62,772 bases of DNA from an uncultured Bacteroidales bacterium (GTDB lineage: Bacteria > Bacteroidota > Bacteroidia > Bacteroidales > UBA932): NCBI GenBank assembly GCA_944326225.1, contig CALVDI010000007.1:1-62772 (forward strand), read 5' to 3'. Within the stretch, counting starts at the first letter, position 1; each line of letters begins with the position of its first letter. A program made the position numbers and the translations under genes. The notes under the pieces were generated by a model. It saw nothing but the letters and a program-made list of their open reading frames with translations, was not told the origin of the DNA and did no database searches. Positions 1-62,772 of this stretch are shown here, piece by piece.

Positions 1-15
1 CCTCTTTGTTACCCA

Positions 16-55
16 CACCCAACCCTCTCCCGGGAGAGGGCCAAGTCGCTCCGCT
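16..55 (+). repeat. Dispersed repeat with perfect 18-bp palindrome, copy 1
   Basis: This short stretch contains the perfect palindrome CCCTCTCCCGGGAGAGGG at 23-40. A near copy in inverted orientation lies at 29344-29386, next to the end of uvrA, with the same sequence on both sides of the palindrome, including the segment CCAAGTCGCTCCGCT. The second copy has a few substitutions that spoil the palindrome. It looks like a small dispersed intergenic repeat; no coding function is seen. Confidence 0.7.
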
Positions 56-159
56 CCGTCACCGTCCGCATGCAAGTTATTGCGGCTTTTTCGGTGGGGT
101 GGACATTTGGGCTTAGTCGACAAAAGTAGGATAAAATCTCTGTAAGGGATTGATTTTAA

Positions 160-167
160 TATCTTTG
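160..167 (+). promoter_or_regulatory. -7 promoter box of the IS transposase
   Basis: TATCTTTG matches the Bacteroidetes -7 consensus TAnnTTTG. It sits 17 nt before the ATG at 185, which supports that ATG rather than the GTG at 222 as the natural start. Confidence 0.5.
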
Positions 168-184
168 CGAAGATTATAACTGAT

Positions 185-1109
185 ATGGTTAAAAAAATGC
201 TTTTTCTGTGGGTCAACAAATGTGGTCAGGAATGGCCTGAGAGGCCGCACGCAACGGTATAAATGTAATGACTGCGGACGCCGTTTTGACGGCGGTATCC
301 GCCGTGACAAAACACAGGTGATAACCGATTATGTGGAGGGCAAGCAGACACTGGCGCAGCTTGCTGTCAAGTACGGTGTCAACGAGAAGACTATCCGCCG
401 GGATTTGGAGGGCATGCGTTATGTTCATAAGATAGCAAAGTATAAAGATGTGACCGTTCAGATGGATACCACCTACTGGGGTCGGGACTTCGGGCTGATG
501 GTGATCCGTGATGCCCTGCGTGGCAATATCCTGTGGCACAAATATGTCCGCCATGAAACCATCGCCCAGTATGTGGAGGGAGTTGACTGGCTGAGAAGCA
601 ACGGGTTCAGGATATACGGCGTGGTGATAGACGGGATGAAAGGGCTGCCACAGGCTCTGAAGCCGCTCCGCATACAGATGTGCCAGTTCCACCAGATGCT
701 CATCGTTCGCAGGTATCTCACGCAAGACCCTGAGATAGAGTCCTCCAGGGAGCTGCTGGGGCTGGTGAACGGAATTACGGCGACAGACAAGGAGAGTTTC
801 ATCGGGGCATTCGGCGAGTGGTACGACAAGTACAGGGATGTGGTCAACGAGAGGGTTCATGACGGGAGAATCAAGCGCAGGACACCTCCGTACATGCGTC
901 CCAGACTGCGAAGCGCATATCTGAGCGTCAAGCGCAATATGCCTCTTCTGTGGACTTTCTACGACCATCCGGAGACCGGTCTCCCGAACACCAACAACGC
1001 TCTTGAGGGGTTCTTCTCCGACCTCAAGACAAAGGTCAGGGTTCATGGTGGAATCAGCAAAGAACACAGGAAGAAACTGTTGGACGAATACATCAGAAGA
1101 CATTATTGA
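185..1109 (+). pseudogene. IS256-family transposase, variant zinc-binding type, frameshifted
   Basis: DDE transposase that cuts and moves the surrounding IS. The uninterrupted frame begins only at a GTG (222), but the same frame read upstream to about 195 encodes the first CxxC pair of a zinc ribbon; the second pair (YKCNDCGRRF) lies inside the open frame. An ATG at 185 opens the natural start MVKK, but in another frame. Removing one A from the A7 run at 191-197 joins them into a protein of about 307 residues. Catalytic-core landmarks are D in VQMDTTYWGRDF, D in GVVIDGMKG followed by MCQFHQ, and E in NTNNALEGFF, the Mutator/IS256 pattern. Either the run is an indel that silences the gene, a read error, or a slippery site used for frameshifting. 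Function from the family is secure; activity is not. Confidence 0.8.
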
Positions 1110-1279
1110 TACCGGCACCGCCGCCGGAATATACGACCTCCGGCGACTAAAGTTCAAGCACTGCGCCGAGCTCGTTAGGGAGGCTCGCTCCGTGCTTGAC
1201 TGTTGCCGTTCCATCACCCCAAATGTCCACCCCGCCGCCTATGTGCCGGAACAAAGCATATCGCAGAATCTTTCTGCGT

Positions 1280-1345
1280 GCGCTGTTTCTGTGAGGAGGC
1301 ATGTGTCGGTAGTCGTTTCAATGTAGAGATAACGGAAGCGTCAGG
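1280..1345 (+). pseudogene. Relic fragment of a PPP-type phosphatase gene
   Basis: Immediately right of the IS, about 65 bp resemble codons 76-95 of the intact phosphatase gene at 3514-4185. Read in frame, the relic encodes CFCEEACVGSRFNVEITEA against YFCDEACVGTRFDMEIAEA, 14 of 19 residues identical, with roughly 80 percent nucleotide identity by eye. No start, catalytic motif or flanking gene sequence remains. It appears to be debris from a duplicated or deleted paralogue, possibly damaged by the adjacent IS. Confidence 0.7.
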
Positions 1346-1370
1346 AAAAGGGAGAAAAGCGCCCTTTAAT

Positions 1371-1401
1371 TTTGCATTATGCACAAAAAACATTATGTTT
1401 G
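1371..1401 (+). promoter_or_regulatory. Promoter of the DUF234-type ATPase
   Basis: TTTG (1371-1374) is followed after 19 nt by TATGTTTG (1394-1401), a textbook Bacteroidetes -33/-7 pair. A second -7-like TAATTTTG lies at 1367-1374. The 7-bp inverted repeat ATTATGC/GCATAAT brackets the -7 region. The start codon is at 1422. Confidence 0.65.
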
Positions 1402-1421
1402 CAGCGCATAATAAACTACAT

Positions 1422-2795
1422 ATGGAATTTGTAGACAGAATAGCAGAAACTGCGCGTCTTGAGGCCGCTCTTTCGGGAGAGAAGTCCACATTGGCCGTGA
1501 TGTACGGCCGCAGAAGACTGGGTAAGTCAACACTTATTAAAAGGGTGTTGTCTGAAGGGGATGTTTATTTTCTCGCAGACCGTTCTGAAGGGCGGCATCA
1601 GAGATTGTTGCTGGCAAAAGTAATAGCGCAGGTGTTTCCGGATTTCGACAAACTGACATATCCGGATTGGGAGTCTCTGTTCCGTGCGGTCAATTACCGG
1701 ACAGACAGGCGTTTCACCCTGTGTCTTGATGAGTTTCCGTATATTGTGGCGCAATCTCCGGAAGTGCCGTCCGTACTGCAGAAACTGGTTGATGAAAAGC
1801 AGCTGAAGTATAATTTGGTACTTTGCGGCTCATCGCAGAATATGATGTATGGTTTGTTTCTTGATGCTGCGGCACCTCTTTATGGCAGGGCGGATGAGAT
1901 TATAAGACTCACACCTATACGTTTGCCATATCTTCAGGAGGCATTGAGCCTTGATGCGGTGAGTGCCGTTGAGGAATATTCAGTATGGGGAGGCGTGCCG
2001 CGTTATTGGGAACTGAGGGATAGCAGGGAGTCGTTTGGCGATGCTCTGTGGCACAATATCTTTTCTGTCAATGGTGTGCTTTATGAAGAACCAGTGAAAC
2101 TTTTCCAGGACGATGTAAAGGATATCGTCAAGACTTCGACGATAATGTCGTATGTCGGTGCCGGTGCAAACCGTCTTTCAGAGATTGCAGCACGGTGCGG
2201 TGAGCCTGCAACTAATCTGTCACGTCCATTGAAGAAACTTGTAGATCTTGGATTTTTAGAAAAGGATGTCCCGTACGGGATTGATGAGAAGAATGCAAAG
2301 AAAAGTCTCTACAAGATAGCCGATCCGTTTATGGCATTCTACTATCAGTTTGTGGTTCCGTACCGCTCGTTTATAGAACTTGACCGCCGTCTGCCCATAG
2401 AGCAGGCTTTGAGTGCCCGCTTCCAGGAGTATGTAAGTATGCAGTGGGAAAAACTTTGCAGGGAAGCTGTGACAGGAAATCTTATGGACGGAGTGCTTTA
2501 TGGCAGGGCAAGACGCTGGTGGGGCTCTGTCCTCAATGAGCACGGGAAACCTGAGCAGATCGAGTTCGATGTGATGGCTGAGTCTATGGATAAGAAATGT
2601 CTGCTGGTCGGTGAATGTAAATGGACGGCCCGGGAGAATGGCAGGCGACTTGCCGCAGAACTTCTCCGCAAAGCCGCCCTGCTGCCTTTTACAAAGGATT
2701 ATACAGTTGTGCCGGTGCTTTTCCTCAAAAATGAGCCCACGGATAATTCTGCGAATGTGATGCTGCCGCAAGATGTCATCGGACTGCTGAAATAA
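1422..2795 (+). CDS. AAA ATPase with C-terminal DUF234-like (nuclease-fold) domain
   Basis: A 457-residue ATPase of the archaeal-type AAA family common in Bacteroidales genomes. Walker A is GRRRLGKST (residues 29-37) and Walker B is LCLDEF (100-105). The middle is a winged-helix-like region, and the C-terminus (about 375-405) has an E/D...GECKW pattern that recalls the PD-(D/E)XK-like DUF234 domain. The open frame extends upstream to 1203, but the promoter at 1371-1401 and the typical family N-terminus (MEFVDRIAE) favour the ATG at 1422. Its substrate is unknown; members are often found in accessory regions. It stands alone here between IS and toxin-antitoxin debris, and its codon use looks more AT-rich than the core genes. 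The family call is firm, the role unknown. Confidence 0.8.
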   Translation: MEFVDRIAETARLEAALSGEKSTLAVMYGRRRLGKSTLIKRVLSEGDVYFLADRSEGRHQRLLLAKVIAQVFPDFDKLTYPDWESLFRAVNYRTDRRFTLCLDEFPYIVAQSPEVPSVLQKLVDEKQLKYNLVLCGSSQNMMYGLFLDAAAPLYGRADEIIRLTPIRLPYLQEALSLDAVSAVEEYSVWGGVPRYWELRDSRESFGDALWHNIFSVNGVLYEEPVKLFQDDVKDIVKTSTIMSYVGAGANRLSEIAARCGEPATNLSRPLKKLVDLGFLEKDVPYGIDEKNAKKSLYKIADPFMAFYYQFVVPYRSFIELDRRLPIEQALSARFQEYVSMQWEKLCREAVTGNLMDGVLYGRARRWWGSVLNEHGKPEQIEFDVMAESMDKKCLLVGECKWTARENGRRLAAELLRKAALLPFTKDYTVVPVLFLKNEPTDNSANVMLPQDVIGLLK

Positions 2796-2901
2796 CGCGC
2801 AGCCTGACTGGAAATTTCAGCACGGTATTTTGAGCTGCGTGATATTTTGCTGAATTTGCAGAACTCAAATAAAATAGGAGGAACGACAATATCCGCAGCA
2901 T

Positions 2902-3039
2902 ATGTTGGGAGAACCGCAGGAGGAGTGTATCAGCAAAGAGGAAGTTCTGGAAATGATTGATTCGGGGTTGAATGACGTAAAGGCCGGAAGAACAAGTTCG
3001 GCCAGAGAGGTGTTGGAGGAACTTCGTTATGAATTATAG
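2902..3039 (+). CDS. Small antitoxin-like protein (type II TA relic)
   Basis: A 45-codon frame beginning MLGEPQEECISKEEVLEMID and ending ELRYEL. It is acidic and helical, like the short C-terminal parts of RelB/Phd-class antitoxins, and its stop overlaps the ATG of a basic toxin-like frame (ATGAATTATAG), the usual antitoxin-toxin arrangement. AGGAGG lies at 2877-2882, rather far (about 20 nt) from the ATG, so translation may start elsewhere. The partner is truncated, so the module is probably dead. The antitoxin assignment is inference from size, charge and gene order. Confidence 0.45.
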   Translation: MLGEPQEECISKEEVLEMIDSGLNDVKAGRTSSAREVLEELRYEL

Positions 3040-3112
3040 ACTAGAGGCATCTGCAACGTTTAAACGGAATATCAGGAATCTCAAACGTTATGCTTCAATA
3101 GTTGCTGATTGA
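3029..3112 (+). pseudogene. Truncated RelE/ParE-superfamily toxin
   Basis: Twenty-seven codons, MNYRLEASATFKRNIRNLKR followed by YASIVAD and a stop. The beginning matches the N-terminal strand and helix of RelE/YafQ-type toxins (basic, with an FKRxIRxLKRY-like helix), but such toxins are about 85-100 residues long. The frame runs into a dispersed repeat starting near 3096, whose sequence supplies the stop. The missing two thirds would carry the RNase active site, so the toxin cannot be functional. Confidence 0.55.
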
Positions 3113-3212
3113 TATCTGATTATGATTGAATCAGGTGCCTTATGGGTCAGGTTGAGAGCCGCTGGATGCTTGCGGTCAATGGTCAGGTCGCAATCCCGCC
3201 TGTGCAACATAC
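3096..3212 (+). repeat. Dispersed repeat of about 110 bp, copy 1
   Basis: This segment is found again, inverted, at about 27534-27644. The best-conserved block is GAGAGCCGCTGGATGC followed by TTGCGGTCAATGGTC, and similarity extends on the left to CAATAGTTGCTGATTGA and on the right to GCAACATAC. One copy interrupts the toxin relic and the other overlaps the end of a broken TPR gene. No protein or terminal inverted repeat is evident; it may be a non-autonomous element or a duplication scar. The rest of 3213-3500 holds no supported gene. Confidence 0.7.
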
Positions 3213-3379
3213 GGGGCTTGGTGTCCAGCAGCCAATAACGACCGTCCGGCCCATCTCTCAGCCCCGTTCTATCAATCCAATTCTCCCGGCATCCTCACGT
3301 TGCTTTTTAGTTGTATCGCAACCGCCTGACTGACCGGCTATTGCATTTTGCGTAAAAAGTTAAGTGACGGCTGTAGGGG

Positions 3380-3509
3380 TAACTTTGCGGATAATCATTT
3401 CCTAAGAAATAGATACTTTTGCTATTAATCACTAAGTGCTACATTGTCAGTGCTTTGGTTAAAATACTGCATGGTAGGGTGCAGAATGGTAAAGAATTTA
3501 CTATTTTTG
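3380..3509 (+). promoter_or_regulatory. Three -7-like boxes upstream of the phosphatase gene
   Basis: TAACTTTG (3380-3387), TACTTTTG (3414-3421) and TATTTTTG (3502-3509) all match TAnnTTTG. None has a clear -33 TTTG at the usual spacing. The last box is only 4 nt from the ATG at 3514, so use of it would give an almost leaderless mRNA. Confidence 0.35.
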
Positions 3510-3513
3510 AAAT

Positions 3514-4185
3514 ATGGAAAAGGCGACTATAGCGATAGGCGACGTGCACGGGCTGGACCTGTGGCGGGATGTAGTGGAGGTGCATCCGGAGTGCAGGGTG
3601 GTCTTTCTTGGGGACTATCTGGATCCGTACGGGTATGTCCATAAGGGAAAACTTTTGGACAATCTTCGGGCAATCATGCAGTTGAAGCGGGACAGACCGG
3701 AGGATGTGGTGTTGCTGTTGGGAAATCACGACCTGCACTATTTCTGTGATGAGGCTTGTGTCGGTACTCGCTTTGATATGGAGATAGCGGAGGCGGCCTC
3801 ATGGATGTTCCTGAATAATATTGCCCTGTTCCAGTATGCGTTTCAGGACGGAGAATATCTGTTTACCCATGCCGGGGTGTCGCAGGAGTGGTTCGATAAT
3901 GATTTTCGTGGAGATGCTTCGCGGTCTATTGTGGAACAACTCAATAATCCGGCGGCAGACCAGGTCCCGGCGTTGCTTCGTGTCGGCTATGCCCGTGGTG
4001 GTCATCGCGGTGATACAGGGGGCATATTTTGGGCAGATAAAAGCGAACTGGAAGATCCGCTGCACGGCTTCACCCAGATAGTCGGGCACAGCCGGGTGGA
4101 GGAGGTGACCGAGCGTACCGGCCTGGGCGGCGGCAAGATAGTGTTCTGCGACTGCCTACGCAACGGCCTTTATCTTTATATTTGA
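3514..4185 (+). CDS. PPP-type metallophosphatase (calcineurin-like)
   Basis: A 223-residue cytoplasmic phosphoesterase. The metal-binding motifs appear in order: GDVHG (9-13), GDYLD (33-37), GNHD (70-73), THAG (118-121) and a late GH (IVGHSR). This is the protein phosphatase/diadenosine tetraphosphatase layout; the true substrate cannot be told from sequence and could be phosphoprotein or a dinucleotide. No signal peptide is seen. The next gene begins 4 nt after its stop, so it is probably cotranscribed with the DnaQ-like exonuclease. A relic of a paralogous copy lies at 1280-1345 beside the IS. The family assignment is firm. Confidence 0.85.
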   Translation: MEKATIAIGDVHGLDLWRDVVEVHPECRVVFLGDYLDPYGYVHKGKLLDNLRAIMQLKRDRPEDVVLLLGNHDLHYFCDEACVGTRFDMEIAEAASWMFLNNIALFQYAFQDGEYLFTHAGVSQEWFDNDFRGDASRSIVEQLNNPAADQVPALLRVGYARGGHRGDTGGIFWADKSELEDPLHGFTQIVGHSRVEEVTERTGLGGGKIVFCDCLRNGLYLYI

Positions 4186-4189
4186 GCCC

Positions 4190-4684
4190 ATGAAAGATTT
4201 TGCAGCCATAGATTTCGAGACAGCCAATGAACAGCGTACCAGTGTGTGCAGCGTGGGAGTAGTGGTTGTGCGGGGCGGGGTGATAGCCGACCGTTTCTAC
4301 AGTCTTATCCGGCCTGAGCCGGAGTATTACAGTTACTGGAATACCCGGGTGCACGGCCTTGCCTTGGAGGATACTGCTGATGCGCCGGTATTTCCCTATG
4401 TGTGGGAGAAGGTGGCTCCGCTGATAGAAGGGCTGCCCTTAGTGGCCCACAACAGTCCTTTCGATGAGGGCTGTCTGCGGGCGGTGTTTCAGGTGTACCG
4501 CATGGATTACCCGGAGTATGTTTTTCATTGTACCTGCAGGGCTTCCCGCCGTGTTTTCGGGCCGCAGCTACCGAATCATCAGCTCCAGACCGTTGCAGCC
4601 CGCTGCGGCTACGACCTCAAGCACCACCACCACGCCCTGGCCGACGCCGAGGCATGCGCCGCCATTGCTCAGATGATTTTGTAA
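4190..4684 (+). CDS. DnaQ-like DEDDh 3'-5' exonuclease
   Basis: A 164-residue stand-alone exonuclease. ExoI is IDFET (acidic residues at 8 and 10), ExoII is AHNSPFDEG, and ExoIII is the run HHHHALADAEAC containing the catalytic His and Asp, which gives the DEDDh class seen in the DNA polymerase III epsilon chain and its relatives. It lacks the C-terminal polymerase-binding tail of a full epsilon subunit, so proofreading, DNA repair or nucleic-acid clean-up are all possible. It starts 4 nt after the phosphatase stop. Its own stop codon lies inside the first copy of the 16-bp direct repeat that brackets the following ATPase cassette. Confidence 0.85.
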   Translation: MKDFAAIDFETANEQRTSVCSVGVVVVRGGVIADRFYSLIRPEPEYYSYWNTRVHGLALEDTADAPVFPYVWEKVAPLIEGLPLVAHNSPFDEGCLRAVFQVYRMDYPEYVFHCTCRASRRVFGPQLPNHQLQTVAARCGYDLKHHHHALADAEACAAIAQMIL

Positions 4685-4692
4685 AAGTGTTT
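4677..4692 (+). repeat. 16-bp direct repeat, left copy flanking ATPase cassette
   Basis: TTTTGTAAAAGTGTTT occurs here and, identical and in the same orientation, at 5862-5877. The two copies enclose the ATPase gene, its promoter and the palindrome. The left copy contains the exonuclease stop codon. The arrangement resembles a target duplication or recombination scar. Confidence 0.75.
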
Positions 4693-4697
4693 GATAG

Positions 4698-5768
4698 TTA
4701 TAGATATTGCGAGGTGAGCCAGAGACGGAGTACGGGGTCGGCAATGACGGTACGGCCGTCTATTTTGTCGATGAGTTCTTTGTCCGTAAGGCTTTTCTGG
4801 ATGCGGGCAATGTTGGATTTGGAGCCGAGGTCAAAACGGTCAGTGACTTCCTTGTGCCCGAAGCCGGAATGGATGCCGGAGCAGACTGCCTTGAGGAAAT
4901 TCATCTGGTAGGATGAAAGGGATTCTGTCTGCTGGGTGAATAGAGAGGAGCATTGGTTGAGAAGTTCTTTGACAGCATCTTTCAGATTTTGTTCCGTTGC
5001 ATTGCTCTCAGTCTGCAGCAGGACGTTCCATGCGAGCTGCTGGACGTAGGAAGAGTGATTGTCTACGGTGCTGCAGATCTTTTCGGCAAGTTCTGCTGCA
5101 ATGAATTTCCCCTTTGAGGCGAATCTGGACTGTATGAACGGAATCCATTCACGGGTCGGAATGGGCTTCAGGTATAATGTGTCTCCGAACATGTAAAACG
5201 GCATGCGCCTGCTCTGAAAGATGTTCTCCATCATATGCTTTTTGCTTCCGAAGAGGCAGTATGAGGTGGACTGCTGGTGCTGCCATGAGCCGCGCAGGCG
5301 TTTCTGGACGGTGAGCGAATCTGGGAATTCTCCTATCTGTTGGAATTCGTCTATGCAGATGACGATGTGCGCTCGCTTTTTCCGGGCTATTTTTTCCGGA
5401 AGGGACAATATAGTTTCCGGCTCGATGTCCTTTGGCTTTATTCCCAAGGATATTGAGAATTCCTTGGCAGACTCCAGTGCATGCTCGATTCTTGACGAGG
5501 TTCCTTGTAGTACAGAGGTGGCGAAGCGGGTATAGAAATCGTATTCGTTCCTGCAGTCATAAATGTCCATGTAAATGGTTTTTATGCTGGGCTCTGTAAT
5601 CGAGGAACATACTTTTTTGACCAAGGACGTTTTCCCTATGCGCCTTGGAGATATAAGAATCGTATTTACTCCGTTCTCAAAGTTAGACCTGATTCTTTTG
5701 GTCTCCTGTGTTCTGTCGGTAAAATTGTCACCTTCTACAGATACTCCAAATACGAATGTTTTTTCCAT
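4698..5768 (-). CDS. AAA-family ATPase of a repeat-flanked cassette
   Basis: A 356-residue P-loop ATPase related to the archaeal ATPase/AAA families that are scattered through Bacteroidales. Walker A is SPRRIGKTSL (about 39-48) and Walker B is IVICIDEF. The C-terminal third looks like a winged helix (KEVTDRFDLGSKSNIARIQK), which suggests DNA binding. It starts at ATG 5768 with TACATTTG as -7 box 18 nt upstream. The gene plus its upstream 41-bp palindrome sit between identical 16-bp direct repeats and break up the convergent exonuclease-bcp boundary, which suggests a self-contained accessory unit. The biochemical role is unknown; it belongs to a different subgroup from the ATPase at 1422-2795. 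Confidence 0.8.
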   Translation of the reverse strand: MEKTFVFGVSVEGDNFTDRTQETKRIRSNFENGVNTILISPRRIGKTSLVKKVCSSITEPSIKTIYMDIYDCRNEYDFYTRFATSVLQGTSSRIEHALESAKEFSISLGIKPKDIEPETILSLPEKIARKKRAHIVICIDEFQQIGEFPDSLTVQKRLRGSWQHQQSTSYCLFGSKKHMMENIFQSRRMPFYMFGDTLYLKPIPTREWIPFIQSRFASKGKFIAAELAEKICSTVDNHSSYVQQLAWNVLLQTESNATEQNLKDAVKELLNQCSSLFTQQTESLSSYQMNFLKAVCSGIHSGFGHKEVTDRFDLGSKSNIARIQKSLTDKELIDKIDGRTVIADPVLRLWLTSQYL

Positions 5769-5786
5769 AAATCATTGTTTTGCCGA

Positions 5787-5794
5787 CAAATGTA
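5787..5794 (-). promoter_or_regulatory. -7 box of the cassette ATPase
   Basis: On the minus strand TACATTTG fits TAnnTTTG and is 18 nt upstream of the ATPase ATG. The large palindrome at 5806-5846 starts about 11 nt further upstream, where an activator, repressor or RNA structure could control this promoter. Confidence 0.55.
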
Positions 5795-5805
5795 GTGAAA
5801 ATTGT

Positions 5806-5846
5806 AAAAGTTCACAACTTTGTGGACCACAAAGTTGTGAACTTTT
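5806..5846. promoter_or_regulatory. 41-bp perfect palindrome (operator or bidirectional terminator)
   Basis: The left arm 5806-5825 (AAAAGTTCACAACTTTGTGG) is the exact reverse complement of the right arm 5827-5846 around a single central base. The top strand continues with T residues to 5848. As RNA it would be a 20-bp hairpin with A/U tracts on both sides, so it could terminate bcp transcription; as DNA it lies just upstream of the ATPase promoter and could be an autoregulatory operator. Confidence 0.8.
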
Positions 5847-5861
5847 TTATTGCGGCAGCAC

Positions 5862-5877
5862 TTTTGTAAAAGTGTTT
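5862..5877 (+). repeat. 16-bp direct repeat, right copy flanking ATPase cassette
   Basis: TTTTGTAAAAGTGTTT, identical to 4677-4692. It lies just past the end of bcp, on the far side of the palindrome, so the interval between the repeats is 1,169 bp with one gene. Confidence 0.75.
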
Positions 5878-5890
5878 CGGGCAGCTGGGA

Positions 5891-6337
5891 TTATTTGAGA
5901 ATCTGGGCGGTGTGGTTCTTGGTGTCCACCTTGGAGATGATGTCGGTGATGGTGCCCTGCCCGTCTATGATGTAGGTCTTGCGCAGGGTGCCCATGCTGA
6001 CCTTGCCGTAGTTCTTCTTCTCGCCCCAGGCCTCGTAGGCCTGCAGGATGACCGTGTCAGGATCGGATATCAGGGGGAAGGGCAGGGAGTATTTTTCTAT
6101 GAATTTCCGGTGCGAGGCCACGCTGTCCTTGCTGACTCCCACCACGGCGTAGCCCTGGCTAAGGAATCTTTCATAGTTGTCCCTGAGGTCACAGGCCTCG
6201 GCGGTGCAGCCGGGGGTGCTGTCCTTGGGGTAGAAGTAGAGGACGAGTCTTCGTCCTGCAAAATCACTCAGGCGGATGATGTTGCCGTCCTGGTCCGTGC
6301 CCTCGAAGTACGGGGCTTTGTCTCCTTTCTGAAGCAT
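5891..6337 (-). CDS. bcp: Thioredoxin-dependent peroxiredoxin Bcp/PrxQ
   Basis: A 148-residue cytoplasmic peroxiredoxin that reduces H2O2 and organic peroxides with electrons from thioredoxin. The peroxidatic cysteine is in TPGCT (Cys44) and the resolving cysteine is five residues on (Cys49, EACDL), the spacing of atypical two-Cys PrxQ/Bcp enzymes. Length and the conserved FYPKDSTPGCT core match the family. It is a likely single-gene unit: the upstream WYL gene on the same strand ends 42 bp away, and the large palindrome at 5806-5846 downstream could act as its terminator. For an anaerobe it fits a housekeeping oxidative-stress role. Confidence 0.93.
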   Translation of the reverse strand: MLQKGDKAPYFEGTDQDGNIIRLSDFAGRRLVLYFYPKDSTPGCTAEACDLRDNYERFLSQGYAVVGVSKDSVASHRKFIEKYSLPFPLISDPDTVILQAYEAWGEKKNYGKVSMGTLRKTYIIDGQGTITDIISKVDTKNHTAQILK

Positions 6338-6379
6338 AGTTCTTTAAATTTGATTATACTTAGTCAAATATAGGGAAAA

Positions 6380-7288
6380 TTATTTATACCGGGCGGCCAT
6401 TTCCCGGATGTCACGGGCTATGCTCTCGCGCAGCCATATCGGTGAGAGGACTTCCAGCTGGCTTCCATGCTTGAGCAGCTCGAAGACGAAGTCGGTGGCC
6501 GGGCGGAGGCGGTATTCGAAGACGGCCCATTCTCCGGCGGGGTCTTTCTCGGTCTCTTTCTGGCTGTGATGCAGCGGCAGTGACCGCAGATAGTTGATTT
6601 GCAGGCCGTAGGCCTTGATACGGATAGTCTCCTTGCCTATTTCCGAGGAGGTGATGATGCCGAAGAAGTCGGCGAAGTACTCTTCAGCGTTGAAGTCCTT
6701 GGGGTATTCGAAAACGGTGTCCAGTACGGTCAGCTCCTGTATCCTGTCAAGGGCAAATGTCCTGAATCCGTTTCTCTCGTGGCAGTGACCTGAGACATAC
6801 CATCTCTGGTTGAATATCTTCAGGCACCACGGCTGCACGGTGTAGGCGGAGGGGCCGTCGTGCCAGTAGCTTTCGTGTACCAGCCGGATCTCCAGGTTCT
6901 TCTGCATGGCCTCGATGATGGAGGTCAGGTATTTCTGCCCGGAAGGGACGTTCTCGAAGAGAATCCGCCTGCTCAGGCTGCGGCTCTCGTTGATGATGTT
7001 GTTTACCGTGAATGTATTGAGAAGCCAGGTGCGCATGGCTCCGTTGGTCATGTCCTCCGGGTGCTCGATGTAGTAGCGGTATCCGCTGCGCCGGTCGCAC
7101 TCGATGTTGATGTCAAATGTGTCCTGAATCGCGTTCTTCCAGTTGTGGAATGTCCTCCGCGGGATGTCGCAGCCGTCGCAGATAGGTGATCTGTGCCACT
7201 TTTCGTTGATCTCGGCCAGGGTGATGCGGCCGGCCTGGTGAATGGTGTCCACCAGCCAGATGTACTTGTCCAGAATGTCCTTTGTCAT
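6380..7288 (-). CDS. WYL-domain transcriptional regulator
   Basis: A 302-residue regulator. The N-terminal 75 residues form a winged helix-turn-helix (ITLAEINEKW...IPRRTFHNWK), followed by a WYL ligand-binding domain (about 130-205; PWCLKIFNQRWYVSGHC and FALDRIQEL) and a WCX-like C-terminal domain. Such proteins often sense nucleic acids or nucleotides and frequently control defence or DNA-repair genes. It is transcribed away from the AAA+ ATPase at 7376; the 87-bp gap carries a -7 box for each direction (7307-7314 minus, 7352-7359 plus). Control of that neighbour, of itself, or both is an inference from position. Confidence 0.88.
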   Translation of the reverse strand: MTKDILDKYIWLVDTIHQAGRITLAEINEKWHRSPICDGCDIPRRTFHNWKNAIQDTFDINIECDRRSGYRYYIEHPEDMTNGAMRTWLLNTFTVNNIINESRSLSRRILFENVPSGQKYLTSIIEAMQKNLEIRLVHESYWHDGPSAYTVQPWCLKIFNQRWYVSGHCHERNGFRTFALDRIQELTVLDTVFEYPKDFNAEEYFADFFGIITSSEIGKETIRIKAYGLQINYLRSLPLHHSQKETEKDPAGEWAVFEYRLRPATDFVFELLKHGSQLEVLSPIWLRESIARDIREMAARYK

Positions 7289-7306
7289 GGCTTTTGAAAT
7301 TTTTTA

Positions 7307-7359
7307 CAAAAATAATAAAAACTTGTGCAGTAATATGGCATATGCTCGGAATATTTTTG
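7307..7359. promoter_or_regulatory. Divergent promoter region, WYL regulator / AAA+ ATPase
   Basis: The minus strand has TATTTTTG at 7314-7307, before the WYL gene start at 7288. The plus strand has TATTTTTG at 7352-7359, before the ATPase ATG at 7376. No clear -33 elements are seen, which would fit regulator dependence. Confidence 0.45.
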
Positions 7360-7375
7360 CATCGTGAAAAAAGTA

Positions 7376-9037
7376 ATGAATATGGAAAAGGACAATGACA
7401 ACGGCATCATGACGGTATTGGATGCCATGGAGCGGATTATGGAGACGGGGCGGGGCTCGGGCCTGTCTGAGGAGTTCTTCCGGAATGCGGATACCTGGAT
7501 AAAGGTAGTCTCGCAGAGACTGGCGCTGACTCCGGTGCAGAGCGTGCTTCTCTCCGCCTTCATGAACTCGTCGGCGGATAATTCGATACGGGTGAGTGAT
7601 TTCGCCGATTATTTCGGCTGCAGCACTCTGCGTATCATTAAGTACATGAAGGATATCGATGTGCTGGAGGAGAGAAAGTACATTAGATGCAGCAGTTCCA
7701 GGGACCACCGTACATACCGTGTTCCTATGGAGGTGGTGGATGCGCTGAAGGAGGATATTCCCTATGTGCCTAAAAGCCTTAAGGGCATCACCGCCGATTA
7801 TTTCTTCGGTGTGCTGGACGATATGTTCGAGAGTCTGGATGATGACGAGATAAAGTACGGGACTTTCAAGCAGGAACTGTCGGTGATATTCGACGACAAT
7901 CCTCAGCTGGACTTTGTCGGCGCAGTCAGGGGGTACGGTCTGGACGAGGATGATCTGGTGATGCTGCTGTTTATCTGCCACAGGGCTGTCAATGAGGATG
8001 ATTACAGCATCTCCTGGTACGACTACCGCAATGTGTTCAAGGACAAGCATCTTGCCTCCTATATGAAGAATACGCTCCGGGACGGAAGCAATAACCTGTT
8101 CATGCAGGGGCTTATAGAGCACTGCACCGAGGACGGGGTAGTGGACAATACCTGTGTGACCCTGACGGACAAGGCCAGGAACGGGCTGCTCGGTGGCCTG
8201 GTCTCTTCTACAGTCAGGATTAGGAAGGATAAGAATCTGCTCCGGCACGACAGGATCACAGGCAGGCATCTGTATTATCCGAAAGCGGTGTCCCGTCAGA
8301 TAGAGGAACTGACCGGACTGCTTATGCCCGAGTCTTTTGACAAGGTCTGCGGCAGGCTGGCCGCGAAGGGTATGCGCCGGGGCTTTCCATGTCTGTTCTA
8401 CGGCTCTCCCGGTACGGGCAAGACCGAGACTGCTCTCCAGATAGCGAAGGCTACCGGCAGGGACATATTCCAGGTGGATGTCTCTCAGCTCCGCAGCAAA
8501 TGGGTCGGGGAGAGCGAGAAGAATGTCAAGGGGCTGTTCGAGTGCTACCGCAGTATGGTCGGACAGGACGGTCCCGCTCCCATATTGCTCTTCAACGAGG
8601 CCGACGCCATCCTCAATAAGCGCAAGCAGGGGGCCGAGGGCGGGGTGGACAAGATGGAGAACGCCCTCCAGAACATTATCCTGCAGGAGATGGAGTCCTT
8701 GGAGGGAATCATGATCGCCACCACCAACCTGACCGGTAATATGGACAGCGCGTTCGAGCGGCGTTTCCTCTACAAGATAGAGTTTGAGAGACCGTCATCC
8801 GAGGTCAGGGCCCGGATCTGGCAGTCCATGCTGCCGTCGCTGGATGAGGCGACGGCTATGGCTCTGGCGGAAGACTACGACCTGAGCGGCGGCCAGATAG
8901 AGAATATCGCCCGAAAGGTCTCTGTGTCGGAGGTGCTTTACGGCACTGTCTCTGCCGGGCGGTTGAGGGAGTTCTGCGACCAGGAGCGGCTTTCTTCCGG
9001 GACTGACGTGTCCCCGAAGCGGAAAATCGGCTTCTGA
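7376..9037 (+). CDS. AAA+ ATPase with N-terminal winged-helix region
   Basis: About 553 residues. The N-terminal 340 residues include a likely winged-helix segment (VSDFADYFGCSTLRIIKYMK) and an uncharacterised helical part. A C-terminal AAA+ module has Walker A GSPGTGKTE (about 343-351), an unusual Walker B LLFNEAD with Asn where Asp is typical, sensor 1 ATTN, and a candidate arginine finger in FERRF. This is the CDC48/FtsH-like AAA+ class; the substrate is unknown. I chose ATG 7376 because the -7 box at 7352-7359 would put the transcript start close to the GTG at 7364. It faces away from the WYL regulator and is followed by mazG. Role: perhaps an unfoldase or chaperone controlled by WYL. Confidence 0.8.
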   Translation: MNMEKDNDNGIMTVLDAMERIMETGRGSGLSEEFFRNADTWIKVVSQRLALTPVQSVLLSAFMNSSADNSIRVSDFADYFGCSTLRIIKYMKDIDVLEERKYIRCSSSRDHRTYRVPMEVVDALKEDIPYVPKSLKGITADYFFGVLDDMFESLDDDEIKYGTFKQELSVIFDDNPQLDFVGAVRGYGLDEDDLVMLLFICHRAVNEDDYSISWYDYRNVFKDKHLASYMKNTLRDGSNNLFMQGLIEHCTEDGVVDNTCVTLTDKARNGLLGGLVSSTVRIRKDKNLLRHDRITGRHLYYPKAVSRQIEELTGLLMPESFDKVCGRLAAKGMRRGFPCLFYGSPGTGKTETALQIAKATGRDIFQVDVSQLRSKWVGESEKNVKGLFECYRSMVGQDGPAPILLFNEADAILNKRKQGAEGGVDKMENALQNIILQEMESLEGIMIATTNLTGNMDSAFERRFLYKIEFERPSSEVRARIWQSMLPSLDEATAMALAEDYDLSGGQIENIARKVSVSEVLYGTVSAGRLREFCDQERLSSGTDVSPKRKIGF

Positions 9038-9090
9038 CAAGAGATATTTTCTTTAAAATCCCTATCTTTACGGCTCAAATTTCAAGAAAG

Positions 9091-9930
9091 ATGAGCAGTA
9101 ACGAGATGAGTTCCAGGCAGGCCAAGCTGGAGGCTTTCGGCCGCCTTCTGGATATTATGGACGAGCTCAGGGAGAAATGTCCCTGGGATCACAAGCAGAC
9201 CACTGAGTCCCTGCGCCCCCAGACGATAGAGGAGACCTATGAGTTGAGCGACGCCATCCTGCGCGGAGACGACAAGGAAGTCTCCAAAGAGCTGGGGGAC
9301 GTGCTTCTGCACATAGTATTCTATGCTAAGATAGGTTCGGAAAAGGGCGAATTTGATATCGTGGATGTAATCAACCGCCTGTGCGACAAGTTGATCTACC
9401 GTCATCCCCACGTCTTCGGAGAGGTCCATGTGGACGGGGCGGACCAGGTGGTGCAGAACTGGGAGGAGCTCAAGACCAAGGAGAAGGACGGCAACAAGCG
9501 GGTGCTCTCGGGAGTGCCGGTGTCGCTGCCGCCGCTGCTGAAGGCCTACCGGATGCAGGACAAGGCCAGGGCCGTGGGATTCGACTGGGAGGAACGCTCT
9601 CAGGTCTGGGACAAGGTGGCCGAGGAACTTGGGGAGTTCCGCACGGAGTTGGACCGGATGGACAAGGCTGATCCCGGGTCGGTCAAGAGGGCCGAGGGCG
9701 AGCTCGGAGACTTTCTGTTCTCTGTCGTCAATGCCGCCCGTCTGTATGACCTGAATCCTGATACGGCACTGGAGATGACCTGCGCCAAGTTCCGCCGCCG
9801 CTTTACCTATCTGGAGGAGCACACCATACGTCAGGGCCGTTCGCTCAAGGATATGACTCTGGCCGAGATGGATGCCATCTGGGACGAGGCCAAGGCTCTG
9901 GAGCGGGATGGTGAGTCCCTGGAAAAGTAA
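9091..9930 (+). CDS. mazG: Nucleoside triphosphate pyrophosphohydrolase MazG
   Basis: A 279-residue double MazG-domain enzyme that hydrolyses NTPs/dNTPs to monophosphates and PPi, cleaning aberrant nucleotides and, in some bacteria, lowering (p)ppGpp. The first domain has the CPWDHKQTTESL signature and the metal-binding ETYEL...KELGDVLLH helices. The second repeats this as EELGEFRTEL...EGELGDFLFSVVNAARLY. Length matches full E. coli-type MazG. A weak -7 box (TATCTTTA) lies just upstream. It probably heads a two-gene unit with tcdA, which starts 25 nt downstream. Confidence 0.95.
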   Translation: MSSNEMSSRQAKLEAFGRLLDIMDELREKCPWDHKQTTESLRPQTIEETYELSDAILRGDDKEVSKELGDVLLHIVFYAKIGSEKGEFDIVDVINRLCDKLIYRHPHVFGEVHVDGADQVVQNWEELKTKEKDGNKRVLSGVPVSLPPLLKAYRMQDKARAVGFDWEERSQVWDKVAEELGEFRTELDRMDKADPGSVKRAEGELGDFLFSVVNAARLYDLNPDTALEMTCAKFRRRFTYLEEHTIRQGRSLKDMTLAEMDAIWDEAKALERDGESLEK

Positions 9931-9955
9931 TAGATAAGACAGGAGGCAGCCGGCA

Positions 9956-10780
9956 ATGGAATTGGACATGGATATCAAGGACGGTCGTGGTGCAACGATA
10001 GTGGCGGATGCCCGGCAGGAGCCGTACCGCCCTTTGTGGCAGGAGAGGACAGCCCTGCTGTTGGGAGATGATGCTCTGGGCAGACTCCGCTCGTCTACAG
10101 TGGTGGTGGCAGGCCTGGGCGGAGTGGGAGCATACGCCGCAGAGATGACGGCCCGTGCCGGAGTCGGGCGGATGATCATCATCGACTCGGACCGGGTCAG
10201 CGAGAGCAATAAGAACAGGCAGCTGCTGGCACTGGACTCTACTGAAGGGCAGTTGAAAGTAGATGTCATGGCCGGCCGTCTGCTGGACATCAATCCGGAG
10301 CTGCATATCGTGAAAGTCCCCGAGTACCTTACCGAAGACAATGTATCCGCTGTGCTGGACAGTGCCCTGAAGGAGATGGCATCCGCCTGTACAGTCGTCA
10401 GACCGGATTTCGTTATAGATGCCATAGATACGCTTTCGCCCAAGATAGCCCTTATCGCCCATTGCGTCCACAACGGCATCCCCCTGGTGTCCTCTATGGG
10501 CTCGGGAGCGAAGCTGGACGCCACGAAAGTCCGTCTGGCGGACATCTCCAAGTCGTACAACTGCCCGCTGGCGTTCATTCTGCGGAAGAAACTCCGCAAG
10601 ATAGGCATTACCAAGGGATTCCCGGTAGTTTTCTCGGAGGAGCTGCCAGAGCGGGACGCGATAGTGCCCACAGAGGGTGAGCGCAACAAGAAGTCTCAGG
10701 TAGGCACAGTCTCTTATCTGCCCGCTGTCTTCGGCTGTATCTGTGCCCAGGCTGCCGTCCGCCACCTCTGCGGCAAATAA
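9956..10780 (+). CDS. tcdA: tRNA threonylcarbamoyladenosine dehydratase TcdA
   Basis: A 274-residue ThiF/E1-like ATP-dependent enzyme that cyclises t6A37 of tRNA to ct6A. The Rossmann ATP site is VVVAGLGGVGAYAAE, and the adenylation region includes DSDRVSESNKNRQ and the DAID motif (DFVIDAIDTLSPK). It also has TcdA hallmarks such as SSMGSGAKLD and RKKLRK. About 25 residues precede the usual N-terminus (YRPLWQERT), but AGGAGG lies 10 nt before the ATG at 9956, so this start is supported. It appears cotranscribed with mazG. Confidence 0.93.
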   Translation: MELDMDIKDGRGATIVADARQEPYRPLWQERTALLLGDDALGRLRSSTVVVAGLGGVGAYAAEMTARAGVGRMIIIDSDRVSESNKNRQLLALDSTEGQLKVDVMAGRLLDINPELHIVKVPEYLTEDNVSAVLDSALKEMASACTVVRPDFVIDAIDTLSPKIALIAHCVHNGIPLVSSMGSGAKLDATKVRLADISKSYNCPLAFILRKKLRKIGITKGFPVVFSEELPERDAIVPTEGERNKKSQVGTVSYLPAVFGCICAQAAVRHLCGK

Positions 10781-10829
10781 AAACTTTCTGTCAGTAGGGG
10801 CGGGATGCGGTTGTTTGGGGAAAATTTTG

Positions 10830-10837
10830 TAACTTGC
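10830..10837 (+). promoter_or_regulatory. -7 box of the hydrogenase operon
   Basis: TAACTTGC, a variant of TAnnTTTG that recurs before other genes here (for example 44918-44925). It is 40 nt upstream of the first DRTGG gene and likely drives the run from 10878 to hydC. Confidence 0.5.
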
Positions 10838-10877
10838 AGGTGATTTTTATTTTCCTGATTTAACAAATGAGACGACT

Positions 10878-11222
10878 ATGACTATAGGTGAGATAGTAGA
10901 CGCTGTTCAAGGCGAGGTAATGTGCGGTGAAGACCGTATGTTTGAGGTTGTGGAATACGCATTCGCGTCCGACCTTATGAGCGACGTGCTTACCATAAAG
11001 ATGGATAATTTCCTGCTGGTTACAGGACTGGCCAATGTCCAGTCCATCCGTACGGCGGAGATGTCCGACGTGAGGTACATCATCTTCGTGCGCGGCAAGG
11101 CCGTGACGGACGAGATGATAGATCTGGCCGATGAGAACGGCATGGTGGTGATCCGCACGGATTATTCGATGTTCAAAACCTCCGGCATACTTTACAGTGC
11201 CGGCCTGAAACCCGTTTATTGA
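10878..11222 (+). CDS. DRTGG-domain protein, hydrogenase operon
   Basis: A 114-residue protein resembling the DRTGG domain (a CBS-associated alpha/beta fold thought to bind small ligands). It lacks catalytic signatures. A related small protein is encoded at 13013-13348 in the same operon, and the pair bracket the hydrogenase-like [Fe-S] protein. Similar sets of DRTGG, HATPase, PHP and hydrogenase genes are known next to bifurcating hydrogenases of Thermotoga- and Clostridia-type anaerobes, so a regulatory role in sensing redox or metabolites is a reasonable inference. It ends 1 nt before the next start. Confidence 0.75.
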   Translation: MTIGEIVDAVQGEVMCGEDRMFEVVEYAFASDLMSDVLTIKMDNFLLVTGLANVQSIRTAEMSDVRYIIFVRGKAVTDEMIDLADENGMVVIRTDYSMFKTSGILYSAGLKPVY

Positions 11223-11223
11223 T

Positions 11224-11634
11224 ATGAAACTGGAATACGACGTGGCTGCCGGGGACTTTACCCGGGCCGGCTTTGCCTCATCATCGATAAAGAAGGCGCT
11301 CAAGCAGCTGGGTGTCTCTCCGGCCGTGGTAAAACGGGTGGTGATAGCCGTCTATGAGGCCGAGGTCAATATAGTGGCCCATGCCAACGGCGGCAGGATA
11401 ACGGCGGACATAGAACCGGACGGCATCAATGTGGTTCTGGCCGATACAGGGCCGGGTATACCTGATGTGGAGAAGGCTATGCAGAAAGGATTCTCGACGG
11501 CTTCGAAGGAAGTCCGGGAGATGGGGTTCGGGGCCGGCATGGGACTGCCGAACATAAAGGAGAATGCGGACAGCCTGAGGATAGAGACGGAAGTCGGTAA
11601 GGGCACTACGCTCTATATTTACATAAAGTTTTAA
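11224..11634 (+). CDS. HATPase anti-sigma/kinase-like protein (RsbW-type)
   Basis: A 136-residue single-domain GHKL ATPase. The N-box is EAEVNIVAHA, the G1 box DTGPGIPD, and the G2 glycine region GFGAGMGLPN. There is no dimerisation/His-phosphotransfer region, so it matches serine-kinase/anti-sigma factors rather than a sensor histidine kinase. Being embedded between the DRTGG protein and the hydrogenase-like Fe-S protein, it may pass a redox signal to a transcription or anti-sigma partner. No cognate sigma factor is in the window. Confidence 0.8.
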   Translation: MKLEYDVAAGDFTRAGFASSSIKKALKQLGVSPAVVKRVVIAVYEAEVNIVAHANGGRITADIEPDGINVVLADTGPGIPDVEKAMQKGFSTASKEVREMGFGAGMGLPNIKENADSLRIETEVGKGTTLYIYIKF

Positions 11635-11644
11635 CATCCCGGAT

Positions 11645-13000
11645 ATGGAACACGATACTTTTCATAAGGCCCTGGAGATACAGGATGATTTCTGTATCGG
11701 TTGCTCGCATTGTATAAAGGTATGCCCGACAGAGGCGCTCAGGGTGTCCGGAGGCAAGGCGCTCCTGTATGCGGAGTGGTGCATAGATTGCGGGCGGTGT
11801 TTCAGGGTGTGCCCCAACAGGGCGATAAGGGTGGTGGATGACGATCTGGAAGACATTCTTTCCTATAAGTACCGCGTGCTGCTTGTGCCGGCTGTATTTT
11901 ATGCCCAGTTTGAGAAGAAAGTGCCTTCGGAGGTGATTAACGATATTCTGGGTGACATGGGTTTTTCCGAGATATGTACGGTCGAGCAGAGTGTGGATAC
12001 TCTGGCCGGGGAGATTAACGCCTATGTATGGAAGGCTCCTGTCAGGCCGGTGATATCGTCGTTCTGTCCGGCAGTGATACGCCTGATACAGGTGCGCTTC
12101 CCTTCGCTTATCGACCACATAATGCTGCTTCTGCCGCCGATCGAGGTGACGGCCCAGTATTATGTCAGGAAATGGCAAAGCGGCGGCGGAGATCCGTCAG
12201 AGCTGGGAGTATTCTATCTGACTCCATGCATTGCCAAGATTGCTGCTGTGAAATCGCCTGTTGGCGGATATGAGTCGCCTATCAGCGGAGTGATCAATAT
12301 GGATTATGTCTACAACCGGGTGCTGCATGCCTTTAAGAATAAGAAATATCCCGAGCCTGGCAAGGGAAGTGAGGCTGTCAATGACGCTGTCTCGTCCAAA
12401 GGGCTGCGCTGGCCGCTTACCGGAGGGGAGGCTTCGCAGATCGAGGGCCGGGCTCTGGCGATAGACGGGATGACCAACGTGATGGATTTTCTGGAGAAAC
12501 TGGAGAATGAGGAGATAGAGGAGCCTATAGACTATCTTGAGCTGCGTGGCTGTGATGAGTCGTGCGCCGGCGGCATATTGGTGCAGGGCAACCGTTTTCT
12601 GGTGGCCGACAATCTCAGGGTTGAGGCATCTGAGGCCGGCGACACACATCCTCTTGTCGGTGAATACGGACGTTACTGTTCAGCGTCTATCAATATGGAT
12701 GCGGTAGAGCCACGCTCCATGGTTAAGTACGATAAGGACATCAATGTGGCTATCAAGAAGATGGAGGCTGCAGGGATGCTGAGGAAGATACTGCCTGATA
12801 TTGACTGCGGGGCCTGCGGAGCCCCAAGTTGCGAGGCTTTGGCGGCGGATATCGTGAGGGATGATGCATCGCTCAACAACTGCATCTTCATGCAGGCCCG
12901 CTTTGAGAAAGAGGGCTCACTGCAGGTAGGTGAGGCCATAGATCTGATGGAAAAGGTGTGGGGAAAGGACCGGTTTGTCAATAAGGAGAAAGATAATTAA
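11645..13000 (+). CDS. Ferredoxin-[FeFe]-hydrogenase-like protein, sensor candidate
   Basis: A 451-residue protein with two N-terminal [4Fe-4S] motifs (CIGCSHCIKVCP and CIDCGRCFRVCP, residues 14-56), a hydrogenase large-subunit C-terminal-like domain (about 70-340), and a C-terminal CGACGAPSC cluster site. The H-cluster loops are degenerate but keep the four ligand cysteines: SSFCPA (L1), TPCIAK (L2) and RGCDESCAGG (L3). In L1 the first cysteine of the canonical TSCCP, the proton-relay residue, is Phe. This pattern fits a non-turnover, sensory hydrogenase relative more than an active enzyme. It is followed at 12 nt by the second DRTGG gene. The paralogue HydA at 16927 has all residues intact. 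Confidence 0.8.
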   Translation: MEHDTFHKALEIQDDFCIGCSHCIKVCPTEALRVSGGKALLYAEWCIDCGRCFRVCPNRAIRVVDDDLEDILSYKYRVLLVPAVFYAQFEKKVPSEVINDILGDMGFSEICTVEQSVDTLAGEINAYVWKAPVRPVISSFCPAVIRLIQVRFPSLIDHIMLLLPPIEVTAQYYVRKWQSGGGDPSELGVFYLTPCIAKIAAVKSPVGGYESPISGVINMDYVYNRVLHAFKNKKYPEPGKGSEAVNDAVSSKGLRWPLTGGEASQIEGRALAIDGMTNVMDFLEKLENEEIEEPIDYLELRGCDESCAGGILVQGNRFLVADNLRVEASEAGDTHPLVGEYGRYCSASINMDAVEPRSMVKYDKDINVAIKKMEAAGMLRKILPDIDCGACGAPSCEALAADIVRDDASLNNCIFMQARFEKEGSLQVGEAIDLMEKVWGKDRFVNKEKDN

Positions 13001-13012
13001 TAGTATAAAATC

Positions 13013-13348
13013 ATGACTGTAAGAGAAATAGTTGAAAAGTTGAATCTAAGGGTGTTCTCCGGGGCTGAGGGGCTGGACAAGGAGGTGACAGGTGGATATG
13101 TGTCCGACCTGCTGTCGGATGTGATGGGTTTTGCCAAGGACGGTTCAGTCTGGGTGACTCTCCAGACTCATAAGAACGTAATGGCCATTGCCGCTCTCAA
13201 GGAGCTGGCTGCGGTTATTATTGTCAAGGGATTTGAGCCGGAGGATGATGCAAGGGAGGTCTCAGACGAGGAGGGTATCCCGATTCTGGGTTCCAGCGAG
13301 CAGACTTTCGAATTGGCCGGCAAGATATACAATCTTCTTAACCCCTGA
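13013..13348 (+). CDS. Second DRTGG-domain protein, hydrogenase operon
   Basis: A 111-residue protein (MTVREIVEKLNLRVF...) of the DRTGG-like fold, distantly similar in layout to the one at 10878-11222. Its motif GGYVSDLLSDVMGFA matches the strand-helix region of these domains. No catalytic residues are evident. It lies 12 nt after the hydrogenase-like protein and is followed at 4 nt by the PHP gene, so it belongs to the same transcript. Ligand binding with a control function is an inference. Confidence 0.72.
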   Translation: MTVREIVEKLNLRVFSGAEGLDKEVTGGYVSDLLSDVMGFAKDGSVWVTLQTHKNVMAIAALKELAAVIIVKGFEPEDDAREVSDEEGIPILGSSEQTFELAGKIYNLLNP

Positions 13349-13352
13349 GTCC

Positions 13353-14099
13353 ATGAATGTTTTCAGAGCCGACCTTCATACTCATACTTTCCTGTCTCCC
13401 TGCGGGGATATCGGAATGGTGCCATCGTTCATAATGGATGCGGCTCTGAGAAAAGGATATGATATAATAGGTATAACAGACCACAATTCCACAGTCCAGG
13501 CCAGGGAGATACGCCGTATAGTGGGAGATGGCGAGCCGTATATCCTATGTGGCGCGGAGATAACCACCCGGGAAGAGGTTCATTGCCTGGCGTTTGCTGA
13601 GTCGGACGAGAGTCTGGATGCTTTGCAGCGGTTTCTGGACGACAATCTTCCTCCAATACCCAATGACGAGGAGATGTTCGGGTATCAGTTGGCCGTCAAT
13701 GAGGCGGAGGAAGTAATCTATGAGGCTCCTTGGCTGTTGATATCGGCTTTGGAGAAAAGTATAGACGAGGTGGCGGCGTTTGTCTCGTCAATAGGGGGGA
13801 TTTTCATACCTGCTCATATTGACAAGCGGCAGAACTCCATCATCTCGCAGTTGGGCTTTATTCCTCCGGACCTTCCTTTTGATGCCCTGGAGATATCGTC
13901 AGGATGCGACCTGGAATATCTTTTGACATCCAATCCATGGCTGAAAAAGCTCAATAAGGCATTTGTCCGCTCATCGGATGCGCATTATCCCGAAGACTAC
14001 TGCCGGGCTGTCACATATTTCAACATGCCGTCCCGCTCTTTTGAAGAGATACGCAAGGCGCTTCATGGCGAGGACGGTCGGAGCGTGTCACTTCAATGA
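13353..14099 (+). CDS. PHP-domain metal-dependent phosphoesterase
   Basis: A 248-residue PHP-fold protein. The metal site includes DLHTHT at the start, TDHN (about 43-46), an E (CGAEIT), PAHID in the middle, and SSDAH near the end, so all four PHP motifs are visible. The frame is open further upstream to 13188, but that would overlap the DRTGG gene; the ATG at 13353 begins exactly at the domain (MNVFRADLHTH). The substrate is unknown (a nucleotide, AMP-like or sugar phosphate). PHP genes recur in hydrogenase regulatory clusters, which supports a linked function. Confidence 0.85.
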   Translation: MNVFRADLHTHTFLSPCGDIGMVPSFIMDAALRKGYDIIGITDHNSTVQAREIRRIVGDGEPYILCGAEITTREEVHCLAFAESDESLDALQRFLDDNLPPIPNDEEMFGYQLAVNEAEEVIYEAPWLLISALEKSIDEVAAFVSSIGGIFIPAHIDKRQNSIISQLGFIPPDLPFDALEISSGCDLEYLLTSNPWLKKLNKAFVRSSDAHYPEDYCRAVTYFNMPSRSFEEIRKALHGEDGRSVSLQ

Positions 14100-14115
14100 A
14101 TAGCATAAAGCCTGT

Positions 14116-14661
14116 ATGAACGATTTGTCAATGCATATATTGGACATAGTCCAGAACTCTATAAGCGCCGGGGCCACCCTGGTGACTCTGACCGTGGATG
14201 AGTCTCCGGCAGAAGACCTGCTTACCATAGCGGTAGGCGACAACGGCAGGGGCATGACTCCGGAGCAGGTCAGCCGTCTGGCCGATCCGTTCTTTACTTC
14301 CCGCACTACCCGGAGAGTCGGCATGGGCATACCGCTGCTGATGGATTCGGCGCGTCAGAGCGGGGGAGACGTGCGGATAGAGTCGGAGCCTGGAAAGGGC
14401 ACGGAGGTGACGGCCGTATTCGGATATTCCAACATAGACCGGCCTCCACTCGGGGATGTGGCCAATGCGCTTATGCTGCTGGTCTCGTCGAATCCGGATC
14501 AGGATTTCCTCTTCACATACCGCTATGACGGGGAGGAGTTTCTCTTCAACACCGCAGATGTCAGGGATGTTTTCGGGAAAGACGCGCTTAGAAATTTAAC
14601 AATTATAAGAAATTTGGAGAAAATGATTAAAGATAATATGCGGGAGATTAGGAATTGTTAA
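14116..14661 (+). CDS. HATPase-domain protein, hydrogenase operon
   Basis: A 181-residue GHKL ATPase. The N-box is HILDIVQNSISAGA, the G1 box GDNGRGMTPE, and the G2 region RRVGMGIPLL. After about residue 110 there is an extra module of unknown fold (DVANALMLLVSSNPDQD). There is no phospho-acceptor domain, so it may be a stand-alone signalling ATPase paired with the one at 11224. It is the last of the accessory genes before the structural hydrogenase genes. The last 30 codons are AT-rich and contain a possible internal promoter. Confidence 0.78.
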   Translation: MNDLSMHILDIVQNSISAGATLVTLTVDESPAEDLLTIAVGDNGRGMTPEQVSRLADPFFTSRTTRRVGMGIPLLMDSARQSGGDVRIESEPGKGTEVTAVFGYSNIDRPPLGDVANALMLLVSSNPDQDFLFTYRYDGEEFLFNTADVRDVFGKDALRNLTIIRNLEKMIKDNMREIRNC

Positions 14662-14670
14662 ATATTTTCA

Positions 14671-14679
14671 TAAAATTTG
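14671..14679 (+). promoter_or_regulatory. Possible internal promoter before the hydrogenase structural genes
   Basis: TAAAATTTG is one base longer than the TAnnTTTG consensus. It lies in the 55-bp gap between the HATPase gene and the [2Fe-2S] protein gene, in locally AT-rich sequence. It might allow expression of the structural genes apart from the regulators. Confidence 0.3.
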
Positions 14680-14716
14680 CATAATCAACACTACATTATA
14701 ATATTAACCGAACCTT

Positions 14717-15118
14717 ATGAGTAAGATTAAGTCTCTTGACGAACTTCGTCAAATGAAGGCCAGACTCGAGAGCGAGATGGACATCCGGGAGAAGAGCAAC
14801 AATCCCGACAAACTGGTCCAGATCCGCGTAGCCATGGCCACATGCGGTATCGCCGCAGGAGCGCGTGCCGTGATGAATTCCATCATAGAGCGGGTTGAGA
14901 GAGAAAAACTACCCGTAATCGTAACACAGGGCGGATGCATGGGTTACTGCTATGCCGAGCCGACTATCGAGGTAAAGCGTCCCGGAGAGGATCCGGTCGT
15001 ATTCGGCCATGTCAATGCCGACAAGGCCATGGAGATCATTGACAAGTATGTGCTTCACGGCGAGCTTGTCGACGGTATCCTTCCGGTCAATTATCAAACA
15101 ATCCAGGAAAAAATCTAG
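14717..15118 (+). CDS. Thioredoxin-like [2Fe-2S] ferredoxin
   Basis: A 133-residue protein with a thioredoxin-fold [2Fe-2S] domain: cysteines in MATCGIAAGA and TQGGCMGYC give the NuoE/HydB N-terminal ligand spacing. A coiled N-terminus (LDELRQMKARLESEMD) precedes it. It is encoded 6 nt ahead of hydB, whose own N-terminus has the same domain. It is probably an extra electron-transfer protein for the hydrogenase. Such small ferredoxins occur in many hyd operons, so I do not give it a symbol. Confidence 0.82.
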   Translation: MSKIKSLDELRQMKARLESEMDIREKSNNPDKLVQIRVAMATCGIAAGARAVMNSIIERVEREKLPVIVTQGGCMGYCYAEPTIEVKRPGEDPVVFGHVNADKAMEIIDKYVLHGELVDGILPVNYQTIQEKI

Positions 15119-15124
15119 TCTGCC

Positions 15125-16915
15125 ATGCCGAACTACAAGATGAGTTTACTGTGCTGCGGAGGTACGGGCTGCCGTGCGTCCGAGAGCGTGAGGATCGTGG
15201 AGAGACTGAGAGAGGAGATAGCCGCCGCCGGTATGGACAACGATGTCCAGGTGGTGGTGACCGGCTGTTTCGGTTTCTGCGAGCAGGGTCCCATCGTCAA
15301 GGTCATACCTGACAATACATTCTACACCAATGTGAAGCCTGAGGATGCCGAGGAGATCGTCAAGGAGCATGTGGTAAAGGGCCGTAAGGTGACCCGCCTG
15401 CTCTACGAGGATCCCGACACCAAAAAGCATATCAGCGACTCGAAGCATATGGGCTTCTATCAGAAGCAGCTCCGTATCGCTTTGCGTAACTGCGGATTCA
15501 TCAATCCCGAGAACATAGACGAATACATAGCCCGTGACGGATACGAGGCTCTGGCAAAGGTGCTTCAGGGTACTCCCCAGGAGGCCATAGAGACAGTCAA
15601 GAAGTCCGGTCTGAGAGGACGCGGCGGCGGCGGATTCCCCACCGGTCTGAAATGGGAGATCGCCTCCAAGAGTCCCGGCCCGGAGAAATACGTGGTCTGC
15701 AACGCCGACGAGGGTGACCCCGGAGCGTTCATGGACCGCTCCATCCTGGAGAGTGACCCCAACTCGGTGATCGAGGCCATGGCCATCTGCGGTTACTGTA
15801 TCGGTGCATCCAAGGGTCTGGTGTATATCCGCGCCGAGTACCCTCTGGCGGTGAAGCGTCTCCAGATAGCCATGAGGCAGGCCCGCGACTACGGTCTGCT
15901 CGGAGACGACATCCTCGGCTCGGGATTCAATTTCGACATCGAGATACGCTATGGAGCCGGTGCGTTCGTCTGCGGTGAGGAGACAGCCCTGATTCACTCC
16001 ATGGAGGGCAAGAGGGGCGAGCCTACAGTGAAGCCTCCTTTCCCGGCGGAGAGCGGTTATCTCGGCAAGCCTACCAATGTCAACAACGTCGAGACCTTCG
16101 CCAACATCCCCGTGATCTTCCTCAAGGGGTCCGAGTGGTTTGCGTCCATCGGTACCGAGAAGTCCAAGGGTACCAAGGTATTTGCCCTGGCCGGCAAGAT
16201 CAACAACGTGGGTCTTATCGAGGTGCCTATGGGGACGACCCTGCGCGAGGTCATCTACGACATCGGAGGCGGCATCAAGGGCGGCAAGGAGTTCAAGGCC
16301 GTCCAGACAGGAGGCCCCTCGGGCGGCTGTCTGACCAAGAAACATCTCGACACACCTATAGATTACGACAACCTTACCGCCGCCGGCTCGATGATGGGCT
16401 CGGGAGGTATGATCGTCATGGACGAGGATGACTGCATGGTCTCCGTGGCCAAGTTCTATCTTCAGTTCACCGTCGATGAGTCCTGCGGAAAGTGCGCTCC
16501 CTGCCGTATCGGCAACAAGCGTCTGGAGGAGATTCTCGACAAGATTACCAAAGGCAAGGGTACGATGGAGGATCTGGATTACCTCAAGAACCTCAGCAAG
16601 GTCATCAAGGACACCGCTCTCTGCGGTCTCGGACAGACCTCGCCCAATCCCGTGCTATCCACTCTCGACAACTTCTACGATGAGTATGTGGCCCACATCG
16701 TGGACAAGAGATGTCCGGCCCATAAGTGCCGTGCCCTGAGAGTGTACGCTATCGATCCTGACCGCTGCAAGGGCTGTACCGCCTGTGCGAGGGCATGTCC
16801 CGCCGGAGCGATCAAGGGTGAGGTCAAGCAGGCGCATGTCATCGACACGGAGAAGTGTATACGCTGCGGCGCATGCTTCGACAAATGTAAATTCAATGCG
16901 GTAATCGTTCAATAA
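15125..16915 (+). CDS. hydB: Bifurcating hydrogenase NADH-binding subunit HydB
   Basis: A 596-residue NuoF-like subunit that exchanges electrons with NAD(H) through FMN. Domains: N-terminal thioredoxin-like [2Fe-2S] (CCGGTGC...CFGFC, 10-53); the NADH/FMN site GRGGGGFPTGLKW (about 160-172) with CNADEGDPGAF; an SLBB segment; the NuoF [4Fe-4S] site ESCGKCAPC; and a C-terminal two-cluster ferredoxin (CKGCTACARACP, CIRCGACFDKC). In HydABC enzymes this subunit is the candidate for flavin-based splitting of electrons between NAD and ferredoxin. Gene order [2Fe-2S]-hydB-hydA-hydC and spacing of only 6-18 nt support one complex. Confidence 0.95.
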   Translation: MPNYKMSLLCCGGTGCRASESVRIVERLREEIAAAGMDNDVQVVVTGCFGFCEQGPIVKVIPDNTFYTNVKPEDAEEIVKEHVVKGRKVTRLLYEDPDTKKHISDSKHMGFYQKQLRIALRNCGFINPENIDEYIARDGYEALAKVLQGTPQEAIETVKKSGLRGRGGGGFPTGLKWEIASKSPGPEKYVVCNADEGDPGAFMDRSILESDPNSVIEAMAICGYCIGASKGLVYIRAEYPLAVKRLQIAMRQARDYGLLGDDILGSGFNFDIEIRYGAGAFVCGEETALIHSMEGKRGEPTVKPPFPAESGYLGKPTNVNNVETFANIPVIFLKGSEWFASIGTEKSKGTKVFALAGKINNVGLIEVPMGTTLREVIYDIGGGIKGGKEFKAVQTGGPSGGCLTKKHLDTPIDYDNLTAAGSMMGSGGMIVMDEDDCMVSVAKFYLQFTVDESCGKCAPCRIGNKRLEEILDKITKGKGTMEDLDYLKNLSKVIKDTALCGLGQTSPNPVLSTLDNFYDEYVAHIVDKRCPAHKCRALRVYAIDPDRCKGCTACARACPAGAIKGEVKQAHVIDTEKCIRCGACFDKCKFNAVIVQ

Positions 16916-16926
16916 TCGTAACTGAG

Positions 16927-18687
16927 ATGGATACAATTAAACTTACAATAGACAATAGAGAGATCGAGGTTGAGAAGGGAACGACTATCTTCCAGGCTGC
17001 CAAGCAGATGGGGATAGATATTCCGGCTCTCTGCTATATGAAACTGGACAACCTCGGAGTAGAGAACCGTCCCGGCGGCTGCCGCATCTGCGTGGTGGAG
17101 GTAGAGGGACGCAGGAACCTGGCTCCTTCCTGCTCTACGGTATGTACCCCCGGCATGGTGGTGCATACTCACACCATGAGAGTCATCAACGCGCGCAGGA
17201 CAGTACTTGAGCTGATTCTGTCGGATCATCCTAAAGACTGCCTTGTCTGCCCCAAGAACGGGCGCTGTGAACTTCAAGATTTGGCTGCACGTCTGGGTAT
17301 CAGGGAGATACACTCTGTAGAGAATGCGGCTGTCTCCACATACAAGAAGGATACATCGCCTTCCCTCAAGAGGGACATGGACAAATGCGTCATGTGCCGC
17401 CGCTGCGAGACCATGTGCAACGACGTTCAGAGCGTGGGTGCCTTGAGTGCCGTAAACCGCGGATTCATGGCAGTGGTGGCTCCTGCCTTCGAGCAGAGGC
17501 TGGTGGACAGCAACTGTACATTCTGCGGTCAGTGCGTGGCGGTATGTCCCACCGGTGCCCTGACTGAGGTGGATCACACTGGCAGGATCATACAGGCCTT
17601 GATGGATCCTACCAAAAAGGTGGTTGTTCAGACCGCGCCGGCTGTCCGTGCCGCCCTCGGTGAGGAGTTCGGCATGGAGCCCGGAACTTTAGTGACTGGC
17701 AAGATGGTGGCCGCCCTGCGCAGACTGGGCTTTGACGAGGTCTTCGACACTGATTTCGCAGCTGACCTCACCATCATGGAGGAGGGTACTGAACTGCTGG
17801 ACCGTCTGGGACGTTTCCTCGGAGGCGACAAGACCGTCAAGCTGCCTATCCTGACTTCGTGCTGCCCGGCATGGGTCAATTTCTTCGAGCACAACTATCC
17901 CGATATGCTGGACGTACCTTCGTCCGCCAAGTCGCCACAGCAGATGTTCGGAGCCATAGCCAAGACATATTTCGCCGAGAAGATAGGGGTGGACCGCAAG
18001 GATCTCGTGGTAGTGTCCGTAATGCCCTGTCTGGCCAAGAAATACGAGTGCCAGAGAGACGAGTTCAAGGTGGACGGCAATCCGGACGTGGATTTCTCCA
18101 TCTCCACCCGCGAGCTGGCCTCGCTGATCAAGTCGGCCAACATTGACTTCCTGTCGCTGCCCGACGAGGAGTTTGACGCTCCGCTGGGCGAGTCCACCGG
18201 AGCCGCTGTCATCTTCGGCGCGACCGGAGGTGTGATCGAGGCCGCAGTCCGTACAGCATACGAGATATACACCGGCAAGAAGCTGGACCGTATCGATTTC
18301 AAGGAACTCAGAGGACTTGACGGCATCCGTCATGCCACGATAGACTTCAACGGTACTCCCATCAACATCGGTATCGCGCACACTCTCGGCAATGCCCGCA
18401 AGCTGCTTGACGGTATGCGTGCCGGCATGTACAACTTCCACGCTATCGAGATCATGGCTTGTCCCGGCGGCTGTATAGGCGGTGCCGGCCAGCCTTTCCA
18501 TCACGGGGACAGCAGTGTCATCAAGGCCCGTATGGACGCCATCTACCGCGAGGATGCCGGCAAGAAGATCCGCAAGTCGCACGAGAATCCCTACATCATC
18601 AAGCTGTACGAGGAGTTCCTCGGTCATCCTATGAGCGAGAAAGCGCATCATCTGCTGCATACACATTATTTCGACAAACACGATTAA
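16927..18687 (+). CDS. hydA: [FeFe]-hydrogenase catalytic subunit HydA
   Basis: A 586-residue catalytic subunit that makes or oxidises H2. N-terminus: NuoG-like [2Fe-2S] (GGCRIC...SC), a His-Cys [4Fe-4S] (HPKDCLVCPKNGRC), and two [4Fe-4S] motifs (CVMCRRCETMC, CTFCGQCVAVCP). The H-cluster loops are complete: TSCCPAW, MPCLAKKYE and MACPGGCIGGAGQP. The C-terminal small-subunit-like tail has KSHENP. This architecture is group A3, the NAD-linked electron-bifurcating class. The maturases HydE, HydF and HydG are not in the window. In a fermentative Bacteroidales it would balance NADH and reduced ferredoxin by releasing H2. Confidence 0.96.
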   Translation: MDTIKLTIDNREIEVEKGTTIFQAAKQMGIDIPALCYMKLDNLGVENRPGGCRICVVEVEGRRNLAPSCSTVCTPGMVVHTHTMRVINARRTVLELILSDHPKDCLVCPKNGRCELQDLAARLGIREIHSVENAAVSTYKKDTSPSLKRDMDKCVMCRRCETMCNDVQSVGALSAVNRGFMAVVAPAFEQRLVDSNCTFCGQCVAVCPTGALTEVDHTGRIIQALMDPTKKVVVQTAPAVRAALGEEFGMEPGTLVTGKMVAALRRLGFDEVFDTDFAADLTIMEEGTELLDRLGRFLGGDKTVKLPILTSCCPAWVNFFEHNYPDMLDVPSSAKSPQQMFGAIAKTYFAEKIGVDRKDLVVVSVMPCLAKKYECQRDEFKVDGNPDVDFSISTRELASLIKSANIDFLSLPDEEFDAPLGESTGAAVIFGATGGVIEAAVRTAYEIYTGKKLDRIDFKELRGLDGIRHATIDFNGTPINIGIAHTLGNARKLLDGMRAGMYNFHAIEIMACPGGCIGGAGQPFHHGDSSVIKARMDAIYREDAGKKIRKSHENPYIIKLYEEFLGHPMSEKAHHLLHTHYFDKHD

Positions 18688-18705
18688 CAAGAAGGAGAGC
18701 AATAT

Positions 18706-19182
18706 ATGGATAAGATAGAATTGAACAAATGTCAGAAGGACAAGATCGCCGAGATCTGCGCGGAGTTCGGCAACGCTCCCGGCGAGCTGATCAACGTCCT
18801 GCATAAGTGCCAGGGTCACTTCGGCTATCTGCCGGAGGAGGTGCAGCGCGAGATTGCCCGCAATCTGCACATTCCTGTGGCCAAGGTCTATGGAGTCGTT
18901 ACATTCTACTCCTTCTTCACCATGCAGCCCAAGGGCCGCCACTCCATCTCGGTATGTATGGGTACGGCCTGCTATGTGCGTGGAGCCGAGAGCGTACTGG
19001 AAGAGCTCAAGAAAGAGCTCAAGATCGACGTGGGCGGAGTCACCCCCGACGGGAAGTTCTCCCTGGAGTGCCTGCGCTGCGTGGGCGCCTGCGGTCTGGC
19101 ACCCGTGATGCTGGTGGACGAGAAAGTCTACGGCCGTCTGGAACCCAAGCAGATCAAGGGTATCCTCGCCCAGTACGAATAG
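18706..19182 (+). CDS. hydC: Hydrogenase NuoE-like [2Fe-2S] subunit HydC
   Basis: A 158-residue NuoE-type subunit. The [2Fe-2S] ligands are the cysteines in VCMGTAC and CLRCVGACGLAP, with the usual NuoE spacing. The N-terminal helical bundle (ELINVLHKCQGHFGYLPEE) is typical of the 24-kDa subunit. GAAGGAGAG lies 8 nt upstream of the start. It completes the HydABC core and is the last gene of the operon; a terminator-like hairpin follows 19 nt after the stop. Confidence 0.95.
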   Translation: MDKIELNKCQKDKIAEICAEFGNAPGELINVLHKCQGHFGYLPEEVQREIARNLHIPVAKVYGVVTFYSFFTMQPKGRHSISVCMGTACYVRGAESVLEELKKELKIDVGGVTPDGKFSLECLRCVGACGLAPVMLVDEKVYGRLEPKQIKGILAQYE

Positions 19183-19201
19183 TTACTTTGTCCTGAAAAT
19201 C

Positions 19202-19241
19202 AGGGCCGGATACGGAAGAGAATTTCTGTCCGGCCCTTTGT
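19202..19241 (+). terminator. Terminator of the hydrogenase operon
   Basis: AGGGCCGGA (19202-19210) pairs with TCCGGCCCT (19229-19237), a 9-bp GC-rich stem with an 18-nt loop, followed by TTGTTTATATT. It lies directly after hydC. Confidence 0.75.
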
Positions 19242-19267
19242 TTATATTAATAGCGATATAGAAAATA

Positions 19268-19678
19268 TTGTTAAATTTGCGCGCTAAAAAGGGCGAGGAC
19301 CTGAACAGCATTCTCACCGGAATCAGCCAGCCGAAGGGCAGGGTGCATATGGAGTTCTGCCCTCTCGTTACGGAGGATGAGCTTTCAAGGGTGTCGGATA
19401 CTTCCAGGAACGAGTACTACAATATCGTGGCGAGGATCATAGACAGGAGACTGTGGAAGGCTTTCCGTCTGTACCCCAACAATTTCATAGCACACGACCT
19501 TCTTCATCATGAGTGCCGCTTTTCGGACAACTACACGAAGGCGCAGAAGGAGGCCTTCCGGCAGCGTATGATGCTTCTGGAGCAGTTCAAGGACTATGAT
19601 ATGTCGGTGCTCATGGAGATTTTTCTGCGGATATATGCTACACCTGTCGATAACAAGGAACAGGTGTCCGGAATATGA
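19268..19678 (+). pseudogene. C-terminal remnant of a 1-acylglycerol-3-phosphate acyltransferase-like gene
   Basis: An open frame of 136 codons whose product resembles, from memory of the family, the C-terminal third of Bacteroidales 1-acyl-sn-glycerol-3-phosphate acyltransferase-like proteins (KKGEDLNSILTGI, IIDRRLW, NNFIAHDLLH, RFSDNYT). The catalytic N-terminal part, with the HX4D motif, is absent. A -7 box TAAATTTG (19272-19279) sits directly against the fragment, as if an internal deletion fused the promoter to the 3' end of the gene. Translation might start at TTG 19268 or ATG 19348, but a full enzyme is impossible. A free-standing small protein of other function cannot be excluded. Confidence 0.55.
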
Positions 19679-19726
19679 CAACATAAGAAATTGTATTATA
19701 TTTGCAGGTCAATTTGAAGTCAGTAT

Positions 19727-20809
19727 ATGAGCGAATATCCCTTAACAGAAAAATTACAGGAACTTAAGAAGAAGTATGAGACTCTCTCGGAGCAGCTTTC
19801 GGGCTCCGATGTGATGTCCGACATGAAGAAATACATCCAGCTCAACCGCGAGTACAAGGAGCTGGAGCCTATAGTGGCTGCCGGAGACAAGTACATAAAG
19901 ATGGTCGGCGATCTCGAAGGTGCCAAGGATATCCTGGCCAAGGAGAAGGACGAGGACCTGCGCGAGCTGGCCAAGGAGGAGGTCTCCTCCATCGAGGGAC
20001 AGCTCCCGGGTATGGAGGAGGAGATCAAGCTGCTGCTCATTCCCAAGGACCCTCAGGACGAGAAGAACGCCATCGTGGAGATCCGCGGCGGTACGGGCGG
20101 TGACGAGGCGGCCATATTTGCCGGAGACCTCTTCCGCATGTATGCCAAGTACTGCGAGCGCAAGGGCTGGAAACTGGAGATCAACAGCCAGTCGGAGGGC
20201 GCTGCCGGCGGATATAAGGAGATTATCTTCAAGGTGTCCGGCCAGGGAGTCTACGGTATCCTGAAATATGAGAGCGGAGTGCACCGAGTCCAACGTGTGC
20301 CCCAGACCGAGACCCAGGGCAGGGTGCATACCTCGGCCGCTTCGGTGGTCGTGCTGCCTGAGGCCGATGAGTTCGACGTGGAGATCAACATGAACGATAT
20401 ACGCAAGGATACTTTCTGCTCGTCAGGACCGGGCGGCCAGTCGGTGAACACTACCTATTCGGCCATCCGTCTGACCCACATCCCCACCGGCATCGTGGTG
20501 CAGTGCCAGGACGAGAAGTCCCAGCTCAAGAACTTCGACAAGGCCCTCGCGGAGCTGCGTACCCGTATCTACAACATGGAGTACGAGAAATATCTCAACG
20601 AGATGTCCAAAAAGCGCAAGACCATGGTGTCCACCGGTGACCGCTCGGCCAAGATACGTACGTACAACTATCCCCAGTCCCGTGTGACCGACCACCGCAT
20701 CAACTATACGATGTACAACCTGCCCGTCTTCATGGACGGCGATATCCAGGAGGTCATCGACCAGCTGACCATCGCCGAGAACGCGGAGCGTCTGAAGTCC
20801 GCCGAATAG
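19727..20809 (+). CDS. prfA: Peptide chain release factor 1
   Basis: A 360-residue class I release factor that ends translation at UAA/UAG. The GGQ peptidyl-tRNA hydrolysis motif is in SSGPGGQSVNTT. The stop-codon region reads RVPQTETQGRVHTSA, with the PxT tripeptide of RF1 rather than the SPF of RF2. The coiled N-terminus (LQELKKKYETLSEQL) and length match RF1. It appears to be a single gene between the acyltransferase remnant and a lipoprotein gene. Several genes here end in TAG, consistent with active RF1. Confidence 0.96.
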   Translation: MSEYPLTEKLQELKKKYETLSEQLSGSDVMSDMKKYIQLNREYKELEPIVAAGDKYIKMVGDLEGAKDILAKEKDEDLRELAKEEVSSIEGQLPGMEEEIKLLLIPKDPQDEKNAIVEIRGGTGGDEAAIFAGDLFRMYAKYCERKGWKLEINSQSEGAAGGYKEIIFKVSGQGVYGILKYESGVHRVQRVPQTETQGRVHTSAASVVVLPEADEFDVEINMNDIRKDTFCSSGPGGQSVNTTYSAIRLTHIPTGIVVQCQDEKSQLKNFDKALAELRTRIYNMEYEKYLNEMSKKRKTMVSTGDRSAKIRTYNYPQSRVTDHRINYTMYNLPVFMDGDIQEVIDQLTIAENAERLKSAE

Positions 20810-20833
20810 TCACTTACTGTTAAAGGCAACAAT

Positions 20834-22012
20834 ATGAAAGCGCAGTCATTTTTGTTCAATCTTCTTGTCATGACAGGAACGGTCATGACGGCAATGTCGT
20901 GTAACAGGCAGGATGAGATTGTCACCCTGCGGAACGGAGATGTCGCTGACGGCGGCACCTTGCTTTGCTCCGATCTGGTCTCGGAAGTGGAGTTCATCGC
21001 ATTGGACAGCGATACTGTCGTGGCTTACGGAACAGGGGACTGTGTCATCTCGGACAAATATGTCGCGCGGGTGGACTTCGGTTATAGTACTAAATTGCCT
21101 GTAAGGGTATTTGACCGTTCTACAGGGAAACTGATAGCGTGCATGGGGCATATCGGACGCGGTCCGGGCGAGTATCAGTCGACATTCCAGGTAGCGTTGG
21201 ATGATAAGGGGGACAAAGTGTGGATAAGGAGCAAGTCCGGCCTGATAGACATTTATGATGTGTTTACAGGCACTCATGTCGGGGAGGTCCCTATGGCTTA
21301 CGACATGGATGAGTTTTATATGTTGCCGGAGGCGGTGTTTTCCATAGACAGGGGAGGGAAGAGCATAACAGTTGCATCCATACCGTATGACGATGACAGC
21401 ACCGCTGCTTTTGTGTGGAAGCAGGATCTGGAGGGCAATGTGTTGTGGGAGATACCTCGGACAGGACGATGGCGTTCATCCTCACCGGCCAATACTAACA
21501 TCAGTTCAGACCGCAATGTGGACGGAGCCTTGGATTTCAGTCTGAAGTCTGACGGTAATTATCCTGATACACTGTATTTGTTGCGGGACAGGGAGCTGAT
21601 ACCATTGTTTACGGTAGATTTGAAGTCCTTCAAGGACGGGACCTCCATGATGCACAGCCTTCTGCCGGGAAAGGTGCTAAGCACGGTTTTCGGTCGCGGT
21701 GAGGAACTTTTCCCAGGGGTGATTGTCAGTGAGTCTCAGGGATGCATTCTTACCGATCTGCGGACAGGGAAGGCGTTGAGGTATGGAGTGACCTCCATGC
21801 ACAATGATTTTCTGGACATAGAGGGAGTGCTGTCATTCAGAAACGGATATCTGATAAACTTGATCAGTCCGGATGAGTTCCGCGAAGCGGCCCGCAGTGC
21901 TCTTGACAACGGACTTTTGACCGGCAGGGCAGCGGAGCAGGCATCTGAGATTCTTTCGGATCTTTCTGACGAAGACAATGACATTCTGATGCTGGGCCGC
22001 CTTAAGAGATAG
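20834..22012 (+). CDS. 6-bladed beta-propeller lipoprotein
   Basis: A 392-residue secreted protein with a lipoprotein signal peptide (hydrophobic residues 6-20, lipobox TAMSC, Cys23). The body shows the Bacteroidales 6-bladed beta-propeller pattern, including GHIGRGPGEY, an early strand motif VEFIALDSD, and WKQDLEGNVLWE. These proteins are common surface or periplasmic lipoproteins of unknown ligand. It begins 24 nt after prfA without a clear promoter, but cotranscription with a release factor would be unusual. It is followed by a 207-bp hairpin-bearing gap before the porin gene. Confidence 0.8.
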   Translation: MKAQSFLFNLLVMTGTVMTAMSCNRQDEIVTLRNGDVADGGTLLCSDLVSEVEFIALDSDTVVAYGTGDCVISDKYVARVDFGYSTKLPVRVFDRSTGKLIACMGHIGRGPGEYQSTFQVALDDKGDKVWIRSKSGLIDIYDVFTGTHVGEVPMAYDMDEFYMLPEAVFSIDRGGKSITVASIPYDDDSTAAFVWKQDLEGNVLWEIPRTGRWRSSSPANTNISSDRNVDGALDFSLKSDGNYPDTLYLLRDRELIPLFTVDLKSFKDGTSMMHSLLPGKVLSTVFGRGEELFPGVIVSESQGCILTDLRTGKALRYGVTSMHNDFLDIEGVLSFRNGYLINLISPDEFREAARSALDNGLLTGRAAEQASEILSDLSDEDNDILMLGRLKR

Positions 22013-22062
22013 GCTCTGTCATCTTTCTCCGGCTTTTCCACTTGAAGACATACATAGCGCGA

Positions 22063-22134
22063 GGGTGAGCCAAAAGGAGGAATTTCAATGCTTGCGAATC
22101 AAGCGTAACGCAGAAATTACCCTTTTGAGTCGCC
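22063..22134 (+). repeat. Large imperfect hairpin upstream of the porin gene
   Basis: The left arm 22063-22086 (containing CAAAAGGAGGAATTTC) pairs imperfectly with the right arm 22113-22134 (GAAATTACCCTTTTGAGTCG). The loop contains a second stem, GCTTG/CAAGC (22090-22104). It resembles a mobile hairpin element or a structured leader; no protein is encoded. Confidence 0.55.
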
Positions 22135-22214
22135 TTCGATTGGTAATTGCTTTTACCGATAAAGATGAAACATACATGACAAGGAAATGACATAAAAGTG
22201 AAATATCGCTGCGG

Positions 22215-22222
22215 TAGTTTTG
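22215..22222 (+). promoter_or_regulatory. -7 box of the porin gene
   Basis: TAGTTTTG matches TAnnTTTG, 21 nt before the ATG at 22244. It rules out starts near 22220 in the same frame. Confidence 0.5.
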
Positions 22223-22243
22223 CGGCCGTTAGCAGATACAGGT

Positions 22244-23641
22244 ATGTATAGGAAATTGACAGCGGCGCTTGCCGCATCAGCCGCAGCTCTCCTGAGCCTG
22301 TCTGTTCCGGTCTCCGGGCAGATGAGGGATTCGGTAAGTCTGACATCGGACGGCAATGAGTCAAAAGCAAGTGTGTATTTCAAGGACGGCAAGTTCAACG
22401 TCAGGTCCAGGGACGGCAAGTTCCATCTGTGGCTGGACAACCGTATCTACACAGATGCCTCGTTCTATTTTCCGACGGAGCCTGTGGACGGACTTGTGTC
22501 CAAGGTTAATAAGGACCTGGAGGAGGACGACGGAGTGTTCCGTTTCAGCAACGGGGTGAGTATACGCCGGGCCCGATTCGCCATCAAGGCCGAGCTTTAC
22601 GACAGGTGGTTCGCCGAGTTTGACCTGGATTTCGCCTACAATGAAGTGGAGATAAAGGACATGTACCTCGGGTATAAGTTCAGCGAGCATCTTTCCGTCC
22701 AGGCCGGCCATTTCAAGGAACCGATGAGTATGGAGAGGGTGACCAGCTCGCGCTATATCATGGCCAATGAGCGTCCTATGGTGGTGGATGCCCTTGCAGG
22801 CGGACGCCGTCTGGGAGTGGCGGTGACCTGGTGGGGCAAGTACTGGTGGGTCTCCGGCGGTGTCTTCGGCCAGCAGGTGGACCTGATTCAGAAGGAGCGC
22901 AACAGAGGCAGCGACGGTTACGGATTTACCGGCAGGGTAGCGGTTCCTATTATAAATAACGACGATATTACGCTGCATATAGGCGGCTATGCCAGTTGGC
23001 GCAGGCCGGACGCCGGCGGGGAGGAGGACCGAATCGCCCTTTTCAGGACATTCCCGGAGAGCCGAACCGACCGCAGGCGTTTCGTGCAGGCCGAGGTGGG
23101 CAATGTGAACCATTACACCACATACGGAGCCGAACTGGCTTTCAGGTGGAACAAACTGCTTATGTATGGCGAGTATCTCTTTACGGATCTGAGCAGATAC
23201 AAGAAGAACGGAGAGATACATGAGCCTCTTAAGAACGCTGAGTTCATGGGCTGGTACGCCACCGCCTCGTATATGATAATAGGCGAGCAGCGCCGCTACA
23301 GTCCTGAGGATGCCGAGTTCGGCGGTGTGAAGGTCAACCGCAGGGGCGGTAACCTGGAGGTCAGTGCCAGGGTAAGCCATTTGAATCTCAATGATTTCCA
23401 TGACATGTCATCACCTATAACGGGCGGCAGCGCATACTCCTACAGTGCGAACCTGAACTGGTATCCTGTGAGCAATGTGCTGATCGGTCTCAATTACCTC
23501 TTCATGGACAATGACAAGTACGCTGATTCCAAGGGGCAGATAACTGTCAATACTCCTTCCGGCAACAAGGCCCTCAGCGAGGCCCGTCCCGGCGGTATAG
23601 ACTTTCATGTACTCCAGCTCAGACTTATGGTGTCATTCTAA
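22244..23641 (+). CDS. OprO/OprP-like phosphate-selective porin
   Basis: A 465-residue outer-membrane beta-barrel. A signal peptide (LTAALAASAAALLSLSVPVSGQ) precedes a barrel with the porin O/P family pattern: RRARFAIKAELYDRWFAEFD, DMYLGYKFSEHLSVQAGHFK, and a closing strand LQLRLMVSF ending in aromatic Phe. The family conducts phosphate or other anions in Pseudomonas; the Bacteroidales members are less studied. It starts 21 nt from a -7 box and is followed at 33 nt by the lamin-tail lipoprotein gene and then a secreted phosphoesterase, so an uptake role for phosphate or nucleotides is a reasonable inference. Confidence 0.82.
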   Translation: MYRKLTAALAASAAALLSLSVPVSGQMRDSVSLTSDGNESKASVYFKDGKFNVRSRDGKFHLWLDNRIYTDASFYFPTEPVDGLVSKVNKDLEEDDGVFRFSNGVSIRRARFAIKAELYDRWFAEFDLDFAYNEVEIKDMYLGYKFSEHLSVQAGHFKEPMSMERVTSSRYIMANERPMVVDALAGGRRLGVAVTWWGKYWWVSGGVFGQQVDLIQKERNRGSDGYGFTGRVAVPIINNDDITLHIGGYASWRRPDAGGEEDRIALFRTFPESRTDRRRFVQAEVGNVNHYTTYGAELAFRWNKLLMYGEYLFTDLSRYKKNGEIHEPLKNAEFMGWYATASYMIIGEQRRYSPEDAEFGGVKVNRRGGNLEVSARVSHLNLNDFHDMSSPITGGSAYSYSANLNWYPVSNVLIGLNYLFMDNDKYADSKGQITVNTPSGNKALSEARPGGIDFHVLQLRLMVSF

Positions 23642-23674
23642 GCACGGACAGAAAACAATTAAAACATTCAGGAT

Positions 23675-24703
23675 ATGAGAATCAGAACATTTTTCTTATG
23701 TGCGGCTTCATTTGCCGCAGCGGTACTTGCCTCCGGGTGCAAGGACGATGTGGAACCCGGTGTAGAGCCCTCTGACGTACAGGGGCTGTTTGTCAACGAA
23801 GTGTGCTCCGGAGGTACGGACTGGATTGAGCTGTACAACGCTTCGGACGAGGCAATGGACCTGGCCGGCTATCATGTGCAGGACAGCAAGGGAACAGACG
23901 AGGAATATACATTCCCTTCCGGCTCCAGCATTGCAGCAAAAGGCTTTCTGGTACTGGAGGAGGGTACGTTTGAGTTCGGAATATCCGGCGGCGGAGATGA
24001 GATAAAGGTGCTGGACGAGAACTATTCCGTAATAGATGACGTGAATGTTCTCGAGATGGAGGACGGCTTCACTTATGCCCGTACAGAGGACGGCGGTTCC
24101 TCCTGGGAGATAGTCGAGGGCGGAACAAAGGGCCGCAGTAACGGCGGTACTCCTGATGAGAGGCCCGAGGATCCCGATGACGGAAACAATCCCGATGATG
24201 ACCAGCCTTCCGGGGTGGATTATTCGGCATTGAAACTCAATGAACTGAACGGAAATGACAAGTTCATCGAACTTTACAACTCGTCCGATGCGGACATCGA
24301 CATAGCCGGTGTGTATTTTACAAAAGACGATGAGGATACATTTACCGCAGCCGAAGGAACTGTGGTGCCGGCCAAAGGATTTCTGACGGTGTGGTCGGAG
24401 AAGGCCGATGCCCTTGAGGAGAATCCCGGTCTGGCTCCGGTATTCGAGTTCGGCCTGTCCGCCGACAAGTCGGTGAAGATAGAGCTCTTTGCTCCGGACG
24501 GTACGTCTCTGGATGTATTTAAGAACCTGAGCGTGTCTTTAGGTGAGACCTGGGGTGAGGACGACGGTATGTATGACAGTAAGGACAAAGGGTCGTTTGC
24601 CCGCGAGACAGACGGTACGGGTGACTGGTATATCATGACCGCTACGGAAGGAGAGAGCAATGCATCGGCTGAGAAAGTAGAGGACGATAAGATAGAATGG
24701 TAA
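23675..24703 (+). CDS. Lipoprotein with two lamin-tail domains
   Basis: A 342-residue secreted lipoprotein (lipobox LASGC, Cys22). Two lamin-tail (LTD) immunoglobulin-like domains are visible: FVNEVCSGGTDWIELYNASD (about 38-57) and LKLNELNGNDKFIELYNSSD (about 188-207), separated by an acidic Pro/Asp-rich linker (about 160-180). LTD domains often accompany extracellular nucleases or phosphatases and may bind nucleic acid or the envelope. Its stop overlaps the start of the following secreted phosphoesterase, so the two are very likely translated together. Confidence 0.85.
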   Translation: MRIRTFFLCAASFAAAVLASGCKDDVEPGVEPSDVQGLFVNEVCSGGTDWIELYNASDEAMDLAGYHVQDSKGTDEEYTFPSGSSIAAKGFLVLEEGTFEFGISGGGDEIKVLDENYSVIDDVNVLEMEDGFTYARTEDGGSSWEIVEGGTKGRSNGGTPDERPEDPDDGNNPDDDQPSGVDYSALKLNELNGNDKFIELYNSSDADIDIAGVYFTKDDEDTFTAAEGTVVPAKGFLTVWSEKADALEENPGLAPVFEFGLSADKSVKIELFAPDGTSLDVFKNLSVSLGETWGEDDGMYDSKDKGSFARETDGTGDWYIMTATEGESNASAEKVEDDKIEW

Positions 24704-25791
24704 AAAGGTTCATATTAGTGTTGGTGGGCGTTTCCCTGTTCTGCGGCTCTGTGTGGGCGCAGGGCGGGGAAATTCTCCGTTTTATCTATTGCTCTGACCT
24801 GCATTACGGTCTGGAGCGGGATTTCCGGGGAGAGGAGGATGTGCCTGCGGATTCGGTCAGCAGGGCCATGATTGCCTCGTTCGGGATTCTGGAGAAAACG
24901 GCATTGCCGCTGGACGGTGGAGTGGGGCAGGGACAGGTGTTCGGTGAGCCGGAGTTTATTGTATGCACCGGTGATATCGCCAACAGGATGCAGCATGGAG
25001 TGCAGACGGCATCGGAATCATGGACGCAGTTCTGCCGCGACTGGGAGGAGTATCTGGACAGGATGTGTCTGGTTCCGGGGAATCATGACATATCGAACGC
25101 CATAGGTTATCCGAAGCCCATGAGTCCTGATAAGGATGCCGCGAGTGCCGCGGGTATTTATGATATGATGATGTCTCCGGATACGGCGGTCACGGCGGAT
25201 GATTTTGATTACGCAGTGCATAAGACGCACTATACCTTTGTGGCGGACAGTATCCGCTTAGTCTTTATGGGTATGTGGCCCGACTCGCACATGCGGGAGT
25301 GGTACAGCGGTACTGTGGATGCCGGAGAGGATATTCCCGTCCTGCTTTTCACGCACGATCCTCCGGAGGCGGACGCAAAGCATTTTACCAATCCATGGAA
25401 ACCTCACGATATCAATTCTGCCGATAAGTTCGAGAACCTGCTGACCGATACATGCTCCGTACGCAGCATAGACAGGACACCGAAGGACAACTGGCGGGAA
25501 CTGGAGCGTTTCCTTGCCTCGCATCCTGAGATAAAGGCCTGGCTCCACGGTGACTGGAACTACAATGAGTTCTACACCTGGACGGGAGTGGACGGCACTG
25601 TCAGCCTGCCTGTCTTCAGGGTGGATTCTCCGATGAAAGGGGATTATTCGTCCGTGGACGAGACCCTGCTGTCCTATATCGTAGTGACTGTGGATGCCGG
25701 CTCCCGTCTGCTGACCGCCAGGGAGTGCCTGTGGAATCCGGACGGAATAGCCGGTATCCGCTGGGGCGCATCCTGTACTATTGCACTGTGA
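24697..25791 (+). CDS. Secreted calcineurin-like metallophosphoesterase
   Basis: A 364-residue exported phosphoesterase. A signal peptide ends near VWAQG. The motifs are SDLHYG (about 29-34), CTGDIAN (about 88-94), VPGNHD (about 127-132), a THD in the middle, and a late LHGDW. It is a purple-acid/calcineurin-type enzyme with unknown substrate. Its start codon overlaps the end of the lamin-tail lipoprotein gene (GAATGGTAAAA), so translation is coupled. Porin, lamin-tail lipoprotein and phosphoesterase together suggest a periplasmic or surface unit for taking phosphate from organic substrates. Confidence 0.87.
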   Translation: MVKRFILVLVGVSLFCGSVWAQGGEILRFIYCSDLHYGLERDFRGEEDVPADSVSRAMIASFGILEKTALPLDGGVGQGQVFGEPEFIVCTGDIANRMQHGVQTASESWTQFCRDWEEYLDRMCLVPGNHDISNAIGYPKPMSPDKDAASAAGIYDMMMSPDTAVTADDFDYAVHKTHYTFVADSIRLVFMGMWPDSHMREWYSGTVDAGEDIPVLLFTHDPPEADAKHFTNPWKPHDINSADKFENLLTDTCSVRSIDRTPKDNWRELERFLASHPEIKAWLHGDWNYNEFYTWTGVDGTVSLPVFRVDSPMKGDYSSVDETLLSYIVVTVDAGSRLLTARECLWNPDGIAGIRWGASCTIAL

Positions 25792-25803
25792 TGTAAAAGA
25801 GAT

Positions 25804-25811
25804 TATATTTG
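25804..25811 (+). promoter_or_regulatory. -7 box of the beta-barrel pseudogene
   Basis: TATATTTG matches TAnnTTTG, 10 nt before the ATG at 25822. Confidence 0.5.
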
Positions 25812-25821
25812 TGCAGTGAAT

Positions 25822-26706
25822 ATGGGAAAATTTGCTGCATATATCTTGATCTGTCTGACCTTGACCTGCCTTGTGCCTGTCGTAGTGTCGGCTCAGGACG
25901 AGGGGCGTATATCACCTCTGTATTTCGGTCCCAATGCCCTGCCTGTGCCAGACATGCTGGACGGACGTGTGTCGGAACGGTTCTATGTGGAACTGGATTA
26001 CGACTGTCACTCGGGCTTTTACGGAGACTTGACCCAGACCGTGTTCGCAAAGGCCCATATACCTCTGTTCTCGCCCAGGGTCAACCTGTCGGTGTGGATG
26101 CCGGTCGTGGAGTTTTACCGCAATACTCCGGCTTCCATCGCGCACAGCCGTCCGCCGGAAGTCAGCTACAGCGGATATCAGATCGGCAACGTGTATGTGT
26201 AGGTGGACTTTCAGGTGCTGAAGGAGGGACGTTTCATGCCCGATATGTCAGTCAGGGCGGCTATTGTCACGGCTTCGGGGGACGGAGACGAGTATTTCCG
26301 CAACTTTGACGCGCCGGGCTACTTCTTTGATGCATCCATAGGTAAGTCCGTCAAGTTTCAGGGCGATTTTTTCCAAAGTCTGCGTCTGGCGGCCAACGCC
26401 GGCTTCCTATGCTGGCAGGTGAGCGCCAATACTCAGAATGACGCATATATGTACGGGGTGAAGGCGGTGCTGGAGACCAGGCTGCTGGATGTCTCCTGTG
26501 CCTGGCAGGGGTATACAGGCTGGATAGGGGACGGGGACGCTCCGATGGTCATCAAGGCTTCGGCGGTGTTCCGGGCCGGGCAGTTCAGGCCGCTGATAGC
26601 TTATGAGTACGGTCTCCGGGATTATCCTTTTCATCATTTCCGTGTCGGAGTAGGCTTTGTTTTCGGGCAGGCCGAGGCTCTTTTCCGAATAAAGAGACAG
26701 AGATAA
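25822..26706 (+). pseudogene. Outer-membrane protein gene with in-frame amber stop
   Basis: About 294 codons in one frame, interrupted only by a TAG at 26200-26202 (codon 127). The first part has a signal peptide (YILICLTLTCLVPVVVSAQ) and barrel-like strands. The second resumes directly with VDFQVLKEGRFMPDMSVRAA and ends with alternating strands and a basic tail. Without the TAG it would be one protein, perhaps a beta-barrel of unknown function. TAG is used as an ordinary stop elsewhere in the window, so recoding is unlikely. A GTG just after the stop gives a false second start. A read error cannot be excluded. Confidence 0.75.
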
Positions 26707-26710
26707 TTAT

Positions 26711-26718
26711 TATATTCG
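26711..26718 (+). promoter_or_regulatory. -7 box of the TPR gene
   Basis: TATATTCG, one base off TAnnTTTG, 33 nt upstream of the likely start at 26752. Confidence 0.4.
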
Positions 26719-26751
26719 CATTTTATGCGTGTTCAGAAAAATATATTTACA

Positions 26752-27569
26752 ATGGCCTTTCTCAGGAATGCGGTGCTGCCGCTGCTCCTGCTGCTGTCTT
26801 CATGGACGCTCAGGGCGCAGTATGACACTGATCATTTTTTCTTCAGAGGGCAGCTGGCTCTCAATGAAGGCCGGTATCTGGATGCTCTGAACAGTTTCAG
26901 TGTTATCATAAGGATTGATGATTCTTTCTACGAGGCTTATTTCTTCAGGGGCATAGCGAAATACAATCTCGGAGATTTCGGAGGGGCCGAGTCGGATTTT
27001 GACAGAGCAATAGATCTTAATCCGGTTTATACTCTGGCATATCATTACAGGGCGATAACGCTCAGCCGGATGGGAGAATATGATCGTGCTTTGAATGATT
27101 TGAAACGGGCTATAGAACTTAGACCCGGTTATTATGGCCTGTATTTCAGCCGAGGTGTGACTTATTTCCTTTCACAGCAGTTTGAGAAGGCTGTAGAGGA
27201 CTTTGACCGTTTTTCATGCGCGAGCCGAAGGATCCGGCCGCTTATCTCAATCGCGGAGCCTCTTATCTGTTTCTTGGAGACACCGTCAATGCCCTCAAGG
27301 ACTATGACCGTGCTATTGTTCTGGACTGTTTTGACCCGGAGGGATATATCCGTCGCTCCAGAATATACTATTCCCAGCATAGACTGGAAGATGCTCTTTC
27401 CGACCTGGATCATGCGATAGACCTGGATACGGCCAATACATTCGCTTATTTCAACCGTGCCCTTATCCGTTACGAGATGAAGGACGTGCAGGGGACGCTG
27501 GCAGACTTGGGCAAAGTGCTGGCCCGGGAGCAGTATGTTGCGCCGATGGGATTGCTGCCAGACCATTGA
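26752..27569 (+). pseudogene. Secreted TPR protein, frameshifted
   Basis: A tetratricopeptide repeat protein with a signal peptide (LLLLLSSWTLRAQ) and TPR units such as AYFFRGIAKYNLGDFGGAES and AYHYRAITLSRMGEYDRALN. The frame breaks in a T5 run at 27210-27214; a sixth T would give DFDRFFMREPKDPAAYLNRG and rejoin the downstream TPR frame to the stop at 27569, about 272 residues in all. The ATG at 26752 opens the signal peptide directly and is preferred to 26725. The 3' end overlaps a dispersed repeat, so the natural terminus may also be altered. Such proteins usually mediate protein-protein contacts in the periplasm or envelope. Confidence 0.78.
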
Positions 27570-27644
27570 CCGCAGGCATCCAGCGGCTCTCAACCCATAA
27601 AGCACCGGCATCAATCATAACCGACTGTCAATCAGTAACTATTG
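27534..27644 (-). repeat. Dispersed repeat of about 110 bp, copy 2
   Basis: Inverted copy of the repeat at 3096-3212, with a 4-base gap after CTCAAC and scattered substitutions. It covers the last codons of the TPR gene and the bases after it. Of the stretch 27570-28297, which has no supported gene, this repeat, a hairpin and a candidate small RNA are the only structure I see. Confidence 0.7.
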
Positions 27645-27654
27645 AATATGACGG

Positions 27655-27690
27655 TTGCCCTATGGTATGTTTTTTCAGGCCATAGGGCAA
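27655..27690 (+). terminator. Perfect hairpin after the TPR gene
   Basis: TTGCCCTATGG (27655-27665) and CCATAGGGCAA (27680-27690) form an 11-bp perfect stem with a 14-nt loop that contains six T residues. No T-run follows on the plus strand, so it may be a repeat end rather than a terminator. Confidence 0.4.
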
Positions 27691-28003
27691 ACTACGCCAA
27701 AGAGATGTGTCTGGGAATCAGAGCCTTGACGAACTGGGCGGTGCTTCATGGATTACTATCACCGCTGTGCGGAATGCTGCGTAGGGCAGCGACAGGCATC
27801 GGTGCCTCAAAAACAGCAATCTGGCCTGTGCTTGCTTTAGGCGGCGAGAGGACCCACGCCAATCAGGGGGTATCTTTGCGGATGGTCATTATACTTTTTT
27901 GATTATCTTTCAGGCAGTCCTGTTTGTTTATGATGCTTGTTCTTGGATGATATTGTGTCCAGGAAGAATTATTCATTCGTTTCTGAGAATTTAAAACAAT
28001 TGC

Positions 28004-28011
28004 TATATTTG
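28004..28011 (+). promoter_or_regulatory. -7 box of candidate ncRNA / long leader
   Basis: TATATTTG with TTTCTG at 27980-27985, 18 nt upstream, a near-consensus Bacteroidetes promoter. The next start codon is about 290 nt away. Confidence 0.55.
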
Positions 28012-28015
28012 CGGT

Positions 28016-28194
28016 GCTATTCTGCGGAGTAGTGACATATTTAGATGAAAGTGTTTCAGCTTTTGTCCTTGACGTGGAATCTGGAAAATTCGACAATAAC
28101 AGGGATAAGCAACACACTCGTCACCTTGTATCGATAAAGGTGGTGCACTTCCGTGTAACTCCATATTCGTACGGGTGTGGAGTTTTGTTTATTT
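28016..28194 (+). ncRNA. Candidate small RNA with own promoter and terminator
   Basis: Starts just after the -7 box at 28004. By eye the core can fold as an interrupted rod: GTGAC (near 28033) with GTCAC (near 28130), GCTT with AAGC, TTGTC with GACAA, GAAT with ATTC, and large internal loops. It is followed by an ACTCCA/TGGAGT hairpin (28159-28183) with a T-rich tail. A rod with bulges recalls 6S RNA, but I do not recognise a specific class, and it may instead be the leader of the gene at 28298. Only a covariance-model search would settle this. Confidence 0.35.
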
Positions 28195-28297
28195 GTTATT
28201 GGGCATTCCAGAGCCTCACGTCAGATAAACTGAATGACTCCACACTTTCTTTTTGTGTAAAATCTCTTTGGAGTCAGGAGACAAATGTTATTAAACG

Positions 28298-29050
28298 ATG
28301 AAAAAGTTTATCTGTTTGCTGTCAGCAGTATTGTTTGCGGCGTTGTCACTGCAGGCCCAGGACCTCATTACAAAGAAGAACGGTGAGGACATCAAGGCCA
28401 AAATTCTGGAAGTAGGTCAGACTGAGGTCAAATACAAGCGATTTGACAATCCTGACGGACCTGTGTTTACAATATCCATATCGGATATACTGATAATAAG
28501 ATACGAGAACGGAACAAATGATGTGTTTAATACGACTTCATCTGTTACAAATTATGGAGGCTATGGAACCAGGGAGGTACCGGCCGGAGTTGTCCCGGGT
28601 ATGAAATATAAAGATTACAAGCGTTATTATAAGGCTTCTGACTATGTACGTCAGCCTGGTGACAGATGGTATCCGGCGGTAGGTGGACTGTGTTCTTGGG
28701 TCATTCCAGGACTGGGACAGATGCTTTGCGGTGAGGTCGGTCGCGGTATCGGCTTCCTGGGAGGTGCGATAGGAGCTTCAGTCTTGATGGGAGTTGGCTC
28801 AGGATTGGCATATGATGCACCGGGTTTAGGAGTTACTTTAACATTGGCTGGAGCCGCAGCCTTGCTGGCAATAGATATCTCAGCGATTGTCGATGGGGTC
28901 AAGGTTGCGAAGATTAAAAATATGTATGAGCAGGATATGCGTGCGAATACGGCGTATAATGTGACGATGTCTCCGTACGTGTCCACATTGGCATTGGCTT
29001 CAGGAAGTTATCAGCCAGTGGCCGGTATGTCGCTCAGAGTGTCATTCTAA
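28298..29050 (+). CDS. Secreted hypothetical protein with C-terminal membrane segments
   Basis: A 250-residue protein with a signal peptide (MKKFICLLSAVLFAALSLQA) and a conserved-looking N-terminal domain (LITKKNGEDIKAKILEVGQT, YENGTNDVF) seen in many Bacteroidales exported proteins. Residues about 130-200 contain two glycine-rich hydrophobic stretches (GIGFLGGAIGASVLMGVGSG and LGVTLTLAGAAALLAI) that probably span or enter a membrane, giving a TM2-like layout. No catalytic motif is seen and I give no function. An extended leader carrying the candidate small RNA precedes it. Confidence 0.75.
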   Translation: MKKFICLLSAVLFAALSLQAQDLITKKNGEDIKAKILEVGQTEVKYKRFDNPDGPVFTISISDILIIRYENGTNDVFNTTSSVTNYGGYGTREVPAGVVPGMKYKDYKRYYKASDYVRQPGDRWYPAVGGLCSWVIPGLGQMLCGEVGRGIGFLGGAIGASVLMGVGSGLAYDAPGLGVTLTLAGAAALLAIDISAIVDGVKVAKIKNMYEQDMRANTAYNVTMSPYVSTLALASGSYQPVAGMSLRVSF

Positions 29051-29132
29051 ATAGAAAACAATATTATCCGCAAGTGTCTTCTGCCGTTTTTTGAAATGAC
29101 GGTGCGATGCGGATTGTGATGCGGGTGAATAT

Positions 29133-29242
29133 CAACTGATTACATTTATGTGCTGCACATTTGACCTAGTCTGAAACAGGCCAAGTGTGCAGTTTCTTTT
29201 GTAACTAGCTGTAAATCAGGGCGGAGTTTTCAGGACTGCACC
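29133..29242 (+). repeat. Hairpin-bearing dispersed repeat, copy A
   Basis: CTGCACATTTG (29153-29163) and CCAAGTGTGCAG (29181-29192) form a stem. It is followed by TTTTGTAACTAGCTG and, further on, CAGGACTGCACC. The same order occurs at 52822-52929, in the same orientation. It lies in the 425-bp gap between the hypothetical gene and uvrA, with no coding sequence. The core resembles a small mobile or structured element; the TAACTAGC/TAACTTGC part is promoter-like. Confidence 0.7.
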
Positions 29243-29343
29243 ATCGCTTCTGTTTTGTGACGGAAAGTACCCAGGAAAACAGGTGCGGTATGGTCATTTC
29301 CTGGGTGAGGAGTGTTTTCCTCATCGGGTCGAAGGCCTGTTTG

Positions 29344-29386
29344 TAGCGGAGCGACTTGGCCCTTTCCTGGGAGAGGGTTGGGTGAG
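29344..29386 (-). repeat. Dispersed palindromic repeat, copy 2
   Basis: Inverted near-copy of 16-55 (AGCGGAGCGACTTGG followed by CCCTTTCCTGGGAGAGGG and TTGGGTG). A shorter duplicated motif, GGGTGAGGAGTnnTTTCCT, also occurs nearby (29303 and 29380). This gap lies just past the uvrA stop. Confidence 0.65.
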
Positions 29387-29475
29387 GAGTACTTTCCTTC
29401 TTCGGTCCAGTGCTGTAGGTGTTAAGGGGCAGATTGTCTTAATCGAGCAGTGTCTTGAATCGATATGCTGCGGGG

Positions 29476-32322
29476 TCAGGACCGAAGAAGGTAGCCGCCT
29501 TGGTCGCCGCCTTCGGGGCCGAGCTCGATGATGTGGTCGGCTGCGGCGATGATGTAGGGGTTGTGCTCGACGACGATAATCGTGTGGCCGCGATCTATTA
29601 GGGCGCGGAATGAGGCCAGCAGTTTCTCTATGTCGTCGAAGTGCAGGCCGGTGGTCGGCTCGTCGAAGATGAACAGTACCGGCTTGTCGGATGCGGTGCC
29701 CTTGCCGGAGTCCTTGCCCAGGCCGAGGAAGTAGGCGAGCTTGACGCGCTGGCTCTCGCCGCCGCTGAGGGTGCTGCTGCTCTGACCGAGAGCGACGTAG
29801 CCCAGTCCCACATCGTGCAGAGGCTGGAGACGGGCCGCGATACGGGCGGCGGCAGGCTCGCCGGCAGCGGTGAAGAAGTCGATGGCCTCGTCCACGCTCA
29901 TGTCAAGCACGTCGCTGATATTTTTCCCACGGTACTTGACTTCTAGCACATCCTGGATGAAGCGCTTGCCGCCGCAGGACTCGCAGGTCATGACGATGTC
30001 GGCCATGAACTGCATGGGTATCTTGACTGTACCCTCGCCGAGACATTCGGGGCAGCGGCCTCCGTCGATGTTGAATGAGAAATGCGAGTGCCCGAAGCCG
30101 TTGACTTTGGCCAGCGGCTGCTCGGAGAATAGCTTGCGGATGTCGTCGTAGGCCTTGATGTAGGTCACCGGGTTGGAGCGGGAGCTGCGGCCTATCGGAT
30201 TCTGGTCCACGAACTCGACCGAGGATATGCGGTCCAGGTCACCGCGCAGCTCCCGGAACGAGCCGGGTCTGGCTCCGACCTGGTTGATCATCCGGTTGAG
30301 GGCGGGGTAGAGGATATCGCCCACGAGGGTGGATTTGCCCGATCCGCTGACTCCGATGACAGCGGTCATGACATTGAGAGGAAAGCGCACGTCGATGTTC
30401 TTGAGGTTGTTCTCGCAGGCATCGCAGACCTCTATGTACTGCTTCCAGGGGCGTTTGACAGGGTCAATGGAAATCTTCTTCCTGCCCAGCAGATACTCTA
30501 AGGTCAATGACCGGGGCCATGCAGCAAGCAGGGCGGAAGCGTCAGCCTCGGAGATATCCGTGGCCGGAGGAGGGCCGCAGTAAACTACTTCGCCTCCATG
30601 CTTGCCGGCCCTCGGGCCTATGTCTATCAGCCAGTCTGCACTGCGGATAATCTCCTCGTCGTGCTCCACGACTATAACCGTGTTTCCGAGGTCGCGAAGG
30701 CTCTTGATGACTTCGATTAACCGTCCGGTGTCCCGGCTATGCAGTCCGATGGACGGTTCGTCGAGGATGTACATCGAGCCGGTCAGGCTGTTGCCGAGGG
30801 AGCAGACGATGCTGATGCGCTGGCTCTCACCGCCGCTGAGGGTGTTGGACGCACGGTTCAGGGTCAGATAGGACAGCCCCACGTGGTCGATGTAGTACAG
30901 GCGGTCCCGTATCTCTTTCAGAGCCCTGGCTGCGATCTTCTCCTCGTAGGCCGGAAGCTGAAGACTGTCGAAGAAGGCTATCAGGTCTTTGATGCTCATG
31001 GTCATCAGCTCATGGATATTGCGTCCGCCGATACGCACGTACAGGGCTTCCCTGCGCAGCCGGCTGCCTCCGCACTCGCGGCATACGGTCTTGCCGGAGT
31101 AGCGGCTGATCATGTATTTGTTCTGTATCTTGTACCGCTTGGCCTCTAATTCCTTGAAGAAGGGATAGATGCCGGTGATGTACTTGTTGCCGTTCCACAG
31201 CTCGCTCTTCTGCTTGGCTGTGAGGTCTTTGTAGGGGGTATGCACCGGGAAGCCGAATTTGTCCGCATTGGCCAGTACCTCCTCCTTGAAATATTTCATC
31301 ACCTCGCCCTTCCAGCAGGCCACGGCGTCCTGATAGACGGAAAGGGCCTGATTGGGGATGACCAGCGACTCGTCGATGCCGATGATCTTGCCGAGGCCGC
31401 CGCAGACGGGGCAGGCTCCCACCGGGCTGTTGTAGTTGAACATCCATTCCGTAGGCTCGGAGAATTGCATGCCGTCCGCCTCGAACAGGGAGGAGAACCG
31501 CAGCAGGGCGTGTCCGTCCACGGTAGGGGAGAATGCGCAGGCGATGTGCCCGTCTCCCTTGTCAAATGCCGTCCGCACCGAGTCCATGACCCGGTTCTCC
31601 GTCTCCTCGTCCGCAAATGTGCAGCTGGCGAAGGGGATACGGTCCACCATCAGGGCTACCTCCCGTCCTTCGGCGCGGCTTATGTCGGCCAGGAGCGAGT
31701 CGATCTTCTCCATCCGCCCGGCATTGTCCCCTGATGGCAGAATGTACAGGCGGGAGAATCCCTCTTCCTTGAGGTTGAGCAGACGTTCGACCCGATATGC
31801 TTCCTCGCCCCAGCGGATGTCCGCCAGTATGAAGCAGATGCCGGGCGAATATTCTTCGTCGGAAGGGTTCCCTGCAGGAACGGAGGAAGCGAGCGAGTGC
31901 AGCCGCTCCATGACGGAAGCCACCGTGTCGCAGCGCACTTCCTCACCGGTGACCGGCGAATAGGTGTGGCCTATCTTGGCGAAGAGCACCCGCAGGTAGT
32001 CGTAGATCTCGGTGGTGCTGCCGACGGTGGAGCGGGGGTTGCGGGTATTGACCCTCTGCTCTATGGCGATGGCGGGCGGGATGCCGGAGATACTCTCGAC
32101 CGGCGGTTTGGACATTCTCCCGAGGAACTGACGGGCAAATGACGAGAGGCTCTCCGCGAAGCGGCGCTGCCCCTCGGCGAAAAGGGTGTCGAAGGCCAGA
32201 GAGGTCTTGCCTGAGCCGGACACACCCGTGATGACCGTGAACTTATTCCGGGGGATGTCCACGTCTATGCCCTTAAGGTTGTTGGCCGAGGCCTTTTTTA
32301 TATGAATGTGCTCTTCTTCCAT
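29476..32322 (-). CDS. uvrA: Excinuclease ABC subunit A
   Basis: A 948-residue damage-recognition ATPase of nucleotide-excision repair that loads UvrB. Two ABC ATPase halves are visible: Walker A GVSGSGKTSL near residue 34 and GVSGSGKSTL near 640, signatures LSGGESQRISI and LSGGESQRVKL, and Walker B regions YILDEPSIGL and FIFDEPTTGL. Zinc-finger pairs are CPVCGG, CRECGGSR and CPECLGEG with CESCGGKR. It starts 5 nt after the relA stop and is the last gene of the uvrB-relA-uvrA operon. The gap downstream contains repeats. Confidence 0.97.
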   Translation of the reverse strand: MEEEHIHIKKASANNLKGIDVDIPRNKFTVITGVSGSGKTSLAFDTLFAEGQRRFAESLSSFARQFLGRMSKPPVESISGIPPAIAIEQRVNTRNPRSTVGSTTEIYDYLRVLFAKIGHTYSPVTGEEVRCDTVASVMERLHSLASSVPAGNPSDEEYSPGICFILADIRWGEEAYRVERLLNLKEEGFSRLYILPSGDNAGRMEKIDSLLADISRAEGREVALMVDRIPFASCTFADEETENRVMDSVRTAFDKGDGHIACAFSPTVDGHALLRFSSLFEADGMQFSEPTEWMFNYNSPVGACPVCGGLGKIIGIDESLVIPNQALSVYQDAVACWKGEVMKYFKEEVLANADKFGFPVHTPYKDLTAKQKSELWNGNKYITGIYPFFKELEAKRYKIQNKYMISRYSGKTVCRECGGSRLRREALYVRIGGRNIHELMTMSIKDLIAFFDSLQLPAYEEKIAARALKEIRDRLYYIDHVGLSYLTLNRASNTLSGGESQRISIVCSLGNSLTGSMYILDEPSIGLHSRDTGRLIEVIKSLRDLGNTVIVVEHDEEIIRSADWLIDIGPRAGKHGGEVVYCGPPPATDISEADASALLAAWPRSLTLEYLLGRKKISIDPVKRPWKQYIEVCDACENNLKNIDVRFPLNVMTAVIGVSGSGKSTLVGDILYPALNRMINQVGARPGSFRELRGDLDRISSVEFVDQNPIGRSSRSNPVTYIKAYDDIRKLFSEQPLAKVNGFGHSHFSFNIDGGRCPECLGEGTVKIPMQFMADIVMTCESCGGKRFIQDVLEVKYRGKNISDVLDMSVDEAIDFFTAAGEPAAARIAARLQPLHDVGLGYVALGQSSSTLSGGESQRVKLAYFLGLGKDSGKGTASDKPVLFIFDEPTTGLHFDDIEKLLASFRALIDRGHTIIVVEHNPYIIAAADHIIELGPEGGDQGGYLLRS

Positions 32323-32327
32323 CTGTC

Positions 32328-34514
32328 CTATTTTGAGATTCTGACCGCCGACAGTACGCCTTTGGTCTTGCGTATCGATGATATGATCTTGTCCAGCATG
32401 GAGTTGGATGATACGGATATCTGGAGCCGCAGGTCGTACTCCCCGGTGTTGCGGCCTCCGCGCGGAGTCATCGACGAGGCCCTGAGCGAGGCCCCGAAGT
32501 CGGTAACTTTCTGAATAACGGCGGGGTAGGCGGCTGTGTCGTCAGTTATGATCTTGACGGTGGTCTGGAAACTGCTGGTCGTTGCGGTCTCCTTCCATCT
32601 GACCTTGACTATACGGTAGGGGTAGTTCTCTATGAGGCGGGCGGCATTGGGGCAGGACAGGCGGTGTATCTTGATGCCCTCCTTGACCGATACGAATCCG
32701 AAGACCTCGTCGCCGTAGATCGGGTTGCAGCAGCGGGCCATCCTGTAGCTTACGTTGCTTAGTTTCCCGTCTATGGTCAGATAGTCGTCGGCTTTGTCCT
32801 TGACCGTATTGTTCTTGGGGACAGGCCTTTCCTTGACTGCGGCGGGCTGCTGTGGCGCAGTCTCCCCATCGGCTTCCTGCTGCAGCTTGCGGGAGAGATA
32901 TGCCTTGACGTCCATAATGTCCACGCTCTCGTCCTCGATGGCGGCGTACAGGTCGCTGATGTTCCTGAGCTTGAATTTCTTGCACAGGATGGTCAGCTCC
33001 TCGTCCTCCAGTTCCATCTTCCAGTTCTTGAGTCTGCGTTCAAGCAGTTCCCGGCCTGCGGCGGACTTCTTCAGTGCCTCTTCCTTGAGTTTCAGGCGTA
33101 TCTTGTTGCGGGCCTTGGACGAGACCACAAAGTTGAGCCAGTCGGGGGAGGGCCGCTGGTTCTTGCCGCTCTTTATCTCCACCACCTGACCGGTGCTGAG
33201 CCGGTCCTTGATGGAGGCCGGCTTGCCGTCGATGGTTGCGCCCACGCATTTGAGGCCGAGGTTGGTGTGTATATTGAAGGCGAAATCGAGCACAGTCGCT
33301 CCTTTGGGAAGTCTCCGCAGCTCCCCGTCCGGAGTGAAGACGAAGACGTCCTCGGAGAGGAACTGCGATACGTACTCGTAGTCGTTCCTGTTGTCGCTCT
33401 CCAGGATATTTCTCACGCTCTGGAGCCAGGGGGTCAGGCCTTTTTCCTCCTTTATGCCCTTGTAGGCCCAGTGGGAGGCATGCCCGTTCTCGGCCACGTC
33501 GTCCATTCGCCGTGTGCGTATCTGCACCTCCACGAAGATGTCGCCCCTGAACTGCACGGTGATGTGCAGGGACTCGTAGCCGCTGCTCTTGGGCTTGGAT
33601 ATCCAGTCCCTCAGCCTGGATGTGTCGGGCTTGTATTCATCTGTGACCATGGAGTACACCTGCCAGCACAGTTCCTGCTCTTTCTCCCGGTTTACGCCCT
33701 CGTCGGTCTCTATGATGATGCGCACGGCCAGCAGGTCCATCACTTTCTCGAAAGGAATGTCCTGCTTCTGCATCTTCTTCCAGATCGACCAGGCGGCCTT
33801 GGTGCGCTGTTTGTAAGTGACCTTGATGCCTGAACCGGATATTTTGCGCTTGATCGGGATCAGGAATGCGTTCAGCAGCTCCTCGCGTTCGGCGGCTGTG
33901 GCTTTCAGCTTGTTGGTTATCTCACGGTATTTCTCCGGCTCGGTGTGGCGGAAAAATATATTCTCCAGCTCCGTCTTGATGCCGTACAGACCCAGCTGGT
34001 GGGCGATGGGGATGTACAGGAACATGGTCTCGGTGACCTTGCGCTCCTGGGAGGTCTTGGGCAGCAGCTCAATGTTGCGCATCACGTCGAGGCGGTCGGC
34101 AATCTTGATGAGCATTACCCTCGGATCCTTGGAGTAGGATACGATCAGACGCTTGTAGTTCTCGGCCTCCAGGCGGGTCTCCTTGGGTTTGATGGCGGCT
34201 ATCTTGTTGAGACTCTGCGCTATGTCTATGATTTCATGGGAAAATGTTCCCTTCGGGAGGTTCTGCAGCACCTCCGGGTAGAACCGGATGGTCTCATGGA
34301 GAAATACGGCAATGACGCTCTCGTAGCCGAGGTGGATGTCCTCCGCCACTATTCTGGCTACTCCCAGAGGGTGCTCTATGAAAGGATGCCGGTTCTCGCG
34401 CAGCTTGTCCTTCATGGCCTCTTCGGCTATGCGGTAGGCTTTGAGTATCTGCTCCTGCTGGTCGGGGGGATAGCAGTCGAGGATGGCTTTGAGAGTGTCT
34501 TCGGTTCCGTTCAT
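32328..34514 (-). CDS. relA: RelA-type (p)ppGpp synthetase with degenerate HD hydrolase
   Basis: A 728-residue long RSH protein. The order is HD-like N-terminus, synthetase domain (RLRDWISKPKSSGYESLHIT and VEVQIRTRRMDDVAENGH are intact), TGS domain (VFVFTPDGELRRLPKGATVL), zinc-finger/conserved Cys region (CCNPIYGDEVFGF) and a C-terminal ACT-like domain. The hydrolase signature HDxxED is replaced by HETIRF (72-78), so hydrolysis is probably lost and a RelA-type synthetase is expected; a SpoT partner must be elsewhere. Its start overlaps the uvrB stop (ATGA), and uvrA follows at 5 nt. Confidence 0.92.
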   Translation of the reverse strand: MNGTEDTLKAILDCYPPDQQEQILKAYRIAEEAMKDKLRENRHPFIEHPLGVARIVAEDIHLGYESVIAVFLHETIRFYPEVLQNLPKGTFSHEIIDIAQSLNKIAAIKPKETRLEAENYKRLIVSYSKDPRVMLIKIADRLDVMRNIELLPKTSQERKVTETMFLYIPIAHQLGLYGIKTELENIFFRHTEPEKYREITNKLKATAAEREELLNAFLIPIKRKISGSGIKVTYKQRTKAAWSIWKKMQKQDIPFEKVMDLLAVRIIIETDEGVNREKEQELCWQVYSMVTDEYKPDTSRLRDWISKPKSSGYESLHITVQFRGDIFVEVQIRTRRMDDVAENGHASHWAYKGIKEEKGLTPWLQSVRNILESDNRNDYEYVSQFLSEDVFVFTPDGELRRLPKGATVLDFAFNIHTNLGLKCVGATIDGKPASIKDRLSTGQVVEIKSGKNQRPSPDWLNFVVSSKARNKIRLKLKEEALKKSAAGRELLERRLKNWKMELEDEELTILCKKFKLRNISDLYAAIEDESVDIMDVKAYLSRKLQQEADGETAPQQPAAVKERPVPKNNTVKDKADDYLTIDGKLSNVSYRMARCCNPIYGDEVFGFVSVKEGIKIHRLSCPNAARLIENYPYRIVKVRWKETATTSSFQTTVKIITDDTAAYPAVIQKVTDFGASLRASSMTPRGGRNTGEYDLRLQISVSSNSMLDKIISSIRKTKGVLSAVRISK

Positions 34515-36517
34515 TTCCTGAGTTTCATGAGTTCATACATTTCGTCCCTGTACTTGGCTGCCGCAGGGAAGTCGAGGGCCTTGGCGGCTTCCTCCATCTT
34601 CTTCCTGACGGCTTCGACGGCCTCAAGCAGCTGCTTGGGACTCATCCTGGATATCACCGGGTCCTCTGCCACATAACGTGCGTTCTCCTCCTCGTCGGGC
34701 TCCTTGTATGCTCCGCTGATGGCGGCCAGGGAGTTCTTCTTGTCGTTGCGCACCTGCGTAGGTACGATATGATGCTTCTCGTTGTACTCCGCCTGTTTTG
34801 CCCTGCGCCGGTTGGTCTCGTCTATGGTCTTCTGCATCGAGCCGGTGATGGTGTCCGCGTACATTATTACAAGACCATTCAGATTTCGTGCCGCACGTCC
34901 GGCAATCTGGGTCAAAGCCCGGTCCGAACGCAGGAATCCTTCCTTGTCCGCGTCGATTATCGCCACGAGCGAGACATCCGGCAGGTCCAGTCCCTCGCGC
35001 AACAGGTTGACTCCCACCAGCACATCGAACCTTCCGGCCTTGAAGTCCTCGATAATCTCCACCCTTTCCAGAGTGTCCACGTCCGAGTGGATGTATCGGC
35101 AGCGCACCTGCCGTTTTGTCAAGAATTTTTCCAGCTCCTCTGCCATTCTCTTGGTGAGGGTGGTGACCAGCACGCGTTCGTCCTTCTCGGTGCGCAGCTC
35201 TATCTCCTCCATCAGGTCGTCTATCTGGTTCTTGGACGGGCGCACGTCTATCGGAGGGTCCAGCAGACCGGTGGGGCGGACCACCTGCTCGACTATCAGG
35301 CCCTCGCTCTTCTCCAGTTCGTAGTCGCCCGGAGTCGCGCTGACGAAGACCCTTTGTCCCAGGATATGCTCGAACTCGTCGAATTTCAGGGGGCGGTTGT
35401 CCGCAGCGGCGGGGAGGCGGAAGCCGTATTCGATCAGCACCTCTTTTCTGGAGCGGTCGCCTCCGTACATGGCTCTCACCTGCGGAAGGGTGACGTGGCT
35501 CTCGTCGATGAAGGTGATGAAGTCCTTCGGGAAATAGTCTATGAGGCAGAATGGCCGCTGTCCTGCGCTCCGCCCGTCGAAGTACCGGGAATAATTCTCG
35601 ATGCCGGGGCAGTAGCCAAGTTCCTTGATCATCTCCATGTCGTATTCGACTCTCTTCTTGAGGCGGTTGGCCTCGTGCTGCTTTCCGATGGAGCTGAAAT
35701 ATTCGCACTGCTGCATCATGTCGTCCTGTATCATCCTGATGGCCTGGGCTGTGCGCTCCTTGGTGGTGACGAAGATATTGGCCGGGTATATGATGACCTC
35801 CTCGGGGCTTTCAATGGTCATGCCTGTAAGCGGATCTATCAGCTCCAGCTCCTCTATGGTGTCTCCGAAGAATACTATGCGGCAGCCGGTGTCGGCGTAA
35901 GCCAGGTAGATGTCTATCGTATCGCCCTTGACCCGGAAAGTCCCCCGCTTGAAGTCCACGTCGTTGCGGTTGTAAAGGGCGTCCACAAGGCGGTACAGGA
36001 GTTTGTTGCGGCTGATGCGCATTCCGCTGCGGAGTATGATGGTGTTGTCGTGGAAATCCTGCGGATTGCCGATGCCGTAGAGGCAGGAGACGGAGGAAAT
36101 CACAATCACGTCGCGGCGGCCCGAGAGCAGGGCGGAGGAAGCGGACAGGCGCAGTTTCTCTATCTCGTCGTTGATGCTCAGGTCCTTCTCTATGTAGGTG
36201 TCGGTCACGGGAAGATAGGCCTCAGGCTGGTAGTAGTCGTAGTAGGATACGAAATACTCTACGGCATTGTCCGGGAAAAAGGACTTGAACTCCCCGTAGA
36301 GCTGTGCTGCCAGGGTCTTGTTGTGGCTCAGGATCAGCGCCGGCCTCTGTAGCCGTTCGATGACATTGGCCATCGTGAACGTCTTGCCAGAGCCTGTGAC
36401 TCCCAACAGGGTCACGGCGTCCGCACCGGCGTTTACCGCCTCGCAGATTTCCTTGATGGCCTCAGGCTGGTCTCCCGTCGGCCTGTATGGTGACTTGATC
36501 TTGAACTGCATAGTCAT
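34511..36517 (-). CDS. uvrB: Excinuclease ABC subunit B
   Basis: A 668-residue helicase-like damage-verification subunit of the UvrABC nuclease. Walker A GVTGSGKTFTMANV (about 39-52), the beta-hairpin region YYDYYQPEAYLP, DESHVTLPQ as motif II, and QIAGRAARN as motif VI are present. The C-terminal UVR motif (QLLEAVEAVRKKMEEAAKAL) binds UvrC. The start codon overlaps the stop of the upstream AlbA_2 gene (ATGA), and its stop overlaps the start of relA, so the whole group is translationally coupled. Confidence 0.97.
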   Translation of the reverse strand: MTMQFKIKSPYRPTGDQPEAIKEICEAVNAGADAVTLLGVTGSGKTFTMANVIERLQRPALILSHNKTLAAQLYGEFKSFFPDNAVEYFVSYYDYYQPEAYLPVTDTYIEKDLSINDEIEKLRLSASSALLSGRRDVIVISSVSCLYGIGNPQDFHDNTIILRSGMRISRNKLLYRLVDALYNRNDVDFKRGTFRVKGDTIDIYLAYADTGCRIVFFGDTIEELELIDPLTGMTIESPEEVIIYPANIFVTTKERTAQAIRMIQDDMMQQCEYFSSIGKQHEANRLKKRVEYDMEMIKELGYCPGIENYSRYFDGRSAGQRPFCLIDYFPKDFITFIDESHVTLPQVRAMYGGDRSRKEVLIEYGFRLPAAADNRPLKFDEFEHILGQRVFVSATPGDYELEKSEGLIVEQVVRPTGLLDPPIDVRPSKNQIDDLMEEIELRTEKDERVLVTTLTKRMAEELEKFLTKRQVRCRYIHSDVDTLERVEIIEDFKAGRFDVLVGVNLLREGLDLPDVSLVAIIDADKEGFLRSDRALTQIAGRAARNLNGLVIMYADTITGSMQKTIDETNRRRAKQAEYNEKHHIVPTQVRNDKKNSLAAISGAYKEPDEEENARYVAEDPVISRMSPKQLLEAVEAVRKKMEEAAKALDFPAAAKYRDEMYELMKLRK

Positions 36518-37971
36518 TTAGTGTGTAGTGTTACCCATTCTTCAGCGGCAACTGTCAGTCGGTACTGCTGTTTCGGATGCTTAGGATGATCAGGGTAAAG
36601 CCGTTCAATCATACCGCTTTCCAGCGCAGGTGCGATATAACTTTCACGAAAATATTTCAGGTCTTTAATATTGCAGACCTCCGCCATTTCTTTCATGGTC
36701 ATATAGGAAGTTCCCATCTTCAGAAGAAGTGATTCTACTTGGGGGGTGCTTGGGGGGTGCTTAGGGGGTGCTTGGGGGGTGCTTGAGGTGGGTCTTTTGA
36801 AAGTGATAGTTACAAAGCCGTCCTCAGAACACCATACAGGATCTTCTATCCCTTGTGCCCGGCATGCATCGATGATACGCCTTGCGCCACTTCCCCAGTT
36901 CTCCAGATAAGTCATTCGGTAAAGGGCTTCAGCCACTTTCAGATTGTGTGGAAACGATTCGTGTGGCTCCCTGATGTTCTCAGGTGTTATCTGTGGCGGA
37001 AACATACCAGGACTTGCTATTTCTATACGGTCGTCATAGATGGCAAGACTGATAGTCAGATTGTAGTTTTCCCAATGGCGGTGGCAAAGGGCATTGATCA
37101 GTGCCTCTCTTAATGCATGATAGGGTATTTCGAGCTGCTCCTCCCGTTCCAGGCTATGGTCGGTGATTCTGCCGCTGAGAGACAGATGCTTGAAGCAAAA
37201 TGCAATTCCGGCTTCCAGCAACTCAAAAAAATTGCCTTCAGCGCGTTGATTGTCACGGAATCTGTTTTTATTTGTTCCGACAAACCGCGCCATTCTCAAT
37301 GTGAACTGAGGATATTCCTCAATGTTCTTGGAAAAGAGCAGGACTGCTCCATTGGTGGGTATTCCGTTCTTAAGTAAATTCCATTTGGAAAGAATATCAC
37401 CGACAGGTTCATACAATGCGGACTCAGGAATGCGCCCTCCTTCAATACCGCGGCGGATGCTATTGCGGATCAGGTTCTCGTTGAGGTCAGCTAAAGTCAC
37501 ACTGTCGGCAGCCAGTCTTTCCCATGCGTATACCTGAGGCTTATGAGCACGGATGCGTTCATCGTACATATATTGCGGCATGACTTTCGTCGTGCTCTCC
37601 ACTTTGTAATAGGGGCAGCCGTGGAATGTATGTGGGTGCTCCCCCCAGACCCATCCGTCAAAATGCATGGCGATAACTTTGTTGCCGGGGTGTTCAGGCA
37701 CATCTACATACACTACCTTTATGTCTACGGCAGGCTCTAATCCGGCTAAAGCCTGAGCAATCTCCCTTTTGGTCTTATCTGTTACTTCCTGTCCGATAAT
37801 TTTAAGCGATGACGGAGCAATACCGAAAATCAGCCAACCGCCCTCAGTATTGAGAAAAGCACACGCCGAATGCATGCCGTCCTTCAACTCACCGGTGCTT
37901 TTCTTCAGTTCCAGAGTCCTTGACTCATCGGCTGATACAAGTTTTTTTATATCTTCAAGTGTGATATTCAT
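36514..37971 (-). CDS. AlbA_2/Schlafen-type putative regulator with ATPase-like domain
   Basis: About 485 residues. The N-terminal AlbA_2 (Schlafen-like) domain has ESRTLELKKS and AFLNTEGGWLIFGI, and a central HATPase_c_4-like part contains REALINALCHRHWENYN and SPGMFPP. A linker made of near-identical repeats (STPQAPPKHPPSTPQ) leads to a C-terminal winged helix (MTMKEMAEVCNIKDLKYFRE). I start it at ATG 37971, because the -7 box TAAATTTG occupies 37997-37990 and covers the upstream 37992 start. It heads the uvrB-relA-uvrA operon with a 4-nt overlap. These proteins are usually annotated as transcriptional regulators; the target is unknown, and autoregulation of the operon is an inference. Confidence 0.8.
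   Translation of the reverse strand: MNITLEDIKKLVSADESRTLELKKSTGELKDGMHSACAFLNTEGGWLIFGIAPSSLKIIGQEVTDKTKREIAQALAGLEPAVDIKVVYVDVPEHPGNKVIAMHFDGWVWGEHPHTFHGCPYYKVESTTKVMPQYMYDERIRAHKPQVYAWERLAADSVTLADLNENLIRNSIRRGIEGGRIPESALYEPVGDILSKWNLLKNGIPTNGAVLLFSKNIEEYPQFTLRMARFVGTNKNRFRDNQRAEGNFFELLEAGIAFCFKHLSLSGRITDHSLEREEQLEIPYHALREALINALCHRHWENYNLTISLAIYDDRIEIASPGMFPPQITPENIREPHESFPHNLKVAEALYRMTYLENWGSGARRIIDACRAQGIEDPVWCSEDGFVTITFKRPTSSTPQAPPKHPPSTPQVESLLLKMGTSYMTMKEMAEVCNIKDLKYFRESYIAPALESGMIERLYPDHPKHPKQQYRLTVAAEEWVTLHTK
36738..36790 (-). repeat. Tandem repeat encoding the regulator linker
   Basis: Four imperfect copies of a 12-bp unit, GCTTGGGGGGTG, in tandem inside the AlbA_2 gene. They encode the Pro/Thr/His-rich linker and keep the frame, so copy number could vary without a frameshift. 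Confidence 0.75.
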
Positions 37972-37989
37972 TCGTTCTGATCTGTAGCG

Positions 37990-37997
37990 CAAATTTA
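37990..37997 (-). promoter_or_regulatory. -7 box of the AlbA_2-uvrB-relA-uvrA operon
   Basis: TAAATTTG on the minus strand, 18 nt before the ATG at 37971. It is the only good promoter seen for the four-gene unit. Confidence 0.55.
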
Positions 37998-38025
37998 ACG
38001 ATATTATTCGGAATATCGGTGCACA

Positions 38026-39012
38026 TTACAGCATCATGGTGAGGTAGAAGATGAGGAGGGTGCGCTTTTTCATGACGGGGTAGGAGATGATGTCCGGGTC
38101 GTCGGTGGTCTTGTAGGTGTGGCGGTGGAAGCCGGAGGTGAAGACCAGGGCAGGGATGCCGGCCTCATGAAAGACGATCTGGTCGGAGAGCTGGTAGAAC
38201 AGCCGGGTGAAGTTCTCGCTGCCGTAGAAGGTGTGGTCGATGTCGAGGCCGATGTTGTAATAGCGGTTGCACATGTCGATGAGGCCCCGGTCCTGCCTGC
38301 GCAGTGTCTGCTCGCCGAGGACTATCACGAAACTGGTATCGGCCTCGTGTACCGGCTCTATGACTGTGCCTATCTGGTCGATGTTGATGGCGCAGATGAT
38401 ACTGTCCTTTCCGATGATCAGGTGATTGACGAAGTGTTTCGAGCCGGCCATATTGAGTTCCTTGGCATCGAGGGCGGCAAAGATGATGTTCTTGTCCGGG
38501 CCGGTTCTGGTCTTTTTCATGGTCCCGAACATGTCGGCGAGGTTGAGCAGGACGGTCACTCCGGAGGCGTTGTCATCGGCACCGTTGTAGATATTGCCGT
38601 CCAGGACACCCAGATGGTCGTAGTGAGCCGTGATGAGCACGTATTCGTCCGACGGTACCGCGCTCGGCACGATGCCTATGACGTTGCGGCCGACTGTGCC
38701 GCTTGCCGAGTCGGCCAGGAACGGCTGATAGAAACTGCCTGCGCAGAACGGTTCCAGGCCGTATTGCTTGAAATGGGTCTCGATATACCTTGCCACCCTC
38801 GCCGCATCCCTGGTGCCGGTGGCCCTGCCGTGATTCATGTCGTGAGAGAGCCAGGTCATGAGCCGCTCCTGCTTGGCCTGGTAGACGATCTGCTCGTACA
38901 TGGTGTACGGCCCCAGTGACCGCCTGCGCTCCTGCGCCTGCAGGGCTGCGGTCGCCAGCAGTATCAGCACCATAGCCAGTGCCGTCGGTATTATTTTATA
39001 TGTTCCTGTCAC
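38026..39012 (-). CDS. M28-family peptidase, secreted
   Basis: A 328-residue exported protein of the M28 zinc aminopeptidase fold with a signal peptide (ALAMVLILLATAALQAQ). Zinc-site residues visible are H130/D132 (AHYDHLG), D146 (GADDNASG), E185 and a late H (HEAG or FHRHT). At the position of the catalytic-base Glu in the usual EE pair there is Lys (LDAKELNMAGS, K184), so activity may be altered or the family here uses another base. A -7-like TATATTCG lies at 39060-39053 on the minus strand. It is a single gene between the Slfn-led operon and the metal-efflux operon. Confidence 0.82.
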   Translation of the reverse strand: MTGTYKIIPTALAMVLILLATAALQAQERRRSLGPYTMYEQIVYQAKQERLMTWLSHDMNHGRATGTRDAARVARYIETHFKQYGLEPFCAGSFYQPFLADSASGTVGRNVIGIVPSAVPSDEYVLITAHYDHLGVLDGNIYNGADDNASGVTVLLNLADMFGTMKKTRTGPDKNIIFAALDAKELNMAGSKHFVNHLIIGKDSIICAINIDQIGTVIEPVHEADTSFVIVLGEQTLRRQDRGLIDMCNRYYNIGLDIDHTFYGSENFTRLFYQLSDQIVFHEAGIPALVFTSGFHRHTYKTTDDPDIISYPVMKKRTLLIFYLTMML

Positions 39013-39109
39013 CGTTCAGTTGTGTTATCCGGATTGTACCCGATAGAACGTGCGAATATACTAACTTCTTCGGAAATTGGTTCTATCCTGTCAATCATGA
39101 ACGCGGTAG

Positions 39110-39147
39110 AAAAATCCGCTGCCGGGATTATTGTCCTGACAGCGGAT
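39110..39147 (-). terminator. Terminator of the metal-efflux operon
   Basis: On the minus strand ATCCGCTG and CAGCGGAT form an 8-bp stem (39147-39140 with 39121-39114) followed by TTTTTC. It lies 28 nt after the end of the TolC-like gene. Confidence 0.7.
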
Positions 39148-39174
39148 ATGTTGTTGTATGGTGGTAAACTGGGA

Positions 39175-40374
39175 CTACAGCCGGTTCTGGTAGAGTTCGG
39201 AGAGAAGTCTACGGTACTGGTTCTCCAGGGTCAGGTAGGCGGACAGGTTGTTGTAGACGTTGTCGGCCTCTACATAGTAGTCGATGATGGAGAGCTGGCC
39301 TTCCAGAACTGCTGTCTTGAGCGCATCCAGTGTGCTGTGCATCAGGGGTACGTCGTAGGCCTCGACGGCGGAGCGGATCTGCTGTATCTCGTTGTACTTT
39401 GACATCAGCTGGGTCTCTGCCTGCATTCTGGCATTCTCCAGTTCGCTCTGGGCGGCCGTGTGGCGGGCCTCGGCGATTTTGGTCTTGTTGCGGGAGGAGA
39501 ATAGGGGGATGGACGCACCGACGAGAAATCCGTTGGCAGCCTCGTTCATGGATGTGTTGCGGCGGTAGCCAACTTCGAATTTGGGCAGCCAGTTCTGCTT
39601 GTTGACCTTGATCTCCTGTGCGGCTGCATCCACGGATGCCTCAGCGGAGAGTATGGCCGCATCCGTAGACATTATTTCTCCATAGAACTCATCGTAACTG
39701 ATGATGTCCTGTGCCGCAGGGTAATCAGTGACTGTAAGTTCCAGAGGAATGTTGCCGTTGAAGGCTCGCAGGGACTGGAGGGTGTTCTGGCGCGAGGCCT
39801 CGTTCTGGGCCACGAGGGTACGGACATTCATCCGCTCCATCTTCACCTTATTGACCTCTATGACATTGGCACCTCCCTCGGAGAAACGCTTTTCCATCAG
39901 GGTGAGGAGCTCGTCGGCATTGGCCAGGCGGGTGTCCAGAAGTTCTTTCTCCTGATTGAGCCGGATAAGGTCCAGGCACAGCAGCTTGGCCTGAAGCAGG
40001 ATGTCCCTGCGCTGGAGGGCGTACTGCATGTCAAGTGCCTCATTCTGCAGTTTGCCGGATTTGCTCCTTGACACGTACTGCGAGGGAAAGTCGAAGCCCA
40101 TGGAGACTACGAGCTCGGAGCTGGCGACTCCGTCATAGCCACGGGTAAAGAAGGGGCTGTAGGATACGGAGAGGTCCTGCTGGAGGTTGTTCTGGGCTTG
40201 GATTTCGAGCCGTGAGGCTTCATTGCTCTGCTGGAGGGCCTGTAGCTGGATGTTGTTCCGTTCCACGAAAGCCAGTACGGAATCTATGCTTTCTGTGGTC
40301 TGGGCCCTGAGGCTGCCGGCAGACAGGATTGCTGCCGGAACCAGAAGGGATGCTATTACGGTGTATTTATTCAT
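39175..40374 (-). CDS. czcC: TolC-family outer-membrane efflux protein (CzcC-like)
   Basis: A 399-residue outer-membrane factor with a signal peptide (SLLVPAAILSAGSLRA) and two long helical TolC halves (ALQRRDILLQAKLLCLDLIR; AEARHTAAQSELENARMQAE). It forms the outer channel of the tripartite RND system encoded just upstream; the start is 14 nt past the CzcA stop. The same family includes general TolC-like proteins, but the neighbours make a metal exporter most likely. The symbol is by position and family. Confidence 0.83.
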   Translation of the reverse strand: MNKYTVIASLLVPAAILSAGSLRAQTTESIDSVLAFVERNNIQLQALQQSNEASRLEIQAQNNLQQDLSVSYSPFFTRGYDGVASSELVVSMGFDFPSQYVSRSKSGKLQNEALDMQYALQRRDILLQAKLLCLDLIRLNQEKELLDTRLANADELLTLMEKRFSEGGANVIEVNKVKMERMNVRTLVAQNEASRQNTLQSLRAFNGNIPLELTVTDYPAAQDIISYDEFYGEIMSTDAAILSAEASVDAAAQEIKVNKQNWLPKFEVGYRRNTSMNEAANGFLVGASIPLFSSRNKTKIAEARHTAAQSELENARMQAETQLMSKYNEIQQIRSAVEAYDVPLMHSTLDALKTAVLEGQLSIIDYYVEADNVYNNLSAYLTLENQYRRLLSELYQNRL

Positions 40375-40388
40375 ATCGGGGAAATGTC

Positions 40389-43300
40389 TTATTTGTTTTC
40401 AATGGTATCGGTGGTGTCAATAGCCTTGCTCTCCTTGCGGTGCATCCAGTCGTAGACAATCGGCACGATGAAGCCGTTGAGCAGGGTGGAGGTGAGCAGT
40501 CCTCCGAGGATGACCTTGGCCATGGGGCTCTGGATCTCGTTGCCGGGCAGGTCGCCGTTGATGGCCAGCGGAATCATCGCAAGGGCCGATGAGAGGGCCG
40601 TCATCAGGATGGGGTTGAGGCGGTCCAGGGAGCCCTGGAGTATGCACTCGCGGACGCTCAGATGCTCCTCGTTGTGCAGATGGTTGTAGCGGTTGATAAG
40701 CAGCATACCGTTACGGGTGGCGATACCGAAGAGGGCGATGAAGCCGATGATGGCCGGGATGCTCAGCTCGCCGGAGGTGATGATCAGGGCAAATACGCCT
40801 CCGATCAGGGCCAGCGGCAGATTGAGCAGCACGACTCCGCTCTGGCGGGCATCCTTGAACTCCATGTACAGCAGCAGGAAGATGACGATAATGCTCATGA
40901 TGGAGGTCAGCATGAGGGTACGGCTTGCGGCCTGCTCGCTCTCGAACTGTCCGCCGTATTCGATATGGTAGCCCTCGGGCAGCACTATCTCTGCGTCCAC
41001 GATGTCCTGTATGTCATTGACTACGCTGCGCAGGTCGCGTCCGCGGGTGTTGGCGGAGATGACGACCTTACGCTTCACGTTCTCGCGGTTGATGGTGTTG
41101 GGGCCCATGGAGGACTCCACGTCAGCCACGTAGGAGAGAGGTATCTTGCAGCCGTCGGCATCGTCTATCATCAGGTTGCGGATGCTCTCCATGTCGCCGC
41201 GGTTGTCCTCCGAGGCGCGGACCACGAGGTTGAAGGTCTTGCCTTCCTCGTAGACCTGCGATACGGTCTCGCCGGCCATATTGACTGTGACGAACTCGGC
41301 AAAGGCCGGCAGGGAGATGCCGTAGCGGGCGAGCATGTCGCGCTTGGGGGTGATCTTGAGCTCGGGACGCTCGATCTGCTGCTCGACGTTGAGGTCGGCT
41401 ATGCCCTCAACTCCGCTTATCGCGCTCTTGATGCGGTTGCCTATGACGAACATCTCGTTGAGGTTGTCGCCGAAAAGCTTGATGGCTATGCTGGCCTGGG
41501 TACCGCTGAGCATGGCGTCGATACGGTGGCTGATAGGCTGGCCTATCTCGATGTTGGCTCCGCTTATGGTCGAGAGCTTCTCACGCACCTCGTCCAGCAG
41601 TTCCGCGTGGGAGCGGTCTTTCAGTACGAAGGGAGCCTCTATCTCGGATACATTGACGCCCAGGGCGTGCTCGTCCAGTTCGGCGCGTCCGGTCTTGCGG
41701 GCCACGGTCTGGATCTCGGGAATGGTCAGCAGCAGTTCCTCGGCCCTGCGTCCGATGCGGTCGGATTCCTCCAGGGAGATGCCGGGCAGGGAGCTGACGT
41801 TAATCGTGAACGAGCCTTCGTTGAACGGAGGCAGGAAGCTGTGTCCGAGAGTGAAGAACAGGCCGAGGGCCGCTGCGAACAGGGCCAGGGTAGAGCCTCC
41901 GACTATGGCCTTGTGGTTCAATGCCCAGTTCAGGCCGTTGCGGTAGTGCTTCTTGAGCCATACGGCCACGAATGCCTCCTTGGGCACCTTGGTGCTGTGC
42001 TTCTTGCCGCCTAAGAGATAGGAGCATAGCACGGGGGTCAGGGTCAGGGCCACTATAGTCGAGGCAAATAGGGCCACGATGAATGATATTCCGAGAGGGA
42101 TGAGCATCCTCCCCTCCATGCCGCTGAGGAAGAACAGGGGCACGAAGCTGACGATGATGATCAGGGTCGAGTTGAGAATCGGCATACGCACCTCCTTGGA
42201 GGCGTTGAACACCACATCCACAACGGGCAGCCGCTTGTCGGGCGGCAAGGCCCTGTTCTCCCGCAGGTGTTTCCAGACATTTTCCACATCCACTATCGCG
42301 TCGTCCACGAGGGAGCCTATGGCGATGGCCATGCCTCCGAGACTCATGGTGTTGAGGCTCAGCCCGAATGCGTCCAGCACGAGTATCGTCACCAGCAGTG
42401 ACAGCGGCAGGGTAATCAGGGAGATGACGGTGGTGCGGAAGTTGGCCAGGAAGACGAAGAGCACGATGACCACGAAGATGGCACCCTCGTAGAGGGACCT
42501 CTTGACGTTGTTGATGGAGTTCTCGATAAATGTGCTCTGGCGGAATATGTCGGTGGACACATGCACGTCGGCGGGCAGGTTCTTCTGCAGGTCGGCGATG
42601 GCGGCGTCCAGTCTCTCGGTCAGCTCGATGGTGCCGGTATTGGGCTGTTTGGTGACGGTGAGCAGTACGGCGGGCTTGCCCCGTTCGGAAGCCAGGCCGA
42701 GCTTGGGCTGCTGGGCTCCGATACGCACGTCGGCCACGTCCTCCAGGGTCACTGGCATTCCGCTCTCAGTGGTTTTGATGACCGATGCGGCCATCTCCTG
42801 TACGTCCTGGGTGGAGACCACTCCGCGCACGATGTATTCGTTGCCGTATTCGTAGATGACACCTCCGTTGGTGTTCTGGTTCATGCCTCTGGTTACGGCC
42901 ATCACCTCGCCGAGTGTCACTCCGTAGTGTTTCATCTTCTCAGGGTGAATCAGGACCTGATACTCCTTGATGTCGCCTCCGAGCACTGCCACCTGGGCCA
43001 CGCCTCCGGTGGACAGCAGTCTGGGACGGAATGTCCAGTCGGCCAGCGTCCGCAGATCCAGCATCGAGGTGCTGTCGGCGGTCAGGCCTATGATCATCAG
43101 CTCTCCGAGGATGGAGGACTGGGGGCCGAGGGTAGGGTTGCCGGCGGTCTCTGGCAGATCCTCTGCGGCTGCGGCCAGTTTCTCCGACACGATCTGGCGG
43201 GCCAGGTATATGTCGGTGCCCCAGTCGAACTCAACCCATACTACGGAGAATCCGGTGGTGGAAGAGCTGCGCACCCTGCGGACTCCGGTGGAGCCGTTGA

Positions 43301-43517
43301 CGGCGGTCTCGATGGGGAAGGTCACAAGCTGCTCGACCTCCTCGGCGGCCATTCCGTTGGCCTCGGTCATGACGACTACCGTGGGGGCGTTGAGGTCGGG
43401 GAATACGTCTATCTCGGCGTTGAAGGTCCTGTACAGTCCGGCCGCGAACAGCAGTACCGACGCAACAAGTATCAGCAGCCGGTTCTGCAGGGAGAAATGT
43501 ATTATCTTATTGAGCAT
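40389..43517 (-). CDS. czcA: CusA/CzcA-type heavy-metal RND efflux pump
   Basis: A 1042-residue inner-membrane proton-driven pump. The order of 12 transmembrane helices and two periplasmic loops is the RND layout. Signatures include the N-terminal RLLILVASVLLFAAGLYRTF, helix-4 GGMAIAIGSLVDDAIVDVEN with the charged residues used for proton transport, and periplasmic porter motifs such as FGDNLNEMF. The heavy-metal-efflux subfamily is indicated by similarity to CzcA/CusA. Substrate (Cu/Ag, Co/Zn/Cd, Ni) cannot be read from sequence. It ends 14 nt before czcC and starts 12 nt after czcB. Confidence 0.93.
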   Translation of the reverse strand: MLNKIIHFSLQNRLLILVASVLLFAAGLYRTFNAEIDVFPDLNAPTVVVMTEANGMAAEEVEQLVTFPIETAVNGSTGVRRVRSSSTTGFSVVWVEFDWGTDIYLARQIVSEKLAAAAEDLPETAGNPTLGPQSSILGELMIIGLTADSTSMLDLRTLADWTFRPRLLSTGGVAQVAVLGGDIKEYQVLIHPEKMKHYGVTLGEVMAVTRGMNQNTNGGVIYEYGNEYIVRGVVSTQDVQEMAASVIKTTESGMPVTLEDVADVRIGAQQPKLGLASERGKPAVLLTVTKQPNTGTIELTERLDAAIADLQKNLPADVHVSTDIFRQSTFIENSINNVKRSLYEGAIFVVIVLFVFLANFRTTVISLITLPLSLLVTILVLDAFGLSLNTMSLGGMAIAIGSLVDDAIVDVENVWKHLRENRALPPDKRLPVVDVVFNASKEVRMPILNSTLIIIVSFVPLFFLSGMEGRMLIPLGISFIVALFASTIVALTLTPVLCSYLLGGKKHSTKVPKEAFVAVWLKKHYRNGLNWALNHKAIVGGSTLALFAAALGLFFTLGHSFLPPFNEGSFTINVSSLPGISLEESDRIGRRAEELLLTIPEIQTVARKTGRAELDEHALGVNVSEIEAPFVLKDRSHAELLDEVREKLSTISGANIEIGQPISHRIDAMLSGTQASIAIKLFGDNLNEMFVIGNRIKSAISGVEGIADLNVEQQIERPELKITPKRDMLARYGISLPAFAEFVTVNMAGETVSQVYEEGKTFNLVVRASEDNRGDMESIRNLMIDDADGCKIPLSYVADVESSMGPNTINRENVKRKVVISANTRGRDLRSVVNDIQDIVDAEIVLPEGYHIEYGGQFESEQAASRTLMLTSIMSIIVIFLLLYMEFKDARQSGVVLLNLPLALIGGVFALIITSGELSIPAIIGFIALFGIATRNGMLLINRYNHLHNEEHLSVRECILQGSLDRLNPILMTALSSALAMIPLAINGDLPGNEIQSPMAKVILGGLLTSTLLNGFIVPIVYDWMHRKESKAIDTTDTIENK

Positions 43518-43529
43518 GGCTGTCCTGGA

Positions 43530-44807
43530 TTAATGTGAATGGCTGTGTGCGGGGATGGCGTTGCTTGCCGAGGCCAGCTTTACGTGGATGGCTCCGTGGG
43601 TTACGACAGTCTCGCCTCCGTGCAGGCCGGAGAGTATCTCGTAGCGGTTGCCGTCAGTGGCGCCGAGGGTGACTTCCTGCTTCTTGTAGCAGGTCGGGTC
43701 CAGCTGGATATATACGAAGTTGTGACCTTGTTCCTCCGTGATGGCCTCTACGGGCAGGCTGATTACACCGTCACGCTCTTCGGAGAGCAGCCAGATCTGA
43801 GCGTATGCTCCGGCGAGTATGTCATCGGAGGCGTTGATGGCGAATGTCACGGGGATGTAGGCGTTGGTCTCGTCTGTCGAGCGGCCGTATCCGAGCAGGC
43901 GGCCGTTGAGTCCGGCGGTGCTGAACACCTTGTCAGAGTAGGAAAGTCTGAAGTTGGCGGATTTCACTCCCGGCAGGCGGCTGAGATATCTTTCGGATAC
44001 GTCGGCCTTGAGATACATGCTGTTGCCCGAGAGTACAGTGGCCAGGGGTGTTCCGACAGATACGTAGTCACCTTCTTTAACAAGGCAGGACTCCACATAT
44101 CCGCTGGCGGGAGACTTGACAGCAGTACCGTTGCCGCTGCCGTCTGCCGCAAGGGCTTCATATGTCAGGCGGGCTGTCTCATAACGGCCTTTTGCGGCCT
44201 CGTATTCCTGGCGGGAGACGATATTGTCCTCTACCAGCTTGGCAGCTCTCTCGTATTCTTTCTGTGCTGTCTCATATGCGATGCGGGCCCTCTGTACCGG
44301 GTCTCCGTCCTGAAGGTTGCTGGACGAGATGGTGAACATCGGGGAACCTTCATTGACGAGGCTGCCTTCCACGAGGGGGGCAGCGAACGACACTACGCCT
44401 GGAACGTTGGCCACGACTGTAGACTCGTTGCCGGGTGCCGGCATTATCCTTCCGCTTACCTCAAGTACGCTTCTGAATTTGCCCGGCATTATCGTTTCGG
44501 CCTTGACTCCGGCCGCTGCCGCGCTCTCGGCACTGAGGATTATCTCGTCGGGAGAGCCCTCGCCCTCTGAGTGGATGTCGCCCTCATGGCTGTGTCCGCT
44601 GTGGTCATGGCCGGCATGATTCTCATGCGCCCCGTGCTCATGCCCCTCGTGGTCATGAACATGGCCGTCATGGCTGTGGCCTTCGTGTATCTCCTCACTG
44701 TGGCCGTGAGCGTCACCGGTGTTCTGTGAATTCTTGCATGAAGCGAGTGACCAGCATACGGCGATGCAGAGCACTCCTGAAAAAATAGCCTTTAATGTCC
44801 GTTTCAT
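43530..44807 (-). CDS. czcB: Periplasmic adaptor of metal efflux with His-rich N-terminus
   Basis: A 425-residue membrane-fusion protein. The signal/lipoprotein region is LCIAVCWSLASC, Cys24, followed by a very His/Asp/Glu-rich segment (about 35-85, dozens of His such as HSHDGHVHDHEGHEHG) able to bind metals in the periplasm. The rest has barrel-sandwich and hairpin parts (VVANVPGVVSFAAPLVEGSL, ARIAYETAQKEYERAAKLVE). This histidine-rich extension suggests Zn, Ni, Cu or Co sensing or buffering. The gene is first in the operon and is preceded by a -7 box at 44860-44853 and a palindrome. Confidence 0.9.
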   Translation of the reverse strand: MKRTLKAIFSGVLCIAVCWSLASCKNSQNTGDAHGHSEEIHEGHSHDGHVHDHEGHEHGAHENHAGHDHSGHSHEGDIHSEGEGSPDEIILSAESAAAAGVKAETIMPGKFRSVLEVSGRIMPAPGNESTVVANVPGVVSFAAPLVEGSLVNEGSPMFTISSSNLQDGDPVQRARIAYETAQKEYERAAKLVEDNIVSRQEYEAAKGRYETARLTYEALAADGSGNGTAVKSPASGYVESCLVKEGDYVSVGTPLATVLSGNSMYLKADVSERYLSRLPGVKSANFRLSYSDKVFSTAGLNGRLLGYGRSTDETNAYIPVTFAINASDDILAGAYAQIWLLSEERDGVISLPVEAITEEQGHNFVYIQLDPTCYKKQEVTLGATDGNRYEILSGLHGGETVVTHGAIHVKLASASNAIPAHSHSH

Positions 44808-44852
44808 GTATGGAAAGTTATTGCAGTTGTTACTTTAAATTTACAAACTGCG

Positions 44853-44860
44853 CAAAAATA
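44853..44860 (-). promoter_or_regulatory. -7 box of the metal-efflux operon
   Basis: TATTTTTG on the minus strand, 45 nt upstream of the czcB ATG. No good -33 element lies at the usual distance; the palindrome at 44873-44887 occupies that area, which fits regulated expression. Confidence 0.55.
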
Positions 44861-44872
44861 CTTTCCACCTCA

Positions 44873-44887
44873 TGCAACCCGGTTGCA
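44873..44887. promoter_or_regulatory. Palindromic operator candidate between czcB and asmA
   Basis: TGCAACC-C-GGTTGCA is a perfect 15-bp palindrome just upstream of the czcB -7 box. It could bind a metal-responsive dimeric regulator, which is not encoded in the window. Confidence 0.55.
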
Positions 44888-44892
44888 AACTG

Positions 44893-44925
44893 TTTGACGG
44901 GGAATTGAAAATTTTAGTAACTTGC
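44893..44925 (+). promoter_or_regulatory. Promoter of the AsmA-rfb-uup operon
   Basis: TTTG (44893-44896) and, 21 nt on, TAACTTGC (44918-44925). The start codon is at 44956. Confidence 0.55.
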
Positions 44926-44955
44926 AGCCTGTTTTAAGCATCTGCAGGATAAGAA

Positions 44956-47900
44956 ATGAAACCTGGATTGAAAAAGACCCTGAAAGTTGTTGTTATTACT
45001 ATAGGTACTCTGCTGGGACTGTGTATCGTGGCCGTAGCCGTGGTGCTGTGGTTCGTGCTGACTCCGTCCAAGCTGACTCCTATGGTAGAGAAGGCTGCCA
45101 ATACATATCTCAACGCGGATGTGAAGGTGGGCAATGTGGACGTGGCGTTTTTCTCTACATTTCCGCGTTTTACCATCAAAATAGATGACGGTGAACTTGT
45201 CTCGCATGTAGCCGGCGCTGACAGTCTGCGCTCTTCACGTCCGTACAGGGATTCCCTGTTGCAGTTTGCGCGCTGCAGTGTCTCGCTCAATCCGCTGCCG
45301 CTTATCACGGACAACAGGATTGTGATCGGAAGGGTACTTTTGGACAGCGCAAAGGTGTATGCGTGGAGGGACTCTTCCGGCAATGCCAACTGGAATGTCA
45401 TGTCGGCAGCCGGTGACGCCGACGCGGTGGAGGACACTTCCGCCACCGGCGGTTTCAGACCGAAATCCATAGTGTTGCGCTCATTGAGGATAAAGGATGC
45501 CGATATCGTGTTCAATGACCGTTCGACAGATGTCTATGCCATGGTGAGGGACGTGAACAGCCGGATAAGGTTAGGTGCCGGGGTGCGCGGGGCTGCGGCT
45601 GCTGTGGAACTCTCGTGCGGCAATCTGTTTTTATGGCAGCGGGGAAATGTCTTGGTGAAACGGACGGCCCTGTCCCTGAATACCAATGTCGGTTTCAACG
45701 CCGACAGCATGAAGGTGGTGCTGCGTAATGCGGATTTGGGTGTCAATGACATCAATCTGTCTCTTAACGGTACGTTACGGGGAGATTCTGTACGTAGGGC
45801 GATGGATGTGGATCTGGCGTTTGAGGCAGTCGCTCCATCTGTGGAGAGGGCTCTTAATCTGATTCCGGAGTCGGTGGTGAGGCATCAGGACCTGACGGCT
45901 GACGGAACGGTGATGCTGGAAGGAGCGGTGAGGGGCGTTTACGGAAACGGTTTGATGCCCACTGTCAGCCTTTGTATGAAGATAGAGGACGCATCGGCGC
46001 ATTACGGGGGACTGCCTTACGGTATCGACAGCCTGGAGGCTGATTTCGACGCTTTCGTGGATCTGGCCCGGGAACAGGAGTCCTATCTGGATCTGAAGAT
46101 ATTCAAGTTGCATGGCAATGACATAGACGTGTTGGCCGACGCGAAGGTGACAGAGCTGTTCGAGGATCCTCTGATAGCCTTGAATGCCAAGGCCGGAATA
46201 GATTTGGGAAGTATCGCCAAGACGTTCCCGCTGCAGGAGGGCATAGAACTGTCCGGTCTGGTTGACGCGGACCTGAAGATACGTACCAGACTGTCTACTA
46301 TAAAGAATCAGGATTTCGGCCGGATATTCGCTGCCGGCAAGTTGGATATGGACAGGGTGTCGCTAAAAGACACAGTCAGCGGTCTGGACGCGGTAGGTGA
46401 TATCAATCTGAAGTTTTTCGGAGGCAAGGCATTGGGCCTGAGCGGAGAAGTGTCCAAGCTGCATTTCAAGAGCCCTTGGGCAAATGCCGTGGCCGACAGT
46501 CTGCGGTTGAAGGTGATGTCCACCCGTCCTAAGGATACTACCCGTGTGTTCCAGGTAAAGGCGGATTTCCGGATGAACAGGGTAGGAGCGGCGGTAGGGG
46601 ACTCGCTGAGGGTGTTCTGCGGCCGTGGAGGGGCTGTCGCCTCGTTGGGTCCTCAGCCGGATGCTCCGGAGCGTCCCCGGGCCTCGCTGGATGTGGATAC
46701 GGATACGCTGTTCCTCAAATACGGAGATATCAGGGGCGGATTCAATAAAGGCTCGCTCAAGTTGACTGCGGACAAGGTCCGTGACTCGCTCTGGCGTCCG
46801 GATATGTCGGTGGAGTTCAACCGTCTGCATGGCGGAATGGGAGACTCGCTCGGAGTCTTCTGTCTGCGCGGCGGGCTTACAGCATCGCTGAAGCCGCAGG
46901 CGAAGAAGACCGGGATGCCGAGACTTACGGTGAAAGTGGAGACGGATTCAATATTTGCGAGAGCCGGGGATATCACCGGAGGTATGAAGAAAGGTGTTAT
47001 AAAGGTCAATGCGGACAAGGTCAGGGACTCGCTCTGGCTGCCTTCCGGAACGATAAGGTTCAACAGGCTTGTGGCAGAGGTGCCTCAATGTGCCCTTCCC
47101 ATCCGGTTCAACAAGACTGTCGTCAAGTTCGGGGACAGGCAGATAACCTTGAAGAAGGCGGCTGTGCGGGTGGGACGGTCCAATGTCGTGCTCTCCGGCA
47201 CGGTGCATGACCTTTATGGAGCGATGCGCCATGGCCACATGCTGCGGGCCAATCTGGACGTAAGTTCCAAGAACGTGAATTTCAACCAGCTGATGAGGGC
47301 CTTTGCATCACCGGAGGCGACGGCGCAGCAGATAGAGGCCGATACCTCCTCGACGGCACTGAGCCTGTTCAAGGTCCCGGACAATATTGACTTCAAGTTT
47401 ACGACGGACATAGACAAGATGCGTTTCGGCAAGTATGTCTTCCGGAATATAGACGGCACGGCTGAGATCAAAGACAGTCATGTGTATTTGGAGAATCTGA
47501 GTCTCAATGCCTTCGACAGCACGAGCCTGAATGCCTCGCTTATCTACAAGGCGGCTTCGTCCAAGTTCGGCTATGCTGGATTCGACATCAAGGTCAAGGA
47601 CATAGACATAGCATCATTGGTGAACGCCACTCCGTCGATAGACTCTTTGGTGCCCATGCTCCAGTCATTCAAGGGAAAGGTGCAGGTGGATGTCGCGGCT
47701 GAGGGAGTGCTCGACTCAACTCTCAATATCATGATACCGTCGCTGCGCTCGGCCATATACATCCGGGGCGACTCCTTGGTGCTGATGGACGGAGAGACAT
47801 TCGCTGAGATATCGAGAAAACTGATGTTCGAGAATAAGGAAGAGAATCTCATAGACAGTATCTCTGTCAATATCACTGTCAAGGACGGAGCGGTGAACAT

Positions 47901-48357
47901 CTATCCGTTCTTAGTGGAGATAGACCGCTACAAGGCGGCTGTCGGAGGAGTGCAGAATCTGGACATGAGCTTTGACTACCACATATCGATACTCAAGTCT
48001 CCTCTGCCGTTCAAGGCCGGACTGAATATACGCGGGACGCTGGACGATATGCGTTTCGGTATAGGCCGGGCCAAATACAAGGACGCGGTGACGCCCGTGG
48101 AGACCCGCAGGATAGACACCCTCCGCTTCAATCTCAGCGATGAGATTACCCGGCGTTTCAAGAGTGCAAGCGAGCGGAACAGGTGGGGCGACAGGGCTGC
48201 GGCGCGTACTCGCATAGACTGGAAGCACCGCCGTGACTCGGCTCTCCAGCACCGTCAGATACGGTTTGACGGGGATTCTATACAGTGGGAGAGAATGCCT
48301 GTCCACAAGGTGGACACTGCCGCAGTGATAATAGATAACCTAAAGAGTGTGCAATGA
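44956..48357 (+). CDS. AsmA-like giant envelope protein
   Basis: A 1,133-residue protein with one N-terminal transmembrane helix ([20 protein letters not shown]) and a very long periplasmic region of repetitive beta strands, as in AsmA/TamB/YhdP proteins thought to carry lipids between membranes. The N-terminal AsmA signature is visible around [20 protein letters not shown]. Residues about 541-703 hold two tandem repeats of about 80 residues ([17 protein letters not shown] and [30 protein letters not shown] and [13 protein letters not shown]). It overlaps rfbA by 4 nt and probably shares its promoter. Confidence 0.85.
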
Positions 48358-49250
48358 AAGGAATAGTGCTTGCCGGAGGTTCCGGCACAAGACTTTATCC
48401 CATAACTAAGGGAGTAAGCAAGCAGTTGCTTCCCATATATGACAAGCCGATGGTGTATTATCCCATATCAGTGCTGATGCTTGCCGGCATCAGGGATATA
48501 CTCATAATATCCACGCCTCAGGACCTGCCAGGGTTCCGCCGTCTGCTCGGAGACGGTCAGGATATAGGCGTGCGCTTCGAGTATGCGGAGCAGCCTTCTC
48601 CGGACGGACTGGCCCAGGCCTTTATCATAGGCCGGCAGTTTATCGGAGAAGATGCGGCCTGTCTGATTCTGGGAGACAATATTTTCTATGGCAGTCATTT
48701 TACCGGAATGCTCTCAAGAGCGGTGGAAAGAGCCGAGCGGGACAATGTGGCGACGGTCTTCGGCTACTGGGTGGCTGATCCGGAGCGTTACGGTGTGGCG
48801 GAGATGGACGCCGATGGCAATGTGCTGAGCATAGAGGAGAAACCGGCGCGGCCCAAGTCCAACTATGCCGTAACAGGCCTGTACTTCTATCCCAACGAGG
48901 TGGTGGAGGTGGCTGCCGGAGTCAGGCCGTCGGCTCGCGGAGAGCTGGAGATAACATCTGTCAATCAGGAGTTTCTCAATCGCGGACGTTTGCGGCTGGA
49001 GACATTGGGCCGCGGCTTTGCATGGCTGGATACCGGAACTCATGATTCTCTGGCGGAGGCCTCGACTTTCATAGAGGTGATAGAGAAGAGGCAGGGGCTG
49101 AAGATTGCCTGCCTGGAGGGTATCGCCATGGAGCAGGGGTGGATAGGCCCTGAGCAGATGAGGCGGCTTGCAGAGCCGATGAAAAAGAACCAGTACGGGC
49201 AGTATCTGCTGCAACTGGCGGAGGATGCCGAGAAACAGACAGTGAGATAA
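48354..49250 (+). CDS. rfbA: Glucose-1-phosphate thymidylyltransferase
   Basis: A 298-residue enzyme forming dTDP-glucose from dTTP and glucose-1-phosphate, the first step of dTDP-deoxysugar synthesis. The nucleotide-binding motif [20 protein letters not shown] is at 8-27, the metal/active-site ILGDNIFYG near residue 106, and [13 protein letters not shown] later. Length matches RmlA. It overlaps the AsmA gene (ATGA) and is followed at 4 nt by rfbC, giving tight coupling. Confidence 0.96.
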
Positions 49251-49254
49251 GGCT

Positions 49255-49824
49255 ATGGAAGTGATAAGGACTGCAATAGATGGTGTGGTGATAATAGAGC
49301 CGCGCGTCTTCCGGGATTCGAGGGGATATTTCTTCGAGTCATTCAATCTAAAGGAGTTTGAGCAGAAAGTCCGTCCCGTGAATTTTGTCCAGGACAACGA
49401 GTCCTGCTCTTCCTACGGAGTGCTGCGCGGCCTGCATTTTCAGAAACCGCCGTTTGCCCAGAGCAAGCTGGTGCGGGTGGTACAGGGGAGGGTCCTCGAT
49501 GTGGCCGTGGACATACGCAGGGGCTCGCCCACGTTCGGGCAGCACGTCGCAGTGGAACTTTCCGGGGAGAACCACCGGCAGTTTTTCATTCCAAGGGGAT
49601 TCGCGCATGGTTTTTGTGTGCTCAGCACCGCAGCTCTTTTTCAGTACAAGTGCGACAATTTCTATGCTCCGCAGAGCGAGGGGGCTGTGGCGTGGAATGA
49701 CCCGGAGTTGGGCATAGACTGGAAGGTGAGCCCGCAGGATGTTATTTTATCGGAAAAGGATGCCCGGCATCCGCTCCTGAAGGACGTTTCCGAACTGTTT
49801 GATTACCATGACAACTTGTATTAA
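49255..49824 (+). CDS. rfbC: dTDP-4-dehydrorhamnose 3,5-epimerase
   Basis: A 189-residue cupin-type epimerase acting on dTDP-4-keto-6-deoxyglucose. Active-site landmarks are the His in LRGLHFQKPP (about 63) and FIPRGFAHGF, a conserved Lys (AQSKLVRVV), and a downstream Tyr/Asp region (YKCDNFYAPQSEGAV). The order rfbA-rfbC-rfbB with gaps of 2-4 nt is typical. The reductase rfbD needed to finish dTDP-rhamnose is not in this window. Confidence 0.95.
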   Translation: MEVIRTAIDGVVIIEPRVFRDSRGYFFESFNLKEFEQKVRPVNFVQDNESCSSYGVLRGLHFQKPPFAQSKLVRVVQGRVLDVAVDIRRGSPTFGQHVAVELSGENHRQFFIPRGFAHGFCVLSTAALFQYKCDNFYAPQSEGAVAWNDPELGIDWKVSPQDVILSEKDARHPLLKDVSELFDYHDNLY

Positions 49825-49826
49825 TT

Positions 49827-50954
49827 ATGAATTATAAGCGCAATATACTGATAACCGGCGGAGCTGGTTTCATAGGCAGCCACGTGGTTCGCCTGTTCGT
49901 CAACAAGTACCCCGAGTACCGCATAGTGAATCTGGACAAGCTGACGTACGCCGGCAACCTGGCCAACCTCAAGGACATCGGGAATGCCCCGAACTACGTG
50001 TTCGTGCGTGCCGACATCTGCGATTTCGAGACGGTCTGCGGCATCTTCCGGACATACGGTATCGATGGAGTCATCCATCTTGCCGCCGAGAGCCACGTGG
50101 ACCGTTCCATCAAGGACCCGTTTACCTTCGCCCGTACAAACGTCATGGGCACTCTGTCGCTCCTGCAGGCCGCCAAAGTGTACTGGGAGTCACTTCCGGA
50201 GAGATATGGGGGAAAGCGTTTCTACCATATCTCCACGGACGAGGTGTACGGGGCTTTGGAGCTGACCCGTCCTGATGGCGTGCGCTCCGATATCAGTGCC
50301 CATATGGTGTACGGAGACGAGTTCTTCCGCGAGACCACCCGCTACAGCCCCCACAGCCCCTACAGCGCGTCGAAGGCTTCCTCGGACCATTTCGTGCGGG
50401 CCTTCCACGACACCTACGGGATGCCGTCGATAGTGACCAACTGCTCCAACAACTACGGCCCGTATCAGTTTCCGGAGAAGCTGATACCGCTGTTTATCAA
50501 CAATATCCGTCACCGCAGGCCTCTGCCGGTATACGGTAGGGGGGAGAACGTGCGGGACTGGCTGTACGTGGAGGACCACGCAAGGGCCATCGACCTTATC
50601 TTCCATGAGGGCAAGGTGGCGGATACGTATAACATCGGCGGGTTCAACGAGTGGAAGAACATCGACCTTATCAAGGTCATTGTCAAGACCACAGACCGGC
50701 TGTTGGGACATCCTGAGGGCTATTCGGACAGTCTCATCACTTTCGTGACGGACCGTGCCGGCCATGACTTGCGGTACGCGATAGATGCCACGAAGCTGCA
50801 CCGCGAGTTGGGCTGGAGTCCGAGCCTGCAGTTCGAGGAGGGCATAGAGAAGACCGTGCGGTGGTATCTGGACAATCAGGCCTGGGTGGACAACATCACA
50901 TCCGGGGAATATGAGAAGTATTACGAGGAGATGTACGGAGGCCGTCGGGGATGA
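49827..50954 (+). CDS. rfbB: dTDP-glucose 4,6-dehydratase
   Basis: A 375-residue short-chain dehydrogenase of the extended type that makes dTDP-4-keto-6-deoxyglucose. The NAD+ site is GGAGFIGSHVV (about 10-20), the active-site Ser/Thr-Asp-Glu triad region is HISTDEVYG, and the catalytic YSASK follows (YSPHSPYSASKASSDH). Length is a little above the usual 350 or so, with an insertion before the active site. It overlaps the next ABC-F gene by 4 nt. Confidence 0.95.
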   Translation: MNYKRNILITGGAGFIGSHVVRLFVNKYPEYRIVNLDKLTYAGNLANLKDIGNAPNYVFVRADICDFETVCGIFRTYGIDGVIHLAAESHVDRSIKDPFTFARTNVMGTLSLLQAAKVYWESLPERYGGKRFYHISTDEVYGALELTRPDGVRSDISAHMVYGDEFFRETTRYSPHSPYSASKASSDHFVRAFHDTYGMPSIVTNCSNNYGPYQFPEKLIPLFINNIRHRRPLPVYGRGENVRDWLYVEDHARAIDLIFHEGKVADTYNIGGFNEWKNIDLIKVIVKTTDRLLGHPEGYSDSLITFVTDRAGHDLRYAIDATKLHRELGWSPSLQFEEGIEKTVRWYLDNQAWVDNITSGEYEKYYEEMYGGRRG

Positions 50955-52759
50955 GCAGTTATCTGGAAGTGGTCAATGTGTCCAAATCCTACGGCCCCCG
51001 CGTGCTGTTCGACCACATATCGTTTCATATAGACGAGGGGGACAAGATTGCATTAGTCGCTCCCAACGGTACCGGCAAGACCTCACTGCTGAGCATCATA
51101 GCCGGCAAGGACTCATCGGACGGGGAAGGAGAGGTTCGTTTCCTGAAAGACATTGACGTGGCTTTTCTGGAGCAGGACCAGCATTATGCTCCGGACAGGA
51201 CCATAGCGGACATTGTGCTGGAGGGAGCCGGGGACAAGGCGCACGACGTGCAGGACTACGAAGTGGCCGCAATCCTTTCCCAGCTGCATCTGAACGACCC
51301 TTCCCGGAAGGCCGGAACGCTCAGTGGAGGGGAGTCGAAGCGCACGGCCATTGCAGCAGCCCTGATCCGCAAGCCGGATTTCCTGGTGTTGGACGAGCCG
51401 ACCAACCATCTGGACGTGGACAGCATCGAGTTCCTGGAGGACTACCTCACCCGCTCGCGCTGCACCCTGCTCATGGTGACTCACGACCGGTATTTTCTCG
51501 ACAGAGTATGCAATCAGATTCTGGAGCTGGACGGCGGACAACTCTACCGCTACAACGGCAATTATGAGTATTTTCTGCAGAAGCGGCAGGAGCGTATCGA
51601 GAATTTCAACGCCGCCACCGACCGGGCCCGCAACCTGCTTCGGACCGAGCTGGACTGGATGCGGCGCATGCCCTGTGCCCGGGGAACCAAGGCCAAATAC
51701 CGCAAGGACGCATTCTACGACCTGAAGGACAGGGCGGAGCAGCGGAGGGATGACCGTCAGATGGAAATCAAAGCCGGCATGGCCCGTCTCGGCAGGAAGA
51801 TAATCAACTGCAAGGGGTTGTGCTACAGCTGGGGAGATGTCCCGATAGTGGACAATTTCACCTACAACTTCGCCCCTGGGGAGAAGATTGCCATTGTCGG
51901 GCCCAACGGAGTGGGCAAGAGTACATTCCTGGACCTGCTGTCCGGGACTCTGGAGCCGTCTTCAGGCACCATAGACAGGGGAGAGACCCTGCGAATAGGC
52001 TATTATCGTCAGGAAGGCATAAAGTTCGACAATGAGAAGACCGTCATCGACACGGTGTCGGAGATAGCCGATGTGGTGACCATCGGCAATGGTGAGAAAG
52101 TCTCTGCCATGACATTTCTTAACTATTTTATGTTTCCGCCGTCCATGCACCGCAACAGGGTCGGAAGGCTCAGCGGAGGGGAACGGCGCAGGCTTTATCT
52201 GCTGACCGTGCTGATGCGCAGTCCCAATTTCCTGATTCTTGACGAGCCTACCAATGACCTGGACCTGATGACCCTCAATGTCCTGGAGGAGTATCTGGCC
52301 GGCTTTACCGGCTCACTGCTGATTGTCTCTCATGACCGTTTCTTTGTGGACAAGCTGGCCGACCATCTCTTTATCTTCGAGGGCAGCGGTATGGTCAAGG
52401 ACTTTGTCGGCAGCTATTCCGGCTATAGGCAGTACCTCAAGGACAGGGATGAGGAGCGTCGGGCCGAGGCCAAAAATGCCGCCAAGGGTGCTGTGTCTGC
52501 TGCAGGTGTGACTTCTCCGGCCAATTCTTGGAAAGGAGAGCGGAAACCTAAGCTGTCCTATAAGGAGAAGATGGAGAAGGAGCAGCTGGAGAAGGACATC
52601 GCGGCCCTGGAGGAGGAGAAGAAGGCTCTCGAGGCCCGTCTGTGCTCCGGCACTCTGCCCTCCGACCAGCTCACCTCTGACTCCGTCCGTATCGGGGAGG
52701 TCACCCGCCTCCTGGACGAAAAAGAGCTCCGCTGGCTGGAACTCGACGAGATCGGGTAG
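50951..52759 (+). CDS. uup: ABC-F family ATPase, Uup-like
   Basis: A 602-residue soluble tandem ABC protein with no membrane domain. Walker A boxes are APNGTGKTSLL (about 39-49) and GPNGVGKSTFL (about 317), signatures LSGGESKR and LSGGERRR, and Walker B regions LVLDEPTNHLD and LILDEPTNDLD. The C-terminal coiled coil (KLSYKEKMEKEQLEKDIAAL) is the DNA/RNA-binding tail seen in Uup. ABC-F proteins act on the ribosome; Uup also affects transposon excision. Its coupling to rfbB is unusual and may only reflect local operon growth. Confidence 0.9.
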   Translation: MSSYLEVVNVSKSYGPRVLFDHISFHIDEGDKIALVAPNGTGKTSLLSIIAGKDSSDGEGEVRFLKDIDVAFLEQDQHYAPDRTIADIVLEGAGDKAHDVQDYEVAAILSQLHLNDPSRKAGTLSGGESKRTAIAAALIRKPDFLVLDEPTNHLDVDSIEFLEDYLTRSRCTLLMVTHDRYFLDRVCNQILELDGGQLYRYNGNYEYFLQKRQERIENFNAATDRARNLLRTELDWMRRMPCARGTKAKYRKDAFYDLKDRAEQRRDDRQMEIKAGMARLGRKIINCKGLCYSWGDVPIVDNFTYNFAPGEKIAIVGPNGVGKSTFLDLLSGTLEPSSGTIDRGETLRIGYYRQEGIKFDNEKTVIDTVSEIADVVTIGNGEKVSAMTFLNYFMFPPSMHRNRVGRLSGGERRRLYLLTVLMRSPNFLILDEPTNDLDLMTLNVLEEYLAGFTGSLLIVSHDRFFVDKLADHLFIFEGSGMVKDFVGSYSGYRQYLKDRDEERRAEAKNAAKGAVSAAGVTSPANSWKGERKPKLSYKEKMEKEQLEKDIAALEEEKKALEARLCSGTLPSDQLTSDSVRIGEVTRLLDEKELRWLELDEIG

Positions 52760-52821
52760 CGGCTGGCAGACGGCTTTTGGAAGCAGCGGTGCGGTGTATA
52801 AAAGAGAGTGTTTTATAATCA

Positions 52822-52929
52822 ATAAGTTATATTGGGATACTGCACATTTGACGGGTTTTAAAACGGCCAAATGTGCAGTGCGATTTGTAACTTGCTGATA
52901 GTCAGATATACAATTTGTCAGGGTGCACC
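52822..52929 (+). repeat. Hairpin-bearing dispersed repeat, copy B
   Basis: CTGCACATTTG (52840-52850) and CCAAATGTGCAG (52867-52878) form a nearly perfect stem. It is followed by ATTTGTAACTTGCTG and CAGGGTGCACC. It matches copy A at 29133-29242 in order, orientation and most bases. It lies between uup and the Wadjet operon, perhaps marking the left edge of that island. Confidence 0.7.
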
Positions 52930-53022
52930 GGCACTTCCAAAAGGTCTCAGTTTCAGGATAACAGTAGAATCTCACTGAGTGATGTTTCCGGTGTCTTTCT
53001 TGCGCATTAATAAAAAATTTAA

Positions 53023-53030
53023 TAACTTGG
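53023..53030 (+). promoter_or_regulatory. -7 box of the Wadjet operon
   Basis: TAACTTGG, a variant of TAnnTTTG, 7 nt before the jetA ATG. If used, the transcript would be nearly leaderless. Confidence 0.4.
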
Positions 53031-53037
53031 CGTTGCA

Positions 53038-54234
53038 ATGCCTACGTATAACTCGATAAAAGAACTGACAAGAGGACTTCAGCAAGGAGCCAGGCTGCTG
53101 AACGACATGTTCATCAAGAGGAAGACAGTGTCTATAAAGTACGATGATGCTGTTGAGACTCTTGACGGTGATGAGAACAAGGTAAGGCATCTCATAGATT
53201 TCGGAGTTATAGTCCGCTCAGGGGATACACTTGAACTGGACGATGCTTACCAGCGTTTTTTTGAAGAGGTGCTGGCGGTCAATGAGGATATAAACATTGC
53301 TTCTGTGCAGACCTATATCTCAAAGTTGAAGTTGGGGATACATTCTTTTCTGGCGACTGATAATCCTGCCAGACGGTCTCAGTATCTTAGAGAGATACGC
53401 CATACTTTCAAAAGTATTGAGAATGCCACTATGAGGAATGTCGTTGACCTTAAGCGGAATGTGGAGCAGACATACAAGCAGGAGCCTAATTTCAGGATAA
53501 AGGAACTTCGGTTGCGGGATTTTGATGAAAAGGCCGGACTGATATCAGAGTTGGTCAGGCAGACCGAGAAAGTCATGGACGAGCAGACTGTGTTTTTTGC
53601 CAATGCAGCAGCGGATGTCGGACTTAAGCAGACTGTAAGCGAGGTAAGGGAAGGCCTGCACGAGTCGTCCCATGCCCTTATCTCGATATCGGCTCAGATT
53701 ATAGATTATCTGAATCGGATAGAGTATCAGAGCAAGTTGGTTAAGAAAATCCGGCAGTTGAAATACATGAAGGATCAGCTGATGGTTGAGGAATGTACGG
53801 ATATAAGGAGCGTGCTCGGCAAGACAAATGACCTGTGGATGGAAAAACAGCCAAAATACATTACCCGTGTTTCATTGGATTTTCTTAGGAATGATGATTC
53901 TGCATTGGAAATACTCAACAGCATAAGGCGCAGGCTGTCCAGGAAAACTACTGTCAAGTCCCGTTTGGCAGGCAGGATAGATGACGAGTATCTTTTTGAG
54001 AACCAGGAAATCAGCCGGATGTTCGACCATGCGGCAATCATGAACGGTTTCATGGCACAGGGAAGGGATCTGTTCAGCTATGTATGGAATTATGAGTTTG
54101 AGACACCGGCAGATGAGGAGATGCGCCTTGTACTGTTTCTGCAGTTGGCCTCACAGTACGACGGACGGTTGAGATATTTGTCTGAGACCAGAACCGTCAA
54201 GAATATTGAATACCCTCTAATCTATTCAAAATGA
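53038..54234 (+). CDS. jetA: Wadjet system kleisin-like subunit JetA
   Basis: A 398-residue protein at the head of a four-gene Wadjet operon (jetA-B-C-D). It starts with a winged-helix-like part (SIKELTRGLQQGARLLNDM), continues as helices (IRELRLRDFDEKAGLISELV), and ends with an RFLQ-like wing, the DUF3375/kleisin layout of the MukF-like subunit that bridges the SMC heads. Wadjet loops out and cleaves small circular DNA and so blocks plasmids. I rely on gene order and general fold, since the residue identity of JetA families is low. The stop overlaps the jetB start. Confidence 0.85.
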   Translation: MPTYNSIKELTRGLQQGARLLNDMFIKRKTVSIKYDDAVETLDGDENKVRHLIDFGVIVRSGDTLELDDAYQRFFEEVLAVNEDINIASVQTYISKLKLGIHSFLATDNPARRSQYLREIRHTFKSIENATMRNVVDLKRNVEQTYKQEPNFRIKELRLRDFDEKAGLISELVRQTEKVMDEQTVFFANAAADVGLKQTVSEVREGLHESSHALISISAQIIDYLNRIEYQSKLVKKIRQLKYMKDQLMVEECTDIRSVLGKTNDLWMEKQPKYITRVSLDFLRNDDSALEILNSIRRRLSRKTTVKSRLAGRIDDEYLFENQEISRMFDHAAIMNGFMAQGRDLFSYVWNYEFETPADEEMRLVLFLQLASQYDGRLRYLSETRTVKNIEYPLIYSK

Positions 54235-54782
54235 AATATACCCGTGAAGTTTTCCAAAGACTGTCCAGAGGACAGTTCATTTCAGGGAACAGCGTAGATC
54301 CTGAAACCAGAGCCATTTACAATGATATCGAGGAGTGTCAGGCGGAGTATGAGGATTATTTCCGCAAGATAGACTTTCATCTGTCTGCGGGAGACGGTTT
54401 TTATTATTTCAGCAGAAAAGAACCGAGGGTGAATATTGAGAATAAACTGCAGTCTCTCTTTTCCTGGATTGACTATCTGGATTTTCTGAAGACTTATGAC
54501 ACCACTTTTGATGCCGGGACTCAGTTCTCGTTGGCGCAGATGGAGATAAGACTTTCGTCTGATCTTGAGTTGAAGGAAAAGCTGTCAAGGCTGTTTCAGG
54601 ACAAACTGTCCAATCGGGATAAGCTCGAGGCTCTCGCAAATACATTGGTGAGCATGGGGTTTGCAGAACAGACGAACGAGACGGAGGAACGGTATCAGGT
54701 GACATCTGCATTTCATTATATCGAGCAGATTATTTCCTGCATAAACATTGATGAGGAGGTGAGAGATGAGATACCTGAATAA
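54231..54782 (+). CDS. jetB: Wadjet system MukE-like subunit JetB
   Basis: A 183-residue protein in the position and size of JetB (DUF4194), the MukE-like winged-helix subunit that binds JetA and DNA. Helical and winged segments such as FSLAQMEIRLSSDLELKEKL and YQVTSAFHYIEQIISCI are visible. It overlaps jetA by 4 nt and jetC by 17 nt, so translation is coupled at a fixed ratio. There are no catalytic motifs. Confidence 0.83.
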   Translation: MKYTREVFQRLSRGQFISGNSVDPETRAIYNDIEECQAEYEDYFRKIDFHLSAGDGFYYFSRKEPRVNIENKLQSLFSWIDYLDFLKTYDTTFDAGTQFSLAQMEIRLSSDLELKEKLSRLFQDKLSNRDKLEALANTLVSMGFAEQTNETEERYQVTSAFHYIEQIISCINIDEEVRDEIPE

Positions 54783-57700
54783 GATAGTGTTCATAAACAG
54801 CGCGCACATCCCCTATGCGGAAATCAAGCTTGACGGGAATGTACATTTCATAGGTACGCAGGGAGTCGGGAAGTCAACACTGCTCCGTGCCATATTGTTC
54901 TTCTACAATGTGGACAAAAGCAAGTTGGGCATACGGACCCAGGATAAGCAGAAAAGTTATGACGAATTTTACTTTCCTTACCCGAACTCCTATATTATAT
55001 ATGAGGTTTGCAGGGAAAACGGACATTTCTTCGTAATGACCTTTTTGTCGAGTGGGAGGGTTGCCTTTCGTATTGTGGACTGTCCTTACGAGAAGCACTT
55101 TTTTGTGGAAGAGGACAATAGCGTAAGGTATGAGTGGGGTCGGATAAGCGAGCGGATCGGGACGAAAGTCTACCGCAGCAACATCATACGGAGTTACGAG
55201 GAATTCCGGGATATAATCTATGGAAACGTTCAGAATGTCTCCAAGGATCTGCGCAGATTCAACCTGATGGAAAGTTCGCGGTACCAGAATGTGCCCAGGA
55301 CTATTCAGAATATTTTCCTGAATCAGAGTCTGGAGTCGCGTGTCATTAAGGACACCATTATCAGCTCAATGGATTTTGCGGGAGACAGCATAGATTTGAA
55401 TTTCTACAGAGAGTATGTGAAAGATTTCCGCCAGCAGTATGATGATATATGGAAATGGTATAAAAAGGATAAGAACGGTAAGGTAAAAGTAAAGGCAGAA
55501 GCAGACAAGGTCATTGCAGATTATTCTCTATACGAGGTGGTTGGGAAAAGCATAAGAGAATTGTGCGCAAAACTCAACTATGCAATGGCGCGTGATACGG
55601 GCAGATTGCCTTTGTTGGAGGAGGATATCGCTGCTCAATCCCGGGAACTGGCCCGCCTGAAAAGGCTGTTGAGCGAAGAACATGACAAATATAACAAGGA
55701 AAGGGATACCCTGAAAGAGGAAGAAGGTATTCTGAAAAACTTTTTCAAAGAGGTGAGGGCCAGAATGCAGCATTATTCTGATATAGGGATAGATGCGTTA
55801 ATCGCTAAAATGGCGCAGGAGCAGGAGCTGGGTATCCGCAGAAAATCGTTGCTAAGTCAGGAGAATGTCCTTACGGATAAGAGCCAGAGTGTCAGAATGC
55901 GGTATGAGACTCTGAGACAGGAACTGGACAACAGTCTTAAGGAGTTCCGCCTGCAGGCCGGACAGCAGATCAATGAAATAGAACGTGTGAAAACGGAAGA
56001 TGTCGCAAAAGCTCAGTCCGGGTATGCCTCAAAACTGAGTGGCCTGAATACTCTCTATCAACAGAAACAGGATGATATACAGGAGAATATAGATGGACTT
56101 ACGCACGACAAGACAGAATTGAGACTAAAGGAACAGAAAATCCGTCAGTTAAATCCTTATCAGAAGGAAACAGAAGACTTGGCGGAGCGGATTCGTGGAC
56201 TGGAGGCGAAAAGTCATGCCTTAACCGTGGAACTTAATCAAAAGCAGCGGGAAATAGAACGGATAACAAATGATACGGCATCCAGGCGTAAAGAGCTTGA
56301 GAATGCATGCGAGAAAGACCTTCTTGCTATAAGTCATGCCAAAGAGAAGCTGGAGCAGGAAATAGCCAGGCTCGATGAGCTCTTAGCCGGGCAGAAAGGC
56401 TCCTTCATAGAGTGGTTGGAGGATAATGCCGCCGGATGGAAAGACAACATAGGCAAGGTGGCGAATGATACCCTGCTTTACAGTACTTCTCTCGAGCCGT
56501 GCAAAGCCGGAAACTCGGACACGCTGTATGGAATCCGCATTGAACTGCAGAATGTGGACAGGACTGTAAATACTCCTGAGGAAATACGCTCAAAGATAGA
56601 TGAATATAAGCAGCAAATCAACGCACTTGACAATAAGGCGGCAGAGAGGCAGCAGAAGCTCGATGGCGATATTGAAGAACTGGAACGTCAGCCGTCGGTG
56701 AAATTAAAGAGTCTCCGCAAGGAGAGAATCAACATGAAAGCGGAGTTAGGGCAGATTCCGGCACATATAGGACATTGCAAGAAAGAGATGGGCGTATATC
56801 AGGAAAAACTCAAAGAATGGAGAGACAGAGAGTTGAATGATATAAGAGGACAGTCAGGGAAGATAGAGGAACAGCTGGCCAGGCAAAGAACGTTAAAGCA
56901 GCAGACTGGCGCTCAGAAGCGGAAGGAGGAAGAAGAGTTGCGCAAATCTGTGGAGCGCAGGAAAAGGGATATTGATACTTTTGCAAGGCAGAAAAAAGAA
57001 GATGTCAATGCAGCACTCAAGCGGCATGAGGCTGACATCGCAGTGCGCAGACGGGAACTTGAGGCGCAGGAGGATGCGGAGCTTAAAGGACACGGCGTGG
57101 ATGTAAACAGACTGGCGGAGATAAAGGTGGAGCTGCAACAGGTCAACGACGCTCTGGATTATATTGAGAATCATAAACAAGATTATTACGCCTGGCAGAA
57201 AGACAAGAAGGAGTATTTTGATCTGGAACAGTCCAAGAAAGAGGAACGGAAACGGCTGCAGGAGAAGATGAGTGAGCTGCAGCATAAATTTGACCTCAGA
57301 AGAGAGAAAAAAGAGGCGGAAATCCGCACGGTCTCCGGGGAAGTCCAGTCCCTGCAGAGTGAGAAGGCGAGGCTTGAAGAAGCCATTGACAGAGTCAATC
57401 AGTTTTTAAACAATCCCACATGCCCCTCCGATATTGCCGGGGCCGGGACTCAGGAGACTCAGGAACAACTGTCTTCTATCCTGGACAACTTAAGGGACAA
57501 CATCAGCGGCTTGCAGCAGAGGATGGAGGAATTCAAAAAAGCTGTTACTGTATTCAAGAGCAATTTCTCACCTCAGAATACATTCCATTTCCGAACAGAA
57601 TTCAATACCGAAGCGGATTACGTGGAATTTGCGTCAGAACTGCACGAATTCATATCCAATAACAAGATAGAGGAGTACCGTACCCGTACAAGCGGTCTGT

Positions 57701-58422
57701 ATGCCGACATAATCAAGCGGATAGCCAGGGAAGTAGGAGATCTTGACAGGCACGGCGCCGAGATTAGAGCCACCATAAACGAGATAAACCGGGACTTCAG
57801 GGAAAACAATTTCGCAGGTGTAATCAAGGAAATAGAGCTTCGTGCAGTGGAAAGCAGTGACAGGCTTATGCAGCAGCTTATCAATATCAAGAAATTTGAT
57901 GAGGAATATGGCTTTGATATTGGAAATCTGAACCTGTTTTCGACAGAAGAGTCCCAAAGCAAGACTAACGAGCAGGCTGTAAAGCTGTTGGTGAACCTGA
58001 TAGAGATGATGGACTTAGACCGCAAACGTGAGAGGATAACCCTGTCTGATACATTCAAACTGGAGTTCAAGGTCATGGAGAATGACAACGACACCAACTG
58101 GGTGGAAAAACTCTCCAATGTCGGCTCGGACGGAACGGACATATTGGTGAAATCGATGGTGAACATCATGCTTATCAATGTGTTCAAGAGGAAGATATCC
58201 AAGCATTTCGGGGATTTCAGGCTGCACTGCATGATGGATGAGATAGGCAAACTGCATCCTGATAATGTGGAAGGTATATTGAAGTTTGCCAACGTGAGGA
58301 ATATTTTCCTGATAAACAGTTCTCCGACAACGTACAATGCTCAGGTCTACAAGTACACATATTCTCTGAGCAAGGATGACAGGAACAATACTGTAGTAAA
58401 AACATTGCTGACTATAAGATAA
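54766..58422 (+). CDS. jetC: Wadjet SMC-like ATPase JetC
   Basis: A 1,218-residue SMC/MukB-like ATPase. Walker A is FIGTQGVGKSTLLRA (about 28-42). A long coiled-coil arm fills about 270-1000 (repeated heptad-like K/E/L runs such as LAERIRGLEAKSHALTVELN). The C-terminal half of the ATPase has a degenerate signature region and Walker B MMDEIGKLHP (about 1153-1162) with a following His/Ser region (FLINSSP). Two such chains form the loop-extruding motor of Wadjet. No frame damage is visible over the whole length. It overlaps jetB, and jetD starts 8 nt after it. Confidence 0.92.
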   Translation: MRYLNKIVFINSAHIPYAEIKLDGNVHFIGTQGVGKSTLLRAILFFYNVDKSKLGIRTQDKQKSYDEFYFPYPNSYIIYEVCRENGHFFVMTFLSSGRVAFRIVDCPYEKHFFVEEDNSVRYEWGRISERIGTKVYRSNIIRSYEEFRDIIYGNVQNVSKDLRRFNLMESSRYQNVPRTIQNIFLNQSLESRVIKDTIISSMDFAGDSIDLNFYREYVKDFRQQYDDIWKWYKKDKNGKVKVKAEADKVIADYSLYEVVGKSIRELCAKLNYAMARDTGRLPLLEEDIAAQSRELARLKRLLSEEHDKYNKERDTLKEEEGILKNFFKEVRARMQHYSDIGIDALIAKMAQEQELGIRRKSLLSQENVLTDKSQSVRMRYETLRQELDNSLKEFRLQAGQQINEIERVKTEDVAKAQSGYASKLSGLNTLYQQKQDDIQENIDGLTHDKTELRLKEQKIRQLNPYQKETEDLAERIRGLEAKSHALTVELNQKQREIERITNDTASRRKELENACEKDLLAISHAKEKLEQEIARLDELLAGQKGSFIEWLEDNAAGWKDNIGKVANDTLLYSTSLEPCKAGNSDTLYGIRIELQNVDRTVNTPEEIRSKIDEYKQQINALDNKAAERQQKLDGDIEELERQPSVKLKSLRKERINMKAELGQIPAHIGHCKKEMGVYQEKLKEWRDRELNDIRGQSGKIEEQLARQRTLKQQTGAQKRKEEEELRKSVERRKRDIDTFARQKKEDVNAALKRHEADIAVRRRELEAQEDAELKGHGVDVNRLAEIKVELQQVNDALDYIENHKQDYYAWQKDKKEYFDLEQSKKEERKRLQEKMSELQHKFDLRREKKEAEIRTVSGEVQSLQSEKARLEEAIDRVNQFLNNPTCPSDIAGAGTQETQEQLSSILDNLRDNISGLQQRMEEFKKAVTVFKSNFSPQNTFHFRTEFNTEADYVEFASELHEFISNNKIEEYRTRTSGLYADIIKRIAREVGDLDRHGAEIRATINEINRDFRENNFAGVIKEIELRAVESSDRLMQQLINIKKFDEEYGFDIGNLNLFSTEESQSKTNEQAVKLLVNLIEMMDLDRKRERITLSDTFKLEFKVMENDNDTNWVEKLSNVGSDGTDILVKSMVNIMLINVFKRKISKHFGDFRLHCMMDEIGKLHPDNVEGILKFANVRNIFLINSSPTTYNAQVYKYTYSLSKDDRNNTVVKTLLTIR

Positions 58423-58430
58423 ATTTGAGG

Positions 58431-59297
58431 ATGGGAATAACAGTTGCACAGACGGAAAAACTGCTGAGGCTGGCAAAAGGAGATACGTTGCCGTCGAGTA
58501 TACTTAAAGGAGAACTGTTCGAATGGATGGTTTCGGACGGAATACTTGTTGCCGTCACCCGAGGCAGCAGGAAGAGTTATCGTGCAAGGGACGGGCGGTC
58601 TCTGAGAGATTATATTGCTGCTCATTTTGATATCAGAGATCTTGAGAAGTATTGTAAACTGTTACAGGAAGGAGGTGCGTCCCGTGCTGAGCAGGTGAGA
58701 ATGACCGGGAATTCCAAGACTATAGCGCGCCGTACCTTCTACGGCTTTATGGTCAATTGTTATGAGCCGATACCTGTTATGTTGGCGGGAAAGTCTTTCA
58801 ACCTGTTGCCTGAGGAAGGGACATTCGCATTCATCTATGATTTTAATACATTCTCAATTCCGGGAGACACCGTAGTTGTAGGCATTGAGAATGCCGAGAA
58901 TTTCAGATACATCAGAGAGCAACGGCCGCTGTTTGAGTCCATATCTCCAAAAGAATCCAGGTTGTTGTTTGTCTCCAGATATCCTCAGGAGCAGAGTCGT
59001 GACCTTATGCAATGGCTTATTTCAATCCCCAACCGGTATGTCCATTTCGGAGATTTGGACTTGGCAGGAATCCATATTTACCAGAGTGAGTACTACAGAC
59101 GTCTCGGGGAAAGGTCCTCTTTCCTGATTCCGCAAGATTATGAGTACAGAATATCAACAGGCAGCAGTGAAAGATATGACAATCAGTACAGTAGATTCGG
59201 CAAAATGAAGATTACAGATTCCCGTGTGGCCTCTCTTGTGGAGTGCATTCACAGATACCATAAAGGCTACGATCAGGAAGGGTTTATTGGCAGTTGA
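58431..59297 (+). CDS. jetD: Wadjet TOPRIM nuclease JetD
   Basis: A 288-residue JetD (DUF2220/DUF3322-like) nuclease that cuts the DNA loop captured by JetABC. The N-terminus is a winged helix; the C-terminal TOPRIM domain shows the acidic residue in VVVGIENAENF (about 146) and the DxD motif in FGDLDLAGIHIY (about 203-214), with a final DQEGF. A TTG at 58425 is in frame, but the ATG at 58431 with TTGAGG just ahead is preferred. It is followed by a helicase gene 22 nt later. TOPRIM residues are present, so the system should be active. Confidence 0.9.
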   Translation: MGITVAQTEKLLRLAKGDTLPSSILKGELFEWMVSDGILVAVTRGSRKSYRARDGRSLRDYIAAHFDIRDLEKYCKLLQEGGASRAEQVRMTGNSKTIARRTFYGFMVNCYEPIPVMLAGKSFNLLPEEGTFAFIYDFNTFSIPGDTVVVGIENAENFRYIREQRPLFESISPKESRLLFVSRYPQEQSRDLMQWLISIPNRYVHFGDLDLAGIHIYQSEYYRRLGERSSFLIPQDYEYRISTGSSERYDNQYSRFGKMKITDSRVASLVECIHRYHKGYDQEGFIGS

Positions 59298-59319
59298 ACA
59301 TTGTGTGTCACTTACTGTT

Positions 59320-62031
59320 ATGGATGCAAGGCTGTACATGATTGTGGATTTGGAAAGGCGAGGAGATAAGCGGATGTTCATCACGGAGCAAGTCGTCTCG
59401 ATAAGTGAGAGCGGCAGCGGTCTTTGGACGGTGCGGTTCTCTTCGTCTCCGCGAGTGTTCAATTATAATCATGCGAGACTGTTGTGTCTTTCGCATCCAG
59501 AGACTGTGGACCTTCAGGATAAAGGACTGTATGTCAACAATCGTCATATAACGAATGTCAAAGAACTCCTCCGCTTCACGGATGGGCGGCATACATTTTA
59601 TCATGTGACTTATAACAACGGTTATTATGAGAATCTTGAAAGTACGGAAGTATATGTCTCCCGCACACGTCTGGATAAAGATGGAGGCTCTGTCTGGGAT
59701 TACTTGCGTAAATTGGCCGAAGAGACAAGTCTGATTACGGAAGAAGATGACAGTATTCTTTCTAAGCAATATGATTTGGTGGATGTTATGCGGGATAATG
59801 TTCCATTGGTGCAGTATCTTGGCAACGGAGCCCGGTTGGCCTCATATAACTGTCCGGAGCAGATATACTATCCGTTCGGATGCAATGCAAGCCAGAAGGC
59901 TGCTGTGGAAGCCGCATTGATACATCAGGTAAGTATCATTCAAGGTCCTCCTGGGACAGGCAAGACACAGACCATCTTGAATATCATCGCCAATCTGCTT
60001 ATGGCGGATAAAACGGTGCTGGTTGTGTCGAACAACAATTCTGCCGTCGATAATGTGGCGGAAAAGCTTGAGAAAGAATGTCTTGGTTTTATTGTGGCCA
60101 AATTAGGCAGTGCTCAGAATAAGAAGGCATTCGTTGCCAATCAACCCGATTATCCGGATATGAGCGGTTGGACGATAGAGGAAGTCCCAGCAAAACTATG
60201 TGCGCGGGATTCGTTGCTTGCTGTGACTAAGGGATTTGAGGCACAGATACGTCAATCTGGGCTCAAATCTGAGTACGATGCCTTACTGAAAGAGATGAAA
60301 TACGAGAATATGGCCCGACAGGAGCAATCGTGCGATGAAAAATTAGGCGGGATGAGCTCAGCCGTGCTTATGAGGCTGCTTAATCTGTATCAGATGAAGA
60401 TCAGGGCGAGCGGGCGCAAGCCGGGTCTGTGGTCCAGGTTAAAGTGGACTTGTGCATTCGGTATGAGAATGTTCCGGTTTCTCAGCAGCGCTCCGTCTTA
60501 TGTGACACGTTCATTGGAGGCTGCGTATTATTCTTCGCGCAAGACTGAAATAGAAGAGGAACTATGCTCAATCGCTGCGATGCTGCAATCTATGGATCTC
60601 GATGAGCGGACAAAAGATTTGCGCTCGACTTCACTTGCAGTGTTGAAGAGCAGGATGGCTGATCGTTATGGCTCAGGAGAAAGGCAAAAGTTTGAAGTCA
60701 GAGAGATAAAACCGAAGACTGCGGCATTCCTGAAAGAGTATCCGGTCGTGCTGAGTACAACCTATTCTGCCAAGAGCTGTATCAGTAAGGATATGGTCTT
60801 TGACTACGTGATTATGGATGAGGCGTCACAAGTTGATATAAAGACAGGTGCGCTGGCCTTGTCCTGTGCCGTGAATGCCGTAATTGTAGGCGATGACAAA
60901 CAGCTCCCCAATGTGGTCAGCAAGGAGGAGGCACAGGCATTGAACGCTATCCAATCAGAGTACAATGTGGATGACAGATACAATGCCGCCACGCACAGCT
61001 TCCTGCAGTCTTGTGTGGAAGTCTTCAAGGATGCGCCGGTGACATTGCTCCGTGAGCATTATCGCTGCCATCCCAAAATAATCGGATTCTGCAATAAACG
61101 GTTCTATGACGGCGAATTGGTGGCCATGACCACAGATATGGGCGAGGATAAGGTCTTGCAGGTTGTACGGACAGTCAAGGGAAATCATGCCCGCGGGCAT
61201 TTCAACCAGCGTGAGATTGATGTGGTAACGCAGGAAGTGATGCCGGAATATGCGGATGTTGGTAGTGTGGGCATCATTACTCCCTATCGGTTGCAGGCGG
61301 AGGAAATCAATAAGGCGATAGGGACAGATATTGCCAGTACGGTACACAAGTATCAGGGACGTGAGTGTGATACCATCATCATGAGTACGGTTGATAATGT
61401 GCCGACGGAGTTCTCAGATGACCCCAATCTGCTCAACGTGGCAATATCACGTGCCAAGACACATCTGTGCATAGTCACCAATGGCAATGATATGCCGCAG
61501 AGCTCTAATTTGGCCCAGCTTATCGCTTATATCCAGTACAACAACTTTGAAGTGAAGGAGAGTAAGCTTCATTCAGTGTTTGATTTGTTGTATAAGCAGT
61601 ATACGGCGGAACGGTTGGCGTATGAGCAGGCTCACTCGGTCGGTGCTGGGTATCTCTCTGAAAACCTTGTGTATGACATGCTGATTAAAGGAATAGCCAA
61701 GTCGGGATTGGCAAATACAGGTGTCCTGTGCCATTATCCTCTGTCAAGATTGATTGCTGACTGGGATATGCTGGATGAGCGAGAGAAAGCGTTTGCAGAA
61801 AGCCCTCTTGCGCATGTGGACTTTTTGATTTATAATTCTCTTACCAAGAGGCCGCTTCAGACCATCGAAGTGGACGGTTGGCATTTTCATAAAAACAGCG
61901 AAGCCCAGCAGTCACGTGATGCCCTAAAGAACCAAATACTCACTAAGTTCGGATTGTGTCCGCATCGTATTTCCACAACAGCGACCGTAACCGAGGAAAC
62001 GATTATGAGCCTTCTCAATCAGGATAAATGA
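59320..62031 (+). CDS. SF1 (UPF1-like) helicase with C-terminal nuclease-like segment
   Basis: A 903-residue protein. After an N-terminal region of unknown fold (1-190) comes a DNA/RNA helicase of superfamily 1: GPPGTGKTQT (about 209-218), DEASQ (about 503-507), GDDKQLP, REHYRCHP, VHKYQGRE and NVAISRAK. A large helical insert (about 300-480) lies between motifs I and II. The C-terminal 70-80 residues (VDFLIYNS...IEVDGWHFH) have the D...ExDG pattern of PD-(D/E)XK/DUF2726-like nucleases. The ATG at 59320 is 22 nt after jetD; an earlier in-frame GTG (59224) overlaps jetD. The tight arrangement suggests a fifth defence gene with Wadjet. Confidence 0.85.
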   Translation: MDARLYMIVDLERRGDKRMFITEQVVSISESGSGLWTVRFSSSPRVFNYNHARLLCLSHPETVDLQDKGLYVNNRHITNVKELLRFTDGRHTFYHVTYNNGYYENLESTEVYVSRTRLDKDGGSVWDYLRKLAEETSLITEEDDSILSKQYDLVDVMRDNVPLVQYLGNGARLASYNCPEQIYYPFGCNASQKAAVEAALIHQVSIIQGPPGTGKTQTILNIIANLLMADKTVLVVSNNNSAVDNVAEKLEKECLGFIVAKLGSAQNKKAFVANQPDYPDMSGWTIEEVPAKLCARDSLLAVTKGFEAQIRQSGLKSEYDALLKEMKYENMARQEQSCDEKLGGMSSAVLMRLLNLYQMKIRASGRKPGLWSRLKWTCAFGMRMFRFLSSAPSYVTRSLEAAYYSSRKTEIEEELCSIAAMLQSMDLDERTKDLRSTSLAVLKSRMADRYGSGERQKFEVREIKPKTAAFLKEYPVVLSTTYSAKSCISKDMVFDYVIMDEASQVDIKTGALALSCAVNAVIVGDDKQLPNVVSKEEAQALNAIQSEYNVDDRYNAATHSFLQSCVEVFKDAPVTLLREHYRCHPKIIGFCNKRFYDGELVAMTTDMGEDKVLQVVRTVKGNHARGHFNQREIDVVTQEVMPEYADVGSVGIITPYRLQAEEINKAIGTDIASTVHKYQGRECDTIIMSTVDNVPTEFSDDPNLLNVAISRAKTHLCIVTNGNDMPQSSNLAQLIAYIQYNNFEVKESKLHSVFDLLYKQYTAERLAYEQAHSVGAGYLSENLVYDMLIKGIAKSGLANTGVLCHYPLSRLIADWDMLDEREKAFAESPLAHVDFLIYNSLTKRPLQTIEVDGWHFHKNSEAQQSRDALKNQILTKFGLCPHRISTTATVTEETIMSLLNQDK

Positions 62032-62058
62032 AGAATACTGTATTTTTATTCATTTTAA

Positions 62059-62089
62059 TTGAAATTGTTCATAACAATAATTAAATTTG
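62059..62089 (+). promoter_or_regulatory. Promoter of the small secreted protein gene
   Basis: TTG (62059-62061) and TAAATTTG (62082-62089) are 20 nt apart. The gene starts at 62137, so this unit is separate from the defence operon. Confidence 0.55.
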
Positions 62090-62136
62090 TATACTGAAAT
62101 AGGCTCTAAATTAATAATGTCTTAATATACAAGAGT

Positions 62137-62544
62137 ATGAAAAGGTGTTTCTTGGTATTCATTATGTTTTTTGCTAGTTTGTGCAGTTATGCGCAGTATA
62201 CAGACAGCAATACTAAAAATACATTTGCATCCCCGGATTCAAATGTGAATTATAGATTATTTCAGACTAATAACAGATGGACTTTTCTTAAGTTGGACAC
62301 TCGCAATGGAATAATCACTCATGTGCAATATAGAGCTGGAGACGCGTTTGAGTATCCGTTAAATACAACACCTCTTGTAGAGGGTGATGATGCGAAAGCT
62401 GGCAGATTCTTTTTGTATCCGACAGAGAATACTTATACATACATACTGTTGGATCAAATTGATGGTCGTGTGTGGCAGGTGCTATGGAGTATAGACAAGG
62501 ATAGTCGTGGTATGTGGGCTATAATATACAGTCCATGGGATTGA
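62137..62544 (+). CDS. Small secreted hypothetical protein
   Basis: A 135-residue protein with a signal peptide (CFLVFIMFFASLCSYAQ). The mature part has alternating strands and aromatic residues (YRLFQTNNRWTFLKLDTRNG, WQVLWSIDKDSRGMW) and shows no catalytic motif. It resembles small exported Bacteroidales proteins of unknown function that often follow secreted or regulatory genes. It has its own promoter and a strong hairpin after the stop. Codon use is AT-rich, unlike the core genes, so it may be horizontally acquired. Confidence 0.7.
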   Translation: MKRCFLVFIMFFASLCSYAQYTDSNTKNTFASPDSNVNYRLFQTNNRWTFLKLDTRNGIITHVQYRAGDAFEYPLNTTPLVEGDDAKAGRFFLYPTENTYTYILLDQIDGRVWQVLWSIDKDSRGMWAIIYSPWD

Positions 62545-62581
62545 TATTGTTCAAAAGGAATGCTCTAAAAGAGAAAAGAAA

Positions 62582-62605
62582 AATTTGTATTGCTAAATAC
62601 AAATT
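62582..62605 (+). terminator. AT-rich perfect hairpin after the last gene
   Basis: AATTTGTATT (62582-62591) and AATACAAATT (62596-62605) form a 10-bp perfect stem with a 4-nt loop. It begins about 38 nt after the gene stop, followed by a second hairpin at 62611. Confidence 0.5.
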
Positions 62606-62610
62606 AATAT

Positions 62611-62670
62611 AGGGACTGTCGTTTAATTCCGTCATTATGAGTCAATCGGCAGACAGTCCCTGTAATTTTT
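62611..62670 (+). terminator. Terminator of the last gene
   Basis: AGGGACTGTC (62611-62620) pairs with GACAGTCCCT (62652-62661), a 10-bp stem, followed by GTAATTTTT. Confidence 0.7.
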
Positions 62671-62698
62671 CCGATCGAACCCATCTTTTTATATCTTC

Positions 62699-62723
62699 GG
62701 CTCCGTTTCGGAGCCCCTTTTTT
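62699..62723 (+). terminator. Second terminator-like hairpin near the window end
   Basis: GGCTCCG (62699-62705), loop TTT, CGGAGCC (62709-62715), then a run of T from 62718. It looks like an intrinsic terminator or its mirror for a gene beyond the window. Confidence 0.65.
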
Positions 62724-62772
62724 CATTTTTGGACCCAACTGGAGCCAATACTCCAGTGAAAGGGCCGTTTCT

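Follow-up and report, generated by a model that had tools for sequence, protein, structure and literature searches.

A helicase–DUF2726 nuclease gene directly downstream of a divergent Wadjet-like operon in Bacteroidales: probably a stand-alone system within a shared cassette

Organisation of the locus

The window analysed is a stretch of 62,772 nucleotides that makes up the whole of contig CALVDI010000007.1 in the draft genome of an uncultured Bacteroidales bacterium (GCA_944326225.1). Five genes on the forward strand lie near its right-hand end, and the contig ends 741 nt past the last of them. The features are listed below.

52760..62092, + strand: cassette jetABCD-helicase, of which 52895-62092 is common to the sister species (G173) at 99.7% DNA identity
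53038..54234, + strand: jetA-like gene (kleisin position), 398 aa, first gene in the conserved four-gene order
54231..54782, + strand: jetB (MksE), 183 aa, Pfam MksE 2e-40, 139 bits
54766..58422, + strand: jetC, SMC-like ATPase, 1218 aa, DUF3584 4.7e-65, 220 bits
58425..59297, + strand: jetD, predicted Toprim-type nuclease, 290 aa, DUF7281 28.9 bits (cut-off 27)
59298..59319, + strand: 22-nt gap between jetD and the helicase gene, without a promoter-like or terminator-like match
59320..62031, + strand: UPF1/IGHMBP2-like SF1 helicase with a C-terminal DUF2726 nuclease, 903 aa, from Pfam, PDB sequence search, AlphaFold and Foldseek
60181..60669, + strand: helical (stalk-like) insertion, residues ~288-450, from the secondary structure of the AlphaFold model
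61540..62028, + strand: nuclease tail, residues 741-903, DUF2726 match, model mean pLDDT 82

The four Jet genes at 53038-59297 overlap or abut and are present in the kleisin-KITE-SMC-Toprim order A-B-C-D, jetA being assigned by position and homology only. The jetA-like protein reached no Pfam cut-off and was not matched by PADLOC; an iterated search tagged 18 ORFs of this kind, its own included, across the loci retrieved with the JetD query. PADLOC Jet models matched JetB, JetC and JetD weakly (20-25 bits). In JetC, the Walker A region GTQGVGKST and the segment MMDEIGKLHP are conserved across 14 aligned sequences (window included). The jetD start is TTG in the ORF list, with an ATG two codons further in. 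Most of 22 aligned JetD sequences keep the motifs GIEN and HFGDxD, and it is from these motifs, together with the Wadjet literature, that the predicted Toprim label derives. Profile searches of the PDB gave no match for JetD and, for JetC, only an apolipoprotein and one further coiled-coil look-alike, with no Wadjet entry for either. Among 20 Bacteroidales loci fetched with the JetD of the window, 14 have the A-B-C-D order, four are cut at contig ends and two carry a lone JetD. As judged from its sequence, the operon is a divergent Wadjet-like operon.

On the same strand, the helicase ATG at 59320 follows the end of jetD at 59297. Scanning of the gap (59298-59319) revealed no sigma70-like promoter, no terminator-like match and no Bacteroidota-type -7 motif; coordinates and scans thus agree with the earlier note, in which a helicase gene 22 nt past jetD was reported with neither signal between them. 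Promoter-like sites occurred in the scan at about the chance rate (21 vs 16.0 +/- 3.7 in shuffles). Because same-strand sites of this type lie within jetC and jetD upstream of the helicase gene, at 58238, 58309 and 58627, the helicase may have its own promoter inside these genes.

The helicase-nuclease protein

The ORF at 59320-62031 is intact. Among 50 aligned sequences, that of the window included, 47 keep M1, which supports the ATG at 59320 as the start. The N-terminal region is beta-rich and is followed by a motor matched by Pfam AAA_11 (103 bits) and AAA_12 (92 bits), in which motifs I-VI were all found and the key residues are invariant (50/50 aligned sequences); this motor identifies the protein as a UPF1-like SF1 helicase. 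The AlphaFold model, built with 50 aligned sequences, has a mean pLDDT of 87 and a pTM of 0.87. A PDB sequence search placed DNA2, Senataxin and IGHMBP2 first and UPF1 next, and Foldseek with the model placed IGHMBP2, SETX (Senataxin) and UPF1 on top, with Dna2 from rank 14.

The tail is matched by DUF2726 at 37.5 bits (cut-off 24.7) over residues 780-892, and residues E781, D834, E850, D852, H857, Q863, D867 and K870 are present in 50/50 aligned sequences. With a match above cut-off and conserved acidic residues, it is classed as a DUF2726 nuclease. DUF2726 is treated as a restriction-endonuclease-fold DNase in PMC3710099. When the isolated tail was compared with the PDB by Foldseek, the likenesses were weak (best BstEII, E 0.11, and TnsA, E 0.46) with no match at E 0.001, and a PDB profile search with the tail gave no matches. 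Conservation of the key motor and tail residues in 50/50 sequences is consistent with a working motor and a working PD-(D/E)XK-type nuclease. Hence the description of this gene product in the earlier note, as an SF1 helicase with a large insert and a nuclease-like tail, is borne out by Pfam, by the helical segment at ~288-450 of the model and by the DUF2726 match. The protein scored below every curated NCBIfam cut-off, and among the matches listed by PADLOC (25 models) none had its best-matching stretch across both motor and nuclease.

A five-gene cassette in two species

The sister species G173 carries the same five genes. The right edge of the common segment lies ~61 nt beyond the helicase stop, and no BLAST alignment between the two genomes was obtained to the right of 62092. 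The left edge falls between the stop of an ABC-F gene (52759) and 52895; near-identity extends further leftward, as far as about 51500 within the ABC-F gene, and in the interval 49250-51500 the 250-nt bins are 77-88% identical except for one bin at 98%. At the ABC-F site, a cassette probe matched 2/15 genus loci, most of which show ~1.5 kb downstream (~170 nt in L126). The gene to the right of the cassette in G173 encodes a cNMP-binding, Crp-like regulator; in two genomes (G141 and G098), this regulator gene comes next after the ABC-F gene, ~30-40 nt away. Both boundaries of the insertion can thus be placed in G173, but only the left one in the window genome, because there the right flank differs and the contig ends.

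The GC content of the five cassette genes is 43.7-47.5%, compared with 54.3% in window positions 1-52759, and GC3, like GC, is similar across the five. Between the window and G173, the five genes differ at 24 places, comprising 12 synonymous and 12 nonsynonymous codons. By these sequence comparisons the cassette is one recently shared five-gene block resulting from one event, and the adjacency of its genes would therefore be explained without a general functional rule. Both cassettes in the genus pair the helicase with Wadjet, but their recent origin is common to both. The comparison of the two species is a clean example of a composite defence cassette being shared in a single piece.

Survey of jetD loci

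The earlier note had proposed a survey of how often this helicase follows jetD in other genomes. JetD was detected (E 1e-5) in 21/393 genomes of the order, and the helicase was present in none of the 20 loci read out of 21 outside the window's own genome, 15 of which show at least 1 kb downstream. In a second draw, JetD was found in 34/201 genomes of another family and 2/15 of a third; the helicase was absent from all 35 further loci read, 33 of which extend 1 kb or more downstream. Left out of the JetD survey were a second place in G267 and those in G986 and G1012, while the places in G581 and G551 had already been counted (as L101 and L102). Altogether, the helicase follows jetD in 0/55 other loci, and in 48 of these the sequence extends 1 kb or more downstream. 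It is absent also next to JetD relatives with 55-67% identity, for example L102 and L179, where 4-6 kb downstream are in view. A phylum-wide draw found JetD in 1/296 genomes, namely the window's own.

The helicase was detected in 13/393 order genomes (E 1e-60) and in 9/199 family genomes (E 1e-20), the window's own genome being counted in both. Helicase and JetD occur together in 2/393 genomes, the window's own and G520, where they lie on different contigs (Fisher p 0.15); without the window's own genome, co-occurrence is at chance level (1/392 vs 0.6 expected, p 0.47). The two order surveys used different thresholds (E 1e-5 for JetD and 1e-60 for the helicase) and are assumed, from shared handles, to cover the same 393 genomes. 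In the literature searched, mostly open-access, no description of a Wadjet-helicase pair or of a fifth Wadjet gene was found.

Survey of helicase loci

Helicase loci were collected from named genomes (79) and from the family (8), giving 87 loci, of which 84 are distinct after removal of three duplicates (L023, L033 and L044). The contig scan, limited to stretches containing one of six peptide patterns, covered the best 80 of 89 relatives. Neighbour genes were longest-ORF calls, and Jet genes were sought by an iterated search with the Jet proteins of the window and broader Jet profiles. A gene was taken as near if it lay within 10 kb or up to the contig end, many flanks being cut by contig ends.

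With the scan part limited to the best 80 of 89 relatives, Jet genes were found near 2/84 distinct loci. One (L014) is the near-identical copy in the sister species G173, which reappears as L044; the other is L019. At the remaining 82/84 loci no Jet gene was in view, given the same best 80 of 89 relatives and many cut flanks. These include close relatives of the helicase with 71-78% identity (L015, L022, L024, L026 and L027; the upstream view is 1.9 kb in L022). A helicase occurring mostly without Wadjet had been named in the earlier note, alongside Wadjet activity unchanged by its loss, as what would speak against a fifth component; the first of these is the pattern seen in the survey.

The second contact, L019, is in a genome (G082) of another genus in the family. 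There, a helicase with 39% identity to that of the window over 790 aligned columns lies between a jetC remnant, or end, and an open jetD, with flanking gaps of 9 nt and 3 nt by longest-ORF starts. Its ORF is open, with a shorter N-terminus. The Wadjet genes at this locus are decayed: jetA is split, only the end of jetB is present, and jetC is broken, with genes for a UvrD helicase and an RNase H, and a weak Rha78A-like fragment, lying between its ends. Because jetA, jetB and jetC are broken and other genes lie between the jetC ends, L019 was given little weight as independent backing for a link to Wadjet. A mis-assembly at this locus is possible.

Genomic contexts and distribution of the helicase family

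Across the 84 helicase loci (best 80 of 89 scan relatives), the upstream gene is on the same strand within 30 nt in 21 cases and at 31-100 nt in 11; it is farther away in 32, on the opposite strand in 14 and not in view in six. Pfam matches of 20 helicase neighbours include IstB, Fic, GcpE, a KAP NTPase, an Eco57I methylase with SNF2, a type III restriction subunit with HNH, GmrSD_N, a YhcG nuclease, an outer-membrane barrel (OMP), a beta-lactamase-like protein and an esterase; 4/20 had no match. Some helicase relatives adjoin housekeeping genes.

For PADLOC scanning, unrelated neighbour proteins were pooled in two sets, which are not homologue alignments: A1 with 107/112 proteins (five short ones dropped) and A2 with 138/151 (13 short or duplicate ones dropped, including the jetC pieces of L019). 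Among the matches listed for these 245 proteins were SspE, HEC-06, DrmD, REase_III, ZorA, BrxA, AbiD and pAgo, which are raw matches and not a measure of enrichment; the matches listed represent 25 of 140 and 25 of 81 families, so that a lone classical Wadjet neighbour may have escaped notice.

A helicase copy with 78% identity in a Parabacteroides record is preceded by SNF2, N6-methylase and TIR genes. Copies were found on six plasmid-labelled records, one label being doubtful because the record carries ffh and folD. In E. coli, a homologue with 35% identity over 844 columns matches AAA_11, AAA_12 and DUF2726 above cut-off; it is present in 643/5,426 complete genomes, with 654/654 places chromosomal. 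In one chromosomal context that was inspected, no Jet gene is annotated within 9 kb and the surroundings, an island, are IS-rich. The helicase-DUF2726 family (~900 aa) was thus seen in Bacteroidota, Bacillota, Campylobacterota and E. coli. In a tree of 78 rows, from which L023, L033, L044 and helicase ORFs shorter than 700 aa had been dropped, some Bacteroidota rows lie among Bacillota, part of which may be mis-binned MAG contigs. Some copies are split into two ORFs. A scan of viral contigs with the helicase gave no match, and in phage records just two partial matches were found.

From the varied neighbours and the E. coli context without Jet genes, it follows that the helicase gene behaves as a mobile unit of its own. 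Neither a stand-alone helicase-DUF2726 family nor a defence activity for the helicase family was found in the literature searched, which was mostly open-access.

Interpretation of the jetD-helicase pair

The helicase-nuclease is probably a stand-alone, likely defensive system that lies in one cassette with Wadjet, may be co-transcribed with it and is not needed by JetABCD. The protein has a complete motor and a DUF2726 tail with conserved key residues, its occurrence is sparse, scattered and mostly away from Wadjet, and the cassette is common to two species. The earlier note had offered a separate system as its alternative, and this is consistent with the findings, in which the five genes form one near-identical block in two species. 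The note's other proposal, that the helicase is a fifth Wadjet component which degrades the product of JetD, is unlikely. In this lineage, such an accessory would load on the linear DNA left by JetD and, by degrading it, prevent re-ligation or recombination. The proposal has in its favour the 22-nt spacing on the same strand as jetD, the similar GC and GC3 of the five genes, the block common to two species with its right edge ~61 nt past the helicase stop, and the distant helicase between a jetC remnant and jetD in L019. Since the five genes are common to two species as one block, there may be a local functional link between helicase and Wadjet. However, none of the 55 other jetD loci has the helicase, those of the 55-67% JetD relatives included, no Jet gene is in view at 82/84 helicase loci (best 80 of 89 scan relatives) or near the close helicase relatives (71-78%), and in L019 the helicase ORF is open while jetA, jetB and jetC are broken. 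With Jet genes near 2/84 helicase loci, 0/55 jetD loci and chance-level co-occurrence, a fifth Wadjet subunit was rejected as a general rule. A five-gene "cut and degrade" Wadjet, for which the helicase would have been recruited twice, once in this genus and once, separately, in a second genus of the family where the system has now decayed, is regarded as unlikely.

That a housekeeping or nucleic-acid-repair helicase was captured by the cassette by chance is still less probable. The protein resembles IGHMBP2, UPF1 and DNA2 in fold and sequence, and some relatives adjoin housekeeping genes, but the sparse occurrence (9/199 family and 13/393 order genomes, own genome counted), the Bacteroidota rows among Bacillota in the tree, the copies on plasmid-labelled records and in an E. 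coli island, and the copies split into two ORFs make it unlike a core repair gene. The end of the draft-genome contig 741 nt past the helicase gene raised the further question of whether its adjacency to jetD is an artefact of assembly. The same junction is present at 99.7% identity in mid-contig (83,758 nt) in another genome record, which may stem from the same sequencing project; owing to this recurrence the artefact was rejected, its probability being very low.

Helicases of the UPF1/DNA2-type clade translocate in the 5'-3' direction. For the favoured stand-alone system, a route can be proposed in which the motor would load on single-stranded nucleic acid (DNA or RNA) of an invader and be driven by ATP along the invader strand (5'-3'), and the fused DUF2726 nuclease would cut that strand, so that one gene would provide defence. 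Its position after jetD would probably let the helicase be expressed from the transcript of Wadjet and be inherited jointly with it. The cassette may thus cover plasmids, through Wadjet, and another class of invader, through the helicase-nuclease; the two would act additively, with JetABCD independent of the helicase. The tempting "fifth Wadjet gene" is replaced in this way by a testable statement on a helicase-DUF2726 family of ~900 aa, and the E. coli homologue (643/5,426 complete genomes) makes the family accessible to experiment in a model species.

Comparison with known systems

The Wadjet system (JetABCD / MksBEFG) is represented directly upstream by the Wadjet-like operon, of which the helicase is not a recurrent part. 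The motor fold is common to DNA2, IGHMBP2 and UPF1. DNA2 likewise combines a nuclease with the motor (it is a nuclease-helicase by PDB title), but in the protein of the window the nuclease is C-terminal and of the DUF2726 type.

Mokosh MkoA/MkoC is the best PADLOC match to the helicase (203 bits, residues 129-738); the match is confined to the UPF1-like motor, which they have in common. Mokosh is defined by an MkoA helicase with a kinase and/or PLD partner. Pfam revealed no kinase or PLD domain in the helicase or in the adjoining Jet proteins, and membership was rejected. The anti-phage helicases Hhe and ProA match the SF1 motor at 107 and 150 bits (NCBIfam), far under their curated cut-offs of 2000 and 1500 bits, the protein of the window being about half their length. 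With scores below these cut-offs and no DUF4011 match, membership of the Hhe/DUF4011 helicases was rejected.

In CoCoNuT type III-B systems, as described in PMC11090510, a UPF1-like SF1 helicase containing a large helical insertion is joined in one protein to a Vsr-like PD-(D/E)xK nuclease. The main text of that paper names neither DUF2726 nor Wadjet. CoCoNuTs have an adjacent McrB-type GTPase (CnuB), whereas a motif scan of the window found no McrB-like motif, and such motifs were detected by the same kind of scan in 2/87 helicase loci (best 80 of 89 scan relatives). CoCoNuT III-B membership was rejected, as the McrB/CnuB GTPase was not found by the motif scan. Compared by description only, the CnuH-CnuE fusion of CoCoNuT type III-B is nevertheless the closest described architecture to the helicase-nuclease that follows jetD.

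Sequences at the edges of the cassette

The features at the two edges of the cassette in the window are as follows.

52776-52881: partly palindromic intergenic repeat of ~106 nt, between the ABC-F gene and jetA
62137-62544: 135-aa ORF, within 62083-62590

The ~106-nt repeat is matched, fully or partially, at many places in genomes of the genus; matches to its final ~43 nt occur on both strands. Comparison of the window with the sister species G173 showed that ~74 nt of it are absent from the corresponding site there. The 135-aa ORF is bracketed by copies of the repeat AAATTTGTAT, one at 62083 and the other at 62581; its start is signal-peptide-like, as judged by eye, and a Pfam scan of its product gave no match. 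G173 lacks this ORF, and the region appears as if it had been deleted or inserted via recombination between the two AAATTTGTAT repeats.

Relatives of the helicase and of the Wadjet-like operon

L155:8503-11184 and L156:9001-11682: E. coli homologue of the window helicase
L019:8558-16633: a decayed Wadjet belonging to a related genus

The E. coli homologue is carried by 643 of 5,426 complete genomes. Of 12 listed records, 3 have a match that spans two annotated features, as if the gene were split in them. Two-ORF splits of helicase relatives occur at L066, L086, L091, L095, L096 and on contig 2 of G379, and look as decaying or mis-sequenced genes would. At L019, jetA is split, and a UvrD helicase, an RNase H gene and a weak Rha78A-like fragment stand between the two ends of jetC; jetD and a helicase of the same family as that of the window keep open reading frames. 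This arrangement is possibly a mis-assembly.

Pfam and PADLOC scans of the proteins encoded at 53038-59297 revealed a divergent Wadjet-like operon: JetA was matched by no PADLOC model and by no Pfam family above the cut-off, and JetD belongs to the DUF7281 type (Pfam). JetD was found in 21 of 393 genomes of the order and, in a phylum-wide draw of 296 genomes, in the own genome only. The operon possibly represents an uncatalogued Wadjet subtype.
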